Part shown: positions 1 to 64,000 of the stretch, piece by piece
Layout: each line of letters starts with the position of its first letter
Numbering within the stretch: position 1 is the first letter of the stretch
Source of the DNA: a virus
Reading direction: 5' to 3' (one strand)
IMG/VR virus record: IMGVR_UViG_3300032116_000032
Location: 1 to 64,000 of that record
Length of the DNA: 64,000 nt
Translations under genes and position numbers: made by a program
The notes under the pieces: generated by a model
Database searches by the model: none
Told to the model about the DNA's origin: nothing
The model's input: only the letters and a program-made list of their open reading frames with translations

Positions 1-3000
1 GGAACTAATGGATCTTCGGGAACTAATGGTACTAGCGGTACTAACGGAACATCAGGAACGAATGGTACTAGCGGAACAAACGGAACTTCAGGAACCAACG
101 GGACTAATGGAACATCAGGTACAAATGGAACGTCAGGGACTAACGGTACAAATGGGTCAAGTGGTACAAACGGAACGTCAGGTACTAATGGGACTTCGGG
201 AACAAATGGAACCAACGGTACAAATGGGTCAAGTGGTACAAACGGAACAAACGGTACAAGTGGAACCAACGGAACATCGGGAACTAATGGTTCTAGCGGT
301 ACGAATGGTACTTCAGGAACTAATGGTACGAATGGATCTTCGGGAACTAATGGTACTAGCGGTACTAACGGAACTAATGGATCTTCAGGTACAAATGGAA
401 CATCAGGTACTAACGGAACTAATGGATCTTCAGGTACAAATGGAACATCAGGTACTAACGGAACTAATGGATCTTCAGGTACAAATGGAACGTCAGGAAC
501 TAATGGAACTTCAGGTACAAACGGAACAAACGGTAGTTCGGGAACAAATGGAACTAGCGGTACAAATGGGACTAATGGCTCTTCAGGAACAAATGGAACT
601 TCAGGAACCAACGGAACAAACGGTACTTCAGGAACCAACGGAACATCGGGTACTAACGGAACTAGTGGGACAAATGGTACTAACGGGTCTTCAGGTACAA
701 ATGGAACGTCAGGAACTAATGGAACTTCAGGTACAAACGGAACAAACGGTAGTTCGGGAACAAATGGAACTAGCGGTACAAATGGGACTAATGGATCTTC
801 AGGTACTAACGGGACAAATGGTTCAAGCGGTACCAACGGAACTTCAGGAACTAACGGAACATCCGGTACTAATGGAACAAATGGTTCAAGTGGTACCAAC
901 GGAACTAGTGGTACTAACGGAACAAATGGATCGAGCGGTACAAATGGAACAAACGGTTCAAGTGGAACAAACGGAACATCAGGAACTAATGGTACAAGTG
1001 GAACCAACGGAACATCAGGAACTAATGGAACCAATGGTACAAGTGGGGTTTCTCCTACAGTACCTGGAGCTAATAATGAAGTACTAACTTCAGATGGTGC
1101 GGGCGGCATAGTTGCTGAATCACTTTTAACTTTTGATGGTACAATCACATCACCTTACTTGAATATTAATTCAGTAAAGGTAGGTAGAGGGAATAACAAT
1201 GTTGCAACTAACATTTCAATTGGATGTACGGTTGCATTTGCTAATACCGCAACGGGACCATTAAACATTGCAATTGGTGGATTTTCTTTAAAATGTAATA
1301 CTACAGGATGTAGGAATGTTGGTATTGGACCGAACAGCCTTTACACGAATACTTCAGGAAATAGAAATATTGGTATTGGATATAGGTCTTTACTGTTGAA
1401 CTCGAATGGTGCAGAAAACGTCGCAATAGGGGGACAATCTACTTTATCTTCAAATACCTCGGGAAGTAATAATGTTGGTATTGGTAGCTACGCTTTGAGA
1501 TATACAACAACAGGAAATTACAACTTTGCGATTGGTAGTAGAGTATTAAATTGTAATACAACGGGAAGTTGTAATATTGGTATTGGTCGATTATCATTAT
1601 ATTGTAACACAACTGGTTGTCACAACACGGCATTTGGATTTTGTTCATTACGTAGTAATACTACAGGTTCACAAAATAATGCAATGGGTCAATACGCATT
1701 GAGAAGTAACACTACAGGTTCACAAAATAATGCATTTGGGCGTAATGCTTTACGAAGCAATGTTAGTGGTGTCAATAACGTCGCAATTGGTGATGGTACT
1801 TTATTTAATAATACAATTGGTAGTGGTAATTTAGCAGTTGGGTATCGATCTATGTCTTCAAACATAAATGGGGGTAATAATACCGCAATTGGTAGATACT
1901 CTTTACAATCTAACACACAGGGAACCTATAATAACGCGATAGGATTATCTTCATTACGTAATAACACATTAGGTTGTCATAATACGGCAATTGGTAGGTA
2001 TTCATTGTTAAATAACAATACAGGTAACTTTAATACCGCAATTGGTCAATATGCTTTAAGAAATAATACGTCGGGTCTTCATAACATAGCAATTGGTTGT
2101 CAATCCTTACGTTATAATACAACAGGGTGTGATAATGTTTCGTTTGGACGAGACGCATTACGTTTCTCTACAACAGGCAGTAATAATATTGGAATTGGTA
2201 GAGAAACTCTATACGCATTTGGGGCTAAATATGACAACGTTGCGATAGGGTATCGATCTTTAAAATGCGTAACAACAGGATGTTGTAATATAGCAATTGG
2301 TAGACGAGCATCATATAATAATACAACTGGTAATAATAATGTTTCTATTGGATCGGGAGTATTATTTCAAAATACAACGGGTTGTCAAAATATTGGAATA
2401 GGAATATCTAATTTAGATAATAATACGACAGGTTATCAGAATATCTCCATAGGTGCGTCCGCTTCACTTGCCAATACAACTGGATCACGAAACCTTTCAA
2501 TTGGGTACAGAGCATTATTTTCAAATGTTGGGGGTTGTTATAATATTGCAATAGGTCACTTTAGTTTATATTGTAGTAATACACTAAGTCACGAAATTGC
2601 AATTGGTTCGGAAGCTATGAGATATAGAGCCCCTTTCAATTTACCTGGACCTGCAAATATTGCTATTGGTCTGTTCGCCCTAAGGGGGTGTAACTATACG
2701 TATAAACAATGTGGATATGGAAACATTGCAATTGGCGGTTGTTCTCAAAGATATAACTCTACAGGACATTACAATATAGGTATAGGTAGTAACACATTAA
2801 CTTTAAATAAAACTGGACGGCAAAATGTTGCTATTGGTGCAAATGCACTTAGAAATACAACAGCTTACAATCCATCCGTAGCGGTAGGTTTTTTAGCCTT
2901 ATGTACCCAAACAACAGGTTATAATAATACTGCAGTAGGTACGAGAGCTTTACAATCAAATTCAACTGGTATTAGAAATACCGCAGTTGGTCATTTCGCA

Positions 3001-4332
3001 TTAATATATAATACTGGAAATGACAATACTGGAGTGGGTTACAATACTCAAAATAATGGAGGAACTGCATATGCAAATAGTTCCTTAGGAAGTAAAACAT
3101 TAGAGTCCAACATAGCAGGTTTTCATAATGTTGCTATGGGATATAGAGCATTAGCAAAAAATTTGACTGGTTTTAAAAATACTGGTTTAGGTTCTCGTTC
3201 AATAGAAAATAATACTTATGGTCATAATAATATTGGAATTGGTTATCAATCTCTATATAACAATAACACAGGATATCAAAACATTGCAATAGGTACTTGT
3301 AGTTTACTAAATAATACATACGGTCAATTTAATATTGCTCAAGGATATAGAGCCATGTATAATAACACGTATGGATGTTTTAACGTTGCAATTGGTAGAT
3401 GTGTACTTGAAAATAATACAACCGCAAATGAAAACATTGCTATCGGTAGAAAACCTTTATTCTCAAACACTACAGGTACTCAAAACATCGCTTTAGGTAG
3501 AAACGCACTTATCTGTAACTCAACAGGAAATTACAACATTGCAATGGGTAGAACTGCACTATATGAAAATACAACTGGTGTAGGAAACGTTTCAATTGGT
3601 ATTCGAACAATGGCATATAACAAATCAGGATCTTGTAATGTTGTTTTAGGTTATAGAGCAAATTATAATGGTTATCAGTCGTGTTTTAATGTGTTTATAG
3701 GTACTAAAGCAGGTTGTAATCATTCTTGTTATTGTACTAATGCTAATGTTGCAATAGGATTTCAAGCTTTATTCTCAAGTGTTGCAACTTCAGAAAACGT
3801 TGCTATTGGTACTGAAACATTATATGGTAATACTTCGGGTGGTGTAAACGTTGCAATAGGGGAAAGATCTCAAAGAAATTTAACTACAGGTCAAAGAAAC
3901 GTAAGTGTTGGTTCGCGAGCCATGTATTATGCAACCACAACTAGATATAGTATTGGTGTAGGTGCTTGGGCGGGGTCTAAATTAACTACAGGTTATGATA
4001 ATATTGCAATCGGTAGATGTGCATCTTATAATCAACCAACAACATCTAAGAATAATATTGCCATAGGTAGAGAAGCAAACTGTGCAACAACTTATCAAGG
4101 TGATAATAATATATTTTTGGGTTACAGAACTGGTATGCCGACTGGTAACTACACCGCTTCAGTTGCGATAGGTGGTTATACAGACATACAAGCTAGTAAT
4201 TATATACACTTTGGTTCTGCAGTAGGAGGATTCAATTTGGGGGTTGTTAGTTCAGGTATTGGATGTACGGTTAGTGATATTTGGCCTGTTTATATCAATG
4301 GAGTGTTGAGAAAAATAATGTTATCTTGTTAA
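1..4332 (+). CDS. Giant collagen-like and strand-loop-strand tail fibre/adhesin, 5' end outside the window
   Basis: One open frame runs unbroken from base 1 to the TAA at 4330-4332, giving 1443 residues with the true start upstream of the window. The ATG at 8 is in another frame and the TTG at 1159 is internal. Residues 1-347 are Gly-X-Y triplets, almost all GTN, GTS or GSS, with Thr in X and no proline, so collagen-like but proline-free. A short unique stretch (about 348-390) follows. From about residue 398 to 1410 come roughly forty 24-residue repeats of the form NIAIGxxSLxxNTTGxxN, resembling the strand-loop-strand or YadA-head-like repeats of adhesins and phage fibres. No S74 chaperone domain is seen at the C-terminus. 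It is probably a trimeric receptor-binding or long fibre protein. The sulfotransferase gene follows 46 bases later. The fibre role is inferred from architecture. Confidence 0.85.
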   Translation, partial: GTNGSSGTNGTSGTNGTSGTNGTSGTNGTSGTNGTNGTSGTNGTSGTNGTNGSSGTNGTSGTNGTSGTNGTNGTNGSSGTNGTNGTSGTNGTSGTNGSSGTNGTSGTNGTNGSSGTNGTSGTNGTNGSSGTNGTSGTNGTNGSSGTNGTSGTNGTNGSSGTNGTSGTNGTSGTNGTNGSSGTNGTSGTNGTNGSSGTNGTSGTNGTNGTSGTNGTSGTNGTSGTNGTNGSSGTNGTSGTNGTSGTNGTNGSSGTNGTSGTNGTNGSSGTNGTNGSSGTNGTSGTNGTSGTNGTNGSSGTNGTSGTNGTNGSSGTNGTNGSSGTNGTSGTNGTSGTNGTSGTNGTNGTSGVSPTVPGANNEVLTSDGAGGIVAESLLTFDGTITSPYLNINSVKVGRGNNNVATNISIGCTVAFANTATGPLNIAIGGFSLKCNTTGCRNVGIGPNSLYTNTSGNRNIGIGYRSLLLNSNGAENVAIGGQSTLSSNTSGSNNVGIGSYALRYTTTGNYNFAIGSRVLNCNTTGSCNIGIGRLSLYCNTTGCHNTAFGFCSLRSNTTGSQNNAMGQYALRSNTTGSQNNAFGRNALRSNVSGVNNVAIGDGTLFNNTIGSGNLAVGYRSMSSNINGGNNTAIGRYSLQSNTQGTYNNAIGLSSLRNNTLGCHNTAIGRYSLLNNNTGNFNTAIGQYALRNNTSGLHNIAIGCQSLRYNTTGCDNVSFGRDALRFSTTGSNNIGIGRETLYAFGAKYDNVAIGYRSLKCVTTGCCNIAIGRRASYNNTTGNNNVSIGSGVLFQNTTGCQNIGIGISNLDNNTTGYQNISIGASASLANTTGSRNLSIGYRALFSNVGGCYNIAIGHFSLYCSNTLSHEIAIGSEAMRYRAPFNLPGPANIAIGLFALRGCNYTYKQCGYGNIAIGGCSQRYNSTGHYNIGIGSNTLTLNKTGRQNVAIGANALRNTTAYNPSVAVGFLALCTQTTGYNNTAVGTRALQSNSTGIRNTAVGHFALIYNTGNDNTGVGYNTQNNGGTAYANSSLGSKTLESNIAGFHNVAMGYRALAKNLTGFKNTGLGSRSIENNTYGHNNIGIGYQSLYNNNTGYQNIAIGTCSLLNNTYGQFNIAQGYRAMYNNTYGCFNVAIGRCVLENNTTANENIAIGRKPLFSNTTGTQNIALGRNALICNSTGNYNIAMGRTALYENTTGVGNVSIGIRTMAYNKSGSCNVVLGYRANYNGYQSCFNVFIGTKAGCNHSCYCTNANVAIGFQALFSSVATSENVAIGTETLYGNTSGGVNVAIGERSQRNLTTGQRNVSVGSRAMYYATTTRYSIGVGAWAGSKLTTGYDNIAIGRCASYNQPTTSKNNIAIGREANCATTYQGDNNIFLGYRTGMPTGNYTASVAIGGYTDIQASNYIHFGSAVGGFNLGVVSSGIGCTVSDIWPVYINGVLRKIMLSC
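361..495 (+). repeat. Three tandem 45-bp copies inside the collagen-like region
   Basis: Units at 361-405, 406-450 and 451-495 are identical or nearly so (the third has acg for aca near its end). Each encodes 15 residues (five triplets). This near identity against a diverged background indicates recent tandem duplication. Confidence 0.85.
472..578 (+). repeat. 107-bp exact direct repeat, copy 1
   Basis: By eye this block is identical to 688-794, 216 bases (72 residues) downstream. It lies in the collagen-like coding region and points to a recent in-frame internal duplication. Confidence 0.85.
688..794 (+). repeat. 107-bp exact direct repeat, copy 2
   Basis: Second copy of the block at 472-578. 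The copies first differ at 579 (c) against 795 (a). The offset of 216 bases is a multiple of nine, so the triplet phase is preserved. Confidence 0.85.
1195..4240 (+). repeat. About forty 72-bp repeats coding for 24-residue strand-loop-strand units
   Basis: The core of each unit reads AAT-AT-GCN-ATT-GGT followed by a variable part, then AAY-ACN-ACN-GGN. Units are about 72 bases, with a few longer insertions (for example near 2600-2720, 3030-3100 and 3700-3760). DNA similarity between units is low, so they are old repeats kept at the protein level. Confidence 0.85.
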
Positions 4333-4378
4333 AAAACATAGACATTTTTATTAACTATAGTATTTTTTAAAATAAAAA

Positions 4379-5197
4379 ATGGTACAAAAAATATTTTATA
4401 ACACATCACTCCCAAGAGCAGGGTCTACATTACTTCAAAACATTTTGATGCAAAATCCTGAATTTTATTCAACACCAACTTCTGGCCTTGCTGATTTATT
4501 GATGACTGCAAGGAGTGTTTATTCAACAGGAGACGCATTTAGAGCTCAAGATCCTGAGGAAATGAAAAATGGAATGAAAAATTTCTATAAACAAGGTTTG
4601 TATGGGTTTTATAATGCAATTACAAATAGACCGTATGTTTTTGAAAAAAGTAGGGCTTGGATCGGTAATTATGGATTTTTGGAGTTTTTTGAAGAAGATA
4701 TCAAAATGGTTTGTATGGTTAGAGACTTACGTTCTATTTTTTCATCAATGGAAAAAAACTTTAGAAAAAATCAACACAAAGATCCTATGATTGTCAATGG
4801 AGTTGAATTGAAAAATATGACAACAGTTGCAAGAATTGATCACTTCTCAACAACTCCACCTGTTGGTCCGTCAATTGAATGGTTATTTGAAGCAATACAC
4901 CAAGGATATGATAAAAAAATTCATTTTATACGTTTTGAAGATTTGACTGTAAATCCTGAAAAAGAAATGAAAAAACTATATAACTATTTAGGATTTGATT
5001 ATTATCCTCACCACTTTACAAACATGGAACAACTAACACACGAGAATGATGTAATTCATGGAATTTTTGGCGACCATACAATTAAACCAAATATTGAGCC
5101 ATATAAAGAAGACTTTATTGAAGTTTTAAGTAAAGAACAATCAGATAGAATTAGATCTCACTATGATTGGTTTTATAAAAGATTTAACTATTTATAA
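4379..5197 (+). CDS. Sulfotransferase family protein
   Basis: This 272-residue protein resembles PAPS-dependent sulfotransferases, which move sulfate from 3'-phosphoadenylyl sulfate to a hydroxyl or amine. The N-terminus carries the 5'-phosphosulfate-binding loop (LPRAGSTLLQ, residues 10-19). A second element, VRDLRSIFSS at about 113-122, matches the 3'-phosphate-binding Arg/Ser segment. The C-terminal half has FEDLTVNPEKEMKKLYNYLG, a familiar feature of the family. The length is normal for a single-domain enzyme. It follows the giant fibre gene and shares the island with an APS kinase, which could supply its cofactor. The leader is A-rich without a Shine-Dalgarno sequence. The acceptor cannot be read from sequence; fibre protein, host polysaccharide or a small molecule are all possible. 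Confidence 0.8.
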   Translation: MVQKIFYNTSLPRAGSTLLQNILMQNPEFYSTPTSGLADLLMTARSVYSTGDAFRAQDPEEMKNGMKNFYKQGLYGFYNAITNRPYVFEKSRAWIGNYGFLEFFEEDIKMVCMVRDLRSIFSSMEKNFRKNQHKDPMIVNGVELKNMTTVARIDHFSTTPPVGPSIEWLFEAIHQGYDKKIHFIRFEDLTVNPEKEMKKLYNYLGFDYYPHHFTNMEQLTHENDVIHGIFGDHTIKPNIEPYKEDFIEVLSKEQSDRIRSHYDWFYKRFNYL

Positions 5198-5199
5198 TT

Positions 5200-5460
5200 A
5201 TGGAAACACAAGACACACCACCAAACCCAAGAAATTCTGTATCGGCAGCCTTTGATTCGGTAAACTTAATCAATAACACAATACCATCTACAGGAAAAAC
5301 TATAGATGAAAAAATAGACATTGTGAAACGCAACAAAGACCATTTAGAAATTATGATGGGTAAAAGTTGGTTTACAGAAGCTTTAATAAATGACGAAGGC
5401 AATCAAATACAAACCTGTATTGTAAATGCTCAAAATTTCTTAGACTCTAATGGCGGATAA
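5200..5460 (+). CDS. Small phage protein of unknown function, paralogue of the next gene
   Basis: An 86-residue protein starting two bases after the sulfotransferase stop and overlapping the next gene by 11 bases, so probably translated with both. I recognise no named family. The pattern DSVNLINNTI, then a Lys-rich stretch NKDHLEIMMGK, then WFTEAL and a helix ending NAQNFLDSN is repeated in the following protein. These are paralogues built on one small, probably helical domain. It has no signal peptide or membrane segment. The position among fibre genes suggests a virion accessory or fibre assembly part, but this is only context. Confidence 0.7.
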   Translation: METQDTPPNPRNSVSAAFDSVNLINNTIPSTGKTIDEKIDIVKRNKDHLEIMMGKSWFTEALINDEGNQIQTCIVNAQNFLDSNGG

Positions 5461-5944
5461 TTCTTTTGATAGGGTAAAGGTTGCATTAGACTCAATTACA
5501 ATGATCAATAAATTGATTGAGAATACAAGCACGCCTTCAGGAAATTTAGATCCACCAAATATAAATGAGATTATTGAATTTAATAAAAAACATTTAATGA
5601 TTGAAAAAGATAAAGGTGGTTTTAGTGAGACTGAACTTACATTGATTGAAAATAAAATTTCTGAGGCTACAACTTTCATAGAAAACAATCCTAATAACGG
5701 TGGAGGAGGAGTTTCACCATACGTTGTTTTTTTCCAAGATTGTAAGTTAGGGTTTGAATTTGGGGTCAATTTTTCTCCCGAATACCCAAATTTAAAAATT
5801 GGTGACACATATGGTTTAGACGCCAAAGGATATCGAGGTTGTGGTCAAGTAACATCTACACCAAAAAAAACACCACCAATTTATAAAAGTCCGTCAATAG
5901 TAACGTACTTTGAATTTTGTCAGCAATGTATTGACAAGTTCTAA
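5450..5944 (+). CDS. Unknown protein with the same N-terminal domain plus a Cys-containing C-terminal extension
   Basis: A 164-residue protein whose first 85 residues align by eye with the 86-residue protein encoded just upstream (shared pattern: D-S-I-x-M-I-N, N-K-K-H-L-M-I, F-S-E-T-E-L, then A-T-T-F-I-E-N-N). A Gly-rich hinge (about 84-88) leads into an extension of about 75 residues with four Cys and several aromatic residues. No catalytic motif is visible. It starts inside the end of the previous gene and is followed by about 57 bases of AT-rich sequence before a glycosyltransferase gene. It is possibly a small virion protein. Confidence 0.65.
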   Translation: MADNSFDRVKVALDSITMINKLIENTSTPSGNLDPPNINEIIEFNKKHLMIEKDKGGFSETELTLIENKISEATTFIENNPNNGGGGVSPYVVFFQDCKLGFEFGVNFSPEYPNLKIGDTYGLDAKGYRGCGQVTSTPKKTPPIYKSPSIVTYFEFCQQCIDKF

Positions 5945-6001
5945 TATATCTTACTAAAAGATTTATTTAAAATTTATTTTTCTTATTTTTTTATAAAAAA
6001 T

Positions 6002-6880
6002 ATGGAAGAAAAATATATTGTTTGGCATATTGAGGGTGGTTTAGGAAAAAACGTTGCTGCAACATCTTTACTAAAATCCATTAAAGAAAAATATGTCGAT
6101 AGAAAAATAATTGTTGTTGCTTCTTATCCTGACATTTTTATTAATAACCCAAATATCTACAGAGTTTATAGAGTAGGTAATACTCAATACTTTTATGATG
6201 ATTTTATAAAAGATAAAGACACTATAGTGTTTAGACATGAACCATATTATCAAACAAATCATTTTCATAAAAGAAAACATTTAATAGAAAATTGGTGTGA
6301 ATTATTAAATTTAGATTACGAAAATCAAACTCCAGATATACAATTTAATTTAGTTCAAGAAAGAATTGGTTTAAAGTGGAGACGAGAAAAACCTATATTA
6401 CTCATTCAAACCAATGGTGGTCTAATTACATCTGATCTACCTTATTCTTGGACAAGAGACATACCTTTTGATCTATCCCTACAAATTGTAGAAAAATATA
6501 AAGAGGAGTACCATATCATACAAGTTTGTAAACCATCCTCAAGAAAAATTCCTGAAGCTGAAGTGATTGATCAAGAAATGTCAAATATAGATTTATTCAC
6601 ATTACTAACTTATAGTAGTAAAAGAATTCTTATTGATTCTTGTTTACAACATGTTGCTGCGGCTTTTAATTTAGAATCGTCTGTTTTATGGATTGGTACT
6701 TCACCAAAAGTATTTGGTTATACAATTCATAATAATATAGTTGCTAACCCACCTACGGGTAATATTAAACATCCAAATTCATATCTGTTTGATTATTCAT
6801 TTGAAGGTTTGGCCTTTGAATGTCCTTATTATTCAATAAACGAAATGTTTGATGTTGATAAACTTTTAGAAAAAATATAA
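6002..6880 (+). CDS. GT9-like (heptosyltransferase-fold) glycosyltransferase
   Basis: This 292-residue protein has the GT-B plan of family 9 enzymes, the ADP-heptose:LPS heptosyltransferase type. An N-terminal glycine-rich loop (WHIEGGLGKNVAATSLL, residues 8-24) precedes a Rossmann-like half. The C-terminal half contains a segment in which a Ser/Asp pair precedes a helix (RILIDSCLQHVAAAF), the place where GT9 enzymes carry their D-S-G-x-x-H nucleotide-sugar site; here the Gly is Cys and the His is kept. It lies two bases before the APS kinase gene, so the two are probably co-translated. No TATTTATA box precedes it. The sugar and acceptor are unknown. Family assignment is moderate because sequence similarity is low. 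Confidence 0.6.
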   Translation: MEEKYIVWHIEGGLGKNVAATSLLKSIKEKYVDRKIIVVASYPDIFINNPNIYRVYRVGNTQYFYDDFIKDKDTIVFRHEPYYQTNHFHKRKHLIENWCELLNLDYENQTPDIQFNLVQERIGLKWRREKPILLIQTNGGLITSDLPYSWTRDIPFDLSLQIVEKYKEEYHIIQVCKPSSRKIPEAEVIDQEMSNIDLFTLLTYSSKRILIDSCLQHVAAAFNLESSVLWIGTSPKVFGYTIHNNIVANPPTGNIKHPNSYLFDYSFEGLAFECPYYSINEMFDVDKLLEKI

Positions 6881-6882
6881 AT

Positions 6883-7335
6883 ATGATTTATTGGTTTACA
6901 GGTCAACCTGGTGCGGGTAAGACCTCAATTGCTGAAGTACTAATTACAAAACTACCAAATAACACCTTTCACGTTGATGGTGATGATCTAAGAGAAATCT
7001 TTAATAACAAAGATTATAGTGAATTGGGAAGAAGAAAGAATATTGAACTTGCTCAACACATTACACATTTTCTACATAACAAAGGTAATGATGTTATTGT
7101 AAGTTTAGTTTCTCCTTACAGAGATCAGAGAGAAGAATTTAAATCAAAGTTGGGTAATGACATTATCGAGATATATGTTCATACCGAAAATTTAAGAGGA
7201 CGTGAAGACTTTCACGTTAAGAACTACGAAGAACCATTAGAAAACTTTTTAGACATGGATACTTCAGATGTAATAATTGAAACTTGTGTTAATCAAATTT
7301 TAGGATATGAAAAACTACATAGCAAAAGCAGATAA
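6883..7335 (+). CDS. cysC: Adenylylsulfate (APS) kinase-like protein
   Basis: A 150-residue P-loop kinase. Walker A is GQPGAGKTS at residues 7-15. FHVDGDDLRE (about 29-38) matches the APS kinase D-G-D-x-x-R signature. SLVSPYRDQRE (about 73-83) matches the S-P-x-R substrate segment. A lid-like stretch with NYEEPLENFLDMDT follows. Bacterial CysC is usually 170-200 residues, so this is a compact version. The reaction would be ATP plus APS giving PAPS, the sulfotransferase donor. The neighbours (sulfotransferase upstream, HxGH nucleotidyltransferase overlapping downstream) fit a sulfate activation role. Related phosphotransferases in the same superfamily use other substrates, so APS specificity is inferred. 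Confidence 0.75.
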   Translation: MIYWFTGQPGAGKTSIAEVLITKLPNNTFHVDGDDLREIFNNKDYSELGRRKNIELAQHITHFLHNKGNDVIVSLVSPYRDQREEFKSKLGNDIIEIYVHTENLRGREDFHVKNYEEPLENFLDMDTSDVIIETCVNQILGYEKLHSKSR

Positions 7336-7705
7336 GAAAACCTCATCAACAGACAGACAATACTCAATGTTTGTTGGGAGATGGCAACCATTGCATGAAG
7401 GTCATCAATGGTTATTTAATCAAGCGTTAGAGGAAGGTAAAAACGTTTTGATTTGTATTAGAGATGTAAAACCTGACGATAAAAATCCTTTTACTCCTGA
7501 TGAGGTTAAAAAGAATATTGAGGACCACTATGGTAACTTAATCACTGAAGAGCGTGTTAAGGTAATTATTATTCCCGATATAGAATCAATTAACTACGGT
7601 AGAGGTGTTGGATACGACGTAATTGAGCATGTACCACCACAAAATATTCACGACATTTCTGCGACTAAAGTAAGAGAACAAATGAAGAAAGAAGGTAAGA
7701 TATGA
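7307..7705 (+). CDS. HxGH-type nucleotidyltransferase (cytidylyltransferase-like fold)
   Basis: A 132-residue protein of the HUP nucleotidyltransferase superfamily. GRWQPLHEGHQ (24-34) carries the HxGH nucleotide-binding motif, and ISATKVREQMKKEG near the C-terminus matches the I-S-x-T-x-I-R motif. Members include NMN adenylyltransferase (NadM type), pantetheine-phosphate adenylyltransferase, glycerol-3-phosphate cytidylyltransferase and, more distantly, ATP sulfurylase. The start at 7307 overlaps the kinase gene by 29 bases; an ATG at 7367 would give a shorter N-terminus that still keeps the whole motif. Context (APS kinase, sulfotransferase) invites the idea that it makes APS, but the motifs look closer to NadM. 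The substrate is undecided. Confidence 0.7.
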   Translation: MKNYIAKADKKTSSTDRQYSMFVGRWQPLHEGHQWLFNQALEEGKNVLICIRDVKPDDKNPFTPDEVKKNIEDHYGNLITEERVKVIIIPDIESINYGRGVGYDVIEHVPPQNIHDISATKVREQMKKEGKI

Positions 7706-8145
7706 AAGAAAAAATAAAAAAATTCCAAATCAGATTCAATGTTAACAGTACATCTGAAATTGATCGATGGAGATTAATTACAGATGGTGATGAAAAATTG
7801 GTAAAAGATATTATTATTGATGGTCATACATATACTTCTATGGACTGGATGGAGGATATTAATCAATATAAATGGCATGTCAGTTGTGAAGGTTATGTGA
7901 CAATAACTAATAATGTTGCTTATGTTGTAACCGTGAAAGAAGATGCTGCCATGCTCAGACACATATTAAAAACAATATCCTATCGTTTTTTAGGTACTTT
8001 TACAACAATTGTGACCGCATATTCATTAGGAGTTTCTTTAGAGTTATCATCTTTATTAGGTGTTGGTGAACTTATGATAAAACCTGTTATGTATTTTTTT
8101 CACGAAAGAATTTGGTATAAATTTGTAAGAATAGGTAAAAAGTAA
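7702..8145 (+). CDS. DUF2061-type small membrane protein
   Basis: A 147-residue protein overlapping the previous gene by four bases (ATGA). The first 75 or so residues form a soluble domain with TDGDEKLVKDIIIDGHTYTS and WHVSCEGYVTI, of a type I associate with phages. The last 70 residues contain RHILKTISYRFLGTF, two hydrophobic helices (about 95-130) and a closing HERIWYKF. This matches the DUF2061 pattern of a two-helix inner-membrane domain. From memory, DUF2061 domains occur beside or fused to APS kinases in bacteria, which would fit this neighbourhood, but I cannot verify that here. The function is unknown; a membrane anchor or transporter part for sulfate metabolism is a guess. Confidence 0.65.
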   Translation: MKEKIKKFQIRFNVNSTSEIDRWRLITDGDEKLVKDIIIDGHTYTSMDWMEDINQYKWHVSCEGYVTITNNVAYVVTVKEDAAMLRHILKTISYRFLGTFTTIVTAYSLGVSLELSSLLGVGELMIKPVMYFFHERIWYKFVRIGKK

Positions 8146-11055
8146 TTACCTATTGTCCATATATATTATCACTTCATTATAATATTCTATGAATTCGTCA
8201 TTCCATAGATTCCATTTAATATCAAGACCATCGACTGAATAAACTTGAATATTATTGAATTGGGATAAAATATTATCTCTAAACCATCTAAACTTACATT
8301 CGTGGTAATTTGAGTCGTTTCTGAGATGAAACTCTGTTACAATTTTTGGAATTGATTTTAAAAATTCAATGTTACTTTCTTGAAAAACATCGTATTCCCC
8401 ACCTTCACAATCACACTTCAAAAAATCAATTTTATCAATTTTATATTCATCTAAAAATTCTTTGAAACTAAATGTCGGGACGTTTTCTGTCATATTATCC
8501 CAAGTGATTTCAATTTTCTTTTTATCAGTTATTGCTCCCTGAATAATTTTTACATTTTCTTGACCTACATTGTTTTTTAAAATTTTGATTTGGTGACTTA
8601 ATGGTTCGACAACATAACATTGTTTTGGTTTTTTCGGTAATATTTTATAAGTAAATGGACCTAAAGATGCACCTAAATCTACAACAATGTCACCCTCCTC
8701 AACCTCAAAAAATCTTTCATAAGTATTACCTTCAAATATTTCTTCCTCAGCTTGTTTTACATACCATTCACTTCTTCCACCCCAATCAAAATTAATTTCT
8801 TGAGTTATTTCCTTATTTGTGATTTTATTAATTTCTGAAATAACCATTTCAGAAGTAATTTGTTTTGTACATTCAAATTGACGATCAGTTCCTTTATGGT
8901 GAGGACACCAATTCCAATCACCAGCATCTAATCTTTCTGAATTAAAACATCCGTGACAAACATTTTGATTTATAACTCTATAGGTATCTAAAGTTGTTTC
9001 TGCCCACTTTGCACTAAAACCTGAAATTAAAATAACAGGAAGTTTACATGCCCAAGCCAACCAAGATAAACCTGATCCTAAACCAATAAAAAATTCACAT
9101 GTTGATAAATCATCTATAACTTCTTGTATGTTCCCACCTTTATATATTGTAACTCCTTTTGGGTAAAAATTATTCATATATCCGTCTCCTTCTTTTGAAT
9201 AAACCATACACTCATATCCTAAACCTATAAGATAATCAACAACCTCTTGCCAACCACTTTGATTATTCCAATATTTTGCTTGTGCTGTTGAATGGATCCC
9301 AATACCAACTTTTTTAACTTTTTCTACTTTTGGTAGTTTTAATTTTGGTCTAATTTCAGAATAATCTAACCCTAAAATATCTGTTGCTGTTTTTTGAAGT
9401 GGTTGTCTTCTGAAATCATTTTTATGATTATTTTTATCGTATAAACCTTCTGATGTATAATACCAACCAAGCCTGTATTGTGCATATATGTTTTCAACAA
9501 CTTTACCTGGATCAACAAACTCAATTTCAGGGTATTGGTCAATAAACAAGTCGTTCATGAAAGTTGAAACGATTAATTTGCAATTGTGTTTTTGTCTAAA
9601 AACCTCACAGTATGGAACCCAAGCCATTGTATCACCTAATGATTTTGACCCGAAAGAAATGTAAACTCTTTTGTTTGTCAGATCCAATGTATTTGTGTAA
9701 ATTAATTCGTCATTTTCTCTTATTTCTGTTTTCCATTTTACGTAATATTCTGTGTTAATTTTTACCCAATGGTTTATAGGTAGAGTATTTTCGTAAATTA
9801 AATTATCATTATCATCAAATATTTTTATATTAAATGGATTTTCACTCTGACCTAAAATTTCAACAAAAGGATTTATAACGAAATGTTGATTAACAATGTA
9901 ATCGTTTTTAATTTTTTCATTTTTTTGTTTAGGTGTATGCATTACATTTTTATAAAAATAATATAAGCTGTCCCCAAAATCATTTTGATATTCAATCGTA
10001 TAATTTGAGTCCTTATCTATTAAATCGATTAAGTTATTTTTTATTTCATTATAATCGTCACTTGATATAGGATAAATGTATTTGTCAAACATACCTACAT
10101 ACTGAGGTAAATTTCTTGTCAATATTTTTAATCCATAATTAATAGATTCTCTAATAACTAATGGATTACATTCCCAAGTTGAGTTAAACATTAAAACATC
10201 AGATGCTATCATGAAATCATCGACATCGTCTCTTTCACCCCAAACCGTCACATTACTTGGTAAGTTATTCATAATTGGACCCCAATAATCCTCAAAATTT
10301 GGTGCTTGGTTTCCAATAAAATGAAAATGAACGTTGGGATGAGATTCCTCAAATAATCTTGCAACTTCAACACCCTCTTTTTGATTTTTACCCGATGTCC
10401 ACAGACCAACGTTTAAAACATGAGTCTTCATATGATCTAAACCTATTTTATCTCTTACCTCAATTTTTTTAAGAAGAGGTACTCTATGATCATCATAATA
10501 TATTTCTAATTCATCTAAAATTGGTTTTACTTTATTTTCATATGGATACATTATGAGTTCTTTTTTAGATGGTGTGTCTTTAAAAGAAACTTGATTATGG
10601 TATGGAGTTACAAGACAATAGTAATCAGGATGTAATTTTTTATTATTAGGATCAAACCAAATGTTATGACAAGTTTCTACTACTCTCCAAGTTCTATTAT
10701 TATCATATAATTCGTTTAATAAATCTAATGGCATTTTATTAAAACTTTCAAATGCTTCAGGAATTTCTTCAGCATGTACTATATCTATTTTGTTTTCTTT
10801 TATAATACGAATCAATTCATATTTTTTTTCTTTTTCTGTTGTTCCACCAAGAGTCCAAAAATGACCAGTTTCCAATAAATCAATAATTTTATTTCTTTGC
10901 ACAACATAAGTGTCACTAAACTGAGAATACTCAACTAAAAAAATTTCAATTTGATTTTTGTATTTTTGAAGGGACTGAATTCTTTTCAAAACAAATTGTG
11001 GCATACCCCCTGTTGAAAGGTGTGGTGTAAGATATAATAATTTAATTTTTTCCAT
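8146..11055 (-). CDS. Three-domain enzyme: GT4-like glycosyltransferase, TibC-like O-heptosyltransferase, FkbM methyltransferase
   Basis: A 969-residue fusion on the minus strand, tail to tail with the previous gene. Residues 1-375 are a GT-B glycosyltransferase of the GT4 type (LSTGGMPQFVLKR near the N-terminus; NSTWECNPLVIRESI at about 291-305 as the nucleotide-sugar loop). Residues about 380-745 strongly resemble the autotransporter strand-loop-strand O-heptosyltransferases (Aah/TibC/BAHTr). They show RVYISFGSKSLGDTMAWVPY, a GT9-like core, and a metal-finger-like set of cysteines at 700, 703, 717 and 729. Residues about 788-925 are an FkbM methyltransferase (VVDLGASLGPFTY for SAM binding; FLKCDCEGGEYDV). 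TibC-type enzymes glycosylate repeat adhesins; the giant repeat fibre nearby is a natural substrate candidate (inference). Confidence 0.85.
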   Translation of the reverse strand: MEKIKLLYLTPHLSTGGMPQFVLKRIQSLQKYKNQIEIFLVEYSQFSDTYVVQRNKIIDLLETGHFWTLGGTTEKEKKYELIRIIKENKIDIVHAEEIPEAFESFNKMPLDLLNELYDNNRTWRVVETCHNIWFDPNNKKLHPDYYCLVTPYHNQVSFKDTPSKKELIMYPYENKVKPILDELEIYYDDHRVPLLKKIEVRDKIGLDHMKTHVLNVGLWTSGKNQKEGVEVARLFEESHPNVHFHFIGNQAPNFEDYWGPIMNNLPSNVTVWGERDDVDDFMIASDVLMFNSTWECNPLVIRESINYGLKILTRNLPQYVGMFDKYIYPISSDDYNEIKNNLIDLIDKDSNYTIEYQNDFGDSLYYFYKNVMHTPKQKNEKIKNDYIVNQHFVINPFVEILGQSENPFNIKIFDDNDNLIYENTLPINHWVKINTEYYVKWKTEIRENDELIYTNTLDLTNKRVYISFGSKSLGDTMAWVPYCEVFRQKHNCKLIVSTFMNDLFIDQYPEIEFVDPGKVVENIYAQYRLGWYYTSEGLYDKNNHKNDFRRQPLQKTATDILGLDYSEIRPKLKLPKVEKVKKVGIGIHSTAQAKYWNNQSGWQEVVDYLIGLGYECMVYSKEGDGYMNNFYPKGVTIYKGGNIQEVIDDLSTCEFFIGLGSGLSWLAWACKLPVILISGFSAKWAETTLDTYRVINQNVCHGCFNSERLDAGDWNWCPHHKGTDRQFECTKQITSEMVISEINKITNKEITQEINFDWGGRSEWYVKQAEEEIFEGNTYERFFEVEEGDIVVDLGASLGPFTYKILPKKPKQCYVVEPLSHQIKILKNNVGQENVKIIQGAITDKKKIEITWDNMTENVPTFSFKEFLDEYKIDKIDFLKCDCEGGEYDVFQESNIEFLKSIPKIVTEFHLRNDSNYHECKFRWFRDNILSQFNNIQVYSVDGLDIKWNLWNDEFIEYYNEVIIYMDNR

Positions 11056-11091
11056 AGCATAAAAAATAAGTTTAGAGTTTACAAACTAAAG

Positions 11092-11099
11092 TATTTATA
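11092..11099 (+). promoter_or_regulatory. TATTTATA box before the LamG gene
   Basis: Exact TATTTATA, 20 bases before the ATG at 11120, in the divergent gap between this gene and the minus-strand three-domain enzyme. It belongs to the recurrent motif set described in the findings. Confidence 0.6.
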
Positions 11100-11119
11100 G
11101 AATAAAGATATATTTTACA

Positions 11120-12118
11120 ATGGCAACTGCAAGACCTTTTGCGTACAACACAGGATCGACAATTTCGGGAACCATACAAGTTGGTAACTTGGCAGTTGGT
11201 TACCCGACTGCAGGATTTGCGTCAACAGGTCTTGAATGGTGGAATGGTCCTGATGAAGATTTGGGTTACGTTATTGCACAACAAGTTCCTGATGATAGTC
11301 AACCAACACCAGTTGTTGGGGTTACAGCATCTGTGGGATTCTTCAGAACTAACGGATTTGATGATAATGAATTTGTAACTTTGGCAAATTTAGTGTCAAA
11401 TGCGAACTATACTAATGCGTCAAATGCCGCTATAGGGTTAACTTCTAATGGGTATTGGACATCTTATGTTCCTAATTCAAATTTAAAATTACACTTAGAT
11501 GCATCAGACCCAAATAGTTATTCAGGGGTAGGTACAACATGGTATGATTTGAGTAGTAGTGGTAATGATGTACAAATGAACAACTCAGGAAGTATTAATT
11601 GGGTTAATACGGGTGCTACATATTTTTCCACAGGATCTAATGGTTGGTTTTCAAACCCTTCAGGAATAGATTTGCCAACAGGTAACACACCTTATACTTT
11701 CATTATATGGGCTCAAATAGAATCAGGTTGGAATGCTAACGGTTTCATGAGTATTGGTCCATTTGGTATTGCTAATCAATCAAATGCATTTAGGACTGGT
11801 ATAGAAAATCAATTTATAAACTATTGGTGGGCTAATGATTTAGCCGTAGTAGGGTCACTACCTTCAACCACCTCTTGGTTTAACGCTGTTGCTAAATTTG
11901 ATGGAACAACAAGAAGTATATTAGTTAATGGTGTACTTTTAGGTTCTGACACTCCTGTAGGTCATTACGTTAGCACAAGCGAATTACAAATTGCAAAAAC
12001 ATATACTAATGAGTATTTAAATGGAAATGTTGGTGAAGTGTTAATTTATGATATCGCATTATCCGATTCAGATATATTACAATATTATAATGATACCAAA
12101 ACAAGGTTTGGTCTATAA
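11120..12118 (+). CDS. LamG/concanavalin-like virion protein
   Basis: A 332-residue protein. The first 110 residues (ARPFAYNTGSTISGTIQVGN, then WWNGPDEDLGYVIA) are of a type seen at the head of phage fibre and bacterial surface proteins. From about residue 120 comes a LamG-like jelly roll: LKLHLDASDPNSYSGVGTTW, DLSSSGNDV, then NGNVGEVLIYDIALSDSDI near the C-terminus. These are the landmarks of phage and Bacteroidetes carbohydrate-binding LamG domains. It probably binds a host glycan or decorates the virion. The start is supported by a TATTTATA box 20 bases upstream. No protease or hydrolase motif is seen. A structural role is likely; the ligand is unknown. Confidence 0.75.
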   Translation: MATARPFAYNTGSTISGTIQVGNLAVGYPTAGFASTGLEWWNGPDEDLGYVIAQQVPDDSQPTPVVGVTASVGFFRTNGFDDNEFVTLANLVSNANYTNASNAAIGLTSNGYWTSYVPNSNLKLHLDASDPNSYSGVGTTWYDLSSSGNDVQMNNSGSINWVNTGATYFSTGSNGWFSNPSGIDLPTGNTPYTFIIWAQIESGWNANGFMSIGPFGIANQSNAFRTGIENQFINYWWANDLAVVGSLPSTTSWFNAVAKFDGTTRSILVNGVLLGSDTPVGHYVSTSELQIAKTYTNEYLNGNVGEVLIYDIALSDSDILQYYNDTKTRFGL

Positions 12119-12161
12119 TTAATTTATATATTTTCATTTTTTTTGGTGTATATTTTTCTTG

Positions 12162-13097
12162 ATGAAAAACATTTGTATTGATATTACACAATGCCGAGCT
12201 TTAGGAGATACTTTATGTGCCACACCTGTAGTTAGAAAAATTAGTAAAACATATAATCAAAAAGTTTCTGTAATCTCCCATCATTCAGAAATATTTTCAA
12301 ATTTACCTTATGTAGAAAATAATTATCAATATTCCCCCGAAACGTTTGATAAAATAAAAGACGAGTATGAAATGTTTCAAACTTTCGACGTTTTTTATAA
12401 GGAAAGTGGTATTTGTAACAAACATAATACAATGGACATCAGACAACTTCATGCCATTAGTTTAGGTTTTATGTTAACAAAAAAAGAAATGGAAATGGAT
12501 TATATCACTGATGACAATGTCATCTTACCTGATTTACCATTAAAATATGTTTTAATTCATCCAGTTCAAAATTGGGATTCAAGAACTTGGCCGGCAAAAA
12601 GTTGGCAAATGTTAACACAACTTTTAAATGAAAAAGGTATTTCAGTAATTTCTGTGGGTAAAGATTCTTCAGAAATGGGAGGTTCTAATGTTGATAAACC
12701 CGTATTTAATTTTCCAATAAAGCTTGGGTACAACTTAATGAATCAAACGACCTTAGATCAAACTTGGCATTTGATTAACAATAGCTCTTGTTTTGTAACT
12801 ATGGATTCAGGTCTTTTACATTTAGCAGGAACAACAGATGTTAACATAATTCAGTTGGGAAGTTCCATTGATCCTGAGTTCAGATCGCCCTATAGACAAG
12901 GTTCTCAGAATTATAAATACCACTATGTTAGAGGTGGTTGTGGATTAAATTGTGCTTCAGATATGAAATATGGTGTTAGAGAATGGGGGACAATTCAAGG
13001 AATACCATCTTTAGTTGGGTGTTTAGAAAGAAAAAAAACTTTTGAGTGCCACCCATCTGTTTTACAGGTATACCAAAAAATTTTGGAAATAGTGTAG
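12162..13097 (+). CDS. GT9-family glycosyltransferase (heptosyltransferase-like)
   Basis: A 311-residue protein. I place the start at the ATG at 12162; the TTG one codon earlier is less likely. The N-terminus (CIDITQCRALGDTLCATPVV) has the G-D-x-L nucleotide-sugar loop of family 9. VLIHPVQNWDSRTWPAKSWQ (about 127-146) matches the second-domain entry strand and the W-P-x-x-x-W motif. TMDSGLLHLAG (about 217-227) is the D-S-G-x-x-H site. A cysteine-bearing C-terminal part (GGCGLNC, then CLERKKTFECHP) recalls the metal finger of TibC-type enzymes. It would transfer a heptose or hexose. It has no TATTTATA box and sits between two virion-like genes. Confidence 0.8.
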   Translation: MKNICIDITQCRALGDTLCATPVVRKISKTYNQKVSVISHHSEIFSNLPYVENNYQYSPETFDKIKDEYEMFQTFDVFYKESGICNKHNTMDIRQLHAISLGFMLTKKEMEMDYITDDNVILPDLPLKYVLIHPVQNWDSRTWPAKSWQMLTQLLNEKGISVISVGKDSSEMGGSNVDKPVFNFPIKLGYNLMNQTTLDQTWHLINNSSCFVTMDSGLLHLAGTTDVNIIQLGSSIDPEFRSPYRQGSQNYKYHYVRGGCGLNCASDMKYGVREWGTIQGIPSLVGCLERKKTFECHPSVLQVYQKILEIV

Positions 13098-13102
13098 TTA
13101 GG

Positions 13103-13110
13103 TATTTATA
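13103..13110 (+). promoter_or_regulatory. TATTTATA box, six bases before an ATG
   Basis: Exact TATTTATA with only six bases to the ATG at 13117. If it is a -10 element, the transcript would start at or about the start codon. Confidence 0.55.
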
Positions 13111-13116
13111 TTATAT

Positions 13117-13419
13117 ATGCCAAATTACGTAAATATAAATTCAATCGTAGGAACACCTCCATACACAATATTTGTATGTGATCAGACTTTTACTTCTTGT
13201 TTTTTGGCTGCAGGACCAATTCCAATATCTACACCATATACTTTTATGGTACCACCACCATTAACTAATGTGACAGACATTATTGTTAAAATAATTGATA
13301 GTAACGGATGTGATACTTGGTATCCACTATCTTGTGGGACTTACTACGGAAAGGAATTCGAAGATTTTGCAATATTTTTGTTTCAGGACACAAATATATA
13401 TTTATTTGAAGGTCAGTAA
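13117..13419 (+). CDS. Small SprB-like domain protein
   Basis: A 100-residue protein. The pattern NSIVGTPPYTIFV, then a Cys pair, then VKIIDSNGCDTW resembles the SprB-type repeat of Bacteroidetes surface adhesins, where G-T-P-P-Y-T opens the unit and T-D-x-N-G-C closes it. It is a single unit without an obvious signal peptide. It sits between a glycosyltransferase and a collagen-like fibre gene and has a TATTTATA box six bases before its ATG, so it is probably a virion component. The SprB resemblance is by motif only. Confidence 0.65.
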   Translation: MPNYVNINSIVGTPPYTIFVCDQTFTSCFLAAGPIPISTPYTFMVPPPLTNVTDIIVKIIDSNGCDTWYPLSCGTYYGKEFEDFAIFLFQDTNIYLFEGQ

Positions 13420-13427
13420 TATTTATT
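13420..13427 (+). promoter_or_regulatory. TATTTATT box before the second collagen-like fibre
   Basis: TATTTATT ends three bases before the ATG at 13431, overlapping the end of the previous gene region. It is too close for a normal leader, so either a leaderless message or a translation-linked element. Confidence 0.5.
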
Positions 13428-13430
13428 AGT

Positions 13431-14765
13431 ATGCCAGTTTATAATAGACTCACAGATAGATCTCAAGTTTCAGCCGTCACAGTTAACGATATTTTTCACG
13501 TTGTAGTTACAGGTGATACAAGTCAGAGCCCACAAGGTTCTTCATATTTTGCCCCAATTAGTTTTTTACAACCAATATTAAGTGGTGCTAGTGGTTCGGC
13601 AGGTACTTCAGGTACAAATGGCACAAGTGGTACTAATGGGACTAGCGGGACTTTTGGTACTTCAGGTACAAATGGCACAAGTGGTACTAATGGTACTAGT
13701 GGGACTAACGGTACAAATGGTACTAATGGTACTAGTGGGACTAACGGTACAAATGGTACAAGCGGAACTAATGGTACAAATGGTACAAATGGTACAAGCG
13801 GAACTAATGGCACAAATGGTACTAATGGAACATCAGGTACCCATGGCACATCGGCAACTAACGGTACGTCAGGTACTAATGGTACAAGTGGAACAACTCC
13901 ACCGGGTTTTACATCAGGTACTAATGGTACTAATGGTACAAACGGAACATCTGCAACTAATGGTACAAACGGAACTAATGGTACTTCAGGTACAAATGGG
14001 ACATCAGGTACCAACGGAACATCAGGGACTAATGGAACTAATGGTACTTCAGGTACATCGCCAACTTCAGCAACTACAGTCAGTACTATAGAAAACACAG
14101 GAAATACTAAATTTTATGTAACATTTGTTGATTCAAACAATACCGTTGCGCTAGCAGAAAGTTTATACACAAATGCAGGTATTAGCTTTAATCCAAGTAC
14201 TGATATTCTTGAAGTTTCTTCCGCATACCAAAGTGGTGACGGAACAGTATCCGCACCATCACATAGTTTTACTTCAGACCCAAATACGGGAATTTATAGG
14301 ATAGGTACCGATAATATCGGTGTTGCCACTGGCGGTGTAAGACGAATGAGTGTTGATAGTAGTGGTACTTTATATGTTGGTAACGGGAATGAATCTAATG
14401 GATCAAACTTCATAATTCCTTTAGGTGGGTACGTCCAAACATCTAACGCAACTCCAACAACATTAATAACTTTGGCAACATCAAACGATAATGTTTATAC
14501 GGTAGAGGCGTTTGTTGCTGGTGCAACAACATCAGGGACTGTTGGTATTGGTGGAATTATAAGTGCAACTTTTTTAAATAACGGAGGAACTGTTAATCTT
14601 ATTGGGGCAGTTCAAGGGTCAGTTCAAGAAAACATTATAGGGTCACCAACATTTACACTTCTTGGGTCGGGTAGTAATATTATTTTACAAGTTACAGGAG
14701 TTGCCTCAACTACTATTAATTGGTTCGGTAAAATTAAATATATCACAGGAAGTAGGTCAATTTAA
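13431..14765 (+). CDS. Collagen-like tail fibre protein
   Basis: A 444-residue protein. Residues 1-50 form a unique head (MPVYNRLTDRSQ, then VTVNDIFHVVVTGD) typical of the virion-attachment end of fibres. Residues about 55-210 are Gly-X-Y triplets (GTN, GTS, GTF, GTH) interrupted by TTPPGFTSG near the middle. Residues about 225-444 form a beta-rich tip that includes GTVSAPSHSFTSDPNTGIYR, a common phage fibre motif just before the distal knob. There is no S74 auto-chaperone. The minus-strand open frame opposite the repeat is only a mirror of the triplets. The glycosyltransferase gene that follows has homologues that act on Thr, relevant to this Thr-rich shaft. Confidence 0.85.
   Translation: MPVYNRLTDRSQVSAVTVNDIFHVVVTGDTSQSPQGSSYFAPISFLQPILSGASGSAGTSGTNGTSGTNGTSGTFGTSGTNGTSGTNGTSGTNGTNGTNGTSGTNGTNGTSGTNGTNGTNGTSGTNGTNGTNGTSGTHGTSATNGTSGTNGTSGTTPPGFTSGTNGTNGTNGTSATNGTNGTNGTSGTNGTSGTNGTSGTNGTNGTSGTSPTSATTVSTIENTGNTKFYVTFVDSNNTVALAESLYTNAGISFNPSTDILEVSSAYQSGDGTVSAPSHSFTSDPNTGIYRIGTDNIGVATGGVRRMSVDSSGTLYVGNGNESNGSNFIIPLGGYVQTSNATPTTLITLATSNDNVYTVEAFVAGATTSGTVGIGGIISATFLNNGGTVNLIGAVQGSVQENIIGSPTFTLLGSGSNIILQVTGVASTTINWFGKIKYITGSRSI
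13591..14070 (+). repeat. Nine-base Gly-X-Y coding repeat of the second fibre
   Basis: Degenerate 9-base repeats of the same family as those at 1-1041, with ggtacaaatggtact-type units dominating. The shared sequence style between the two fibre genes offers targets for recombination between them. Confidence 0.9.
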
Positions 14766-14813
14766 CTTTCAGTTTTTCATTTATTTTAATCATTATTTTT
14801 TTATTTTTTCTGT

Positions 14814-16058
14814 ATGAGAATATTTGTACAGATTGCTGCTTATCGTGACCCCCAACTTATACCAACAATCAAATCTATGTTGGAGAATGCAAAAAAACCA
14901 AAAAACATTATTATTGGTATCGCAAGACAATTTAATCCTGAAGATGGTTTTGATGATTTAACTGAATATGAAAATGATGATCGTTTCCGTATTTTAAATA
15001 TCCCATACACCGAATCAAAAGGAGTGTGTTGGGCAAGACATCAAGTACAACAATTATATGGGGGTGAAGAATACACACTTCAAATCGATTCTCATATGAG
15101 GTTTGAAAAAGATTGGGACGATACTTTAATTAAAATGATTAAAAAATTACAAAAACTTGGTCATAAAAAACCTTTGTTAACGGGTTATGTTTCATCTTTT
15201 GATCCTGATAATGATCCTGAAGGTAGGGTTAATGAACCTTGGAGAATGGCATTTGATAGATTTACACCTGAAGGCGTTGTATTTTTCTTACCTGAAGTGA
15301 TTCCTGATTGGAAAAAAATTAAAGATCCAATTCCCGCAAGATTTTACTCGGCACACTTTTGTTTCACTTTAGGTCAATTCTCAACTGAAGTACAACACGA
15401 TCCTGAATTTTATTTTCACGGAGAAGAAATTTCAATTACGGTTAGAGCTTATACACATGGATATGATTTATTTCACCCAAACAAAGTTATTATTTGGCAC
15501 GAATACACTAGAAAGGGTAGAACTAAACAGTGGGATGATGATAAGGAATGGTATTTGAAAAATACTGCCTGTCATAAAAAAAATAGACAACTTCTTGGTA
15601 TAGATGGTGAAAAATATGAAGGAGATTATTATGAGTGGTTTGGTAAAGAAAGAACAATAAGAGATTATGAAAAATATGCGGGGTTGCTATTTGAGACAAG
15701 AGCAGTACAACAAGACACTATAGATAAAAAATATCCACCAAACGAGTACAATTTTGAAAATGAGAACGAATGGAAAAAAAGTTTTTCCACAATATTCAAA
15801 CACTGCATTGATTTAGATTTAAATCAAGTTCCTGAAACGGATTATGATTTTTGGGTTGTTGCCTTCCACGATCAAGAACATCAAACAATTTTTAGACAAG
15901 ATGTCGACGCAAACGAGATTATAAGAATAAAGTCAGACCCTGAAGGATACGGTAAAATATGGAGAGAGTTCAACACAACAAAGATACCATCTTATTGGGT
16001 AGTGTGGCCTCACTCAATTTCAAAAGATTGGTGTGATAGAATTGTCGGTAATTTATGA
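14814..16058 (+). CDS. GlcNAc-transferase family (GT60-like) glycosyltransferase
   Basis: A 414-residue GT-A enzyme. The N-terminus FVQIAAYRDPQLIPTIKSML and the metal-binding QIDSHMRFE (DSH at 92-94, replacing D-x-D) are the landmarks of the Pfam GlcNAc glycosyltransferase family PF11397. That family includes Skp1 hydroxyproline GlcNAc-transferase and the mucin-type Thr GlcNAc-transferases (CAZy GT60). PARFYSAHFCFTLGQF and FYFHGEEISITVRAYTHGYD (about 200-220) match its acceptor-side motifs. The protein overlaps the next gene by four bases. It follows directly after a Thr-rich collagen-like fibre, so protein O-glycosylation of fibres is a reasonable hypothesis. The extra C-terminal 120 residues are unassigned. 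Confidence 0.8.
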   Translation: MRIFVQIAAYRDPQLIPTIKSMLENAKKPKNIIIGIARQFNPEDGFDDLTEYENDDRFRILNIPYTESKGVCWARHQVQQLYGGEEYTLQIDSHMRFEKDWDDTLIKMIKKLQKLGHKKPLLTGYVSSFDPDNDPEGRVNEPWRMAFDRFTPEGVVFFLPEVIPDWKKIKDPIPARFYSAHFCFTLGQFSTEVQHDPEFYFHGEEISITVRAYTHGYDLFHPNKVIIWHEYTRKGRTKQWDDDKEWYLKNTACHKKNRQLLGIDGEKYEGDYYEWFGKERTIRDYEKYAGLLFETRAVQQDTIDKKYPPNEYNFENENEWKKSFSTIFKHCIDLDLNQVPETDYDFWVVAFHDQEHQTIFRQDVDANEIIRIKSDPEGYGKIWREFNTTKIPSYWVVWPHSISKDWCDRIVGNL

Positions 16059-16942
16059 AAACACTATTTGTAACTTGTTTATATTCTAAACTTTTTGGAT
16101 CTGAATTTGGTGGTAGAGATAGTAGAGACGGACATTATAAAAATTCATTAAAAAGTCTTTTAAAAATGTCTGATGCCAAATTTATTTGTTACACATCAGA
16201 AAATCAGTTAGAGGATTTAAAAACTTTCTTTTATAAACAAAACAAATTTAATGAGGATCAAATTCAATTTAAAATATTTAATTTAAAAAATTGTGAATAC
16301 CATCAACAAATTTCTGAATTAAGAAAAACACAAAGTAATTTACTACAAGACAGATGTTACGAAATACAATACTCTAAATTCTTTTGGTGTTTAGAAAATT
16401 GTAACAATTCAGATTTTGATTATGTTTATTGGATTGATGCCGGATTGTCTCATAGTGGATTAATACCACCAAAATATTTAGACCAAACAAAGGGGTATTG
16501 GGAAAAATATTTTGAGTCTGAATTATTTAACAACACATTTTTAAATAATTTGATTAAACATACTGAAGAAAAGATTGTGGTATGTGCAAAAGAAAACCAA
16601 AGAAATTATTGGTCAAAAACCTTACCAAAAAAATATTATAACAATTATAGTTTTGATAGACATATCATCGGAGGTTTGTTCGGAGGTAAAAGAGAGAAAT
16701 TAAAATACTTCTGTGATTTATTTAATAAAGAAATCAAAAAGGTTTTAAATAATGAAGTTGATCTTTATTTAGAAGAAAATATAATGAGTTTAATATTTTC
16801 TAATAATAAAGAGTTATTCAACCCACTTCTATTTGATATTTGGTGGCACGAAGAAGATTACATACCTGGCGTTGATTTGAAAGAATTGACGTTAAAAGAA
16901 AAAAGTTTTTATAAAATTATAGAAAATCTAAATAATATATAA
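16055..16942 (+). CDS. HtrL/YibB-like (WlaTC-type) glycosyltransferase
   Basis: A 295-residue protein beginning in the ATGA overlap with the previous gene. It resembles the HtrL_YibB family (PF09612), putative GT-A glycosyltransferases. Marks are an N-terminal VTCLYSKLFGSEFGGRDSRD, YEIQYSKFFWCLEN, and the central YWIDAGLSHSG with Asp128 as the likely metal or nucleotide-sugar residue. GGLFGGKREKLKYFCDLF follows at about 208-225. It is one base before the next gene, which has the same type of domain, so the three genes from 14814 form one operon. The sugar is unknown. Confidence 0.7.
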   Translation: MKTLFVTCLYSKLFGSEFGGRDSRDGHYKNSLKSLLKMSDAKFICYTSENQLEDLKTFFYKQNKFNEDQIQFKIFNLKNCEYHQQISELRKTQSNLLQDRCYEIQYSKFFWCLENCNNSDFDYVYWIDAGLSHSGLIPPKYLDQTKGYWEKYFESELFNNTFLNNLIKHTEEKIVVCAKENQRNYWSKTLPKKYYNNYSFDRHIIGGLFGGKREKLKYFCDLFNKEIKKVLNNEVDLYLEENIMSLIFSNNKELFNPLLFDIWWHEEDYIPGVDLKELTLKEKSFYKIIENLNNI

Positions 16943-16943
16943 G

Positions 16944-18611
16944 ATGATAACATTAGTTACAGGATTGTGGGATATTGGTAGAGGAGATCTATCAGAAGGA
17001 TGGTCAAGGTCTTTTGATCATTATTTAAGTAAATTCGAACAACTATTACAGGTAGATTGTAATATGATAATTTTTGGTGATAGTGAATTAGAAAAATTTG
17101 TTAATGAAAGAAGAAGTGTAACTAACACACAATTTGTATTGAGAGATTTAAGTTGGTTTAGAAATAATGAATTCTTCAATCAAATTCAGTCAATAAGAAC
17201 AAATCCGAAATGGTGTAATCTTGCTGGTTGGTTAAAGGACTCAACACAAGCGAGATTAGAAATGTACAACCCATTAGTCATGTCAAAAATGTTTTTATTA
17301 CATGATGCGGTCTTATTAGATAAATTTAGTTCTGAAAAACTATATTGGATTGATGCTGGTTTAGCAAATACTGTCCACATGGGTTATCTAACTCATGATA
17401 AAGTATTACCAAGAATTGATAATCTTTTTAGTAATTTTACATTCATTTGTTTCCCGTATGTTGCCGATAAAGAAATACATGGTTTTGATATTAATAAAAT
17501 GGATATCATTACAGGAACAAGAGTTGATAAAGTATGTCGAGGAGGATTCTTTGGCGGTCCTGTAAATTTAATTAGACAAATGAACACCCTCTATTATAAT
17601 CTGATGAAATCAACATTAGAAAGAGGATTAATGGGGACGGAAGAAAGTCTATTTTCAATTTTATTATATAACAACCCAACAATAATAGATTATGTAGAAA
17701 TTGAGTCCAACGGTTTGATTTATAAATTTTTTGAAGATGTAAAAAACAATAATTTAGTCATCAAATCATTAAAAAAAGAAAGAGTTATAAAAAATAAAAA
17801 CAATGGTCAAGTTGGTTTATACGTCATAACATTTAATAGTCCAAAACAATTCGAGACTCTTATTAATTCTATGTTATTATATGACTCTGAATTTTTAGAA
17901 AAAACTAATAAATTTTTATTAAACAACTCAACTGATCTATCAACAACGCCTGAATATATTAAGTTGTGTGAGCAATATGGATTTGAACATATCAAAAAAG
18001 ATAATATAGGGATTACAGGTGGTAGAGTGTTTGTTGCTGAACATTTTGAAAATTCAGACATGGAGTACTATTTGTTTTTTGAAGACGATATGTTTTTCAA
18101 CATGGGTGCGGACGATTTATGTAAAAACGGATTTAACAGGAATGTAAGACACTTATATAGAAAAGTTTTACAAATTATGAGAAAAGAAAATTTTGATTTT
18201 TTAAAATTAAATTATACTGAATTTTATGGTAGTCATGAAAGACAATGGTCTTGGTATAATGTGGATCAAGAATTTAGATCAAAACATTGGCCAAATAATC
18301 AAAAACTACCGACACACGGTCAAGATCCTAATTCTCCTTTTTTAGAATTTAAAAATATAAAATCTGTTGATGGCTTACCATACGCAACAGGTGAGATTTA
18401 TTTATCTAATTGGCCAATTATTTTATCAAGAGAGGGAAATTACAAATGTTATATTGAAACTAAGTTTGATCATCCTTACGAACAAACTTTAATGTCTCAC
18501 TGTTTCAAAGAAACAATTAAAGGTAGAATACATGCAGGTTTGTTACTTTTAACCCCAACTGAACACAACAGGTTTGACTTCTATGATGGTAAATTGAGAA
18601 AAGAATTCTAA
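16944..18611 (+). CDS. Two-domain glycosyltransferase: HtrL/YibB-like plus GT-A (GT2-like)
   Basis: A 555-residue protein. Residues 1-270 are a clear HtrL/YibB-like domain: LVTGLWDIGRGDLSEGWSRS at the N-terminus, KLYWIDAGLANT with Asp137, and RGGFFGGPVNLIRQM at about 198-212. A Lys/Asn-rich linker follows. From about residue 290 (GLYVITFNSPKQFETLINSM) a second GT-A module runs to the end, with YYLFFEDDMFFN (about 375-386) as its acidic metal site and a closing THGQDPNSPFL region. It is probably a bifunctional enzyme adding two sugars in sequence. It is the last gene of the three-gene glycosyltransferase operon. Confidence 0.7.
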   Translation: MITLVTGLWDIGRGDLSEGWSRSFDHYLSKFEQLLQVDCNMIIFGDSELEKFVNERRSVTNTQFVLRDLSWFRNNEFFNQIQSIRTNPKWCNLAGWLKDSTQARLEMYNPLVMSKMFLLHDAVLLDKFSSEKLYWIDAGLANTVHMGYLTHDKVLPRIDNLFSNFTFICFPYVADKEIHGFDINKMDIITGTRVDKVCRGGFFGGPVNLIRQMNTLYYNLMKSTLERGLMGTEESLFSILLYNNPTIIDYVEIESNGLIYKFFEDVKNNNLVIKSLKKERVIKNKNNGQVGLYVITFNSPKQFETLINSMLLYDSEFLEKTNKFLLNNSTDLSTTPEYIKLCEQYGFEHIKKDNIGITGGRVFVAEHFENSDMEYYLFFEDDMFFNMGADDLCKNGFNRNVRHLYRKVLQIMRKENFDFLKLNYTEFYGSHERQWSWYNVDQEFRSKHWPNNQKLPTHGQDPNSPFLEFKNIKSVDGLPYATGEIYLSNWPIILSREGNYKCYIETKFDHPYEQTLMSHCFKETIKGRIHAGLLLLTPTEHNRFDFYDGKLRKEF

Positions 18612-18617
18612 TCGAAG

Positions 18618-18625
18618 TATTTATA
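18618..18625 (+). promoter_or_regulatory. TATTTATA box before a Pro/Thr-linker protein
   Basis: Exact TATTTATA, 13 bases before the ATG at 18639, just after the end of the glycosyltransferase operon. Confidence 0.6.
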
Positions 18626-18638
18626 GATAAAAGATTAG

Positions 18639-19334
18639 ATGGAGTTTTTTATCAGAAAAAATGCAACACTCCCTGTGTTGAAGATTAATGCTATTAAAGA
18701 CGGAAGAAGTGACTACAATAGATCTATGAGATTTATTGAGGATACCGACATCTTTTTTTCTATGGTGGACACAGAAACAAACATCCCAAGAATTACTTCT
18801 CGACCTGCGGGTTTGATGAAAAAAGACCCATTAGATATTAGTACTGATGCCGAGTATTATGTTTATTATCAATTTACACCATTTGACACAAAAAAAGTTG
18901 CAAGATATAAAGGTCAGTTTTTATTCAGAAATGAAACTGGAATATTAACATTACCATTAAGTGAAGAAATATATATAAACGTAATAGAAAGTTTTATAAT
19001 TGATGACTTCGAGTTTCAAAGTTGTTACGTAGTTGATTATCCTTGTTGTTTCGGACCTGTACCACCAAAACCACCTGGACCTATTCCACCAGGACCATCA
19101 ACAACTACTACAACGACTATAATACCAACTACCACAACTACTACGATATTTGTATCACCGACCCCTACGGTTACGCCGACTAATACGGTTACACCAACCC
19201 CTACGGTAACACCAACTAACACCCCTACACCAACACCAACATCATCTCAACCGGTTGAGGAACTTATAGATCCAATTATTACTGAAAATAATGAGTATAT
19301 TAATATTGGTAATAACGAATACCTAAAATATTAA
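18639..19334 (+). CDS. Virion-like protein with Pro/Thr-rich linker, paralogue of the gene at 21418
   Basis: A 231-residue protein. The first 140 residues form a compact domain (FIRKNATLPVLKINAIKDGR, then EYYVYYQFTPFDTKKVARYK and GQFLFRNETGILTLPLSEE) that recurs in the protein encoded at 21418-22269. This is followed by a Pro/Gly stretch, two runs of six Thr, and PTPTVTPTN-type repeats (about 158-206), then a short acidic tail NEYINIGNNEYLKY. Pro/Thr linkers are extended and often glycosylated. No enzyme motif is seen. It probably attaches to the virion through the common N-terminal domain. No family name is recognised. Confidence 0.7.
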   Translation: MEFFIRKNATLPVLKINAIKDGRSDYNRSMRFIEDTDIFFSMVDTETNIPRITSRPAGLMKKDPLDISTDAEYYVYYQFTPFDTKKVARYKGQFLFRNETGILTLPLSEEIYINVIESFIIDDFEFQSCYVVDYPCCFGPVPPKPPGPIPPGPSTTTTTTIIPTTTTTTIFVSPTPTVTPTNTVTPTPTVTPTNTPTPTPTSSQPVEELIDPIITENNEYINIGNNEYLKY

Positions 19335-19337
19335 AAC

Positions 19338-19345
19338 TATTTATA
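19338..19345 (+). promoter_or_regulatory. TATTTATA box before the beta-helix fibre gene
   Basis: Exact TATTTATA, 12 bases before the ATG at 19358, followed by an A-rich leader with no Shine-Dalgarno sequence. Confidence 0.6.
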
Positions 19346-19357
19346 AAATAAAAAACT

Positions 19358-21397
19358 ATGGCACTAACAGGAAAAACAATCGGAGAATTAGAATACCTAC
19401 AATTCCCAACTAATGATACATTACTCCCCGTACAATATATTGGGGATACTTTTCATATTTCATTTTCTTCGATAACTTATAACGAAGGGACATACGCACA
19501 ATTTGTTTCAGAATCAATCGCTGGCATATTAACACCAGGAAGGTTTTACCTAATGACGGATTTCCAAACTTGTTATGACCAACCAAATTACACTAATGAG
19601 GGTGTTGCAATAACAACAGGAAATTATAAGACAGGTAGTACCGAACCAATCTTGTTATTGGCAATATCAACAACAGAGTTTTCACCAACGGTATATTCTA
19701 CAATATATATAAATGATAAAATAACATATGATTTCACTTGGGATACTACTGAAGTAACAATTTCACCGGCAAAAGGTAGAATAACCGAAAGAATTGATAG
19801 GTTTAATAACAGAGCTGACTACGATTTCAGAGCCGTTCAGTTTATTAGATATCAGGCATTTTTATCTGAAAACTATTATAACGGCACTGTGTCAATAGAT
19901 GGTTCAGGTAATGTTGTTGGTGTCGGTACAACATTTGATACTGATTTTAGTGTTGGGCAAATTTTGGGTATACATAGCCCTAACTATGGAAACCTTATTG
20001 GTGGTTTTGCGTATTATGAAATTTTAACCATCACGGATGCAACAAATATGACAGTAACAGGAACAACTTTCTATACTGAAAGTAACAAATTTTATTCACG
20101 AGGTACTGGAGGAGGTATAAGGTCTCCATTCAAATGTAACGTACCTACACCGTCATACACAGGGTCCTCAGAATATTATACCTTTAATGAAAATGATAAC
20201 GTAAACACATATTTGGGGGATAATCAAAATTATGATACATTTATTCTATCCAACAACGTGTTTTTGAATGGTAGTTATCAAGATATGGTATTTGGTGGTA
20301 ATGTTGTTGGTAACACGTTTGACAATTTTATGACTAGTAGTACCTGTGGGCCATTTTTCCAATTTAACATCATAACAAATAATTTTGATAGAAATACTAT
20401 TGGTCCTGATTTTACATTCAATTTTATAGAGTGTGATATGCAAGGTAATACTGTCGTTGGTAATTTTGACTATAACATGCTTGGGGATAATGACGGATTT
20501 GATTTTGATTTTAATCAAGTAGGTTGGGGTTTCCGAAATAACTTTTTAACAATGTATGATGATGATTTTATTTACAATACGATTGGTCCTAATTTCAATT
20601 CAAACTTGATTCATTATGGTTTTTCAAATAATCTAATTGGTAATAATTTTAATAATAATATTCTTAGGAATAATTTTGACGAAAATGAAATTGGGGTGGC
20701 GTTCTATAGTAATACTGTTAGAGCACCTTTCTTCAATAATAAAATAGGTAGCACATTTTATAACAACATTTTCTACAGTAATGTTAATGGTAATGTTTTC
20801 GGTAATAACTCATTTGGAAATACTTTTGGTGACCTAAATAATGTAGGCGTTTATAATTTCCAAAATAACCAAATTGGTAGTGATATGACGAATAATTATT
20901 TTTCGGGAGCAACTTTCAGTAATATTATAGGTGATGCCTGTCAAAGTAACAACATTGACACAAACTTTTCCTATAACCAAATTGGTAGTAATTTCCAATC
21001 AAACACAATTGCAAATGATTTTGGTTTTGGTGGAGGAATAACAAGAGGTAATGTTATTGGAAATCAATTTTCAAATAATGTAGTTGGTGAATATTGTTAT
21101 GATAACACTTTTGGTGATAATTGTACAAGTAATGTTTTAAACGATAATTTTGTGAATAATAAAATTTCACACGGAGCTACCCTAATAACAGGAGATTTTG
21201 ACAATTCAGGAAGCTTTCAAAATAATGTCCTAACATTTGGTTATTACTCCGCAAACTTAACACTTTCTGGTGGTACTGGTGGTAATCCATACCTTTATAC
21301 TGATGTTAGTTGTAATATTGTTAGAGATGTGAATGCAACAATTTATGTGACTTTCTTAAGTGGTGGTACTGCTTCGTCACAAACGGTAATAATTTAA
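19358..21397 (+). CDS. Beta-helix-like fibre or spike protein
   Basis: A 679-residue protein. The start ALTGKTIGELEYLQFPTNDT is typical of the capsid-distal head of phage fibres. Residues about 35-260 form a beta-rich domain (FYLMTDFQTCYDQPNYTNEG, then YDFTWDTTEVTISPAKGRIT). Residues about 285-620 consist of short Asn/Phe/Gly repeats of the form N-x-F-x-x-N-x-I-G-x-N-F-x-x-N, with a 5- to 12-residue rhythm suggesting a right-handed parallel beta-helix or pentapeptide-like solenoid. A short beta cap ends the protein. No hydrolase residues can be assigned. It is flanked on both sides by the paired Pro/Thr-linker paralogues. Probably a receptor-binding or decorating virion protein. Confidence 0.7.
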   Translation: MALTGKTIGELEYLQFPTNDTLLPVQYIGDTFHISFSSITYNEGTYAQFVSESIAGILTPGRFYLMTDFQTCYDQPNYTNEGVAITTGNYKTGSTEPILLLAISTTEFSPTVYSTIYINDKITYDFTWDTTEVTISPAKGRITERIDRFNNRADYDFRAVQFIRYQAFLSENYYNGTVSIDGSGNVVGVGTTFDTDFSVGQILGIHSPNYGNLIGGFAYYEILTITDATNMTVTGTTFYTESNKFYSRGTGGGIRSPFKCNVPTPSYTGSSEYYTFNENDNVNTYLGDNQNYDTFILSNNVFLNGSYQDMVFGGNVVGNTFDNFMTSSTCGPFFQFNIITNNFDRNTIGPDFTFNFIECDMQGNTVVGNFDYNMLGDNDGFDFDFNQVGWGFRNNFLTMYDDDFIYNTIGPNFNSNLIHYGFSNNLIGNNFNNNILRNNFDENEIGVAFYSNTVRAPFFNNKIGSTFYNNIFYSNVNGNVFGNNSFGNTFGDLNNVGVYNFQNNQIGSDMTNNYFSGATFSNIIGDACQSNNIDTNFSYNQIGSNFQSNTIANDFGFGGGITRGNVIGNQFSNNVVGEYCYDNTFGDNCTSNVLNDNFVNNKISHGATLITGDFDNSGSFQNNVLTFGYYSANLTLSGGTGGNPYLYTDVSCNIVRDVNATIYVTFLSGGTASSQTVII

Positions 21398-21401
21398 TGG
21401 A

Positions 21402-21409
21402 TATTTAAT
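21402..21409 (+). promoter_or_regulatory. Variant box TATTTAAT before the second Pro/Thr-linker paralogue
   Basis: Six of eight positions match the TATTTATA motif; it ends eight bases before the ATG at 21418. A weaker member of the set. Confidence 0.35.
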
Positions 21410-21417
21410 AATAACAA

Positions 21418-22269
21418 ATGGAATTCACAATAGGACAAAATTCAACCTTACCATTACTTAAACTACAAGTAGTGAATGATGGTACCCAAAATTTTGACTC
21501 AATGATGAAGTTTATTGAGACCTCATCTGTGTTTTTTTCAATGATTAGAACAGAAAATGGAATTCCAAAAATATTAACAAAAAGCGCGGGGTTTGTTGAA
21601 AAGTTAGAGATGGACCCAAATGCTTCACCTGAGTATTATGTTTACTACAGATTTACAACTCAGGACACTTCAAAAGTTGGGAGATATGAAGGTCAGTTTT
21701 TATTCATAAACGAGGAAGGTACTTTAGTTTTACCAATAAGAGAAAGTTTATATATTAATATTATTGAAAGTTTTATTGCCAATGATTTAACTTATGATCC
21801 TTGTTATGTTTTAGAATATAAATGTTGTACAACACCATTTCCATCACCGACTCCTACACCAACAAAAGAACCTGTTATTAGTCCTACACCAACAACTACA
21901 GTCACACCTACACCAACATTAACACCAACACCAACCACAACATCAAATAAACCTGTTTGTCCTCACCCAATAAGAAGAACTTTAGTTTATGGTACAGATC
22001 AACATGGTCCATTTGGTGACAGTCAAGGTAAGGCTTGTGAGGCATATTTTTGTTTTACTTTGGGGTCATGTTCTACTTCAGATTACTTGACCAGATATTT
22101 CAACATTGGGGGACCTAATGTTGGTTCATTAGTTTTTGATACAGAAATTTCGTGTTATAAAACAAATGATACAGGATATTTTATTTCATGGTATGCCGGT
22201 GGGTATACTGTATATTATATTGACAATGGTGTCATCACTGACGTTGTTGATTGTGAATGTGATGTTTAA
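21418..22269 (+). CDS. Virion-like protein with Pro/Thr linker and Cys-rich C-terminal domain
   Basis: A 283-residue protein. Its first 140 residues are a paralogue of the protein encoded at 18639 (shared F-x-I-x-x-N-x-T-L-P-x-L-K, E-Y-Y-V-Y-Y, and G-Q-F-L-F). A PTPTPT-type linker follows (about 142-180). The C-terminal 100 residues form a distinct domain with about nine Cys (CPHPIRRTLVYGTDQHGPFG, then CEAYFCFTLGSC and DCECDV at the end). That domain is unlike the short acidic tail of its paralogue, so the shared base carries exchangeable tips. No family is recognised for the tip. It is the last gene before DNA polymerase. Confidence 0.7.
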   Translation: MEFTIGQNSTLPLLKLQVVNDGTQNFDSMMKFIETSSVFFSMIRTENGIPKILTKSAGFVEKLEMDPNASPEYYVYYRFTTQDTSKVGRYEGQFLFINEEGTLVLPIRESLYINIIESFIANDLTYDPCYVLEYKCCTTPFPSPTPTPTKEPVISPTPTTTVTPTPTLTPTPTTTSNKPVCPHPIRRTLVYGTDQHGPFGDSQGKACEAYFCFTLGSCSTSDYLTRYFNIGGPNVGSLVFDTEISCYKTNDTGYFISWYAGGYTVYYIDNGVITDVVDCECDV

Positions 22270-22300
22270 TACTTATTGACGATAATAAATTAATCATTTA

Positions 22301-22308
22301 TATTTATT
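22301..22308 (+). promoter_or_regulatory. TATTTATT box upstream of the polymerase gene
   Basis: TATTTATT 56 bases before the ATG at 22365, further away than in most members. A hairpin lies between it and the gene. Low confidence that it drives the polymerase gene. Confidence 0.3.
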
Positions 22309-22320
22309 TACGAAGGTAAA

Positions 22321-22338
22321 TGCCGACCTAATTCGGTA
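22321..22338 (+). promoter_or_regulatory. Small hairpin in the DNA polymerase leader
   Basis: TGCCGA and TCGGTA pair into a six-base stem (one G-T pair) with the loop CCTAAT, 26 bases before the polymerase ATG. No T-run follows, so it is not an intrinsic terminator. T4 DNA polymerase represses its own translation through a leader hairpin; a similar operator is possible but unproven. Confidence 0.3.
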
Positions 22339-22364
22339 GCTAATACACCAAAAGTAAAAAATAT

Positions 22365-25226
22365 ATGATATCACAAGAAGAAATTGAAAACTTCCTTGTG
22401 GGTAATGACCCCGAGGAATATATCGTATCGGTAGAGTACGATTACGTATCTGACAAAATCTACAAAATCAAAGAAGTTCCTGGTAAAGGTAAACAGATCC
22501 AACGAGACACATTGATCTCATTTGCTTGGGTTGGTGATCTACGTGGTCAAAACTTTTACTCATCATCAAAAGGTTTACAAAAAGAAGCCATGACCAAACA
22601 TGGTATTATGATTGAGAAACTTAAAACTGAAGGTAATGATCGCTTAGAACGAGGGCTCACTTTTATGGTTAAGTCTATGAAAGGTTATCGAAATCTTATA
22701 CAATTTTTTAGAGAAGGTGGTGTTGATCCTTGGGGTGAAAAAACAAAAGACCTCATCATGATACTCCCTCCTGTTGAACAATATCTAATCTCAAAAGAGA
22801 AAAGATTGTTTAAAGGATTTGAAGAATACAACGACATCACGAGGATGGTATTCGACTTGGAGACGACCTCACTTGAACCCAAGGATGGTCGTATCTTCAT
22901 GATTGGAATCAAAACAAACAAAGGTTATAAAAAAGTTATCGAATGTGCAACACCTGATGATGAAAGAAGAGGACTTGTTGAGTTCTTCAACATCATTGAT
23001 GATATCAAACCTTCAATCCTTTCAGGTTACAATTCATTTAACTTTGACTGGTATTGGATCTATGAAAGATGTAAGGCACTAAACCTTGACATAAAAAAAG
23101 TTGCAAAATCACTAAATCCTGATAAATCAATTTCAATGAAGGAATCAATGTTGAAATTGGCGAATGAAGTTGAGAAGTTTAATCAAACTCAAATGTGGGG
23201 TTATAATATTATTGATATTCTACATTCAGTTCGTAGGGCTCAGGCGATTAACTCGAACATCAAAGAGGCAGGTTTGAAGTACATTACCAAGTATATCGAA
23301 GCTGAAGCTCCTGATCGTGTATATGTTGACCATGATAAGATTGGATCTATGTATCGAGACAAAGAAGAATATTGGTTAAACATTGAAAATGGTAAGTATA
23401 AGAAAGTAGGTAACGATCCAAAAGTTGATGATGTATGTGGAAGACATTCTAAAGTATATATCAAAACAACGGGGGACGACATCATTGAGCGTTATCTCGA
23501 CGATGACTTGGAAGAAACTCTTTTGGTCGATGAAGAATTTAATCAAGGTTCATTCTTGTTGGCATCATTACTTCCAACAACGTATGAAAGAGTTTCAACA
23601 ATGGGTACTGCTACATTATGGAAAATGTTGATGTTGGCTTGGTCTTACAAACATAACTTGGCAATTCCTGCTAAGAATGACAAAGGGAACTTCGTAGGTG
23701 GACTTTCTCGATTGATCCGAACAGGATACTCAAAGAATGTGTTAAAACTTGACTACTCGTCTCTATATCCATCTATTCAGTTGGTACACGATGTATTTCC
23801 CGAGTGTGATGTTACAGGTGCAATGAAAGGGTTATTATCTTATTTCCGTAACACTCGTATCAAATACAAACAACTCGCTGAGGAATATGCAAGTATTGAT
23901 AAGAAAAAATCTACATCTTACGACCGTAAACAATTACCGATTAAGATCTTTATTAATTCGATGTTCGGTGCGTTATCTGCCCCTCAAGTATTCCATTGGG
24001 GTGATATGGACAAGGGTGAGATGATTACTTGTACAGGTCGTCAGTATCTTAGAATGATGATTAACTTTTTTATGGATCGTGGTTATACACCTTTAGTGAT
24101 GGACACGGACGGTATTAACTTCTCGGTTCCTGAAGGTGTGGAGACAAGAAAATATGTTGGTAAAGGTTTAAATTGGAAAGTAAAAGAGGGTAAAGAATAC
24201 ATCGGTGAAGAAGCTGATGTAATGGAGTTCAATGATCTTGCAATGAGAGGTGAAATGGCACTTGATACTGATGGACAATGGCCAGCTTGTATTAACTTAG
24301 CTCGTAAGAACTATGCTCTGATTACTGCAAAAGGTAAGATTAAACTTACGGGTAACTCAATCAAATCTAAAAAAATGCCGATATATATTGAAAAGTTTTT
24401 GGATAAAGGGATTAAGTTATTACTTGATGGTAAAGGACAAGAGTTTGTTGAGTGGTATTACGAATATGTACAAAAGATATTTGATCAGAAAATTCCATTG
24501 ATGGATATTGCAAATAAAGCAAAGATCAAACAAACAATTGAGGATTATATAGTTCGTAGTAAACAAACAACTAAATCAGGAGCATTAATGTCTCGTCAAG
24601 CACACATGGAGTTGGCAATCAAAGACAAACTAAATGCTAATCTTGGTGAAGTTATCTTCTATGTAAACAACGGTACAAAGGCATCTCACGGTGATGTTCA
24701 GAAAGTTAATAAACCAAAGAAAGGTTGGTCACAAGAACATATTGACAATTACATGAGAGATTGGGGAACTACAATACCTGAGGATGTCGATTCAATAATT
24801 CAATTAAATTGTTATAGAATTGACCCGTTAGATCTTGAAAGTAACCCCACTATGACAGGAGAATATAATATTCAAAGAGCAATTGCAACATTTAACAAAC
24901 GTGTTGAACCTCTGTTAGTAGTTTTCAAACAAGAAGTTCGTAATGGGTTGTTGGTTAAAAACCCTGAAGAGAGACCATTCTTTACTAAAGTCCAATGTGA
25001 ATTAATCAATGGACAACCTTTTGAAGAGGGAGACCAAGACAAATTAGAAGATGTAATGGAAATCTCTGATGAGGAAATGTCTTTTTGGAATCGTGTTGGT
25101 GAAACGCCTTATCACATGTATAAAGATGCGGATCAAACTATGTGGAGATATGTACCTGAAAAAGAGTTAGTCCATTTTAATTCCGTCGGAGGAAAGGATG
25201 TACCAAACACCGTTGACATTTTGTAA
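22365..25226 (+). CDS. 43: Family B DNA polymerase (T4 gp43-like)
   Basis: A 953-residue replicative polymerase with a 3'-5' exonuclease. Exo I is MVFDLETTS (about 162-170), with the metal-binding Asp and Glu. Exo II is LSGYNSFNFDWYW (about 219). Motif A is LDYSSLYPSIQL (about 461-472). Motif B is KIFINSMFGALSA (about 526-538). Motif C is VMDTDGINF (about 578-586), where the usual D-T-D-S is D-T-D-G. The length is close to T4 gp43 (898) with modest insertions. The last residues, KDVPNTVDIL, have no obvious clamp-binding box. The 3' end overlaps by 60 bases, tail to tail, a small minus-strand gene. Codon use here is slightly less AT-biased than in the glycosyltransferase genes. Confidence 0.95.
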   Translation: MISQEEIENFLVGNDPEEYIVSVEYDYVSDKIYKIKEVPGKGKQIQRDTLISFAWVGDLRGQNFYSSSKGLQKEAMTKHGIMIEKLKTEGNDRLERGLTFMVKSMKGYRNLIQFFREGGVDPWGEKTKDLIMILPPVEQYLISKEKRLFKGFEEYNDITRMVFDLETTSLEPKDGRIFMIGIKTNKGYKKVIECATPDDERRGLVEFFNIIDDIKPSILSGYNSFNFDWYWIYERCKALNLDIKKVAKSLNPDKSISMKESMLKLANEVEKFNQTQMWGYNIIDILHSVRRAQAINSNIKEAGLKYITKYIEAEAPDRVYVDHDKIGSMYRDKEEYWLNIENGKYKKVGNDPKVDDVCGRHSKVYIKTTGDDIIERYLDDDLEETLLVDEEFNQGSFLLASLLPTTYERVSTMGTATLWKMLMLAWSYKHNLAIPAKNDKGNFVGGLSRLIRTGYSKNVLKLDYSSLYPSIQLVHDVFPECDVTGAMKGLLSYFRNTRIKYKQLAEEYASIDKKKSTSYDRKQLPIKIFINSMFGALSAPQVFHWGDMDKGEMITCTGRQYLRMMINFFMDRGYTPLVMDTDGINFSVPEGVETRKYVGKGLNWKVKEGKEYIGEEADVMEFNDLAMRGEMALDTDGQWPACINLARKNYALITAKGKIKLTGNSIKSKKMPIYIEKFLDKGIKLLLDGKGQEFVEWYYEYVQKIFDQKIPLMDIANKAKIKQTIEDYIVRSKQTTKSGALMSRQAHMELAIKDKLNANLGEVIFYVNNGTKASHGDVQKVNKPKKGWSQEHIDNYMRDWGTTIPEDVDSIIQLNCYRIDPLDLESNPTMTGEYNIQRAIATFNKRVEPLLVVFKQEVRNGLLVKNPEERPFFTKVQCELINGQPFEEGDQDKLEDVMEISDEEMSFWNRVGETPYHMYKDADQTMWRYVPEKELVHFNSVGGKDVPNTVDIL

Positions 25227-25514
25227 CTCAACACAAGCACCCCTACCAACTGATATTTCATCCCAATCTTCGTCTATTCGACCTATGTCGGGAATGATTA
25301 TACAGTTGGTAAGTGTTTTTATTTTAATTCGTTCTGTTGTTGTTGAGTCAAGTTTTATTTTTGATTGTACAACATCCCTTACGATTAAAAGGGTTTCACC
25401 ATTAGTTATGTAAGTTTCATTACTGTTTATTACAATATCAAACGATTCAAAACTATATGATTGATTTCCTTTTATTACGGTTTTTCTAACTGGTTTGTTT
25501 TTTATAATTGACAT
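25167..25514 (-). CDS. Small beta-rich protein of unknown function, possibly virion
   Basis: A 115-residue minus-strand protein four bases after the neck-like gene and overlapping the polymerase 3' end by 60 bases in convergent orientation. The sequence is beta-rich with alternating hydrophobic and polar residues (SYSFESFDIVINSNETYITN, then ETLLIVRDVVQSK). It ends in VELQNVNGVWYILSSDGIKM, which resembles the short domain seen at the ends of phage virion decoration proteins. No catalytic residues are seen. Likely co-transcribed with the neck-like gene from its TATTTATA box. The plus-strand open frame over the same bases looks like a shadow. Confidence 0.6.
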   Translation of the reverse strand: MSIIKNKPVRKTVIKGNQSYSFESFDIVINSNETYITNGETLLIVRDVVQSKIKLDSTTTERIKIKTLTNCIIIPDIGRIDEDWDEISVGRGACVELQNVNGVWYILSSDGIKMD

Positions 25515-25518
25515 AAAA

Positions 25519-26646
25519 TTAAATTACATATATCTGACGAGGCATAGCTCTAAACTTAAGAGTTTTGTTTAAGTTTTCTGCTAGTAAAGCTTCTCTTTCC
25601 ATAACTTTTTCAGGACGAAGTCTTGTTAATCTTCCTTCAGCTCCGATCAATTCTTCTATTAGTTTAGCCTTTTCATCTTTTCCTTCAGTACCTAATGTTG
25701 CATAATCCATAGTTAAGTCACCATCAGGAGTCTTTAAGTTACCACTAAATTTACCACGAACTCTTGCTAAAGTTTCTTTACAGTATGCTATAAACCATCT
25801 ACGAACCCAAACTTGTGCAGGATTATTTAGTTTGTACCAACTTATCTTATTGAATGGTACATCTGAAGGTAAAAGAACAATATCAGGATTATCCGCCAAA
25901 CATTTGTCTCTATCACCTTGTGAAGTATCATAATACCAATACCAAACTTGACCTTTTGCCAACTCCGCATTACCAAAGTCAAATTTACCACCTGGTGTGT
26001 TTAAAAGGTGTAGTGCTTTTTTACCACCAGGAAGTGCAGTGATATAATAAGTCAAATCACCCGCAAATATTCTTCTTTGGATATTAACTTCTTGCATTCT
26101 TAATAATGTATCAAATGCTGGTGTTAAATAATAACTTCCTGCCATATTACCAATTTGTGCAAGCCCTCCACCACCACCAAGTCCAGTTCCATTACCAACA
26201 CCCGCAAAACCACCCAAACCAAACATTAAGTTGTTTAATGTTGATGGGGTAAACCATAATACTTCATTTATCTCACGACCTGCAGGTATTTCATAAATCT
26301 GTTGGTTGGGTACTAACTGAATATAATCTTTTTTGATTTCCCAATCACCACCTGCTTGTAATCCAACTATTTTTGAATACGCATAGGTATAACGAGTTTC
26401 AAAGTCTAAACTTTTAGTTATGAAAGCTCTTGATAAAGATTGGGTATCTAAATTCAAATTATTTAATGTGGTCCATTGAGATTCAATTAACCAATCTTGG
26501 ACATATTGAGAATAATCGTCAATTGAATATTCTAATAATGTGTCCATCATTTCGTCTTCCAATTCCACAGATCTTAAAGGTGCACCTAATAAGTGTCTAA
26601 CTTTTTGATAGAATTGACTTCTTTCTGGTTCGTCGATTATTGCCAT
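25519..26646 (-). CDS. Neck (head completion) protein, T4 gp13-like
   Basis: A 375-residue protein. The start (FYQKVRHLLGAPLRSVELED, then EMMDTLLEYSIDDYSQYVQD) has the L-G-x-P plus paired-helix pattern of head-closure proteins of T4-like and other phages. A beta domain follows (DYIQLVPNQQIYEIPAGREI). A Gly-rich loop (about 145-165) breaks the middle. A helical C-terminus (AYCKETLARVRGKFSG, then KLIEELIGAEGRLT) follows, and the protein ends near RAMPRQIYVI. T4 gp13 is 309 residues; this one is longer. A TATTTATA box lies 12 bases before its ATG on the minus strand. Assignment rests on pattern and on being close to tail genes. Confidence 0.55.
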   Translation of the reverse strand: MAIIDEPERSQFYQKVRHLLGAPLRSVELEDEMMDTLLEYSIDDYSQYVQDWLIESQWTTLNNLNLDTQSLSRAFITKSLDFETRYTYAYSKIVGLQAGGDWEIKKDYIQLVPNQQIYEIPAGREINEVLWFTPSTLNNLMFGLGGFAGVGNGTGLGGGGGLAQIGNMAGSYYLTPAFDTLLRMQEVNIQRRIFAGDLTYYITALPGGKKALHLLNTPGGKFDFGNAELAKGQVWYWYYDTSQGDRDKCLADNPDIVLLPSDVPFNKISWYKLNNPAQVWVRRWFIAYCKETLARVRGKFSGNLKTPDGDLTMDYATLGTEGKDEKAKLIEELIGAEGRLTRLRPEKVMEREALLAENLNKTLKFRAMPRQIYVI

Positions 26647-26658
26647 AGAGTTTTTCTC

Positions 26659-26666
26659 TATAAATA
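26659..26666 (-). promoter_or_regulatory. TATTTATA box for the minus-strand neck-like gene
   Basis: Reads TATTTATA on the minus strand, 12 bases before the ATG that begins at 26646. It shows that the motif follows gene orientation. Confidence 0.6.
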
Positions 26667-26686
26667 TCTTTAATAATTAATTTGTG

Positions 26687-28882
26687 TTAGATGGGGCAAA
26701 TGATCTTTTCTCTATCTTTAGATTTGACAGTCAAAGTGGTAGACTCTAAGGTGTTTTTGTCTTTGAAAAAGAATCCATTAATTTTGTCGTATTCAGGTTT
26801 TATTCTAAATCTTATTGATAATCTTTTTTCATCACAACCTCGTTGACCTTTGTTGGACCAATATAAATCTATATATTCAATAGGAACAATTAAGTCACCT
26901 TCATAAATTATACCTGACATTTTGCTTTTAACCTTATTTAAGTACTCCTCAGCTGAAGGTTTACTATTTAACCAAGTGTATAATTTATCTATCAATTCAT
27001 TATATAATTTTATGTATATTGGTTTTTCACTTGATAATGAAGATTGTTTAAATATAGAAAAGAACTCAGACAAATAACTATCAATGAATGGGTCCATTTT
27101 TTTAACCTCAAAAAGTGAATTAGTAGGAAATATTGTATTACCATCCTCATCTTTTAGTTCTTGTTTAGTTATTAAATCCGCTTTGATATAATAACTACCA
27201 CTTTTGAATGACTTAGATAAACAAGAAGTTATTTGAAAAAAAGTATAGTTTAAACTTTCAGTACCTGAATGGATTTTTTTCAAAAGGTCAATTAATGTTT
27301 CTTTTGCATCATCAGAACACTTATAATTCAATTGTAGTTTTGTTTGGTTTTTTTCAAAATAATCACCAACAAATCTATCTTCATATTTACTGTGTTCTTT
27401 TTGTCTTGCATATGCTAACAATCCTTCAATATCATTTGGTATTGTTGTTACGTACCTTTGTTTATTTAGTATTTTTTTAACTTGGTCATCCTCAAATTCT
27501 TTATCAACAATGAAGTCCGATACTAATTCTAAAAAGTTTACAGTTCTATTTGTGTCTTGGAGAGCCAATTGAATTATCACAGGAAATGTACCGACATTTT
27601 TTTTGCCAAAAAATTGGTCTAGTATAAAAATTGATCTTTCTAATTCATGAATCAAATATTGATCTTCTAAACCATCTCTAAAATTTTTTAATTGACAATA
27701 TGGTGATTTTTCAGATTTTGATTGTACACATAAATAATCTATTTTAGAACTTCTTCTAAGAGCAATTTCATTTATTTCTTCAGATTCATTAAGTTTTTTT
27801 TTTGATGTTCTACTCACAAATAAATCATTAACAAATTCCCAATTAACAACATCCCAAAACTTTTTAATATATTCATCACGTTTGTTTTGATATTTCAAAT
27901 AGTAAGCGTGTTCCCAAACGTCCAAACCTAACAGAGGATACCCACCTTTTTTAACTATGTTCATCAATGGATTATCTTGATTTGGTGTAGACATAATCTT
28001 CAAATTACCTTCACTGTTAAGATACAACCAAGCCCATCCTGAACCAAAACGATCCTGAGCGGCTTTGTTAAACTCATCCTTCATTTTTTTTATGTTACCA
28101 AAATCTTTTTTAATTTTTTTCAAAATTTCTCCTCTTGGGAGTTGTTTTTTTGGGGACAACATCTTCCAAAATAATGCATGATTAAATGCTCCACCAGCAT
28201 TATTTCTAACCTTATTGTCAAATTTACTTATAGTTCTTACAATATCCTCTAACTCCAAATCACCATCAATGTCTTTGATTGCTTTATTCAATTTATCAAC
28301 ATATCCTTTGTAGTGTTTATTGTAATGAATATTCATAGTTTTTGAATCTATAAATCTATTCAAAGAAGAATATGAGTAAGGTAACTTTTCAATACCAATT
28401 GATTTCATTTCAGAAATCAAATTTTTTTTGATTAATTGTTTTTCGTTTAATAAAATTTGTTCAGATAGAAGACTAACTTTTCCTTCGATTCCTTTATGTT
28501 CATACATCAGTTCTTCAAGTTCAGGATATTTTTTTTCAAATTTTTTAACAATCTGTCCCGCAAATGCATTTGCTTCGTCTTCATTAATACCACCAATGTT
28601 AGGTCCGTGTTCTCTACCAAGAATTGTCATTTGATATTCATGAACCCATTCATGGGCTAATGTTCTCATGATGTCACGATTTAATCTTCCTTTAGCAAGA
28701 ACTTTAATTAGGTGATCACCTCTTCTACTACCTGTAGACATCTCACCTTTTCTACCATTTAAAAACATAATTTTTAAATCATTTTTAAGTGGGTATTCTT
28801 CTTGTAGTAAAGAAATAAACTTTTTAACAAAGTCTTTTCGATTTTTAATATCGGGATTTTCGTATTTGATAGAAACTTTCAT
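26687..28882 (-). CDS. Fusion of an HExxH metallopeptidase-like domain, a Mn/Fe superoxide dismutase and a novel C-terminal region
   Basis: A 731-residue protein. Residues about 1-125 hold HEWVH (77-81) with a following GINEDEANAF (98-107), a zinc-metallopeptidase-like site. Residues about 165-357 are a full Mn/Fe superoxide dismutase: LPYSYSSLNRFIDSKTMNIH, NNAGGAFNHALFW, GSGWAWLYLNSEG, STPNQDNPLM and GLDVWEHAYYLKYQNKR. The metal ligands His186, His235, Asp321 and His325 are present, as are His190 and Tyr194 of the active site. Gly in NNAGG together with Gln302 is the Mn-type pattern. Residues 358-731 match nothing I know. It is transcribed with a TATTTATC box like virion genes, so it may be packaged or assembled with the virion. 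SOD would remove superoxide; the peptidase might mature proteins. Confidence 0.85.
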   Translation of the reverse strand: MKVSIKYENPDIKNRKDFVKKFISLLQEEYPLKNDLKIMFLNGRKGEMSTGSRRGDHLIKVLAKGRLNRDIMRTLAHEWVHEYQMTILGREHGPNIGGINEDEANAFAGQIVKKFEKKYPELEELMYEHKGIEGKVSLLSEQILLNEKQLIKKNLISEMKSIGIEKLPYSYSSLNRFIDSKTMNIHYNKHYKGYVDKLNKAIKDIDGDLELEDIVRTISKFDNKVRNNAGGAFNHALFWKMLSPKKQLPRGEILKKIKKDFGNIKKMKDEFNKAAQDRFGSGWAWLYLNSEGNLKIMSTPNQDNPLMNIVKKGGYPLLGLDVWEHAYYLKYQNKRDEYIKKFWDVVNWEFVNDLFVSRTSKKKLNESEEINEIALRRSSKIDYLCVQSKSEKSPYCQLKNFRDGLEDQYLIHELERSIFILDQFFGKKNVGTFPVIIQLALQDTNRTVNFLELVSDFIVDKEFEDDQVKKILNKQRYVTTIPNDIEGLLAYARQKEHSKYEDRFVGDYFEKNQTKLQLNYKCSDDAKETLIDLLKKIHSGTESLNYTFFQITSCLSKSFKSGSYYIKADLITKQELKDEDGNTIFPTNSLFEVKKMDPFIDSYLSEFFSIFKQSSLSSEKPIYIKLYNELIDKLYTWLNSKPSAEEYLNKVKSKMSGIIYEGDLIVPIEYIDLYWSNKGQRGCDEKRLSIRFRIKPEYDKINGFFFKDKNTLESTTLTVKSKDREKIICPI

Positions 28883-28886
28883 CTTT

Positions 28887-28894
28887 GATAAATA
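28887..28894 (-). promoter_or_regulatory. TATTTATC box for the metallopeptidase-SOD gene
   Basis: Reads TATTTATC on the minus strand and ends four bases before the ATG at 28882. It is inside the 29-base gap after the SNF2 helicase gene. Confidence 0.5.
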
Positions 28895-28911
28895 TTATAC
28901 TGATCAAAAGA

Positions 28912-30678
28912 TTATCGTCTATTGTTAATTAGGTTTAATATTTCTTCAACAATGTCACCTGTGTTTTCTACAATACCATCACCCATTACGGTTCTAATGA
29001 TTTCTTTTTTACGATTAAGGATGTCATAAATTGCACCTTCAATCGTATTTTCAAACAGTGGATAATAAACCAATACGTTTGATTTCTGACCATATCGATA
29101 AGCTCTATCTTCAGCTTGGGCGTGTTCTGCAGGAACAAAAGATAAATCGTTCATAATCACAGCTTCTGCAGATGTTAAAGTTAAACCAACTCCTGCCGCT
29201 TTTAGGTTACCAACAAAAACTTTGACTTTATCGTCATTTTGAAATTGGTCGACAGCTTGTTGACGAATTGCATTAGAACAACTACCATCGAGATAAACCG
29301 CTTGTTTTTCAAAATGTTGGTATATGGTTTGGAGTGTGTCTGTAAAGTTTGTGAATATTATAACTTTCTTACCTTGATCAATGATATTTTCAGCAAACTC
29401 AATTGTTTGTTTTGTTTTTTCATTCGCAATTACTTTTCTAACTTTCATTAGTTTAGAAAACTGAACCGTTAAAGATGAAGACTCATCGGGGTTTTTATCA
29501 TACCAATCAAAATATTCACCCATTAAATCCTCATACTCTTTTGATTTTAATCTTAGGTAAACAGGAGTGATAATTTTATCTGGTAAGTCTAAAACATCTT
29601 CTTTTAATCTACGAAGAATTTGTTTTGATGTCCTATCTCTTAATTCTTCAAGATTAGATGCACCTGAAACATTCCACACTTTTCTTTTACCTGCTGTAAA
29701 TTGAAACCCTTGACAATACCTAATCGCATAAGCCTTCCAATTCTGAGCAACAGAACTTTCAATTAGATTTAACAAATTATAATAATTCATTGGTCGAGAA
29801 GTCATTGGTGTTCCTGTTAACAACCAAACTCTATCTATTTTTTTTGCAAAACTATTAATAATCTTTGTTCTTTGTGCCTGAACATTTGATATCATGTGAG
29901 CTTCATCTAAGATTACCAAATCAAATCCACTTTTTAATAATAGAGACTCATCCTTTTTTTTCGGATCTGAGTCGTGAAAATTTTTAAGAATGTCATAATT
30001 AACAATGACAAAATCATCTTCAGTTGAAAATTTTTTACCTTCCGCAATAAAAACAGGTCTATCTGAATAATTTGCAATTTCTCTTTGCCAATTTATTTTT
30101 AAAGATGCGGGACAAACAATTAATATTTTTTTTGCACCTGTCTCTAATGCTGCAATAATAGTTGAGGTTGTTTTACCAAGACCCATATCATCAGCAAGAA
30201 TAAATCTTTTTGATCCTGCTAATTTTTCGATTGCAATTTTTTGATGATCAAGCGGAGGACGATGGGAATATTTCGAATAATCAATACTAACAGACTGTAC
30301 ATTATGTGTTTTAATTAAAGCCGATTTTGGAATCCAAAATTCGGATAGTTTATCCTTCTCAAAAAACTTACCCCAAACGTGATAAGACTTTTCCTTCTCA
30401 ACCAAAAGCTTTTCAATAAAAATTTCCTTTGGTACCTCAATAAGATATTTTTCTTCAGCAAACTTTTTGGCAAAGTAGTTGTCTAACTCGACCCATTTAC
30501 GAGCAATCTTAGGCGTTGAGTCGTAATATGTTGTAATATATTCGGATTGACTTCTAGTGGGATAAAATTTACTAGAAACTTCTTTTTTATGTTTTAGATA
30601 TAGTATATAATTATTCGCACCACTATAACTTTCGAGCAACTCTAATGCTTTATGTTCTATCAGTGTTTTTGTTTCCAA
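28912..30678 (-). CDS. SNF2-family DEAH helicase/translocase
   Basis: A 588-residue superfamily 2 ATPase of the SNF2 type. Motif I is DDMGLGKTT (about 168-176), motif Ia ILIVCPASLKINWQ, motif II LVILDEAHMISN (about 255-266), motif III WLLTGTPMTSRP, motif V KAAGVGLTLTSAEAVIMNDL, and motif VI with QAEDRAYRYGQ. A N-terminal extension of about 140 residues resembles the HARP-like part of SMARCAL1-type annealing helicases, but weakly. T4 encodes UvsW, a different SF2 helicase with a similar role in recombination and fork repair; this protein may serve that purpose. It is divergent from the structural operon at 30735 and ends 29 bases before the SOD fusion gene. Confidence 0.85.
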   Translation of the reverse strand: METKTLIEHKALELLESYSGANNYILYLKHKKEVSSKFYPTRSQSEYITTYYDSTPKIARKWVELDNYFAKKFAEEKYLIEVPKEIFIEKLLVEKEKSYHVWGKFFEKDKLSEFWIPKSALIKTHNVQSVSIDYSKYSHRPPLDHQKIAIEKLAGSKRFILADDMGLGKTTSTIIAALETGAKKILIVCPASLKINWQREIANYSDRPVFIAEGKKFSTEDDFVIVNYDILKNFHDSDPKKKDESLLLKSGFDLVILDEAHMISNVQAQRTKIINSFAKKIDRVWLLTGTPMTSRPMNYYNLLNLIESSVAQNWKAYAIRYCQGFQFTAGKRKVWNVSGASNLEELRDRTSKQILRRLKEDVLDLPDKIITPVYLRLKSKEYEDLMGEYFDWYDKNPDESSSLTVQFSKLMKVRKVIANEKTKQTIEFAENIIDQGKKVIIFTNFTDTLQTIYQHFEKQAVYLDGSCSNAIRQQAVDQFQNDDKVKVFVGNLKAAGVGLTLTSAEAVIMNDLSFVPAEHAQAEDRAYRYGQKSNVLVYYPLFENTIEGAIYDILNRKKEIIRTVMGDGIVENTGDIVEEILNLINNRR

Positions 30679-30712
30679 TTAATCTTTTTTAAAAAAATAC
30701 TAATAAAAAAGA

Positions 30713-30720
30713 TATTTATC
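30713..30720 (+). promoter_or_regulatory. TATTTATC box before the neck/tail-completion genes
   Basis: TATTTATC, 14 bases before the ATG at 30735, in the divergent gap with the SNF2 helicase gene. Confidence 0.55.
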
Positions 30721-30734
30721 AATAAAATCGTATT

Positions 30735-31247
30735 ATGAGAAGTAATGTTCCTATTACAAGATTCGGTAAATTCTTTGGAGATCGTGATTTCGAACTAGAA
30801 ATTGGTATGGGTCAAGAATGGTTAATTGGTGACATGAACTTCACTTGTGTACTATATAGAGTAGACAAAAACAAAATAAAAACTGATGACGTATATGGTG
30901 AAGCGGTAACTGACGGAATTAAATTTTTACCACCTGTGGAGTTTAATGCTTATGTTGGTATTGCAGCCCCTGAAAACAAAATGATTGGTTCTACTCGTAT
31001 GGATCAATTTGAACCAGGTAATATAACAATGTCCGTTTACATGAAAACTCTTGAAGATTTAGATATTGAAATAGATTTTGGTGATTATGTGGGATACTAC
31101 GATAGTGAAAATTTTGTAAGATACTATACTGTTGTTAACGATGGTCGTGTGACTTCAGATATAAAACATACCTATAAGGGGTTCAAGCCCTTTTATAGAA
31201 CAATAATTGCGGCTCCTGTTGGACCAAATGAATTCAGAGGACTATAA
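30735..31247 (+). CDS. Putative neck protein (T4 gp14-like by position)
   Basis: A 170-residue protein, beta-rich, with DVYGEAVTDGIKFLPPVEFN, ENKMIGSTRMDQFEPGNITM and FGDYVGYYDSENFVRYYTVV. The last segment resembles the part of T4 gp14-type proteins that says G-D-x-x-x-x-x-D-x-x-x-F-x-x. It overlaps the next gene by one base, and the tail sheath gene follows shortly, the order neck - tail terminator - sheath of T4-like genomes. Sequence similarity to gp14 is weak. It could also be another small connector protein. Confidence 0.45.
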   Translation: MRSNVPITRFGKFFGDRDFELEIGMGQEWLIGDMNFTCVLYRVDKNKIKTDDVYGEAVTDGIKFLPPVEFNAYVGIAAPENKMIGSTRMDQFEPGNITMSVYMKTLEDLDIEIDFGDYVGYYDSENFVRYYTVVNDGRVTSDIKHTYKGFKPFYRTIIAAPVGPNEFRGL

Positions 31248-32290
31248 TGGCTTTACCAAAAAAACACCCAATAAAACCGGCAATACCTTTAACGTATCCT
31301 AAAACTCTTTTACCAAGAAGAGAAGAGATAAAAGACATGATCACTAAGGATGGTACATACCTTCCTAAGTCATTATTACATGCCGATTTAGATGGTGGTT
31401 TTTTAGAATTTGTTAAAAATACTTTAAAAATTTCATCAGAAGGAAAAACAGTTCCTGTTGCCGATATTCTAATAACAACACAAAACTGGTCACAGTTTGT
31501 TGAAACATGGGACTTTCAAAATATTGATAAGAACATTGAACCTCCATTCATTACGGTAATTAGAAATCCTGAAGTAAAATACGGAAATAATCCTGCGGTA
31601 ATGTACAATATACCAAACAGGAGAATGTATTATTATATGGAGGTTCCTACTTGGGATGGAAATAGAGTTGGTGCTGACATTTATAAAATACCACAACCTG
31701 TACCTGCAGATTTTAAATATACAGTGGCGATTGTGTGTAATAGAATGAGAGAATTAAACTCATTTAATAAAAAAGTTTTAGAGACTTTCGCATCAAGACA
31801 AGCATATCAAGTTATTAAAGGACATTACATTCCAATTATAAATGATAGTATGACCGATGAATCAGTTTTAGATTTAGAAAAAAGAAAATACTACATTCAA
31901 AAATACGAATTTACAATGATGGGGTTCTTAATTGATGAGGATGAATTTGAAGTTTTTCCTGCATTATCAAGAACATTTCAAATGTATGAGGTTGATCAAA
32001 GACCTGTTAAGAGACATCAGAAAAAACAAACACCAGTACAACCAGAAACAATACGTTTGATATATCCTGTAGATAATTTGTCTCAAGAATACTTTTTTGA
32101 ATACACGTGTGATTTGAATTTTGATATCTCAGATAATTTAGAAAGTTATTCTGTATACATAAATGACCAATATTATGGTGATAATGTTGATAGAATTCAA
32201 ATCAATACTAACGACACATTGAGAATTGATGTTGTCAAACAAGTAAGTGCCGCCGAATCTTCATTAGCGTTCACACAATTCTTAGTTTAA
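31247..32290 (+). CDS. Tail terminator/sheath stabiliser-like protein (T4 gp15-like)
   Basis: A 347-residue protein. Its middle has VPVADILITTQNWSQFVETW, PPFITVIRNPEV, YKIPQPVPADFKYTVAIVCN and RMRELNSFNKKVLETFASRQ. These follow the pattern of gp15 tail-sheath stabilisers, where P-x-I-S/T leads to a V-D-I/F-x-Y-x-V strand and an N-x-x-x-Q/N-x-x-E-x-I helix. The C-terminal 90 residues (after about 265) are an additional beta domain ending SSLAFTQFLV. It immediately precedes the sheath gene, as gp15 does functionally in T4. The start is fixed by the one-base overlap with the previous stop. Confidence 0.55.
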   Translation: MALPKKHPIKPAIPLTYPKTLLPRREEIKDMITKDGTYLPKSLLHADLDGGFLEFVKNTLKISSEGKTVPVADILITTQNWSQFVETWDFQNIDKNIEPPFITVIRNPEVKYGNNPAVMYNIPNRRMYYYMEVPTWDGNRVGADIYKIPQPVPADFKYTVAIVCNRMRELNSFNKKVLETFASRQAYQVIKGHYIPIINDSMTDESVLDLEKRKYYIQKYEFTMMGFLIDEDEFEVFPALSRTFQMYEVDQRPVKRHQKKQTPVQPETIRLIYPVDNLSQEYFFEYTCDLNFDISDNLESYSVYINDQYYGDNVDRIQINTNDTLRIDVVKQVSAAESSLAFTQFLV

Positions 32291-32448
32291 CTTTCCCCGT
32301 ATATATCTTTCTTTTCCTTACATTTTTCAACTATAAGGTTTTCTAAAAATTTATACATTTTAATACCTCTCTTATCGCAATATTTTTTCAGGACATCGTG
32401 TACTTCAACATCAATTTTTAAGTTTTTTATCTTCTTAGGTTCTTTCAT
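32287..32448 (-). CDS. Small ribbon-helix-helix-like protein, antisense in the tail block
   Basis: A 53-residue protein; I chose the ATG at 32448 because the longer frame to 32505 adds a hydrophobic stretch unlike this fold. KKIKNLKIDVEVHDVLKKYC followed by KMYKFLENLIVEKC has the short strand plus two-helix pattern of ribbon-helix-helix DNA-binding proteins. It overlaps the end of the gp15-like gene by four bases and reads against all its neighbours. A TATTTATA box lies 41 bases upstream on the minus strand. It could regulate the divergent sheath promoter. No experimental relative is known to me. Confidence 0.55.
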   Translation of the reverse strand: MKEPKKIKNLKIDVEVHDVLKKYCDKRGIKMYKFLENLIVEKCKEKKDIYGES

Positions 32449-32489
32449 AACGGTAGGTAGAAAAAAGGCAGAATAAAATCTTACCAAAA

Positions 32490-32497
32490 TATAAATA
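32490..32497 (-). promoter_or_regulatory. TATTTATA box on the minus strand before the RHH-like gene
   Basis: Reads TATTTATA on the minus strand, 41 bases before the ATG at 32448, and is preceded by TTTACATTGTGCAAAC. It faces away from the sheath promoter box at 32534. Confidence 0.45.
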
Positions 32498-32533
32498 GTT
32501 TGCACAATGTAAAGTTTTTACTAAAAACTCGAA

Positions 32534-32541
32534 TATTTATA
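32534..32541 (+). promoter_or_regulatory. TATTTATA box for the tail sheath gene
   Basis: Exact TATTTATA, 31 bases before the ATG at 32573, divergent from the box at 32490-32497. Confidence 0.65.
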
Positions 32542-32572
32542 GGTAAAATAAATAAGTAAAGACATTTTAAAC

Positions 32573-35500
32573 ATGGCAACAAACAGTAAAGTTTTCGTTT
32601 CACCTGGTGTTTATACTTCTGAAGTAGATTTGAGCTTTGTTGCTCAAAGCGTCGGGGTAACAACATTAGGTATCGTAGGTGAAACTTTGATAGGTCCAGC
32701 TTTTGAACCGATTTTTATTACAAATTTTGATGAATTCCAAACAGTATTTGGAGGTACTTCACCAGAAAAATTTGTTAATACCCAAATTCCAAAGTATGAA
32801 GCGGCTTACATTGCAAAAGCATATCTACAACAATCCAATCAATTATTCGTAACAAGAATCTTAGGATTATCAGGTTACGATGCAGGACCATCTTGGTCAA
32901 TAACTACGGTTGCTAACGTAGATCCATCAACAATTGGTGTTTGGTGTCTAAGTTCAGTAACTAATTCGGCAACTTGTGTTACAACATGTGTAGTTCCAAA
33001 AGAACTCACATTTACAGTTCCGTTTACTGCTTGTACTAATTCAACAACAACAATAGGTTTCCAAGGAAGCTTCCCTTCAATTATTCAAGACATAATTACA
33101 GAACAATATGAAGAGTTTAACGGAGATACTTCTACATTAGAAACTCAAATTAATAATTTAATTTTTGATGTTATCACAAGTAACAATCCTTATCTTGCGG
33201 AAGATGAACAAATTGCTTACTTTGGTTCTATTGCTACTGACGACTATAACACATTAAATGGTGCTGGTTGGACAGCGGGAACTAATGTATTTAATGTTCC
33301 ATCTGTATCGTTTGATGCCACTGATTTAACTTCTCCTTTGAATGATTCTTGGTACTATGCGTTATTTACAAATACAGGTAATACAAATTACTCAGGATAT
33401 TCATTCTCTACTTTGGTGTCAGGTTTAACGGCTTATTATCCAAACCCAACTCCTACACCACAAGCATCATCATCACCAACACCTACACCATCGGCAGCTA
33501 ATCCTTGTATTACACCGTCACCTTTTGTGTCACCTACACCTACTCCTACACCTGTTAATATTGATTGTTATTCAGGAACTATTGTTGGTAAAATTTATTA
33601 CTACACAGGGACATCATATGTTGATTACGATAATGTAGTTGTTGCAACTTTAAGATCAAGAGGTATTGCAACTTATACAAACTCAACTAACCCAGCATAC
33701 TCAGTAACGGCAACAACAGATGCTAGTTTAGATATGACAGGAAAATATGCTGGAGTTCTTAAAAACCCATACTTGACATTTGCGGTTAATTGTACTGATA
33801 AATTTGGTCAAAACTTTACGTTTGAAACTTCTTTAACTCAAAATGATCCTGAGTATATTAGTAAAGTGTTTGGGATTGCAAACTTCCAAAAACCAAGAAT
33901 TGAAGTTCCATTATTTAATGAGGAAGTATTCCAATCTTGGTTAAACTACTCTTGGAAAAAAGGATACGTTAGAGGTTTAAATCCAAACTTTATTGAATTA
34001 GACTCTGCTCAAAGTGGTGACCCTAACTCAATTGGATGGTATTTGGACAGATATCAAACGCCTAATTCTCCTTGGGTTGTATCAGAATTAAGAGGTAATA
34101 AAGTTTATGACCTATTCAGGTTCTACACAATTTCTGATGGTGATGCCGCTAACACGTTAATTAAAGTTTCACTTATCAATCAAACTTATAACAACTTAAC
34201 GTTTGATGTATTGATTCGTGACTATTTTGATACTGATGCAAACCCTGTAGTTCTTGAGAAATTTACAAACTGTACAATGGATCCAGGACAAAACAACTTT
34301 ATTGCAAATAAAATTGGTACATTGGATGGAGAATACGCACTGAATTCTAAATACGTAATGGTTGAAATGAACGAGGATGCCCCAATTGACGCACTTCCTT
34401 GTGGATTCAACGGATTTAACTTCAGAAATTATGCAGGAGCTCAATCACCATTCCCAATTATTAAAGGTAAATATGATTTCCCTGGCGAAGTAATTTATAA
34501 CCCACCATTTGGTTTGTCTTCAGGTAATGATGATGCGTTGGTAAGTCCGGGAGATAATGTTAGAAGAACATACTTAGGTATATCTAACAATTTAGGATGG
34601 GATGCCGCTTACTTCGAATACGTTGGTAAGAGAAATCCTAATAATACTTGTGATATTGATGGTTTACCATTCAACTACAGATCTGCAGGTTTCCACATGG
34701 ACGTAAATGCAAGTGGTTTAACAATCGGGCCTGAGTTCTCGACGAGTGGTGACCCAAGATTTATCTGTGGTAACTCACCATTCATCACTGAACCTGAACT
34801 TCCAACAAACGCATACTATAGATTGTTCGCACGTAAATTCACATTCTTAGTACAAGGTGGATTTGACGGATGGGATATCTACAGAGAATGGAGAACTAAC
34901 GAAGATAGATTCCAAATCGGTAGAACAGGATTCCTATTCGGAGCTTGTCCATCTACAAGATACCCACAAGCAACAGGTTGGGGAGCGTTTAAAGAAATTT
35001 CTTTAGGTGACGGAACTCAGAATTGGGCAAATACCGACTACTATGCATACTTGTTAGGTCAACAAACATTTGCAAACCCTGAGGCGGTTAACATTAACGT
35101 GTTTGTAACACCGGGTATTGATTATGTAAATAACAGTAACCTTGTAGAAGATGCGGTTAATATGATTGAATTCAACAGAGCGGACTCATTATACATTTGT
35201 ACAACTCCTGACGTTGATATGTATGTTGCAACTACAACAGGGATTGATGTATTTATCTACCCAACAGAAGCAGTTGACAACTTAGAGAATACAGGAATTG
35301 ACTCTAACTACACGGCTACTTACTATCCGTGGGTATTGACAAGAGATAGTGTAAATAACACTCAAATCTATATCCCACCAACAGCTGAAGTAACAAGAAA
35401 CTTAGCGTTGACAGATAACATCGCGTTCCCTTGGTTCGCTGCGGCGGGTTACACTCGTGGTATTGTTAACTGTATTAAAGCTCGTAAGAAGTTAACTCAA

Positions 35501-35923
35501 GAAGATAGAGACATCCTTTACGTAGGTAGACTTAACCCAATCGCAACCTTCTCTGATGTCGGTACCGTAATTTGGGGTAACAAAACTCTACAAGTAAGAG
35601 AATCGGCTCTTGACAGAATCAACGTTAGAAGATTGTTGTTACAAGCTCGTAAATTGATTTCAGCAGTTTCTGTAAGACTATTGTTTGAACAAAACGACTC
35701 ACAAGTAAGACAAGACTTCTTAAATGCTGTTAACCCAATCTTAGATGCAATCAGAAGAGATCGTGGTTTATATGACTTCCGAGTTACAGTTTCTTCAGAT
35801 CCTGAGGATTTAGATAGAAACCAAATGACAGGTAAGATTTATATCAAACCAACAAGATCACTTGAATTTATCGACATTACATTCTATATCACTCCAACAG
35901 GAGCATCGTTTGAGAATATATAA
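32573..35923 (+). CDS. 18: Contractile tail sheath protein (T4 gp18-like) with an exposed Pro/Thr insertion
   Basis: A 1116-residue sheath, against 659 in T4. The N-terminus FVSPGVYTSEVDLSFVAQSV is the standard sheath start (P-G-V-Y-x-x-E). The C-terminal third (TAEVTRNLALTDNIAFPWFA, then AARKLISA-like segment LLLQARKLISAVSVRLLFEQ and TGKIYIKPTRSLEFIDITFY) is the conserved core and assembly arm. The extra length is in the middle: a large insertion that includes a linker of PTPTP and SPTPTP units with a Cys pair (about residues 290-330). The core folds would remain continuous around it, so the insertion should lie on the outside of the tail. A TATTTATA box precedes it and an intrinsic terminator follows. 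The late codons are well adapted, consistent with high expression. Confidence 0.9.
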   Translation: MATNSKVFVSPGVYTSEVDLSFVAQSVGVTTLGIVGETLIGPAFEPIFITNFDEFQTVFGGTSPEKFVNTQIPKYEAAYIAKAYLQQSNQLFVTRILGLSGYDAGPSWSITTVANVDPSTIGVWCLSSVTNSATCVTTCVVPKELTFTVPFTACTNSTTTIGFQGSFPSIIQDIITEQYEEFNGDTSTLETQINNLIFDVITSNNPYLAEDEQIAYFGSIATDDYNTLNGAGWTAGTNVFNVPSVSFDATDLTSPLNDSWYYALFTNTGNTNYSGYSFSTLVSGLTAYYPNPTPTPQASSSPTPTPSAANPCITPSPFVSPTPTPTPVNIDCYSGTIVGKIYYYTGTSYVDYDNVVVATLRSRGIATYTNSTNPAYSVTATTDASLDMTGKYAGVLKNPYLTFAVNCTDKFGQNFTFETSLTQNDPEYISKVFGIANFQKPRIEVPLFNEEVFQSWLNYSWKKGYVRGLNPNFIELDSAQSGDPNSIGWYLDRYQTPNSPWVVSELRGNKVYDLFRFYTISDGDAANTLIKVSLINQTYNNLTFDVLIRDYFDTDANPVVLEKFTNCTMDPGQNNFIANKIGTLDGEYALNSKYVMVEMNEDAPIDALPCGFNGFNFRNYAGAQSPFPIIKGKYDFPGEVIYNPPFGLSSGNDDALVSPGDNVRRTYLGISNNLGWDAAYFEYVGKRNPNNTCDIDGLPFNYRSAGFHMDVNASGLTIGPEFSTSGDPRFICGNSPFITEPELPTNAYYRLFARKFTFLVQGGFDGWDIYREWRTNEDRFQIGRTGFLFGACPSTRYPQATGWGAFKEISLGDGTQNWANTDYYAYLLGQQTFANPEAVNINVFVTPGIDYVNNSNLVEDAVNMIEFNRADSLYICTTPDVDMYVATTTGIDVFIYPTEAVDNLENTGIDSNYTATYYPWVLTRDSVNNTQIYIPPTAEVTRNLALTDNIAFPWFAAAGYTRGIVNCIKARKKLTQEDRDILYVGRLNPIATFSDVGTVIWGNKTLQVRESALDRINVRRLLLQARKLISAVSVRLLFEQNDSQVRQDFLNAVNPILDAIRRDRGLYDFRVTVSSDPEDLDRNQMTGKIYIKPTRSLEFIDITFYITPTGASFENI

Positions 35924-35942
35924 GTTGGTTTATTATTCATAC

Positions 35943-35969
35943 AAAGGGGGACGAAAGTTCCCCTTTTTT
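35943..35969 (+). terminator. Intrinsic terminator after the tail sheath gene
   Basis: A ten-base stem (AAAGGGGGAC with GTTCCCCTTT, one G-T pair) closed by a GAAA tetraloop and followed by a T-run, 20 bases after the sheath stop codon. Confidence 0.9.
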
Positions 35970-35979
35970 ATTTAAGAGA

Positions 35980-35987
35980 TATTTATT
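35980..35987 (+). promoter_or_regulatory. TATTTATT box before the HAD gene
   Basis: TATTTATT ending three bases before the ATG at 35991, directly after the sheath terminator. The spacing suggests a leaderless message if the motif is a -10 box. Confidence 0.5.
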
Positions 35988-35990
35988 AAT

Positions 35991-36821
35991 ATGAATTACA
36001 AAAAATTTGTTAAAGAAATTTTATCTGAAATCATTCACGATCAGATGAAACCCACAATGAAGTATTATGCTTTTGACTGGGATGATAACCTTATGTATAT
36101 GCCAACAAAAATTTATCTTGTAGATGATAAAGGTAAAACTGTTGGTATGTCTACGGAAGATTTTGCGGAGTATAGAACTGATATTGGTAAAGAACCGTTC
36201 AAATATGAGGGTCACACTATTGTAGATTTTGATAAGGATGCCTTCAGAGACTTTAAAGTACCAGGTGACAAGGCTTTCATTAGTGATGCTATGAAAGCAG
36301 AAACAGGTCCTGCATGGAGTGACTTTGTTGAGGCGGTTAATAATGGGTCTATTTTTGCAATCATCACAGCAAGAGGACACACCCCTTCGGTTCTTAAAAA
36401 TGCGATTTATAATCTAATTAAGAAAAACAAACACGGATTAAGTGAAAAAGAACTTGTTAAAAATCTTAAAAAATATAGAGATTTGGCAGATGAAGAAGAA
36501 TTGTCGGATGATGAATTGGTAAGAGTATATTTAGATATGAACAAATATCATCCTGTAAGTTTCGGTGAAGGTTCTGCTGCGAATCCTGAAGAACTTAAAG
36601 TAAAAGCAATGAGTGAGTTTATGAGATACGTTCAAGAACTTTCAAGGAAACTACAAGAAAAAGCTTTTATGAAAAATAAAATAAGTAATTATTTTGTACC
36701 TTATATTGGGTTTTCAGATGATGATTTAAGAAACGTTCAAGCAATGAAGAAACATTTTGATGATGAATCTGGATTAGATATTTATCATACAGGAGGAGGT
36801 AAAAAAACTAAATTTGAATAA
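35991..36821 (+). CDS. HAD-superfamily phosphatase-like protein
   Basis: A 276-residue protein. Motif I is YAFDWDDNLMYMP (about 26-38), with the D-x-D of HAD nucleophile and acid; the second position is Trp. FAIITARGHTP (about 123-133) supplies the motif II Thr. YIGFSDDDLRN (about 240-250) supplies the motif IV acidic pair. A helical cap of about 100 residues with many Lys and Glu sits between motifs II and IV. The start MNYKKFVKEILSEIIHDQM looks like an appended helix. Its place between sheath and tube genes and its box suggest late expression. The substrate is unknown; nucleotide or polynucleotide phosphatase activity is possible. Confidence 0.75.
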   Translation: MNYKKFVKEILSEIIHDQMKPTMKYYAFDWDDNLMYMPTKIYLVDDKGKTVGMSTEDFAEYRTDIGKEPFKYEGHTIVDFDKDAFRDFKVPGDKAFISDAMKAETGPAWSDFVEAVNNGSIFAIITARGHTPSVLKNAIYNLIKKNKHGLSEKELVKNLKKYRDLADEEELSDDELVRVYLDMNKYHPVSFGEGSAANPEELKVKAMSEFMRYVQELSRKLQEKAFMKNKISNYFVPYIGFSDDDLRNVQAMKKHFDDESGLDIYHTGGGKKTKFE

Positions 36822-36889
36822 TAACTGGGACTAGTTAAGATATAATTTGAAAAATAATTGAAGTAAATAGAAAAATTTTTATTTCATAG

Positions 36890-36897
36890 TATTTATA
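36890..36897 (+). promoter_or_regulatory. TATTTATA box for the tail tube gene
   Basis: Exact TATTTATA, 32 bases before the ATG at 36930, with a long A-rich leader, the same spacing as for the sheath gene (31). Confidence 0.65.
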
Positions 36898-36929
36898 ATA
36901 AAAATAAAACAAAATTTAAACAATAAGAT

Positions 36930-37418
36930 ATGGCTGATTTATTAATGAAAATGCCGATCCCTTACGAACCGAAAAGGGAGAACCGATGGATCTTAAGATT
37001 CCCTTCATCACTTGGAATTAACGAGTGGTATGTGGAAAGTGCGTCAAGACCAAAACTTACGATCAACTCAAAAGAGATCGAATTTTTAAATACTTCAACG
37101 TTTGTTGCTGGTAGATTTAAATGGGATGCAATTTCAGTTAAATTCCGTGACCCTATTGGACCTTCAGCATCACAAGCTATTATGGAGTGGATTCGTTTAT
37201 GTGCTGAGTCGGTAACGGGACGTATGGGTTATGCAGCAGGTTACAAAAAAAATGTTGACCTTGAAATGTTGGATCCAACAGGGGTAGTTGTTGAAAAATG
37301 GATATTAGAAGGAGCATTTCTTTTAGGGTATGATGGAGGTTCTTTAGCTTACAACTCTGATAATATCGCAGGTATCACATGTCAAATGCAAATGGATAGA
37401 TGTATCTTAGTATACTAA
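36930..37418 (+). CDS. 19: Tail tube protein (T4 gp19-like)
   Basis: A 162-residue protein, the same size as T4 gp19 (163). The motifs are PYEPKRENRWILRFPSSLGI near the start, FKWDAISVKFRDPIGPSASQ, a helix ending AIMEWIRLCAE, and VDLEMLDPTGVVVEKWILEG. These are standard for gp19-like tube subunits of contractile tails. It polymerises as hexamers inside the sheath. It has a TATTTATA box upstream and its own strong terminator downstream, giving a short single-gene unit suited to very high expression. Confidence 0.92.
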   Translation: MADLLMKMPIPYEPKRENRWILRFPSSLGINEWYVESASRPKLTINSKEIEFLNTSTFVAGRFKWDAISVKFRDPIGPSASQAIMEWIRLCAESVTGRMGYAAGYKKNVDLEMLDPTGVVVEKWILEGAFLLGYDGGSLAYNSDNIAGITCQMQMDRCILVY

Positions 37419-37440
37419 TCTAAATAATACTAAAACATAT

Positions 37441-37473
37441 AACCGTAGACTTTACAGTTTACGGTTTTTTTTT
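37441..37473 (+). terminator. Intrinsic terminator after the tail tube gene
   Basis: A ten-base stem (AACCGTAGAC with GTTTACGGTT, one G-T pair) with the loop TTTACA, followed by a run of nine T overlapping the stem end. Confidence 0.92.
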
Positions 37474-37500
37474 ATCATTTAAGTTGAAATTATATATAAT

Positions 37501-38271
37501 ATGGAACAAAATGAATATACAGTAGGTCACGGTAATTTGAATTTACCTCATGACGTTATAACTCTACCAACACAGGGGATTTTTTATAAATCAAAAAAGA
37601 AATCAGTTAAAGTGGGTTATTTGACTGCGGTTGATGAAAACATACTTTCAGATTACGATGGAACAAGAAATGTTACTGAGTCAATTATTCTACCATTGTT
37701 AAGGAACAAAGTATATGAAAGAGAAATCAGACCTGAAGAACTTTTAGATGGAGATGTTGAAGCAATCTTGTTGTTCTTAAGAAACACAGCTTTTGGACCT
37801 GAATACAAAGTGACAGTCACAGATCCCGTAACCGAACAAAAATTTACTTCAACAATTAAGTTAGATGAACTTAATTTCAAAAAGACAGAGGTAGAACCTG
37901 ATGAAAACGGACTTTTCAATGTGACATTACCTATGTCAAAAAACAAAGTAACTTTAAAATTATTATCAATATATGATACGTTAGAAATTAACGCAATTTT
38001 AAAATCGTATCCTTCTGACAGAACTGCACCGACAATCACAACTAAGTTGAACAAGCACATTGTAAGTTTAAATGGTGATACGGACAGAATTAAAATTTCA
38101 ACATTTGTTGAAAGTATGCCAATTGCTGATTCTAAATTTATTAGAAGATTTCTAGTTGATAACGAACCAAGATTAGATTTAAGAAAAGAAGTAATAGCCC
38201 CGTCAGGAGAAAGAGTAATGGTCAACATTGCTTTTGGGGTGGAGTTTTTTCGGCCTTTCTTCGCAATATAA
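37501..38271 (+). CDS. Baseplate hub assembly protein, T4 gp26-like
   Basis: A 256-residue protein. DVITLPTQGIFYKSKKKSVK (L-P-T-x-G-x-F-Y), YLTAVDENILSD, LLDGDVEAILLFLRNTAFGP and the closing VNIAFGVEFFRPFFAI follow the T4 baseplate protein gp26 family (PF12322). In T4 it takes part in hub assembly; in other phages this position holds tail assembly chaperones. It is followed directly by an open frame in the +1 phase and then by the tape measure gene. No TATTTATA box precedes it; the leader is TATATAAT-like. It is cytoplasmic, without membrane segments. Confidence 0.75.
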   Translation: MEQNEYTVGHGNLNLPHDVITLPTQGIFYKSKKKSVKVGYLTAVDENILSDYDGTRNVTESIILPLLRNKVYEREIRPEELLDGDVEAILLFLRNTAFGPEYKVTVTDPVTEQKFTSTIKLDELNFKKTEVEPDENGLFNVTLPMSKNKVTLKLLSIYDTLEINAILKSYPSDRTAPTITTKLNKHIVSLNGDTDRIKISTFVESMPIADSKFIRRFLVDNEPRLDLRKEVIAPSGERVMVNIAFGVEFFRPFFAI

Positions 38272-38404
38272 GATAACCATATTAGATGAGTTTTATTATT
38301 TCTCTAAAATTTTTAGAACACAATATTCTGAGTTTATGTCTATGCCTACATACATAAGAAAATATTTAATTAACAAATATGTTGAAGAAATTGAAAATAA
38401 ATAA
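38219..38404 (+). CDS. Short +1-phase frame after the gp26-like gene: frameshift extension or small separate gene
   Basis: The frame is open from 38219 to the TAA at 38402-38404, overlapping the last 53 bases of the gp26-like gene in the +1 phase. After the overlap it encodes ITILDEFYYFSKIFRTQYSE and then FMSMPTYIRKYLINKYVEEI, 45 or so residues. This looks like genuine helical protein and resembles the short chaperone tails after gp26-like proteins (M-P-x-Y-x-R-K-Y-x-I). The first in-frame ATG (38336) would lose half of it, and upstream starts are only TTG (38228, 38234). So either +1 frameshifting joins it to the gp26-like protein, a TTG start is used, or a base is missing in the assembly. 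The G/GT proteins of lambda-like phages have a similar arrangement. Confidence 0.5.
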   Translation, partial: WSTLLLGWSFFGLSSQYKITILDEFYYFSKIFRTQYSEFMSMPTYIRKYLINKYVEEIENK

Positions 38405-38409
38405 AATGA

Positions 38410-38417
38410 TATTTATG
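38410..38417 (+). promoter_or_regulatory. TATTTATG box before the tape measure gene
   Basis: TATTTATG, 18 bases before the ATG at 38436 and six bases after the stop of the +1-phase frame. Confidence 0.5.
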
Positions 38418-38435
38418 AGTAAATAGGTAATTAGA

Positions 38436-40280
38436 ATGAGTGATGAAAAGACATATAGTAAAGAAGAAATTGATAAGTTAGTCAAGGAAGCCTACAAAAA
38501 AGGTAGGAAAGAATCTGGTGATGATGATGGAGACGAAAAACCCGATCTACTTAATTTTGAAAAAGATTATGTAAAAAGTTGGCAAATTGGTCTAAAGGAT
38601 ATTAAAGATATTACTCAAGAAACAATGAAAGCAGTTGCCGATTCTTTTGTTGATCAAAGTTTAGGTGAAAATACTTTTATTAAATTATTAGATCAACAAG
38701 CTACTGAACTTTCTGCACAATTTGGTGTTGGAAAGGGTAGGATGGAGGAATTCCGTCAATCTATCGCAGATGTGTCTCCTGCTCTTATAAGAATGGGTAT
38801 AGACCAAGAAACTGCAATCAAGAACATAGGTAAAATGGGTGAGGCATTGGGATCCGCGGCAAGTTTAGGAAGTGAGGCTATAATTGAACTATCCGCCGCT
38901 TCTAAAGCAACTGGACAAGATGTTGGTGTTTTAACTGGAAAATTCAGAGAAGTCGGTATATCGGTTTATGATGTCGGTGAAAAAATGTTAGAAGTTGCAA
39001 ATTCTGCAAGAGCTGCTGGTGTTTCAGTCGGTGCGGTATCTTCAGCTGTTGCCACAAACATAGGAAAATTAAACGTATATAATTTTGAAGGTGGTATTAA
39101 CGGTCTAACAAAAATGTCTATACAGGCATCTAGACTTGGTGTTGATATGGGTAAAGTATTCAAAATTGCCGATGATTTATTCTCACCTGAAAAAGCGATT
39201 GAGTTATCAGCATCATTACAAAGATTAGGTGTTACATCAAGTGGGTTGTTAGATCCATTAAGAGCGATGGACATGGCTCAAAACGATCCTGAAGCCTTAC
39301 AAAAAGAAATAGTCAATATGTCAAAAGAATTTACCAAGTTCAATGAACAAACAGGTAAATTTGAAATTATGCCAGGGTCAAAACGAAGATTAAGAGAGGT
39401 TGCCGAAGCTATGGGTATGACTGCTGAAGAGTTAGCAGGTATGTCAATAAAAGCTTCTGAGTTCGACAAAAAAATGTCACAAATCAAATTACCAAGTTTT
39501 GCTGAGGGTAATGAAGAAACTAAAGAACTCATTGCTAGTATGGCACAGATGAAGGATGGTGTTGCCACGGTTAATGTAAAAGATGAAAAAACAGGTGAAG
39601 TATTATTAAAACAAGTTGATCAATTAACACCCGAGGATATTGAAAAACTAAAAGAGTCTCAAACAACTCAGGCTCAAACCGTTGAAGAGTTAGCTTATGA
39701 TCAATTAACAGAGTTACAACAGATTAATTATAGTATATCGGGAACAAAGGCTGCAGTTGGGTTTGGGAAAGCTACTTCAGAACCAATCGAAAAACTCTTC
39801 ACAACTATGATGGGTATCAATAAAGATGTTGCCGTGGGCATGAATAGAGGTGTAACGACAAAATCTATTAGAGAACCATTAACACAACTAACCCAACCAA
39901 TTGAAGATGCAATAACCTCATTATTGAAAGAAGATAAAGAAGGTGCGAATTTAGCATTAACTAATTTTTTAACAAACGCCGCTAAAATAGAAGAAGAATC
40001 AAAAGTTAAAATTCAAGCTTCATTTGATGCAACTTTAAAAAGTATTCAGGATACATTTAATAAAGCGTATAATCCACAAAAACCTGCAGAGGGACAAGTA
40101 ATAACCGTTAATTGGAATATTTCAGGTGATCCTAATATTACTAAAAACGTTGATCAAGAAACCGTCAATAAAATGATGATCAAAGGATCGGACACTCCTG
40201 AGGTTAAAGTCAATTTAAATAGTAATTTAAATTCTAAAAACGCACCATCAGCTATGACAGGAGGAAAAAATCAACCTTAA
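38436..40280 (+). CDS. Tape measure/hub protein (T4 gp29-like)
   Basis: A 614-residue, mostly helical protein, close in size to T4 gp29 (590). An acidic-basic N-terminus (KEEIDKLVKEAYKKGRKESG) leads to long amphipathic helices. These include AVADSFVDQSLGENTFIKLL, repeated Ala/Gly-rich segments (EALGSAASLGSEAIIELSAA) and AGVSVGAVSSAVATNIGKLN, typical of tape measure proteins. A beta segment (GQVITVNWNISGDPNITKNV) lies near the C-terminus. No lytic domain is seen. It follows the gp26-like gene as tape measure genes follow their chaperones. The tape role is inferred from composition, length and position. Confidence 0.7.
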   Translation: MSDEKTYSKEEIDKLVKEAYKKGRKESGDDDGDEKPDLLNFEKDYVKSWQIGLKDIKDITQETMKAVADSFVDQSLGENTFIKLLDQQATELSAQFGVGKGRMEEFRQSIADVSPALIRMGIDQETAIKNIGKMGEALGSAASLGSEAIIELSAASKATGQDVGVLTGKFREVGISVYDVGEKMLEVANSARAAGVSVGAVSSAVATNIGKLNVYNFEGGINGLTKMSIQASRLGVDMGKVFKIADDLFSPEKAIELSASLQRLGVTSSGLLDPLRAMDMAQNDPEALQKEIVNMSKEFTKFNEQTGKFEIMPGSKRRLREVAEAMGMTAEELAGMSIKASEFDKKMSQIKLPSFAEGNEETKELIASMAQMKDGVATVNVKDEKTGEVLLKQVDQLTPEDIEKLKESQTTQAQTVEELAYDQLTELQQINYSISGTKAAVGFGKATSEPIEKLFTTMMGINKDVAVGMNRGVTTKSIREPLTQLTQPIEDAITSLLKEDKEGANLALTNFLTNAAKIEEESKVKIQASFDATLKSIQDTFNKAYNPQKPAEGQVITVNWNISGDPNITKNVDQETVNKMMIKGSDTPEVKVNLNSNLNSKNAPSAMTGGKNQP

Positions 40281-40309
40281 TATACTATTCAAAAAAATAG
40301 ACTATAATC

Positions 40310-40317
40310 TATTTATA
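40310..40317 (+). promoter_or_regulatory. TATTTATA box before the giant baseplate protein
   Basis: Exact TATTTATA, ten bases before the ATG at 40328, preceded by GACTATAATC. Confidence 0.6.
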
Positions 40318-40327
40318 AAATAAAAGT

Positions 40328-43300
40328 ATGGCTGAGAGTTTTTTATCTTTTGGTAACTCAGAATTGTTTAGAAAACAGTTATTAGTTAGAAATTTACAAC
40401 CCTATGGAGTACCAGGTGCTTATACATCACCTGGTAACCCTGTAAATTATGAAACAAATTTAACAGTTTCTAATGTGGTAGATTCGCCTAATAATTACGT
40501 TTCAACAAATATATTTGCTTCTGACCTTTATCCTTTAAATGAATATGGACCTGAAGGTGGTTTTGGAAACCCAATTGGTGTTAATCTTACACCGGTTTTA
40601 GAACCAAATCAAGGACCATACTACCCAATTAATGGAGAACAAAGTCAAGGATTGGTACTTGTAAATGAATTCTTTATAGAATCCGCATACGTAACTAACA
40701 GATGGGGACCATCAGGAGGATATAAAGATTTAGTCATTATAACAGATGTTCAACAATCAGGACTTATATACCAACCATATTGGTACCCTGGTTATTATAG
40801 TTATTCTAGTTACTCAACATACGGAATAGTTTTTTCGGACGATCCGTTGGGGTCAAATGGACCTTTATCTGCCGATAGTTATTTGGCAAAAATTGGTGCA
40901 GAACAATTAAAGTTTGCCTTCAATGAAAGAATTGCACAAGAATTAGAACAGGCAACAATTGGTGCTATTAACTTAGATACAATATCTGATCCTTTCTCTG
41001 CGAGTTTATTAGCAACAGGACAACAACCATTCTTTATACGAAATTGGAAAATTACAGTTCCTGAAAATCCCGCTTTGGCTGCGGTATCTTTAGCTAATAG
41101 ATTAACAGGTACTTATTTCCCTGTTTCATTTATCCCTGGTGATTATTTTGATGATGATAATCCTATTAATGGACCACAAAATGCTGCGGCCTTAGGTGTT
41201 GCGAATAATCTAACAGGTGGTTTGTTAGCACCGATATTGAATAAGTATAGAAGTCCATCTGAAGTATTTGTTGCAAATACAGGTAATGGTCAAAGATCTG
41301 CATTATTTTCGGCATTAGATTATAACCTTTATAGACCGGCCTATAATAGAGGTATAGTTGGTGGTCTGATTGCGGGTGCATCGGCAGCAGTAAATAGATT
41401 ATTTGACCAAGACAAAGCTCAATCTTCGGGATATTATGTTGGTAGTGAAAATGCTGAACCATCACAAATTGATGGACCCCCTAATCAATTACCTGTTAAT
41501 CAATTTGGAGTTCAACAACAAACTATAGTTTATGGACCACAAGAGTTAGGTATTTTATATGAAGGTAATGAAAACCAACTTAATTTCGGATTGAAAGGTA
41601 AATCTTATACTGATGGAGGTGGAACATCAGGTCAAATGGTTTGGACTTCACCAAAGTATAAAGGGGATGCTGGTTTCCATGCGACTGTGGGTGGTGGTGC
41701 AGGAAGTTTAGATGACGAGTTTAATCAGATTTCAGGTGATTATTTAAGATATCAATCAATAGATGTTCCTTTCAGACCTGGTTCTATTCTTTATGAGACA
41801 CAAAGATTAGTAGATTCGGCGGATCAAGTACAAGGACAAGCAAGGTTAAAACATGTTGGGACGGCAATCAATCAAGTCTCAAAAGTTTTTAATGATGGTT
41901 ATAAAGAATTAACGAAAGGTTCTAGAGTTTTATCTTATGTTAATCAAGCGGACGGAACTCAAGCAGGATTAGAATATTGTAGAGTGTTCCAAAAAGATAC
42001 TCCATATTACACATATGCTGACTTACAAAAAGTTGACGGTATAACAACTTCAGGTAGAAGATTCGACTATTCAATATTTGATAATACATACAACTTAAAC
42101 ATTGCACCTTTAAGAAATCCGGGCTCAACAAATATTGTTGACGGTAAAGTTAAAAAGTATATGTTCTCAATTGAAAACTTGGCTTGGAGAACTTCAGACA
42201 GACCGGGTTACACTTACGATGATTTACCTGTTTGTGAGAAAGGACCAAATGGAGGAAGAATTATGTGGTTCCCACCATATAATGTTAAGTTTAGTGATGA
42301 CACCAAACCCGATTTTAATGCAACAAGCTTCATAGGCAGACCCGAACCAATTTACACTTATAAGAATACATCCAGAAGTGGACAGATCAGTTGGACCATC
42401 ATTGTGGATAATCCATCCATGATGAACACTATTATTGAAAAACAAATGAAAGGTGCATCAAAAGACAGAATTCAAAGTATAATTGATTCATTCTATGCTG
42501 GTTGTACTAAATATGATATATATGAATTAGGTATTAAATTTAATACTATACCAACAAAAGATTTATACACTTATCAACAAATTTTAAACAACCCAAGACT
42601 AACCACTGAAGAACAAGTAGAAGTTTTACAAAGTATACCTACAAATCAAGAAACTACAAATGCTAATGATGCTTCAGGTGCCGATGGTACTGAAGGAACT
42701 ACAGGTACTGGTAATCAACAAGCCCAAAACATCCAATATGTGGATGCTGATTTAAGTAATTACGTTGGGTATGGTTTTTATTTTGAGAATGATGTTCCTG
42801 GAGGACCTAATGGGACAAAACCTGGAGAAAACAAAGAAGGTGGTACTTCTGCTTACAATTACGATTACTATTATAATCAATATATAGGTTTAGAACCAAC
42901 TTATTTGCAACAAGCACCTCAAACTGTTTATGTTGGTACGGACCAATTTACAAAAGAAGGTATCCCAAACTTCTTCTCAACAGTGGTTACAGGAAACTTT
43001 AACATAATTCAAACCGACTTGATTCAAAAACAATTGAATGAAATTTTAGTTGATAAAAAAGGTAAGGTTGAAATAGAACTCGTTGGGTCGGCATCTGCAC
43101 CACAAAAAGTTTCTTACAACAAAAAATTATCAGAAAGAAGAAATGATTCAGTTAAAAAATGGTTTTTAGCGCAAAAACTTAAAGATGGAAAAACTTTACA
43201 AGAATATCAATCTGCTGGATTTTTTAAGATGACATTAAACGCTAATGGAGAACAACTTGTGATCCCAAAAACCAAAGAAGAAGCCGCAGCCACAACAGGA

Positions 43301-45442
43301 GATACAACCGATATTAGTGTAACAAATGCTCAAGGGGGTAATGTTCTAAATGCTAGTGTTAACTGTACTAAAAATATAACGTTAGTTGCGACAGAGAACC
43401 CAACTTCAGGAGATATTCAAGAATCAAGTAAAGCTCAATGGTATAGTATTCCTGCAATGGCTTGTCGTAGAGTTGCGATCCAAAGGATTAAAGCGGAAAT
43501 TCCAAAAGATGAAACTCCGCAACCAAGTCCTGTACCGCCAAAACCGGTACCAACACCTGTCCCGAACATTCTTACAGGTCAGACTCAAAGTATTAAACCT
43601 GAACCTAAAATTACTATTGAACAAAAAATTAAAGAAGGTATTTCTAAAAAAATATTAAGAAATCTTTTTACTGAGTGTGATTATTTCCAAATCATAAAAG
43701 AAAGTGATCCTATGATATACGATTCTATAAAAGATAGAATTAAATATTTTAGTCCTGCTTTCCACTCGATGACACCTGAAGGTTTAAATGCTCGTTTGAC
43801 TTTCTTACAACAATGTATGAGACCTGGTCAAACAATTCCTGTTATAGGTGCCGACGGTAGACCAAAATATAATGACGCATTAAATACTACATTTGGTGCA
43901 CCACCAATTCTGATTTTAAGATTTGGTGACTTTTATCATACCAAAATAGTGCCGACAAATCTTGGTATTAGTTACGACCCACTTCATTTAGATATAAATC
44001 CTGAAGGGATTGGAGTACAACCAATGTTGGCTAACATATCATTGTCTTTTAATATAATTGGAGGTATGGGTCTTAAAGAACCAGTCCAAGAATTACAAAA
44101 CGCACTTTCTTTCAATTATTATGCTAATACAGAAATTTATGATGAAAGAGCAACCGCAACTGAAGATACGAGTAAGATGGATCAATACGTTGTTCAAAAA
44201 ATAACTTCTGCATTCCCAACTGTAAGTTCACAGGAAGCGGCAAACATAGTTAATAACGTACAACCTAAAAAAGGTGGAAGTACTATGGGTGTAATTGCAA
44301 GTGATACCGATATTGACTATACAACTCTATTAACTTCATTACAAGACGGACTACAAGGATATTTTAAAGCCTATTATGATGCGATTAGTAAAATTAATAC
44401 GGATTATAATTTTGGAGTTTTACAAATTGCATTACAAGATAAATCATATACTGAAGGAGAACTTTCAGAATATACAAATGATAAAGTTAAAACCACACTT
44501 TATGGTAAAAGTAATAATTATCAAGAATATGTTGAGAACTTAATCAAAGAAGTTAAAAAAGACATTGAACAAAATGATGACCCAATTCTTTCTTATTTGA
44601 AGGGAGAAAACCAAATGACAAATAAAATTAAAAGAGAATTAGAAGATAAATTACAAGCGTATGCAACACAAAGACAACAACCAATTTTAGATGTTATAAC
44701 AAACAACACATCAAACATAACAAAAGTTGAAACTGATTTAAATTATTTGTTTAGACAATTAGATGTTGTATCTGATAAATTAGATGGTTATTTAGGATCC
44801 AATAACGAACCAATTGGATATGATCTAAGTGGAGATACTTTCTTTGGGCCAGCAACTACAGATGGAACATTAGCTAATTTATATACCAAAAAAGTACCTG
44901 AAACGATAACCAAGTTTGAAAAACTTTTGGAAAGTTATAAAATAATATCGAAAGATGGATTCTTTAAAAAGAGAACATCAACTATTGAAAATGGGAGTGG
45001 TTGTAAATTTGTGGTAAATAATCAAGGATATTTTGGTTTGAATGGTGATTGTCCTTGGAATAGATTTTATATCGCAATGTCCCCTTTATTTACTAAAGAA
45101 CAATCATATACTGAATTTGTAAATGATTTGGTAAGTGGACCTGAAATAAAAAATAACCCAACTATTATCGACTTAGTAAAAAGGGCGTGTAACAATGTAA
45201 AAGAAGATTACATTCCATTCCAAGAAATATGGACAAAAGTTTTTACTGATATAGAAAAATCACAAGATTATGTTACAGTTACAACATTTAAATTACCCGA
45301 CGGACAAGTGAAGGTGTGTAACTATAAAACACCAATAACCGACAACACAAATCAAAAAAACAAAAAATTAAAAGACCTGTACTCAAGTGTTAACTTGAAC
45401 GACAATAAAAAGACCTTCAATGGTAAAGTAACATTCAATTAA
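40328..45442 (+). CDS. Giant baseplate/tube-junction protein with an OmpA-like domain
   Basis: A 1704-residue protein. The first 550 residues are a Tyr/Asn/Pro-rich virion-type region. MFSIENLAWRTSDRPGYTYD and RSGQISWTIIVDNPSMMNTI (about 617-710) match a tail-tube/baseplate-junction pattern. Residues about 892-955 look like an OmpA-type peptidoglycan-binding domain (KVEIELVGSASAPQKVSYNK followed by LSERRNDSVKKWFL), with the Asn and Arg residues typical of that fold. PPILILRFGDFYHTKIVPTN and LANISLSFNIIGGMGLKEPV (about 1200-1255) again resemble CIS tube-initiator domains (T4 gp48/gp54 position). A helical C-terminus follows. It is one base upstream of the gp53-like gene. It probably combines functions held by several T4 baseplate proteins. 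Confidence 0.65.
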   Translation: MAESFLSFGNSELFRKQLLVRNLQPYGVPGAYTSPGNPVNYETNLTVSNVVDSPNNYVSTNIFASDLYPLNEYGPEGGFGNPIGVNLTPVLEPNQGPYYPINGEQSQGLVLVNEFFIESAYVTNRWGPSGGYKDLVIITDVQQSGLIYQPYWYPGYYSYSSYSTYGIVFSDDPLGSNGPLSADSYLAKIGAEQLKFAFNERIAQELEQATIGAINLDTISDPFSASLLATGQQPFFIRNWKITVPENPALAAVSLANRLTGTYFPVSFIPGDYFDDDNPINGPQNAAALGVANNLTGGLLAPILNKYRSPSEVFVANTGNGQRSALFSALDYNLYRPAYNRGIVGGLIAGASAAVNRLFDQDKAQSSGYYVGSENAEPSQIDGPPNQLPVNQFGVQQQTIVYGPQELGILYEGNENQLNFGLKGKSYTDGGGTSGQMVWTSPKYKGDAGFHATVGGGAGSLDDEFNQISGDYLRYQSIDVPFRPGSILYETQRLVDSADQVQGQARLKHVGTAINQVSKVFNDGYKELTKGSRVLSYVNQADGTQAGLEYCRVFQKDTPYYTYADLQKVDGITTSGRRFDYSIFDNTYNLNIAPLRNPGSTNIVDGKVKKYMFSIENLAWRTSDRPGYTYDDLPVCEKGPNGGRIMWFPPYNVKFSDDTKPDFNATSFIGRPEPIYTYKNTSRSGQISWTIIVDNPSMMNTIIEKQMKGASKDRIQSIIDSFYAGCTKYDIYELGIKFNTIPTKDLYTYQQILNNPRLTTEEQVEVLQSIPTNQETTNANDASGADGTEGTTGTGNQQAQNIQYVDADLSNYVGYGFYFENDVPGGPNGTKPGENKEGGTSAYNYDYYYNQYIGLEPTYLQQAPQTVYVGTDQFTKEGIPNFFSTVVTGNFNIIQTDLIQKQLNEILVDKKGKVEIELVGSASAPQKVSYNKKLSERRNDSVKKWFLAQKLKDGKTLQEYQSAGFFKMTLNANGEQLVIPKTKEEAAATTGDTTDISVTNAQGGNVLNASVNCTKNITLVATENPTSGDIQESSKAQWYSIPAMACRRVAIQRIKAEIPKDETPQPSPVPPKPVPTPVPNILTGQTQSIKPEPKITIEQKIKEGISKKILRNLFTECDYFQIIKESDPMIYDSIKDRIKYFSPAFHSMTPEGLNARLTFLQQCMRPGQTIPVIGADGRPKYNDALNTTFGAPPILILRFGDFYHTKIVPTNLGISYDPLHLDINPEGIGVQPMLANISLSFNIIGGMGLKEPVQELQNALSFNYYANTEIYDERATATEDTSKMDQYVVQKITSAFPTVSSQEAANIVNNVQPKKGGSTMGVIASDTDIDYTTLLTSLQDGLQGYFKAYYDAISKINTDYNFGVLQIALQDKSYTEGELSEYTNDKVKTTLYGKSNNYQEYVENLIKEVKKDIEQNDDPILSYLKGENQMTNKIKRELEDKLQAYATQRQQPILDVITNNTSNITKVETDLNYLFRQLDVVSDKLDGYLGSNNEPIGYDLSGDTFFGPATTDGTLANLYTKKVPETITKFEKLLESYKIISKDGFFKKRTSTIENGSGCKFVVNNQGYFGLNGDCPWNRFYIAMSPLFTKEQSYTEFVNDLVSGPEIKNNPTIIDLVKRACNNVKEDYIPFQEIWTKVFTDIEKSQDYVTVTTFKLPDGQVKVCNYKTPITDNTNQKNKKLKDLYSSVNLNDNKKTFNGKVTFN

Positions 45443-45443
45443 A

Positions 45444-45767
45444 ATGCCTTTTCAATATTGGAATAGATATACGAATTTTTTAATCAACGGAGAACAAACT
45501 GTTGTCCCCTTTGTACCAGTACCAGCAAAAACCTCAGATAAAAATTATATTTTTATAATTGGTCAATCAAGATTGGATAAAGCATCACAACAATTTTATG
45601 GATCACCCTACTTTGGATGGTTAATAATGGCGGCGAATCCCCAATATTCAGGAAATGAGTACTCAATACCTGATGGTGCTGTATTGACAATTCCATTTCC
45701 GTTAGTAGCTTCTTTACAAGACTATAAAAACGCATTAGAAAATTACTTCTTCTACTATGGCAGATAA
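45444..45767 (+). CDS. Baseplate wedge protein gp53-like with LysM-type domain
   Basis: A 107-residue protein. QSRLDKASQQFYGSPYFGWL followed by IMAANPQYSGNEYSIPDGAV and LTIPFP is the pattern of the LysM-like domain shared by tail protein X and the T4 gp53 wedge component (D-x-x-S-x-x-F-Y-G, then W-x-I-x-x-A-N, then I-P-x-G-x-x-L-x-I-P). It starts one base after the preceding gene and overlaps the giant hub gene by 11 bases, so all three are translated together. T4 gp53 is about 196 residues, so this is a reduced version. Confidence 0.7.
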   Translation: MPFQYWNRYTNFLINGEQTVVPFVPVPAKTSDKNYIFIIGQSRLDKASQQFYGSPYFGWLIMAANPQYSGNEYSIPDGAVLTIPFPLVASLQDYKNALENYFFYYGR

Positions 45768-48700
45768 CGGCGAAAATATATTAGTAGAATTTGACTACGA
45801 TAATATTACTTTAATTGACCCAAATAAATTAATTGACGAACAAGGTAATGTTAAGGACCGACTTGTAAAACAAGAGGACTTAGTTTTCTATGCAAATTTG
45901 GAATGTAATGTTTTACCAAGAACAAAATTAGCGGTAGGGTCTGCGATGAACGATCAACAAAGAACAATCTCTGTTGGTAAGATTAATTTTTTAAATCCTG
46001 GTCATAAAACATTTTTGGATACTGCTTGGTCAGATGAACTAACAGGTAAGGGTACTTTGGAAGGTAAAGGTGTTAACCAACCTAAATTAACCGCAGTTAA
46101 AAACCCAAACAAATCCGACGATTTTTATATAACTCAAAACCTTTGGTCAAATGGAACACCTGGCGCAGTTGATAATGGATTTTTAGGTATTAAAAGTATT
46201 AGATTTTCAATAGGTACAGATTTCTTACCTGTGATTGATATTGAATTAGAGGACGTTAAGGGTAGAGCTTTATTCGAAGGGGGTAATAGTTCACCATACT
46301 CAGCATTTTTTCAGTTACCATATCCACAGTTTACACTAACAATGAAGGGTTATTATGGAAAGGCGGTTAAGTTCCCTATTATGTTACAATCATTCAGTTC
46401 CAAATTCAATCCATCTTCCCATAATTTTGAAATATCATTAAAGTTCTACGGATACAAGTATACTCTATTATCTTACGTGAATTATGGATCACTGATGGCG
46501 GTTCCACACATGTATAATAACGTTGTTAATCAGGCTACCGTATCAAAGACGCAAGGAAGTAACACAAATGAACAATCTGCACAAACACCAACAATTGTTA
46601 GTAGAGGTTATCAAAAAATGAAAGAAATTTATTCTGATTATAAATCAAAAGGATTAATTCCTGATGATTTTCCAGAAATAACTTTGAACCAACTTAATTT
46701 TAGATTACAAAAATTTATTGACGATGTATTAAGTGAGTTTGCAAAAGAAAATCTTGGTGTTCTAACCGAGATGACAAATTATACAAACGCATTAACTTTG
46801 TACCAACAAAAAGTTTATTTGTATGGGTCTTCATGGTTCAATAATTATATGAATGTAAAATCACCCATAGTTTTAAAAAATGGGCAAAATATATATGACT
46901 TCAAACCTGACTTGGACGCTCAAAAACAAGAAACCGCTTTAACGGAACTTGATGGTATTATTAAAGACAATAATGCAAAATTAAACGAAAATAGTATTTT
47001 TGGAACAAACGGATCGTATACTGTTGGAAACAAAACAGTTCAGTCTAAAATATCTGTCCCAATAGAAATGAAGACATTTGCGAAAGGTGAGTTAATAACT
47101 AATGTAGATTTAGAAAAAACTTTCAGAGCATCACCAAACGCACCTAAAGGAACATTGTCACCTTTAAATACACCACAGACCGGATTGACCGCTACAGATT
47201 TGGCATTTGCAACATTTAAAACCAACTTGGAAACTAAATTTAAAGAAACGAATGGACAATTTTTTATTTTTGACGGACCCAATACCTTTATGAGTATTAC
47301 AGATACGGCTGGTAAATCTGCACAAAAGTTTAGAACTCAAATTGAACAACAAATTACAGAAAGTTTAGCATCTAAATTTAATAGTCAGGGTGAAAATAGT
47401 TTAGGATTTATTCCATCCATAAGAAACATATTGGCAATTTTTTATTGTCAAGGTGAGGCATTTTTAAGATTGTTAGATGAGGTTCATAAAAAAGCTTGGG
47501 ACCAAAGAGAAAACCCATATAGAAGGGCTGCTATTTTTGGAAATCAAACAACGGCCCCAAGTGTTGACATTAAAGACTCGACACAAAATAACGAACCAAT
47601 TTATCCTTGGCCACAAGTGATCCAAGAAACCGTTGGGGACGACAATCAAGAAAAGTTTCAAGTAATTTATCCTGGTGCTCAAAATGTTGCAAACTCATAT
47701 AGAGCTTACGATCCTGAAATATGGCCCGAGGTTGAATTTGTTGAACAATTTATTAAAGGGTACACTCAAAGACAAAACGACGCTGATAAAAGAGGTGCTG
47801 AATTTAATGAAATAGATCTACAACCATCTCGAATCTCTTTGAACGGAATTGATTTTCCTGTTTCAAATGAAGTATTTCAGAATAAAGAAGAGTCTAAATA
47901 CTTCTTTGAGATATATGAAAGACTTCTTTTGAATTCATATTACAGTAGACTAAACAGACAATCAGGTTATAATCTATCTATTTATGAAGCTGAAGCTGAT
48001 GATGAAGCTGTAAACATATTAAAAAGTCTTGGTCAAGATAATCCATTCTTATCTAAAACAATTAAAGAATATCTCTTAGATAGTAATAATTATTTACCAT
48101 TCTTAAGACATATATCAAATCAAGGTCAAGGTGAAAGTTGGCAATCATACATAAGAGGTGAGTTTGTTACTAACTATATCAAAAATGATGTAAGGAACCC
48201 AAATGTGTTATATAATGAGGATATTATTGTTTCTACTAAATCTCAACCTAACGTTTCTTTAAGTAACCCAAAAAATTTAACAAATTTAAATAAATACCTT
48301 GCAGGAACTTCAGTTTCTAATGTGTTTGAGTTTGGTGATACATACCCACTCACTGATTTAGATTGGGATAAAAAGAATTTGGCCGATGGTAAATCATTAA
48401 ACAATGCAAACGAAGCATTTGATACAAAAGATGTTTTAAACTACAACCCTATACAATTAACAATAACTAATTTCTTAGATAATACAAACGAAAATCAAAG
48501 GAGACCTTTTACACACTTCAATTTTGTAGACCTAAATGTAACCCCTAATCTTTTAATTCTTAAAAATTTTTATAAAGACAGAGAATACAAAGACCAACTA
48601 GTCACTGAAGGTAATATATCATACTCCAATTATTCAGGAAATGTGTTTTCTGAACAGACAACATCTATGTTGAATACACCTTACTTTATAAACGCAATAC

Positions 48701-51700
48701 AACAAGGGGTTTTTAATTTTAGATACAAACAAAACGATCCATACCCATACAAAAGTGCCGCGTATTTGTTTTTGAATAGTTTACCATTAGGGACACTAAG
48801 AGAAAAATATAAAACTTTCGATGGTCAAGCCACAACTGATTTGAACTACATTTTAGCAACAATGAAAAAATTTGGGGCGGTTCATAAATTACCGTATGCT
48901 TGGATTTTAAAATACGGTTCTATTTGGCATAGATATAAAATCTACGACAAAACAGGAAAAGACTTTTTAGATGACGTATGGAAAAACTTTAACTACTTAG
49001 AAAATTGGGATCCAGGATTTTCTTCATCAACAAAGACATACTCATTGTTGATTGATGGTGATCAAAAAAATCTTGTATTACAAAATACTACAGGAACACC
49101 TCCATTCACAGATATGACAACAGGGTTCTACCCCCAACTAATTGATGACTTTAATGTGTTCTTACAAGGATTAAAATTATTTAGTGGTAAAACACAAGTT
49201 TCTGGTAACTGTGAGGTTAAATCAATTAGTGGTAATTGTAAAACTTTCCAAGTCACGGGAACTTGTTCAAATAACGGTACAGGAATAACAATAAATTCAA
49301 TCACAAACAATTATATTTCTTTACCTCACAAAATTTATATTCCTTCATTGAATATTAATTTACAATTAATAACGCAAGTCACTGGTACTACAGGAGGTAC
49401 TGGATTTTATAATACATCATCAAACTTAAACGCAACATTTAATAATTTACCTTTTGTTTTAGGGACGTTTGCAAATATCACAAATCCAACATCTACTCAA
49501 ATACAAAATGGACAAATTTTAGGAGGATCACCCAATATATCTGGTATAACAATATTAAATGTAATTTCAGCGTCAACAACCACAACCTCAACTTCAGGAG
49601 TGACTAATACTCAAGCTTTACCACCACCACCAACAAAAAGTGGCAACGCAACGGAAGTCACAACATTACTAATTTCAAACGTTACATACACAGTCACTAT
49701 CTATGTTTTTGGACCACAAAAATATGCAGTACTAAGAGATCAAAATCAAGTCGTACTTCAAATAGGACAAAACGCTTCAAATGCTAGCGTCACAAACCAA
49801 CAACTAAGAGAAGAAATTGTCTACAGTTATTTTAACTCTTTAGTTACTAACCCAAACAATCCACAATTCATTCAAAGTGTACAAAGTGTTCAAGGGGCAA
49901 CACCGGCAATTACTTCTTCAGTTGTTACTAGTTTATGTGAAGTATCTTCTGCAAGTTCACAAACATTTAACTATACAGTTTTGAACCCACCAATCCAAAT
50001 TTTGGATGTGTTGAGTAATGTGTTAAATAATGGAACAATCATAAATGGATTAAATTTAAATGGGAATGTAGTTTTAACATCACAAATTTCAGGGACAACT
50101 GGAGGTGTTGGTTTATATAATACAACAACAATACAATCGGCAACAACCTCACCATTTGTAGTTCAAAATCAATATGTACAAGGTATTGCATCATCATCAA
50201 TACAACCATTATTAGACAATAAAAAACTAATAATGTTTAATACCACTAACTCTACCATATTTGGAGCGCCAGGTTTTGACCCAAATAATTCAACAAGAAG
50301 TATGAGGATATCTCCTTACTCTGTCATCGTTAGAAGTACAGATGAAACAGGTTATTACGTTCTACCTTCGTTCGGGTCAAATATAAATCAAGCGAGAGAA
50401 GAATCTTTCAAAAACGGATCAATGAAGATAGAATTATATAACAATCCTTCTATGTTCAATGGAACCGTAAGATTATTTTGGAATGCACCACAATACGGAT
50501 GGTTCAACAATGACCAAGTCAAAAAAAATAATCCCTTAACTTATTTAAAAGAAATTTTAAACGAACAAAAAGAACAGCAAAACTTTTTGATATCAGGAGA
50601 AATTACCGATTACACAAGTTTTGAAGAATTATTTACTACGTTTAATACTCAAACTTTAGATCTATTTGAATCTGAGTTTTTAAATTTTAGTAGATCATTA
50701 TATGATTATGTCGACACATTACCTGAGACTACAAAAGCTGAGGTTTCCGTTGGTACAAGTAATCAAGTTAAAAATCCTGATGGTAGTGTGGTTCAACTCC
50801 AAAACCCTGATGGAAGTGTTGGTTCACTATCCCAAAAAACATTTAAGAATTTTCATTTCTTGATGAGAGAACTAATGAAAATACAGACACCAACAGGAAC
50901 TTCACCTGAAACAAAACTTAGTGAAATAATCACAAGTCAAAACACTCAGTTCCAACAAGTTTTGTCATCTTTTGTGAACTATGATGTAGCGTTTAAGTTT
51001 GGAAACCCGACTCAATTTGATAGAAGATTGTATTTAACTTTCTCAACAAGGTTTTTAGAGAACCCAATTATTTATGGGCCATATGAACAAGGAACACTAC
51101 CACCACAAGTTACTGTTGCTCAATCACAACAACAGAGTCCTGAAACTTGGAAAAAGTTATTATACTATGTTGGTGAATCATCAATACCTAAATTACAATA
51201 TAAAAATAACGGGTCATATATTACTGACTTCTTTATTGATTTAAATGTACAATTTAATGAAAAAAATGTTGAAGACTTTGCACCACTCATTAAAGTTTAT
51301 GCTAGTGAAAAATTAAAAAAGAATAACTTGAATTTAGCGTCATTTTATTCTTTGATGGACAACTACATAATTGCATCTGATAATTACATAGGTAATGTTA
51401 TTAATGTAATGTTACCTCAAGTAAGAAAAGAATTACCAACAGTCTTAATTAATCAAGAGTTGACTGAAAATAGGGCTAATTTGGAGGCAGGTTTTACTGA
51501 ACAAACAAGAACTGAATTATGGGAAACATTCAAAGCATTAAATGATAGTTGGATTGCAGGATTTGATTTTCAAAACAAAACATTATTTGAAGATGTTCTT
51601 TTGGTTGATAGGGCAAGTAGAAATGTAGGTGACAAGATTATCGTAGATATTTTTGAAATTCAAGAATTAATCAAAGACGGAAGTTATAAAAATACATTGT

Positions 51701-53193
51701 TAGACATGGTTACAACAATATTGGTTCAAAATAACTTCCAATATTTTATGTTACCTGCATTTGTCAATTTTTATAATATCCAAGACGTTGAAAAAAACCC
51801 AACACCTAGACCTGACGGAACTTTAGAATTTGGTAATTCTTTATTTGGAACATTCTTAAATGTTGATTACAGAAATAGTTCACCAAAATTCTTATGTTAT
51901 TACGTTAACAAACCAAGTGAACACTTGGATATGAACGATAATATTGATTACAGATACCGAGATGACGCCTTTGATCTTAGACGTGCTAGTGATAACCCAC
52001 TTCAAGAAAATCAGGCTTACAAATTAGATTGGGATAAATCAAACAAAGTGGTTGGTTTTAACGTGGATGTAACAAAACCAAATCAACAAATCTTTAAAAG
52101 TTTTAGTGTTAACCAAAATCCTGGAAAACCAACATCAGAATCTTTAGAAATGTTAAATCAAATGGCAAACTTGGGTGGAAACAGACGATCAACAACTCAA
52201 TCCGTTTCTTTATATAATCTTTATAAGAATAGAAGCTATGAATGTAGTGTTGAAATGATGGGATGTGCATTAATCCAACCATTGATGTACTTTAATATTA
52301 GAAACGTCCCTATGTTCTCGGGGCCATATATGATTACAAAGGTGACTCATGACATCACTGAAGATAATTTCAGTACTTCATTTACAGGAACAAGACAACC
52401 GTTTTATGCACTACCTAAGATTGATAATTTTATTCAAACATTGAATATTAAAATTTTGAATACAATACAATCTAGAATCCAACAGAATGAAAAGAAAGAA
52501 AGAGAAAGTTCGGCAAATGTATTGGCCCAAAAAGAAAATGTTTTATCTAATATCAAAGCGGAAGAACAACTAACTAAAAATCAAGATTGTGTTGCTAATA
52601 TCAACCCAAGATATCTAAACTATACAGGACTTGATACACCGGCACAAACATCTCAAACTACAAAAGAATTGTTTAATGCGATAAGAGATGAATTATTAAG
52701 TAGAGGTTATACAGCGACTGGAGACACAACGCCGTTGGTTGCAGGGTTAGCATTTACAATGGTATATGTTGATTCAGGTAAAGGATCAGGAATAAATGCA
52801 TACGAGAACAACTACAGTACTATAAATCTGACCGAAGTTTATGGACCTAATTTTGTAAATTACATTAAGAAAAGTTATTATTGTATTACAAGAGGAACTA
52901 ACAGTAACTTACCTGTTGCATCATTTAATACATTTAAAGACTTCATAAAATTTGTAGTAGATAAAACATCGACATTATATACATTATTAAATCAAGATAA
53001 AAATAATTTTGATTTCTCAACACTAGAAGGATTATCAGCGGCAACTGCAAAACAATATGTATTAAGTTATCCTGTTGAACAACCTGCAAATGTGTATACT
53101 ACTTTAACAGAACAAGAAAAATTAACACTACAACAAGAATTTGTTGCGGCTTATAATGTTTACGAAACAGTACAAACTTTCAAAATAAGCTGA
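45757..53193 (+). CDS. Giant baseplate hub protein
   Basis: At 2478 residues this is the largest gene in the window. The N-terminal region (LVFYANLECNVLPRTKLAVG, then SIRFSIGTDFLPVIDIELED and VKGRALFEGGNSSPYSAFFQ) and the region near 2165-2215 (CALIQPLMYFNIRNVPMFSG, then PYMITKVTHDI) match the two ends of gp27-like hub proteins. They enclose large insertions. Two copies of a beta module with the core QVTGTTGGTGFYNT / QISGTTGGVGLYNT lie at about 1207-1222 and 1446-1460. The last 200 residues form a separate helical domain of unknown type (LFNAIRDELLSRGYTATGDT, then FKDFIKFVVDKTSTLYTLL). It has no recognisable lysozyme catalytic motif. It presumably forms the hub and tip of the baseplate. Confidence 0.65.
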   Translation: MADNGENILVEFDYDNITLIDPNKLIDEQGNVKDRLVKQEDLVFYANLECNVLPRTKLAVGSAMNDQQRTISVGKINFLNPGHKTFLDTAWSDELTGKGTLEGKGVNQPKLTAVKNPNKSDDFYITQNLWSNGTPGAVDNGFLGIKSIRFSIGTDFLPVIDIELEDVKGRALFEGGNSSPYSAFFQLPYPQFTLTMKGYYGKAVKFPIMLQSFSSKFNPSSHNFEISLKFYGYKYTLLSYVNYGSLMAVPHMYNNVVNQATVSKTQGSNTNEQSAQTPTIVSRGYQKMKEIYSDYKSKGLIPDDFPEITLNQLNFRLQKFIDDVLSEFAKENLGVLTEMTNYTNALTLYQQKVYLYGSSWFNNYMNVKSPIVLKNGQNIYDFKPDLDAQKQETALTELDGIIKDNNAKLNENSIFGTNGSYTVGNKTVQSKISVPIEMKTFAKGELITNVDLEKTFRASPNAPKGTLSPLNTPQTGLTATDLAFATFKTNLETKFKETNGQFFIFDGPNTFMSITDTAGKSAQKFRTQIEQQITESLASKFNSQGENSLGFIPSIRNILAIFYCQGEAFLRLLDEVHKKAWDQRENPYRRAAIFGNQTTAPSVDIKDSTQNNEPIYPWPQVIQETVGDDNQEKFQVIYPGAQNVANSYRAYDPEIWPEVEFVEQFIKGYTQRQNDADKRGAEFNEIDLQPSRISLNGIDFPVSNEVFQNKEESKYFFEIYERLLLNSYYSRLNRQSGYNLSIYEAEADDEAVNILKSLGQDNPFLSKTIKEYLLDSNNYLPFLRHISNQGQGESWQSYIRGEFVTNYIKNDVRNPNVLYNEDIIVSTKSQPNVSLSNPKNLTNLNKYLAGTSVSNVFEFGDTYPLTDLDWDKKNLADGKSLNNANEAFDTKDVLNYNPIQLTITNFLDNTNENQRRPFTHFNFVDLNVTPNLLILKNFYKDREYKDQLVTEGNISYSNYSGNVFSEQTTSMLNTPYFINAIQQGVFNFRYKQNDPYPYKSAAYLFLNSLPLGTLREKYKTFDGQATTDLNYILATMKKFGAVHKLPYAWILKYGSIWHRYKIYDKTGKDFLDDVWKNFNYLENWDPGFSSSTKTYSLLIDGDQKNLVLQNTTGTPPFTDMTTGFYPQLIDDFNVFLQGLKLFSGKTQVSGNCEVKSISGNCKTFQVTGTCSNNGTGITINSITNNYISLPHKIYIPSLNINLQLITQVTGTTGGTGFYNTSSNLNATFNNLPFVLGTFANITNPTSTQIQNGQILGGSPNISGITILNVISASTTTTSTSGVTNTQALPPPPTKSGNATEVTTLLISNVTYTVTIYVFGPQKYAVLRDQNQVVLQIGQNASNASVTNQQLREEIVYSYFNSLVTNPNNPQFIQSVQSVQGATPAITSSVVTSLCEVSSASSQTFNYTVLNPPIQILDVLSNVLNNGTIINGLNLNGNVVLTSQISGTTGGVGLYNTTTIQSATTSPFVVQNQYVQGIASSSIQPLLDNKKLIMFNTTNSTIFGAPGFDPNNSTRSMRISPYSVIVRSTDETGYYVLPSFGSNINQAREESFKNGSMKIELYNNPSMFNGTVRLFWNAPQYGWFNNDQVKKNNPLTYLKEILNEQKEQQNFLISGEITDYTSFEELFTTFNTQTLDLFESEFLNFSRSLYDYVDTLPETTKAEVSVGTSNQVKNPDGSVVQLQNPDGSVGSLSQKTFKNFHFLMRELMKIQTPTGTSPETKLSEIITSQNTQFQQVLSSFVNYDVAFKFGNPTQFDRRLYLTFSTRFLENPIIYGPYEQGTLPPQVTVAQSQQQSPETWKKLLYYVGESSIPKLQYKNNGSYITDFFIDLNVQFNEKNVEDFAPLIKVYASEKLKKNNLNLASFYSLMDNYIIASDNYIGNVINVMLPQVRKELPTVLINQELTENRANLEAGFTEQTRTELWETFKALNDSWIAGFDFQNKTLFEDVLLVDRASRNVGDKIIVDIFEIQELIKDGSYKNTLLDMVTTILVQNNFQYFMLPAFVNFYNIQDVEKNPTPRPDGTLEFGNSLFGTFLNVDYRNSSPKFLCYYVNKPSEHLDMNDNIDYRYRDDAFDLRRASDNPLQENQAYKLDWDKSNKVVGFNVDVTKPNQQIFKSFSVNQNPGKPTSESLEMLNQMANLGGNRRSTTQSVSLYNLYKNRSYECSVEMMGCALIQPLMYFNIRNVPMFSGPYMITKVTHDITEDNFSTSFTGTRQPFYALPKIDNFIQTLNIKILNTIQSRIQQNEKKERESSANVLAQKENVLSNIKAEEQLTKNQDCVANINPRYLNYTGLDTPAQTSQTTKELFNAIRDELLSRGYTATGDTTPLVAGLAFTMVYVDSGKGSGINAYENNYSTINLTEVYGPNFVNYIKKSYYCITRGTNSNLPVASFNTFKDFIKFVVDKTSTLYTLLNQDKNNFDFSTLEGLSAATAKQYVLSYPVEQPANVYTTLTEQEKLTLQQEFVAAYNVYETVQTFKIS

Positions 53194-53201
53194 TATTTAT
53201 A
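53194..53201 (+). promoter_or_regulatory. TATTTATA box after the giant hub gene
   Basis: Exact TATTTATA beginning one base after the stop codon of the hub gene and ending 12 bases before the ATG at 53214. Confidence 0.6.
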
Positions 53202-53213
53202 AATAAAATACTT

Positions 53214-53438
53214 ATGAGTACTAAAATGTTATTGGATAATTACTTGGGGAAAAATACAAGAGTATCCGAAAAAGATATGGGTGACGGAACAAAACAAGTT
53301 TGTGACTTAGACACAGGAGATTGTTATACTGTCAGAATCAAAGACGGACTCATCGAAAGAGTCGACAACACTATGAGAACATTTAAAAAAATTCAAGTAG
53401 AAACTAATCAAGGTTATAAAACATTATTAAACGGTTAA
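53214..53438 (+). CDS. Small unknown phage protein
   Basis: A 74-residue protein, strongly charged, with a central DLDTGDCYTVRIKDGLIERV that may form a small beta-hairpin domain. No family is recognised. It ends one base before the next gene and is preceded by a TATTTATA box, so the two form a late operon closed by the terminator at 54150. No membrane or signal segments are seen. Confidence 0.65.
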   Translation: MSTKMLLDNYLGKNTRVSEKDMGDGTKQVCDLDTGDCYTVRIKDGLIERVDNTMRTFKKIQVETNQGYKTLLNG

Positions 53439-53439
53439 G

Positions 53440-54147
53440 ATGAATATAGACGATAAAATTTTAAAAGAGATCGCAAGATACAATTCGATCAACAAATATA
53501 TCATGGAACAAGATATTCCGGCACCACCTGCAGATGCGGGAGCAATACCTCCACCTCCGGCAGACGCTGCCGCACCGGTTGATCCTGCTGCAGATCCTGC
53601 GGCGGCAGGTGTAGATCCTGCGGCACCAACACCTCCAGCGGCTCCTGGAGCTGAAGGAGAAGCAGCACCTGTTGATGTTGCGGCGGATCCTGATGTTGAA
53701 GAAGTCCCTGCTGAAGGAGAAGAAGGTGAAGGAGAAACTGAAGAGTTAGACATCACCGATCTTGTTGATTCGCAAAAAACAATTGCTGATAAACAAGAAG
53801 AATATTTCACAAATCTTTTTGACCAAATCAAAACTATGGAAGAAAAATTAGCAGAGATGGATACTATTGTATCTAAGTTAGATTCTTTAGAGGCTAAAGT
53901 TGAAAAATACAGACCAAAAACGGCACAAGAAAAATTGCAACTTAGATCATTAGATTCAGGACCATTTAAACAAAACTTGGCGGATTTCTTTGATGAGAAA
54001 AAAGATGAGATGGAACAAACAGGTAAAAATGAATATGTTCTAACCCAAGATGAAGTTGAAAGTTATAGCCCATCTGACATAGAAAAATCTTTCAACGAAC
54101 CAATGGAGGATGAAGATGATATTTTATTAAACAAATTTAATTCATAA
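53440..54147 (+). CDS. Acidic Pro/Ala-rich coiled-coil protein
   Basis: A 235-residue protein. Residues 1-24 form a helix (DDKILKEIARYNSINKYIME). Residues 25-100 are a Pro/Ala/Glu/Asp low-complexity stretch (PPADAGAIPPPPADAAAP and similar), whose GC content is far above the rest of the window. Residues 100-160 form an amphipathic helix or coiled coil (EEYFTNLFDQIKTMEEKLAE, then MDTIVSKLDSLEAKVEKY). The C-terminus is acidic. The GC-rich stretch is a consequence of Ala and Pro codons rather than clear transfer. It may be a scaffold, head-core or tail-assembly protein; no family match is known to me. Confidence 0.65.
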   Translation: MNIDDKILKEIARYNSINKYIMEQDIPAPPADAGAIPPPPADAAAPVDPAADPAAAGVDPAAPTPPAAPGAEGEAAPVDVAADPDVEEVPAEGEEGEGETEELDITDLVDSQKTIADKQEEYFTNLFDQIKTMEEKLAEMDTIVSKLDSLEAKVEKYRPKTAQEKLQLRSLDSGPFKQNLADFFDEKKDEMEQTGKNEYVLTQDEVESYSPSDIEKSFNEPMEDEDDILLNKFNS

Positions 54148-54149
54148 GT

Positions 54150-54186
54150 TTTAAGGTCGATAAATTCGACCTTAAACTTTTTTTTT
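54150..54186 (+). terminator. Intrinsic terminator between the tail block and the replication block
   Basis: An 11-base perfect stem (TTTAAGGTCGA with TCGACCTTAAA), loop TAAAT, then C and nine T. It separates the late operon from the ssDNA-binding protein gene. Confidence 0.93.
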
Positions 54187-54196
54187 GGCGACACAA

Positions 54197-54230
54197 TTTG
54201 ACTATAACTTTTTATACACTTATAATTTTA
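54197..54230 (+). promoter_or_regulatory. Possible Bacteroidetes-type host promoter before the ssDNA-binding protein gene
   Basis: TTTG (54197-54200) and TAATTTTA (54223-54230) resemble the Bacteroidetes -33 TTTG and -7 TAnnTTTG elements with a spacing of 22, slightly long. The ATG is 27 bases further on. There is no TATTTATA box here, fitting an early or middle gene read by host sigma. It is a suggestion from a single site. Confidence 0.35.
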
Positions 54231-54257
54231 ACATAAACCTTTAATTTTTATTTACAC

Positions 54258-55124
54258 ATGGCGACAAATTCATTAGACGCAGTACTTGCACAGTACGAAA
54301 AATCAACACAGAACACATCATCGAATGGTTCTAAAATGTCTTCAGAAGACCGAATGAAGAAATATTTCGCGGCTCTTTTGAAAGATAATGAAAAACAAGG
54401 ACAGAGACGAGTACGTATTCTTCCTACAACAGACGGTTCTTCACCGTTTAAAGAAGTATGGTTCCACGAAATCCTTGTGGACGGTAAATATCAAAAATTT
54501 TACGATCCAGGAAAAAATGACAACGAACGTTCACCTTTGAATGAAGTTTACGAAGAACTTATGTCAACAGGTAAGGAAGCCGACAAACAATTGGCAACAC
54601 AATACAAAGCTCGTAAGTTTTATATCGTAAAAGTTATTGATCGTGATAACGAACAAGACGGAGTTAAATTTTGGAGATTTAAACACAACTACAAACAAGA
54701 GGGAATTCTTGATAAAATTATTCCAATTTGGAAAGCAAAAGGTGATATCACAGATCCTGATAAAGGACGTGACTTAATCCTTGAATTAACAAAGGCAAAA
54801 ACTCCTAAAGGTGCTTTCTATACGGTAATCCAAACAGTTATGTATGATGACCCATCTGCAATTTCAGAAGATGAAACTCAAATGTCAGAGTGGGTTAGTG
54901 ATGAATTGACTTGGGAAGATGTATATTCTAAAAAACCTGTTGAATACCTTGAGGCAATTTCAAGAGGAGAAACACCACGTTGGGACTCTGAAAAAGGTGG
55001 ATATGTTTATTCTAATGATGAAACTTCAGAAGTTTCTATGGGAGGAAAATCAGCACCAAAATCAATCAATGAAGTTTCTGATCCTCAAGCAAACGACGAG
55101 GTTGATGAAGAATTACCATTCTAA
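54258..55124 (+). CDS. 32: Single-stranded DNA-binding protein (T4 gp32-like)
   Basis: A 288-residue protein. The N-terminal 40 residues are a Ser/Asn-rich basic part corresponding to the self-assembly domain. QGQRRVRILPTTDGSSPFKE and VWFHEILVDGKYQKFYDPGK open the OB-fold core, with KFYIVKVIDRDNEQDGVKFW and IWKAKGDITDPDKGRDLILE following, as in gp32-like proteins. There is no Cys in the protein, so the zinc site of T4 gp32 (His64, Cys77, Cys87, Cys90) is absent. The C-terminus DEVDEELPF is acidic and ends like bacterial SSB tips (D-D-x-P-F), a likely docking peptide for partner proteins. It stands as a single-gene unit between two terminators. Confidence 0.88.
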   Translation: MATNSLDAVLAQYEKSTQNTSSNGSKMSSEDRMKKYFAALLKDNEKQGQRRVRILPTTDGSSPFKEVWFHEILVDGKYQKFYDPGKNDNERSPLNEVYEELMSTGKEADKQLATQYKARKFYIVKVIDRDNEQDGVKFWRFKHNYKQEGILDKIIPIWKAKGDITDPDKGRDLILELTKAKTPKGAFYTVIQTVMYDDPSAISEDETQMSEWVSDELTWEDVYSKKPVEYLEAISRGETPRWDSEKGGYVYSNDETSEVSMGGKSAPKSINEVSDPQANDEVDEELPF

Positions 55125-55143
55125 TTTTAATTATTAAAAATGT

Positions 55144-55174
55144 AACGGGAGCAGTTTATTGTTCCCGTTTTTTT
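55144..55174 (+). terminator. Intrinsic terminator after the ssDNA-binding protein gene
   Basis: A ten-base stem (AACGGGAGCA with TGTTCCCGTT, one G-T pair), loop GTTTAT, then seven T. Confidence 0.9.
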
Positions 55175-55204
55175 GTCTATATTTTATATAGTAACACAAA
55201 AATT

Positions 55205-56212
55205 ATGGCACTTAAAAAAAACGACTTTAGTTCATTGAAGAAAAAGTTTTCTTCGGACGCGAAATATAAACCACAAAGATTTTTTGATCTTGGTCCTGAA
55301 TTTTTGGATGCAGTAGGATTACCTGGACCTGCTATTGGTCACCTTAACATGTTATTAGGTCACTCCGATACAGGTAAAACAACAGCACTTATTAAAACTG
55401 CTGTTGATGCTCAAAAGAAAGGTATTCTTCCTGTATTCATTATTACAGAACAAAAATGGTCTTTTGATCACTCAAAAATAATGGGGTTTGAATGTGATGA
55501 AGTGGTTGATGAAGAAACAGGTGAATTAACTTGGGACGGATTCTTCTTGTTTAATAATAACTTCAGTTATATTGAACAAATTACTGATTACATTAACGAT
55601 CTATTGGACGCACAAGAAAAAGGTGAATTAGACTATTCACTTTGTATTATGTGGGATTCAGTTGGATCAGTTCCTTGTAAAATGACTTACGAGGGTAAAG
55701 GAGGTAAACAACACAATGCAAGTGTTTTAGCCGACAAAATTGGTATGGGTATAAACCAACGTATTTCAGGATCTCGTAAGGCAGATTCTAAATACGAAAA
55801 TACCTTAATCATTGTTAACCAACCTTGGGTAGAATTACCTGACAATCCATTTGGTCAACCTAAGATCAAGGCAAAAGGTGGTGAAGCAATTTGGTTAAAC
55901 TCTTCTTTGGTATTCTTATTTGGTAATCAAAAAGGTGCGGGTACAACAAAGATCACTGCAACAAAAGATAAGAGAACTGTAAAGTTTGCTTCAAGAACAA
56001 AAGTGTCGGTTATGAAAAACCACATCAATGGTCTTGGTTTTGAAGACGGTCGAATCATTGTAACACCACACGGATTCTTGCCAGGTAAAGATACCACCGA
56101 AGAAAAATCATCAATAGAAAAGTATAAGAAAGAATACGCCGATTATTGGAAAGACATTATCGGAGTTGACGGAGACTTTGATTTAAAAACAGAAAAAGAA
56201 GAAAACGAATAA
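55205..56212 (+). CDS. uvsX: UvsX/RecA-like recombinase
   Basis: A 335-residue recombinase that forms filaments on ssDNA for strand exchange and recombination-dependent replication. Walker A is GHSDTGKTT (about 52-60). VFIITEQKWSFDH (about 78-90) has the catalytic Glu. Walker B is LCIMWDSVGSVP (about 146-157). The L2-like region KAKGGEAIWLNSSLVFLFG follows at about 219. T4 UvsX is 391 residues; this one is shorter at both ends. It is the first gene of a run of closely spaced replication genes up to the helicase. The leader is A-rich and lacks a Shine-Dalgarno sequence. Confidence 0.92.
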   Translation: MALKKNDFSSLKKKFSSDAKYKPQRFFDLGPEFLDAVGLPGPAIGHLNMLLGHSDTGKTTALIKTAVDAQKKGILPVFIITEQKWSFDHSKIMGFECDEVVDEETGELTWDGFFLFNNNFSYIEQITDYINDLLDAQEKGELDYSLCIMWDSVGSVPCKMTYEGKGGKQHNASVLADKIGMGINQRISGSRKADSKYENTLIIVNQPWVELPDNPFGQPKIKAKGGEAIWLNSSLVFLFGNQKGAGTTKITATKDKRTVKFASRTKVSVMKNHINGLGFEDGRIIVTPHGFLPGKDTTEEKSSIEKYKKEYADYWKDIIGVDGDFDLKTEKEENE

Positions 56213-56213
56213 T

Positions 56214-56777
56214 ATGAACAATTGGAATATAATTAGAACAATACCTGAATGGGATTATTCAAGTGTTGATGCAAGATGTCTTACTCATGACGGAGATATA
56301 ATAGATTTGGGATGTTTAGATTGGGACTGGTCAAATTTTTTTATTGGAAAAAAAAGAGTAATTGGTGCTGATCCCTACGAAAATGAAAAAGATGGAACAG
56401 AACTATTCAAAGGAATCGTATGGAATTTTGAAGGAAAAATGAAAATACAAAATAATGGTGTTGGGACAACTATTTTTACAGAAGGTGAAGATGAATTTGA
56501 TGTTATCACATGGAAAACGTTTTGCGATAGATTCAAAATCAGTAAAATATCTGTTTTAAAACTTAATATTGAAGGTGCAGAGTACGACCTTTTAAGAAGT
56601 TTTACGGATGAAGATTTTGATAATATAGATCAAATAGTTGTTAGTTTTCATCATAGAATTAACCCTGAATGGCAAAAAGATACCAATGAGTGTATAGAAC
56701 TTTTAAACAAAAAAAACTTTAGCATTCAAAAGATTAACCATAATTGGGATTGGTTTTTAGCAGTAAAAAATATTTAG
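56214..56777 (+). CDS. Short FkbM-type methyltransferase inside the replication operon
   Basis: A 187-residue protein starting one base after uvsX. DGDIIDLGCLDWDWSNFFIG (about 26-45) is a SAM-binding strand-loop region in which the usual G-x-G-x-G is reduced. ISVLKLNIEGAEYDLLRSFT (about 116-135) is the standard FkbM motif (K-x-D-x-E-G-x-E, here K-x-N-x-E-G). A closing HNWDWFLAVKN follows. The full FkbM domain is about 150 to 170 residues, so this is a minimal form. FkbM enzymes O-methylate sugars or small molecules. The replication context does not explain it; it may be a misplaced member of the modification set. The Asn in place of the first Asp is notable. Confidence 0.7.
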   Translation: MNNWNIIRTIPEWDYSSVDARCLTHDGDIIDLGCLDWDWSNFFIGKKRVIGADPYENEKDGTELFKGIVWNFEGKMKIQNNGVGTTIFTEGEDEFDVITWKTFCDRFKISKISVLKLNIEGAEYDLLRSFTDEDFDNIDQIVVSFHHRINPEWQKDTNECIELLNKKNFSIQKINHNWDWFLAVKNI

Positions 56778-56798
56778 AAATCACTTAAAAAACAAAAA

Positions 56799-57809
56799 GT
56801 GACCAAAACATTATTAGTAGACGGAAATAATTTATTAAAAATTGGTTTCCATGGTGTTAGAGAATTCTACCACAATGGAAAACATGTTGGAGGTGTTTGG
56901 CACTTCTTAAATACTCTTCGTAAATTTTTGGAAGAACACAACTATGGTAAAGTTGTCGTATTTTGGGATTCTAAAACTTCATCTTCACAAAGAAGATTGA
57001 TATACCCAAAATATAAATTAAATCGAAGACCTTCCGAATCAGAGCAAAAAGAAGAATCTTTTTTAGAACAAAAACAAAGAGTTAGACAATACCTCGAGGA
57101 GATGTTTGTAAGACAACTGGAGACAGAACACGCAGAAGCTGATGACTTAATTGCATATTACTGTCAAGTGTCATTAGATGAGACAAAAACTATATTCTCG
57201 AGTGATAGAGATTTAACTCAATTAATTTCTGAAAAAGTTTCAATTTACTCACCATCAACAAAACAATATTATAAGTTCGGAGATAAAATAAAATTACATG
57301 ATATTGAAATTCCACACTTTAATGTTAAGACAGTAAAGATTCTCACTGGAGACAGTTCAGATAACATTGATGGTATCTTTTATCTTGGTGAGAAAACTTT
57401 GATCAAATTGTTTCCTGAGTTACTTGAAGAATTAGTACAAATACCATATATTTTGGATAAGAGTTCTAATTTACTTAAAGAAGAAAAGGGGAACGTAGCT
57501 CTTCAGAACCTGTTAAGTGGTAAAACAAAAGAAGGTATTTTTGGGGATGAATTTTATGTCATCAATCAAAAACTTGTAGACTTAGATGAACCCCTTTTAA
57601 GTGATGAAGAAAAAGAATTAGTTAGATTATATTACTCAGAGTCGATGGATCCCGACGGAAGAGGACATAGAAATCTAATTAGAATGATGATGGAAGATGG
57701 TTTTTTTAAATACTTACCTAAGGGTGACGACGCTTGGGTAAGTTTTTTGAAACCATTTTTGAAGTTAACAAGAAAAGAAAAAACAAATTTTAGAAACAAA
57801 AAAAATTAA
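56799..57809 (+). CDS. rnh: RNase H/5'-3' flap exonuclease (T4 Rnh-like)
   Basis: A 336-residue protein with a GTG start at 56799, chosen because the following TKTLLVDGNNLL is the conserved first strand with its metal-binding Asp (residue 7). VVVFWDSKTSSSQRRLIYPK (about 48-67) is the arch region with R-x-x-x-Y-P-x-Y-K. ETEHAEADDLIAYYC (about 107-121) has the acidic cluster. TIFSSDRDLTQLI (about 129-141) and ILTGDSSDNIDGI (about 183-195) complete the 5' nuclease signature. It removes RNA primers and flaps at the replication fork, as T4 RNase H (305 residues) does. It lies 21 bases after the FkbM gene. Confidence 0.92.
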   Translation: MTKTLLVDGNNLLKIGFHGVREFYHNGKHVGGVWHFLNTLRKFLEEHNYGKVVVFWDSKTSSSQRRLIYPKYKLNRRPSESEQKEESFLEQKQRVRQYLEEMFVRQLETEHAEADDLIAYYCQVSLDETKTIFSSDRDLTQLISEKVSIYSPSTKQYYKFGDKIKLHDIEIPHFNVKTVKILTGDSSDNIDGIFYLGEKTLIKLFPELLEELVQIPYILDKSSNLLKEEKGNVALQNLLSGKTKEGIFGDEFYVINQKLVDLDEPLLSDEEKELVRLYYSESMDPDGRGHRNLIRMMMEDGFFKYLPKGDDAWVSFLKPFLKLTRKEKTNFRNKKN

Positions 57810-57818
57810 AAAAAACAA

Positions 57819-58268
57819 ATGAAAGAACAGGATATTACCAAAGTTGAATTTTTGTTAATGTGTAACGATAACATTGTGGTTCAGAGATTCTTTAATGTTA
57901 GAAACTTTAATAAAAATGCTCATAAATCTGAGGATTTTTATTATCACATTGAGAGTATTTGCAATGAGCTAAAATACGATCTTAAGATGAGATCAGTAAC
58001 CTACATGTTGGATAACCAATATGAAATTTCAGAAAATCCAGATGTACTAAACACATCAATTACCGATGGTCCGGAAAATTTTAATCTAATTATTAAGCTT
58101 GGAGATATGACAATTTGTCAGCGTGAGTTTGACGCGAAAGTATACCCCCCAAAGGTAAGATATACCGTAGACCTACGCCCAAAGTTAAAAAGCATCCTTT
58201 CCTCACTTACTGACATTTTTTCAGGTAAAAATTTTAATTATTTTTATCCTGAATTTATCAAAAACTAA
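57819..58268 (+). CDS. Conserved-looking replication-block protein of unknown function
   Basis: A 149-residue protein nine bases after rnh and 34 bases before the helicase gene. KVEFLLMCNDNIVVQRFFNV opens a beta-rich N-terminal half. FNLIIKLGDMTICQREFDAK and VYPPKVRYTVDLRPKLKSIL near the C-terminus look like a strongly kept pattern. No family is recognised. T4 places helicase loader and small regulators near these genes, so a loader or replication accessory is possible from context only. It is soluble, with three Cys that do not form a finger. Confidence 0.7.
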   Translation: MKEQDITKVEFLLMCNDNIVVQRFFNVRNFNKNAHKSEDFYYHIESICNELKYDLKMRSVTYMLDNQYEISENPDVLNTSITDGPENFNLIIKLGDMTICQREFDAKVYPPKVRYTVDLRPKLKSILSSLTDIFSGKNFNYFYPEFIKN

Positions 58269-58271
58269 TAC

Positions 58272-58279
58272 TATTTATT
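58272..58279 (+). promoter_or_regulatory. TATTTATT box before the helicase gene, followed by a real Shine-Dalgarno sequence
   Basis: TATTTATT, 23 bases before the ATG at 58303. Between them lies AAAGGAGAG (about 58286-58294), one of the few good Shine-Dalgarno sequences in the window, eight or so bases before the start. Confidence 0.4.
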
Positions 58280-58302
58280 TTTACTAAAGGAGAGAAAACT
58301 AT

Positions 58303-59685
58303 ATGGCGACAGGTAAAAATTTTGAGTATTTAGGTAATACGTTTCAGTTACAATTACTTAATCAAATCATTGTGGATAAAGACTTTTCACATTCAATTAT
58401 CGATGTGATCGAGAATAATTATTTTGAGAACAAGTACTTCAAAATCATCATTCAAATGATTAGAGAGTATTACACGAAATATGACCACACACCGTCGTTT
58501 GATACGTTAGAACAAATCACAAAATCTGAATTACAACAAGAAATTGCATCCAAGATTGTTATGGATACAATCAAGAAAATTAAAGATGCACCTATCGATG
58601 GCGTAGCTTTTGTACAAGAAAAAGCGTTGAAGTTCTGTAAACAACAAGAACTACAAAAGGTAATGGGTAAGGCTCAAAAGATCATTGATGGTGGTGAGTT
58701 TGAGAGTTACGACACACTTGAAGAAATGGTTAAAACGGCTCTTCAGGTTGGTGCAAAAGACACTACTATGTTAGATGTGTTTTCCAACCTTGATCAAGTT
58801 CTTGAGGATGATTACAGACACCCAATCCCAATGGGAATACCTGGAATCGATAGATTATTAAAAGGAGGTTTGGCAAAAGGGGAAATTGGTGTTATCTTAG
58901 CACCTACAGGTGTCGGTAAGTCAACTATATTAACCAAAATGGCTAATCACGCTTTTAACTTAGGATTTAATGTACTTCAGATCTTTTTTGAGGACAACCC
59001 AAAGGTTATCCAAAGAAAGCATTTCACATTATGGACGAAAGTTCATCCTGACGATTTGTCAGAGAAAAAAGATGAGGTTATGAAGAGAGTTAGGGAAATT
59101 GAGGAATCAATGCCAAATAAATTGATAATGAAAAAGTTACCATCTGATACTATGACGATGTTACAAATTAAAAATCAAATTAGAAAAATGGTATCTGATG
59201 GGATCAAAGTAGATATGATTGTTTTAGATTATATCGATTGTATTGTTCCTGACAAAAATTTAGGTGATGAATGGAAGAGTGAAGGGTCAGTGATGAGAGC
59301 ATTTGAAGCAATGTGTCACGAAATGAATATTGTGGGTTGGACAGCAACTCAAGGTAACAGATCTTCAATATCTTCCGAAGTTGTTACAACAGATCAAATG
59401 GGTGGATCAATTAAAAAGGCTCAAGTTGGTCACGTTATTATATCAGTTGCAAAGACATTACAACAAAAAGAAATGAAACTAGCAACAATTGCAATCACAA
59501 AATCACGTATTGGTGATGATGGTGTTGTATTTGAAAACTGTAAGTTTGATAACGCAATGATTGATATAGATACTGAAAGCTCAATGACGTTCTTAGGTCT
59601 TGAAGAACAAAAAGAAGAAAGACAAAGACAAAGAGTTAAGGAACTCTTAGAAAAGAGAAAACAAAGAGAAACACAATCAAATTAA
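58303..59685 (+). CDS. 41: Replicative DnaB-type helicase (T4 gp41-like)
   Basis: A 460-residue hexameric helicase. The N-terminal domain ([20 protein letters not shown]) has the helical hairpin of gp41/Dna[21 protein letters not shown] (about 177-196) enters the RecA-like domain. Walker A is APTGVGKST (about 201-209). [14 protein letters not shown] (about 303-316) is Walker [12 protein letters not shown] (about 346-356) is the H3/sensor segment, and [10 protein letters not shown] (about 401-410) includes the arginine finger region. The tail is a basic helix ([18 protein letters not shown]-like). T4 gp41 is 475 residues. An AAAGGAGAG ribosome site supports the start. Confidence 0.92.
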
Positions 59686-59707
59686 CAAAATAAGTAAATT
59701 TATAAAA

Positions 59708-60655
59708 ATGGAAAAAATACTAGTAGAAAATCCTGGTCGGTTTGTCATCTTCCCTATCGAACACAATGATATATGGGAATTTTACAAACAACACCAAGCA
59801 GCGTTTTGGACGGCAGAAGAGGTGGATTTAACTAATGACATCAGAGATTGGGAAAATTTAACAGACAATGAAAAATACTTTATCAAAAACGTATTGTCAT
59901 TTTTCGCGGCTTCTGACGGTATTGTAAACGAAAACTTGGCGGAAAATTTTTACCGAGAAGTGCAATATCCCGAAGCTAAATTCTTTTACGGATTCCAATT
60001 GGCGATGGAGAACATTCACTCATTAATGTATTCGTTGTTGATCGATACGTACATTAATAACCCAAAGGAGAAAGATGAATGTTTCAATGCAATTGATAGA
60101 CTACCCGCGGTTCAGAAGAAAGCCAAATGGGCTTTGGAATGGATTGAAAAGGCATCTTTTGCAGAAAGATTAGTTGCGTTTGCTGCTGTCGAAGGTATCT
60201 TTTTCTCAGGTTCATTCTGTTCTATTTTTTGGATGAAATCAAGAGGGATTATGCAAGGTTTGTGTAACGCTAACTCATTAATCTTTAAAGATGAAAATTT
60301 ACATTGTGATTTTGCAATTCACTTATTAAATAACCATTTAGAAAATAAACCTTCCGAAAAAAGAATTAAAGAGATTTTACTTTCGGCATTAGAAATTGAA
60401 AAGGAATTCATAACAGAATCACTTCCTGTTTCTTTAATTGGAATGAACTCAAACTTAATGAAACAATATCTTGAATTTGTAGTTGATGGATTACTCGTTA
60501 AGATGGGATGTAGTAAAGAATTCAACGTAGAACAACCGTTTAAGTTTATGGAGCAAATTGCTGTTGAAACTAAAGGTAACTTCTTTGAATCAAGAACTAT
60601 GGAGTATCAGAAGGCAAAACTGAATGAAACCATAACATTTACAGACGACTTTTAA
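59708..60655 (+). CDS. nrdB: Class I ribonucleotide reductase small subunit
   Basis: A 315-residue R2 subunit that houses the diiron-tyrosyl radical. [20 protein letters not shown] (about 33-52) has the first Glu/Asp ligands. [17 protein letters not shown] (about 97-113) has the Glu-x-x-His pair and the radical Tyr three residues after. [13 protein letters not shown] (about 196-208) has the second Glu and His. T4 NrdB is 388 residues; the shorter size matches many phage and Bacteroidetes R2 proteins. It ends with FTDDF, the C-terminal peptide that binds the large subunit. The large subunit gene follows after ten bases. Confidence 0.94.
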
Positions 60656-60665
60656 TTTTTGGAAT

Positions 60666-63095
60666 ATGTCATTAAAAATAAATAAAAGAGGAGGAGACAG
60701 TGTATCATTTAATCCTCAAAAAATTTACAACAGAGTTAAGAGAGCATCAAAAGGCTTGAATGTTAACTCTGATGAAATTTTCATTAAAGTAATTACTTCT
60801 GTACCAACGGAAGGTGAGGTAACTACAAAAGAACTTGATAAATTAGTTTATGAGATTGCAGCTTCATACACAGGTAGTCACCATGATTACTCAAGATTGG
60901 CTGCGAGTGTTGCGATTTCTTCATACCACAAAGAAACTAATGAAAGTTTTTCACAAACAATGATGCAACTTTATGAAGATGGAATTATCAATGAAAAATT
61001 GATTGAAACTATTAAAGAATATGGTGAAGATACTATTGATGCGGCTATTAATCATGAAAATGATTATAACTTCGATTACTTTGCTTGGAGATCATTACAA
61101 GAAATGTATTTGTTGAAAAGACCAAATGGTAAAGTAGTTGAAAGACCACAACATATGTATATGAGAGTTGCTCTTTGGGTTACTACCAATATGTCTGACG
61201 CATTTGAGTACTACAAATCATTATCAAATCAGTTGATTTCAAAGGCAACACCAATAATGATTAATGCTGGAACAAAAGTTCCACAATTAGCATCATGTGT
61301 ACTTCACTATAACAACTCCGACTCAAGAAAAGGTTTATTAGATACATTAACAGATATTTCAACTTTCTCCTCTGATGCTGCTGGTATTGGATTATCTATG
61401 TCTAACATTAGAAGTAAAGAAAGTAGAATCTCAAGTTCAGGTGGATATGCTGGAGGTCTTTTAAAATATTTAAAAATTGTTAATGAATCACTTAGATTCT
61501 TTAACCAACAAGGTCGTAGACCTGGTAGTGCCGCTATCTATCTTGAACCTTGGCACAAAGACATCTTTGATCTTTTAGACATCAAGAAGAACACAGGTGC
61601 GGAAGAATTGAGAGCTCGTGATTTGTTTACCGCACTTTGGATTCCTGATAACTTCATGAGAGCGGTTAGAAATAACACTAGTTGGTATTTGTTCTGTCCT
61701 AATGATATCACTAAGGCTGGTTTAAAACCTTTACAAGAATGTTTTGGTGATGAATATGAAGAGGTGTATGAAAAGGCAGTATCAATGGGGTTAGGTAAAA
61801 AAGTAAAAGCTCAGGACATTTGGAGTAAAGTTGTTGAATCTCAAATCGAAACAGGAGTTCCTTATTTATGTTCTAAAGATAATGCTAATAGAAAAACTAA
61901 CCACCAAAATATTGGGGTCATTAAACAATCTAATTTGTGTAATGAAATATATCAATATACTGATGAAGAAACTACAGCGATTTGTACACTTTCATCGATG
62001 GTTTTAAAGAATTTTATTCAAGGGGGTAAATTTGATTTTGAACTTTTATTTAATGAGGTTAGAAAAGTTGTTAGATCACTTAATAAGGTAGTTGATATCA
62101 ACAACTACTCAACTGAAAAAGGTAGAAAAGGTGGTTTGGAACAAAGAGCAATTGCAATTGGTACACAAGGTTTGGCTGATGTATTTTATTTAATGGATTA
62201 TATCTTCACATCTAATGAAGCTAAGAAATTGAACAAGGACATTTTTGAAACAATCTATTATGCGGCAATCTATGAAAGTAATCAGTTGTGCATGAACGGT
62301 AAGTATAAACCTTATTCATTCTTCAACGGATCACCAATGTCTCAAGGAGTATTCCAATTTGATATGTGGGGATTAGACGAAACTCAACTTTCAGGAATGT
62401 GGGATTGGAACAAACTCAAGAATAGTGTTTCACAATATGGGGTTTGTAATTCATTATTCACGGCTCAAATGCCCGTGGCATCTTCAGCTAAAATTACAGG
62501 TTCATATGAAATGACAGAACCAGCACACTCTGCAATCTTTAATAGACGAGTTGTTGGTGGTGAAATCATGATAGTTAACAAATATCTAATCAACGACTTT
62601 GAAAAGATAGGTATTTGGTGTGAAGATTTAAAAAATGAAATCATTATAAATGAAGGATCAATTCAAAATATTAACTTTAATAACTATTTGGATTCTGAAG
62701 ATAAAAACTACAATAAGAAAGTTAAACGAATTGAACATTTAATTCCTAAGTATAAAACTATTTGGGAGATCTCACAAAGAGAACTTATTGATATGGCTGC
62801 AGATAGAGCTCCATTTATTGATCAATCACAGTCAATGAACATCTATATGGCAAACCCAACCCTATCTAAGATTACATCATCACATTTCCACTCTTGGGAA
62901 AAAGGATTAAAAACTTTATGTTATTATGTAAGAACTAAGGCAATATCAACAGGAGCTAAACATTTGGCGTTAGATATGTCTAAACGTGAAAAACCTAAAG
63001 TAACTCCTGAACCACCAAAAGTTGACTATTCTCACCTAAACTTACCACCAAGACCTGAGAATTCTGATTTTGAATGTTTTGGATGTTCATCCTAA
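60666..63095 (+). CDS. nrdA: Class I ribonucleotide reductase large subunit
   Basis: An 809-residue R1 subunit. An N-terminal ATP-cone (KINKRGGDSVSFNPQKIYNR) gives allosteric control. TPIMINAGTKVPQLASCVLH (about 196-215) has the first active-site Cys. SNLCNEI (about 420) has the radical Cys and Glu, and CTLSSM (about 438-443) the second redox Cys. The C-terminus FECFGCSS has the C-x-x-C pair that is reduced by thioredoxin or glutaredoxin. All catalytic residues appear intact, so the enzyme should be active and supply dNTPs for phage replication. A strong UUCG-loop terminator follows, closing the block. Confidence 0.95.
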   Translation: MSLKINKRGGDSVSFNPQKIYNRVKRASKGLNVNSDEIFIKVITSVPTEGEVTTKELDKLVYEIAASYTGSHHDYSRLAASVAISSYHKETNESFSQTMMQLYEDGIINEKLIETIKEYGEDTIDAAINHENDYNFDYFAWRSLQEMYLLKRPNGKVVERPQHMYMRVALWVTTNMSDAFEYYKSLSNQLISKATPIMINAGTKVPQLASCVLHYNNSDSRKGLLDTLTDISTFSSDAAGIGLSMSNIRSKESRISSSGGYAGGLLKYLKIVNESLRFFNQQGRRPGSAAIYLEPWHKDIFDLLDIKKNTGAEELRARDLFTALWIPDNFMRAVRNNTSWYLFCPNDITKAGLKPLQECFGDEYEEVYEKAVSMGLGKKVKAQDIWSKVVESQIETGVPYLCSKDNANRKTNHQNIGVIKQSNLCNEIYQYTDEETTAICTLSSMVLKNFIQGGKFDFELLFNEVRKVVRSLNKVVDINNYSTEKGRKGGLEQRAIAIGTQGLADVFYLMDYIFTSNEAKKLNKDIFETIYYAAIYESNQLCMNGKYKPYSFFNGSPMSQGVFQFDMWGLDETQLSGMWDWNKLKNSVSQYGVCNSLFTAQMPVASSAKITGSYEMTEPAHSAIFNRRVVGGEIMIVNKYLINDFEKIGIWCEDLKNEIIINEGSIQNINFNNYLDSEDKNYNKKVKRIEHLIPKYKTIWEISQRELIDMAADRAPFIDQSQSMNIYMANPTLSKITSSHFHSWEKGLKTLCYYVRTKAISTGAKHLALDMSKREKPKVTPEPPKVDYSHLNLPPRPENSDFECFGCSS

Positions 63096-63102
63096 AATTA
63101 AG

Positions 63103-63132
63103 AATCACTACTTCGGTAGTGATTTTTTTTTT
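63103..63132 (+). terminator. UUCG-tetraloop intrinsic terminator after nrdA
   Basis: A nine-base perfect stem (AATCACTAC with GTAGTGATT) closed by the extra-stable TTCG loop (C-TTCG-G), followed by ten T. Confidence 0.95.
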
Positions 63133-63153
63133 ACTTAAAAATTCTATAACTTA

Positions 63154-63161
63154 TATTTATA
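63154..63161 (+). promoter_or_regulatory. TATTTATA box before the gp25-like gene
   Basis: Exact TATTTATA, six bases before the ATG at 63168, marking the return from replication to virion genes. Confidence 0.6.
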
Positions 63162-63167
63162 TGTGAT

Positions 63168-63626
63168 ATGGCAAATGGTATTACATACGGTATAGGGTTT
63201 CCCTTCGTTGATTCGTTTACAGGTAGATATTTGGATGTTACTGAAACTACCGAAGCTGAAATTAGAGGTAATCTAGTTCACTTACTTTTAACAAGAAAAG
63301 GAAGTAGATATTTTTTACCTGATTTTGGGACAAGATTATATGAATATATATTCGAACCACTTGATGGTCCTACGTTTTCAGATATTGAGGCGGAGATAAG
63401 GGACACCATTAGAACATTTATGCCAAACTTACAAGTTACAAATATTGTTGTTGAACCAGCATCTGCAGGACTTGAAGATAAAGGTTATACGGTTAACCAA
63501 TATGGTGAACGAGAATTTAAAGTTACAAACATTGCCAATTTAGAACACACGGCAAGAATCAAAATTGATTATAAAATCACTGATTCGGCATTTGAATCAC
63601 AAGATTTTGTTATATTAAATATTTAA
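63168..63626 (+). CDS. 25: Baseplate wedge protein gp25-like
   Basis: A 152-residue protein (T4 gp25 is 132). TEAEIRGNLVHLLLTRKGSR followed by YFLPDFGTRLYEYIFEP is the gp25-like signature, with the E-P-R-type motif seen as L-L-L-T-R-K-G-x-R and F-G-x-R-L. IEAEIRDTIRTFMPNLQVTN gives the second conserved helix. It joins wedge proteins to the sheath-tube junction and starts sheath assembly. The gp6-like gene follows after six bases, as in most contractile tail systems. Confidence 0.92.
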   Translation: MANGITYGIGFPFVDSFTGRYLDVTETTEAEIRGNLVHLLLTRKGSRYFLPDFGTRLYEYIFEPLDGPTFSDIEAEIRDTIRTFMPNLQVTNIVVEPASAGLEDKGYTVNQYGEREFKVTNIANLEHTARIKIDYKITDSAFESQDFVILNI

Positions 63627-63632
63627 TGATAT

Positions 63633-64000
63633 ATGGCTGAAAAAAAGATATCCTATACGGTCCGAGATTTTCAAGGAGTAAGATCTGAGTTAATAAATTT
63701 CACAAGAACTTACTATCCTGATTTAGTTCAGAACTTTAATGATGCTGGGATTTTTTCAGTTATGTTGGATCTTAACGCCGCGGTAACTGATAACTTGAAT
63801 TATCAAATTGATAGAAGTATCCAAGAAACTGTATTACAATTTGCACAACAAAAGAATTCGGTTTATAATATTGCAAGAACTTATGGTCTTAAAGTACCTG
63901 GTCAAAGACCATCGGTTGCTTTAGTTGATTTCTCAATAACAGTTCCTGCTTTTGGTGATAGAGAAGACATAAGATATTGTGGAATCTTAAGAAGAGGATC
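63633..64000 (+). CDS. 6: Baseplate wedge protein gp6-like (gpJ family), 3' end outside the window
   Basis: The ATG at 63633 opens a frame that runs off the right edge; 122 codons are visible. The start AEKKISYTVRDFQGVRSELI, then YYPDLVQNFNDAGIFSVMLD and DNLNYQIDRSIQETVLQFAQ, followed by a Y-G-L-K-V-P-G turn, is the N-terminal pattern of gp6/gpJ-like wedge proteins, which form the iris ring of the baseplate. It is translated directly after the gp25-like gene. The rest of the domain structure cannot be seen. Confidence 0.88.
   Translation, partial: MAEKKISYTVRDFQGVRSELINFTRTYYPDLVQNFNDAGIFSVMLDLNAAVTDNLNYQIDRSIQETVLQFAQQKNSVYNIARTYGLKVPGQRPSVALVDFSITVPAFGDREDIRYCGILRRG

What the first reader, a model, noticed from the sequence alone, without database searches (positions are those of the whole stretch)
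26687..28882. Metallopeptidase-like domain fused to a complete Mn-type superoxide dismutase in a phage virion-gene block
Seen: HEWVH with a downstream acidic GINEDEANAF, then a full SOD domain with all four metal ligands (His186, His235, Asp321, His325), His190, Tyr194 and Gln302, then 374 residues of unknown type. Known: MnSOD ligand and second-shell positions. Inferred: an active SOD made late or carried in the virion, to survive the host's oxidative response or superoxide-rich water. I know of no described protein with this domain order.
Basis: partly seen in the sequence, partly recalled or inferred. Interest (0 to 1): 0.9.

Follow-up and report, generated by a model that had tools for sequence, protein, structure and literature searches.

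The report
Phage polyprotein carrying superoxide dismutase cargo
A clade of large freshwater phages that probably infect Bacteroidota keeps, in one fixed gene slot, an intact manganese-type superoxide dismutase behind a cleavable-looking leader and often fused to a protease-like and an unidentified domain, which suggests that the enzyme is packed in the phage head, cut free by the phage's own capsid protease and injected into the host.

Summary
ORF 26687-28882(-) encodes a zincin-like domain (1-128), a complete Mn-type SOD (164-357) and an orphan domain (378-731). Eighty-eight relatives keep every SOD ligand and Gln302; HExxH is invariant too. The gene sits between the same neighbours (SNF2 helicase, neck protein) in dozens of contigs. 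Phage SODs form one clade, apart from the mostly Bacteroidota SODs retrieved.

The fusion is probably a precursor. A prosegment of about 36 residues precedes SOD in every architecture found: SOD alone, SOD plus tail, zincin-SOD, zincin-SOD-C. It ends in L/I-X-E directly before the SOD in 159 of 167 proteins. The only conserved L/I-X-E columns in the zincin-SOD alignment lie there, and all 76 C-extended proteins carry another in linker 2. L/I-X-E is the cleavage motif of T4 prohead protease gp21; a gp21 homologue is encoded in 13 of 30 related records, including the closest lineage. A TATTTAT element shared with head and tail genes precedes the SOD gene.

Best model: a late, head-packaged polyprotein cut by the gp21-type protease and injected at infection. 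Virion location, cleavage and activity are untested. I found no described equivalent, though the component ideas (T4 internal proteins, polyvalent proteins, virion SOD in PBCV-1) are known.

The parts
26687..28882 (-). whole gene, 731-aa zincin / SOD / C1 polyprotein (stop codon 26687-26689)
28499..28882 (-). N-terminal zincin-like domain, residues 1-128 (HEWVH 77-81; Glu101/Glu103)
   Evidence: invariant residues in 53 relatives; AF2 pLDDT 87; Foldseek to Wss1 prob 1.00, E 0.009, also YbeY and IrrE; standalone 129-aa homologues end at this boundary
28394..28498 (-). linker 1 / prosegment, residues 129-163, with L/I-X-E at 139-141, 145-147 and 156-158
   Evidence: the only columns with L/I-X-E in >=70% of 88 sequences; the N-terminus of SOD proteins that lack the zincin; predicted helix 130-161
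27812..28393 (-). Mn-type superoxide dismutase domain, residues 164-357
27752..27811 (-). linker 2, residues 358-377, with LNE 364-366 and INE 370-372
   Evidence: pLDDT below 50 for its 20 residues; L/I-X-E in 76 of 76 C-extended proteins
26690..27751 (-). C1 module, residues 378-731, orphan phage domain
   Evidence: no Pfam or PHROG family, no PDB fold match, one uncharacterised marine-phage structural match; also fused to other N-termini in L107, L110, L111, L112
28888..28894 (-). TATTTAT element just upstream of the start codon (putative late promoter or expression signal)
   Evidence: 54 of 63 distinct SOD upstreams against 3.2 in shuffles; also upstream of neck, sheath, tube, portal, gp21, scaffold and terminase genes
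25519..26646 (-). downstream syntenic neighbour: neck / head-tail adaptor protein
   Evidence: PHROG 211, 5.5e-9; directly downstream in 56 of 61 listed loci
28912..30678 (-). upstream syntenic neighbour: SNF2-type helicase
   Evidence: PF00176, PHROG 62

Best explanation
The gene encodes a late polyprotein of internal-head cargo of a T4-related phage, probably infecting Bacteroidota. The prosegments between domains act like T4 capsid-targeting sequences and are cut after L/I-X-E by the phage's gp21-type prohead protease. This leaves a free zincin-like protease, a native-length Mn-SOD and a C-terminal effector inside the capsid. They enter the host with the DNA, where SOD removes superoxide early in infection while the other modules act on host targets. 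Shown: domains, conservation, synteny, module shuffling, conserved L/I-X-E at boundaries, gp21 homologue in relatives, upstream element shared with virion genes. Inferred: packaging, cleavage, injection, enzymatic activity and benefit.
For: SOD intact and conserved. L/I-X-E directly before SOD in 159 of 167 proteins across architectures with and without zincin; the three columns in linker 1 are the only conserved ones in the 355-column alignment; linker 2 has 156 motifs against 63.7 +/- 6.4 in shuffles. T4 gp21 cuts after L/I-X-E and T4 internal proteins are targeted by short N-terminal propeptides (PMC9026906). Peptidase_S77 (gp21) in 13 of 30 related records, E 1e-23 to 1e-26, including the closest lineage G018 and the four records over 270 kb. 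The capsid proteins of three relatives carry a LINE|A site where a T4-like propeptide would end. TATTTAT element as for head and tail genes. SOD alone with the prosegment as its N-terminus at the same locus; zincin alone, 129 aa. Precedent: PBCV-1 SOD is a late gene packaged in the virion (PMC7019647).
Against: No virion proteomics. G000 itself gave no S77 or gp23 hit, but it is a 136-kb record that may be a fragment, and the control genomes did not ring either. L/I-X-E is short; shuffle tests treat related sequences as independent. Linker 1 is predicted as a confident helix, not disordered. The residue after the predicted cuts is Met, Ile, Gln or Lys, whereas the capsid protein site has Ala.
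Confidence: 0.6

Rival explanations
1. The protein is a late-expressed intracellular enzyme that is neither packaged nor cut. It protects the infected cell and progeny DNA from superoxide; the helical prosegment only folds against or oligomerises the SOD.
For: Many freshwater phages carry oxidative-stress genes, read as protection of the infected host (PMC6802176). Linker 1 is a confident helix. Other phage SODs stand alone.
Against: Does not explain why L/I-X-E is the motif conserved at both boundaries, including zincin-free SODs, nor module swapping at exactly these boundaries.
Confidence: 0.22
2. Polyvalent-protein model: the zincin cuts its own polypeptide, before packaging or after injection, and so releases SOD and C1.
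For: Polyvalent phage proteins often carry zincin domains proposed to self-process or act on host proteins; P1 DdrB is processed and packaged (PMC5512222). Zincin catalytic residues are invariant.
Against: The prosegment with its conserved L/I-X-E is also in SOD proteins that have no zincin, and a gp21-type protease is available.
Confidence: 0.1
3. The SOD is a structural neck or tail component on the particle surface that scavenges superoxide in water.
For: Directly upstream of a conserved neck gene in 56 of 61 loci, with the same upstream element.
Against: Adjacency is shared with a helicase and polymerase; no tail or neck domain in the protein; the prosegment has the head-protease motif.
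Confidence: 0.05

Closest known systems
Fe/Mn superoxide dismutase family (Bacteroidota MnSODs; PDB 6gsc, 5a9g)
   Same: Both Pfam domains, all ligands and second-shell residues, Mn-type Gln302; about 47-57% identity to the closest cellular SODs, mostly Bacteroidota
   Different: Phage proteins form one separate clade (100/100) and carry a ~36-aa prosegment and extra domains
T4 internal head proteins (IPI-III, Alt) and gp21 processing
   Same: Short prosegment ending in L/I-X-E, gp21-type protease, cargo that could enter the host with DNA
   Different: T4 cargo proteins are separate genes with one N-terminal propeptide; here sites also lie between domains of a polyprotein and the cargo is an SOD; packaging not shown
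Polyvalent proteins (Iyer et al. 2017, PMC5512222)
   Same: Multi-domain phage protein with a zincin, thought to enter the host with DNA
   Different: Processing sites look like those of the prohead protease; superoxide dismutase is not mentioned in that paper
PBCV-1 A245R Cu/Zn-SOD (PMC7019647)
   Same: Virus SOD, late gene, packaged in the virion, associated with lower superoxide in infected cells
   Different: Unrelated enzyme family, algal virus, not known to be part of a polyprotein
Phage-encoded Fe/Mn SODs (Vibrio phage 2.275.O, Pseudomonas PA5oct group)
   Same: Fe/Mn SOD match
   Different: 27-30% identity; the annotated Vibrio gene is a single ~190-aa domain among metabolic genes

Membership tests
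Fe/Mn superoxide dismutase | alpha-hairpin and C-terminal domains | tested here: met
   PF00081 3e-21, PF02777 7e-41
Fe/Mn superoxide dismutase | four metal ligands and active-site His/Tyr | tested here: met
   88 of 88 identical
Fe/Mn superoxide dismutase | Mn-type Gln in the C-terminal domain | tested here: met
   Gln302 88/88; metal preference itself not testable
Fe/Mn superoxide dismutase | superoxide dismutation | not testable with these tools
   needs enzyme assay
Zincin metallopeptidase | HExxH helix plus downstream Glu in a second helix | tested here: met
Zincin metallopeptidase | zincin fold | tested here: met
   Foldseek best hit Wss1 prob 1.00 but E 0.009; other zincins follow. Known Pfam zincin families only below cut-off, so no named family is assigned
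Zincin metallopeptidase | peptidase activity | not testable with these tools
   needs assay
T4-type internal head protein / gp21 substrate | L/I-X-E sites at boundaries | tested here: met
T4-type internal head protein / gp21 substrate | gp21-type protease in the same phage | tested here: inconclusive
   13 of 30 relatives including the closest lineage; not found in the possibly incomplete G000
T4-type internal head protein / gp21 substrate | N-terminal capsid-targeting sequence | tested here: inconclusive
   prosegment is N-terminal in zincin-free SODs but internal in this protein
T4-type internal head protein / gp21 substrate | presence in virion and ejection | not testable with these tools
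   needs virion proteomics
Polyvalent protein | zincin-driven self-processing or delivery with DNA | not testable with these tools
   no assay possible
PD-(D/E)XK nuclease (C modules) | E...D...(E/Q)xK signature and homology | tested here: inconclusive
   alternative modules A5 and A6 share it and are related (hhalign E 6e-7; alignments); no convincing known-family or PDB match. C1 has E144/D212/E235xK237 (module numbering) but no homology to them and no fold match

The most novel reading that the evidence does not exclude
A clade of T4-related phages of Bacteroidota uses its prohead protease to turn swappable polyproteins into sets of injected enzymes (a metalloprotease, a superoxide dismutase and nuclease-like or orphan effectors), giving a phage-delivered antioxidant enzyme at the start of infection and a general cargo system marked by short L/I-X-E tags.
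Probability: 0.45. Interest if true: 0.88.

Novelty: new variant of a known kind. Interest (0 to 1): 0.74.

Why it matters
If true, capsid maturation doubles as a processing step for a modular injected enzyme set, and the set includes an antioxidant enzyme. That would imply superoxide is a real early barrier to infection in these hosts. The prosegment and the short tags give a searchable signature for head cargo across a large group of freshwater phages, and the site predictions can be tested directly by mass spectrometry.

Tried and rejected
Assembly artefact: rejected (dozens of contigs, one synteny). Chance HEXXH: rejected (invariant with the second-helix Glu, zincin-like model). C1 as a known family: Pfam, PHROG, NCBIfam, PADLOC and PDB gave nothing. 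C1 as homologue of the nuclease-like modules: hhalign negative. Gp23 and S77 profiles in G000: no hit, uninformative because controls also gave none and the record may be partial. A crude count of L/I-X-E near all N-termini gave only weak enrichment (G001 z 4.7, G000 z 2.0); the specific tag patterns were far clearer, but I wrote them after seeing the sequences. Nothing describing this domain order was found in the held library, which lacks most subscription papers.

Full report
WHAT IS THERE. Residues 165-353 match both SOD Pfam domains and NCBI and PDB MnSODs. Residues 1-160 and 360-731 match no Pfam or PHROG family. Active-site residues of the SOD are identical in all 88 relatives tested, and median dN/dS is 0.11 for SOD against 0.26-0.27 for the flanking modules and 0.41 for linker 1.

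IT IS NOT A ONE-OFF. The record is a 136-kb virus contig. Three scans of viral contigs with the separate parts gave many relatives, and profile scans more. Of 192 distinct domain-bearing ORFs, 107 are zincin-SOD, 28 zincin-SOD-C1, 36 have SOD without zincin, 15 zincin alone and 6 C1 alone (the counts include a few outgroup phage loci and at least one broken gene, L142). In loci with context the SOD gene lies between an SNF2 helicase and a neck protein. The phage SODs are one clade with 100/100 support, apart from the mostly Bacteroidota SODs retrieved; the zincin label needs at least four changes on the tree, so it was gained or lost repeatedly. The nearest isolates by capsid protein include Flavobacterium phage immuto and Microcystis phage Mel-JY01 (41-44% identity), so the host assignment to Bacteroidota is an inference.

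THE N-TERMINAL DOMAIN. AF2 gives pLDDT 87 with HExxH on one helix and the conserved Glu on the next. Foldseek ranks Wss1, then YbeY-like proteins, an M61 peptidase and IrrE, with modest E-values. Sub-threshold Pfam hits are often zincins: SprT, M78, M76, DUF5700. I call it a divergent zincin-like domain without a named family. Free 129-aa copies end exactly where linker 1 begins, and cyanophage S-SRM01 has a 132-aa relative.

THE LINKERS. The stretch before SOD is shared by all architectures: in zincin-free proteins it is the N-terminus. It ends in L/I-X-E directly before the SOD in 159 of 167 proteins, most exceptions being of the form L-V-X-E. In the 355-column zincin-SOD alignment only three columns carry L/I-X-E in at least 70% of sequences, all in linker 1. 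All 76 C-extended proteins have the motif in linker 2 against 44.5 +/- 4.2 expected; that linker is disordered in the AF2 model. The shuffles keep composition but not relatedness, so their significance is an upper bound. T4 gp21 cuts after L/I-X-E, and short propeptides target T4 internal proteins to the head (PMC9026906). In SPN3US long propeptides are cut at several motifs (PMC10052503), which would fit three sites in linker 1.

PROTEASE AND EXPRESSION. A Peptidase_S77 homologue is in 13 of 30 related records, including G018, the closest lineage, and all four over 270 kb. In three relatives it lies in a head module with terminase-, portal-, scaffold- and gp23-like genes, named here by order, length and sequence resemblance (capsid protein supported), and the capsid protein has LINE|A where a T4-like propeptide would end. 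TATTTAT occurs within 45 bases upstream of 54 of 63 distinct SOD genes against 3.2 in shuffles, and before neck, sheath, tube, portal, gp21, scaffold and terminase genes. I read it as a late promoter or expression signal; this is inference.

THE C MODULES. C1 is an orphan: no PDB fold match, one uncharacterised marine-phage structural match. It also follows a short tag behind a membrane-like N-terminus in other proteins. Two other C modules that replace it at the same place share an E...D...QxK signature and are related to each other, which suggests PD-(D/E)XK nucleases; no profile search confirmed that.

JUDGEMENT. The SOD and the fusion are certain; late expression is likely; head packaging and gp21 processing are the best-supported reading (0.6 overall); injection and the benefit to the phage are inferred from T4, polyvalent proteins (PMC5512222) and PBCV-1 (PMC7019647). 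A published freshwater survey proposed phage-mediated ROS defence of the infected cell (PMC6802176); that is the main rival and is compatible with an unpackaged enzyme.

Noticed in passing
G001 (loci L279-L293) and G000 113719-115560, 132021-133271: Many short phage proteins start with tags such as MKIIITEEQYxxLxE, MKRIIRLTESDLxRIVKRVINEE or MKELIRHILKEE: 31 of 279 genes in G001 against 1 in reversed and 0 in internal control segments; patterns were written after inspection. Possible capsid-targeting tags.
   Followed up: partly
L042:4442-7477 and L030:4163-7069: The SNF2 helicase upstream of the SOD gene carries an inserted LAGLIDADG homing endonuclease, with a Hint match in L030: an intein in some relatives.
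   Followed up: yes
L111:6066-9074; L107, L110, L112: C1 follows an N-terminal domain with a hydrophobic segment and the tag LNIILTEKQ; L111 (1003 aa) also has an HEIQH motif.
   Followed up: no
L294:7132-9855: A 907-aa Flavobacterium phage immuto protein annotated as NadR contains a zincin-like stretch at 585-675.
   Followed up: no
window 32573-35923: Tail sheath protein of 1116 aa with a long N-terminal region containing Pro-Thr-rich stretches; only its C-terminal part matches known sheaths.
   Followed up: no
L192:11021-12271: Tagged 416-aa protein (MRSIIITENQFRFITE) with an HEIKH motif, a second possible metalloprotease in the same phage.
   Followed up: no

Follow-up and report, generated by a model that had tools for sequence, protein, structure and literature searches.

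A candidate +1 frameshift joining a T4 gp26-like tail-assembly chaperone to a conserved C-terminal extension

The gp26-like gene of this virus ends in an overlap with a second open frame, and the question raised by the locus is how that frame comes to be translated. The window analyzed here comprises 64,000 nucleotides of a 136 kb metagenomic record, and its relevant features are collected in Table 1. The original prediction, made from the window alone, was that a +1 frameshift joins the gp26-like protein to a short tail ahead of the tape measure gene. The +1 frame was indeed open from position 38219 to a stop at 38402-38404, overlapping the gp26-like ORF by 53 nt as predicted, and it continued for ∼43 codons after the 0-frame stop, close to the ∼45 residues anticipated. 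The lack of a good start codon was likewise confirmed, with no ATG before tail residue 28 (TTG codons exist upstream) and none conserved in relatives. The explanation that best accounts for the data presented below, and that we consider very probably correct, is programmed +1 frameshifting that makes a short and a long tail-assembly chaperone (TAC-N and TAC-NC). It preserves the predicted long form before the tape measure gene and places the slip at TTT_TTT_CGG.

Table 1. Features of the putative chaperone locus and its neighbors in the window
Feature	Coordinates	Strand	Details
Tail tube gene (gp19-like), upstream neighbor	36930..37418	+	phrog_4542 E 1.7e-20; 41% identical to Mel-JY01 tube
Predicted short chaperone TAC-N (gp26-like)	37501..38271	+	256 aa, ATG start; PF12322 and phrog_150 matches
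Conserved 5' RNA element	38198..38239	+	Potential pairing of CCCC (38198-38201) with GGGG (38236-38239); inner stem-loop 38211-38220 / 38226-38235
Purine-rich GGGGTGGAG, possible internal Shine-Dalgarno-like stimulator	38236..38244	+	Nucleotides mostly conserved including wobble positions; putative function
Predicted slip site TTT_TTT_CGG = TTTTTTCGG	38245..38253	+	Codons TTT 38245-47, TTT 38248-50, CGG 38251-53; conserved in 104/104 close sequences
Predicted TAC-C extension	38252..38404	+	50 aa, +1 frame; pN/pS 0.36; aligns to T4 gp51 C-terminus
Probable tape measure gene	38436..40280	+	614 aa; similarity to Mel-JY01 large tail protein E 1.5e-11

Gene context and family membership

The gp26-like gene lies between the tail tube and probable tape measure genes, the position characteristic of a TAC gene, and the same flanks, with the tail tube gene ahead of it and a tape-measure-like gene after it, were found in 91 of 108 loci. 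The probable tape measure product showed weak similarity to the tape measure protein of Flavobacterium phage immuto (E 0.002) and no match in the family libraries searched. In a protein search covering the 136 kb record, the gp26-like protein was present as a single copy, and the two-gene layout of T4 was not found.

The short form matched Pfam PF12322 with an E-value of 4e-7 (30.3 bits, against a cutoff of 24.5) and phrog_150 with an E-value of 6e-12; as judged by these profile matches, it is a member of the family of T4 gp26 and gp51. The 282 positions of phrog_150 are covered from 14 to 235 by T4 gp26 and from 13 to 280 by T4 gp51, and gp51 is therefore a gp26-like protein with a C-terminal extension. 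The 0 frame together with TAC-C codes for a long form of 300 aa. A profile of the frameshifted tails aligned to the C-termini of gp51 proteins with an hhalign score of 22.5, the maximum in 200 column shuffles being 17.3. The coded long form thus appears to carry a gp51-type C-terminal extension, with a modest match to the gp51 tail. The signal for the gp51 C-terminus came from this tail-only profile comparison only: full-length profiles aligned to gp26/gp51 over the central part and not the tail region, and comparison of a single-sequence profile of the fusion with T4 gp51 or gp26 gave no signal.

An AlphaFold model of the 300-aa long form was of weak to modest quality (pLDDT 58), with a helical tail. 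Its matches among viral folds in BFVD were gp26/gp51-type baseplate hub assembly proteins, and a fold search of the PDB with the same model gave no match. Lambda G/T showed no sequence relation to these proteins.

A conserved slip motif followed by an open +1 frame

Relatives were collected in a first scan of viral contigs (80 relatives, at 57-100% amino acid identity) and a second scan with an alignment (80 more). The resulting 108 distinct loci include the window and 103 close relatives, with amino acid identities of 56-100%. As had been suggested originally, the junction was aligned across relatives, and both the motif and the open +1 tail proved to be kept. In-frame TTTTTTCG was present in 104 of 104 close sequences (the window and its 103 relatives), and the codon after TTT_TTT was nearly always CGG, with a few instances of CGC, CGA, or CGT. 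The +1 frame stayed open for 130-151 nt past the 0-frame stop in all complete close sequences except L040, and the -1 frame was usually closed within 50 nt. L040 (IMGVR_UViG_3300044535_001063) has an internal deletion that removes part of the +1 tail so that the frame closes early, through either an assembly collapse or a real truncation. The original prediction had placed a slippery run at 38244-38252; the run is present, with coordinates one base off from those in Table 1.

The probability that a single shuffled tail of the same composition remains open was 0.011, yet the motif is present in all 104 close sequences and the frame is open past the stop in all complete ones but L040, so the open +1 tail is not due to chance. 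A codon alignment of the spliced product gave a pN/pS of 0.36 for the tail beyond the 0-frame stop and 0.35 for the gp26-like body. Synonymous differences fell to 0.15-0.3 of expected only over codons ∼228-254, a depression that ends at the slip site, where synonymous divergence is the lowest of the whole ORF. The pN/pS values and the synonymous depression together show that the tail is coded and that a signal exists at the nucleotide level. Coding capacity and selection are thus seen for a short and a longer form with a common N-terminus, the proteins themselves being predicted.

Only a single copy of TTTTTTCGGCCTTTC is present in the 136 kb record, in-frame TTT CGN occurs once in 37 long ORFs, at the slip site, and CGG is used in the window at 0.53 per 1000 codons. 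The stop context ATATAAG, at which the original prediction had allowed a +1 slip, was rejected as the site of shifting. The 0-frame stop differs in codon and position among close relatives (ATA TAA, TTC TGA, TTC TAG, and TTA TAA are all found), whereas TTTTTTCG is fixed. In 22 loci the +1 frame has a stop no more than 26 nt from the 0-frame stop, and the slip is therefore confined to the ∼20 nt that hold the motif.

In the mechanism that we propose, TAC-N would be the counterpart of T4 gp26. The P-site tRNA-Phe would slip +1 from UUU (38248-50) to UUC (38249-51), with GGC (38252-54) read as the next codon, and translation in the +1 frame would add the TAC-C residues to give TAC-NC, the counterpart of T4 gp51. 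Like lambda gpG/gpGT, the two forms would cover the tape measure protein and bring in the tube subunits. We infer the slippage itself, its rate, and the roles of the CGG codon and the 5' element. What can be read directly from the sequences is a conserved slip motif, a conserved coding +1 frame, a nucleotide-level signal, family membership, and gene order, without a conserved start codon.

The start codons bear on whether the tail is instead a separate small protein, one that is not fused to TAC-N and whose translation begins at a weak codon (an overlap TTG or an ATG further downstream) through re-initiation or coupling. Many close relatives do have +1-frame TTG codons inside the overlap, and public annotation gives a separate ORF in Microcystis phage Mel-JY01, immuto, and Bacillus phage SP-15. 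We nevertheless judge this arrangement improbable, as no start is conserved: the first tail ATG falls at many positions and 17 tails have none at all. ATG, GTG, and TTG are all absent from 37 of 180 loci as far as 15 nt beyond the 0-frame stop, L187 has none anywhere, and the TTG codons of L152 are excluded by a TAG just upstream. Residues between the slip site and the first ATG are also under equal selection (pN/pS 0.37 for the part of the tail before residue 28).

Repetition of the arrangement in ∼180 distinct sequences and in isolates, under purifying selection, leaves a sequencing error or a decaying pseudogene with hardly any probability and makes it the least likely of the alternatives, even though the source is a metagenome assembly and L040 has lost part of its tail. 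The original prediction had itself named a sequencing error, or a separate ATG-started gene in relatives, as the findings that would count against it; the former fails on the ∼180 sequences, and no relative with a conserved tail ATG was found.

Distant relatives and the direction of the shift

A tblastn search of annotated phages identified Mel-JY01 and two huge-phage genomes, and a further search of annotated phages added immuto, Rhodothermus phage RM378, SP-15, and Streptococcus phage GXN1. The +1 frame was open behind the junction in Mel-JY01 and RM378 (both TTT TTT TGG), immuto (TTT CTT TGG), SP-15 (TTT TTT CAC), GXN1 (TTC TTT CGT), and LR756508 (TTT CTA). A third scan yielded 73 distinct distant loci with 40-49% identity to LR756508, all of them +1-compatible with TTT_TGG, TTT_TAC, or CTT_TGG. 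A YTT_Y slip tetranucleotide followed by an open +1 frame is accordingly a feature of 73 distant contigs and of isolates from five hosts (Flavobacterium, Microcystis, Bacillus, Streptococcus, and Rhodothermus). Five distant contigs had a -1 frame that was longer or uncertain, with the +1 frame open too. The only -1 arrangement was that of the huge phage LR756511.1 (L084, locus 3654-3926), where a homologous tail lies in the -1 frame behind T_TTT_TTC; the direction of the shift therefore changes within the gp26-like family.

A scan of genome contigs returned two loci only, both in MAGs: the WOR-3 MAG CP070664.1 (L165) and the MAG contig CALMEO010000055.1 (L166) each have a gp26-like gene in which TTT_TTT_TGG is followed by an open +1 tail. 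These bacterial MAG contigs may be prophages or phage contigs placed in the bins. All or the downstream part of the frameshifted tail is a separate hypothetical protein in the public annotation of Mel-JY01, immuto, and SP-15 (L082 3740-3976, L168 3348-3458, and L170 3312-3431).

Re-pairing of tRNA-Phe (or of tRNA-Leu on CUU) in the +1 frame requires a pyrimidine after the P-site codon, and a pyrimidine was found throughout: TTT or CTT is followed by T or C in the isolates as well as in the 180 loci that were classed. The same tail frame could be reached by a -2 slip, giving a product with one extra Phe, and the T-run of the window permits the -2 re-pairing. That re-pairing fails in relatives with TTC TTT TGG or TTT CTT TGG, whereas re-pairing in +1 is possible throughout, and a -2 slip is consequently very unlikely, more so than either the separate protein above or the slippage of RNA polymerase considered next. 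If RNA polymerase dropped one U in the T-run, two mRNAs and hence two proteins would result, and deletion of one T would give an identical long protein. The run numbers six T here, which is short for transcriptional slippage, and seven in many of the distant relatives. Relatives with TTT CTT TGG or TTC TTT TGG keep the +1 tail with runs of only 3-4 T, and conservation of CGN would be left unexplained. We rate transcriptional slippage as slightly less probable than separate translation of the tail, and +1 slippage on the ribosome remains the preferred reading. The A-site codons TGG and TAC of distant relatives are not obviously rare, and a rare-codon role in the shift may thus be specific to the clade of the window.

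Upstream of the slip site, pairing in the inner stem-loop of the 5' element reached 98% across 21 sequences, and in one lineage both partners of two pairs had changed. Pairing was 82% in 80 sequences compared with 40-55% in slid controls. GCCCC and TTTGGGGT are nearly invariant, which puts the CCCC/GGGG pairing beyond covariation testing. The shift may be stimulated by this 5' structure or by the Shine-Dalgarno-like GGGGTGGAR. A downstream pseudoknot or other structure was rejected for the window, where the folding energy was not unusual (z -0.85 and -1.12), and a search of Rfam gave no meaningful match. It is quite possible, if somewhat short of probable, that a dedicated bacterial +1 signal, consisting of a 5' structure (GCCCC...GGGG and the stem-loop) and GGGGUGGAR upstream of UUU_UUU_CGN, sets the ratio of short to long chaperone, and that the gp26 family switched among +1 shifting, -1 shifting, and gene duplication in evolution while keeping the same two proteins.

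Relation to known systems and neighboring tail genes

Vladimirov, Gautam and Davidson (2022, Virology 566:9) reportedly identified the T4-like chaperones, named genes 26 and 51, and described frameshifting in several T4-like groups. T4 gp26 and gp51 resemble the predicted proteins in their family (phrog_150 / PF12322), in comprising a short form and a long one that is extended C-terminally by ∼45 residues, and in having the tape measure gene nearby; they differ in that T4 uses two separate genes, whereas here one gene and a +1 frameshift would suffice. According to two papers that cite this study, T4-like phages without frameshifting carry separate short and long chaperone genes (PMC10885494, PMC12846349), and one of these credits -1 poly-T signals to other T4-like chaperones (PMC12846349). 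As frameshifting is already reported for T4-like chaperones, a frameshifted chaperone is of a known kind. The original description of the shift as unusual for T4-like phages accordingly holds for its +1 direction and not for frameshifting as such.

G-T frameshifting was described in a 2016 review as widely conserved except in T4 (PMC5009743). Lambda gpG/gpGT (PMC5009743) and SPP1 17.5/17.5* (PMC6316719) likewise have one start and a short and a frameshift-extended chaperone encoded between tube and tape measure genes, but they shift -1 on slippery heptamers whereas the extension here is in +1. The Vandenendeviridae / Pakpunavirus phage Adele (PMC12846349) has a conserved GTTTTT ending its short chaperone gene and a tail ORF wrongly annotated as separate; its shift is also -1. 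The nearest known +1 case among tail chaperones is that of the halovirus HSTV-2, described as "very likely +1" (PMC5009743). For the slip itself the closest parallel is the PA-X site UCC_UUU_CGU, for which mass spectrometry and mutants served to argue that re-pairing goes from UUU to UUC and that a rare CGN codon takes part (PMC3498833). Both sites would have a rare Arg codon, CGN, in the A-site and a tRNA-Phe that slips from UUU to UUC in the P-site. PA-X belongs to a eukaryotic viral system with an unrelated protein and UCC in the E-site, whereas a bacterial ribosome, an E-site UUU, and a conserved 5' element would be involved here. We found no description in the literature, in which the 2022 T4-like study is represented by papers that cite it, of the +1 direction, the YTT_Y rule over ∼180 sequences, or the 5' element in the gp26/gp51 family.

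The locus would represent a broad and ancient +1 counterpart of lambda G/GT in the T4 gp26/gp51 family, spread over huge and uncultured phages as well as isolates from five or more host genera. The locus lends support to the view that gp26-like "baseplate hub" proteins are tape-measure chaperones, and the small ORFs annotated as "hypothetical" between a gp26-like gene and a tape measure gene would be mis-annotated halves of one protein. The ∼180 sequences also supply natural variants of a +1 site, a class with few general rules.

Three other tail-region ORFs of the window deserve mention. The protein at the sheath position (32573-35923) is long (1116 aa) and contains an inserted proline-threonine repeat (SPTPTP). 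A 276-aa ORF that separates the sheath gene from the tube gene (35991-36821) shows a DWDDN...ITARGH pattern that hints at a HAD-type phosphatase. A 1704-aa tail-region protein encoded downstream of the tape measure (40328-45442) has a weak OmpA-like match at residues 905-984, with an E-value of 8e-4 and below the cutoff.
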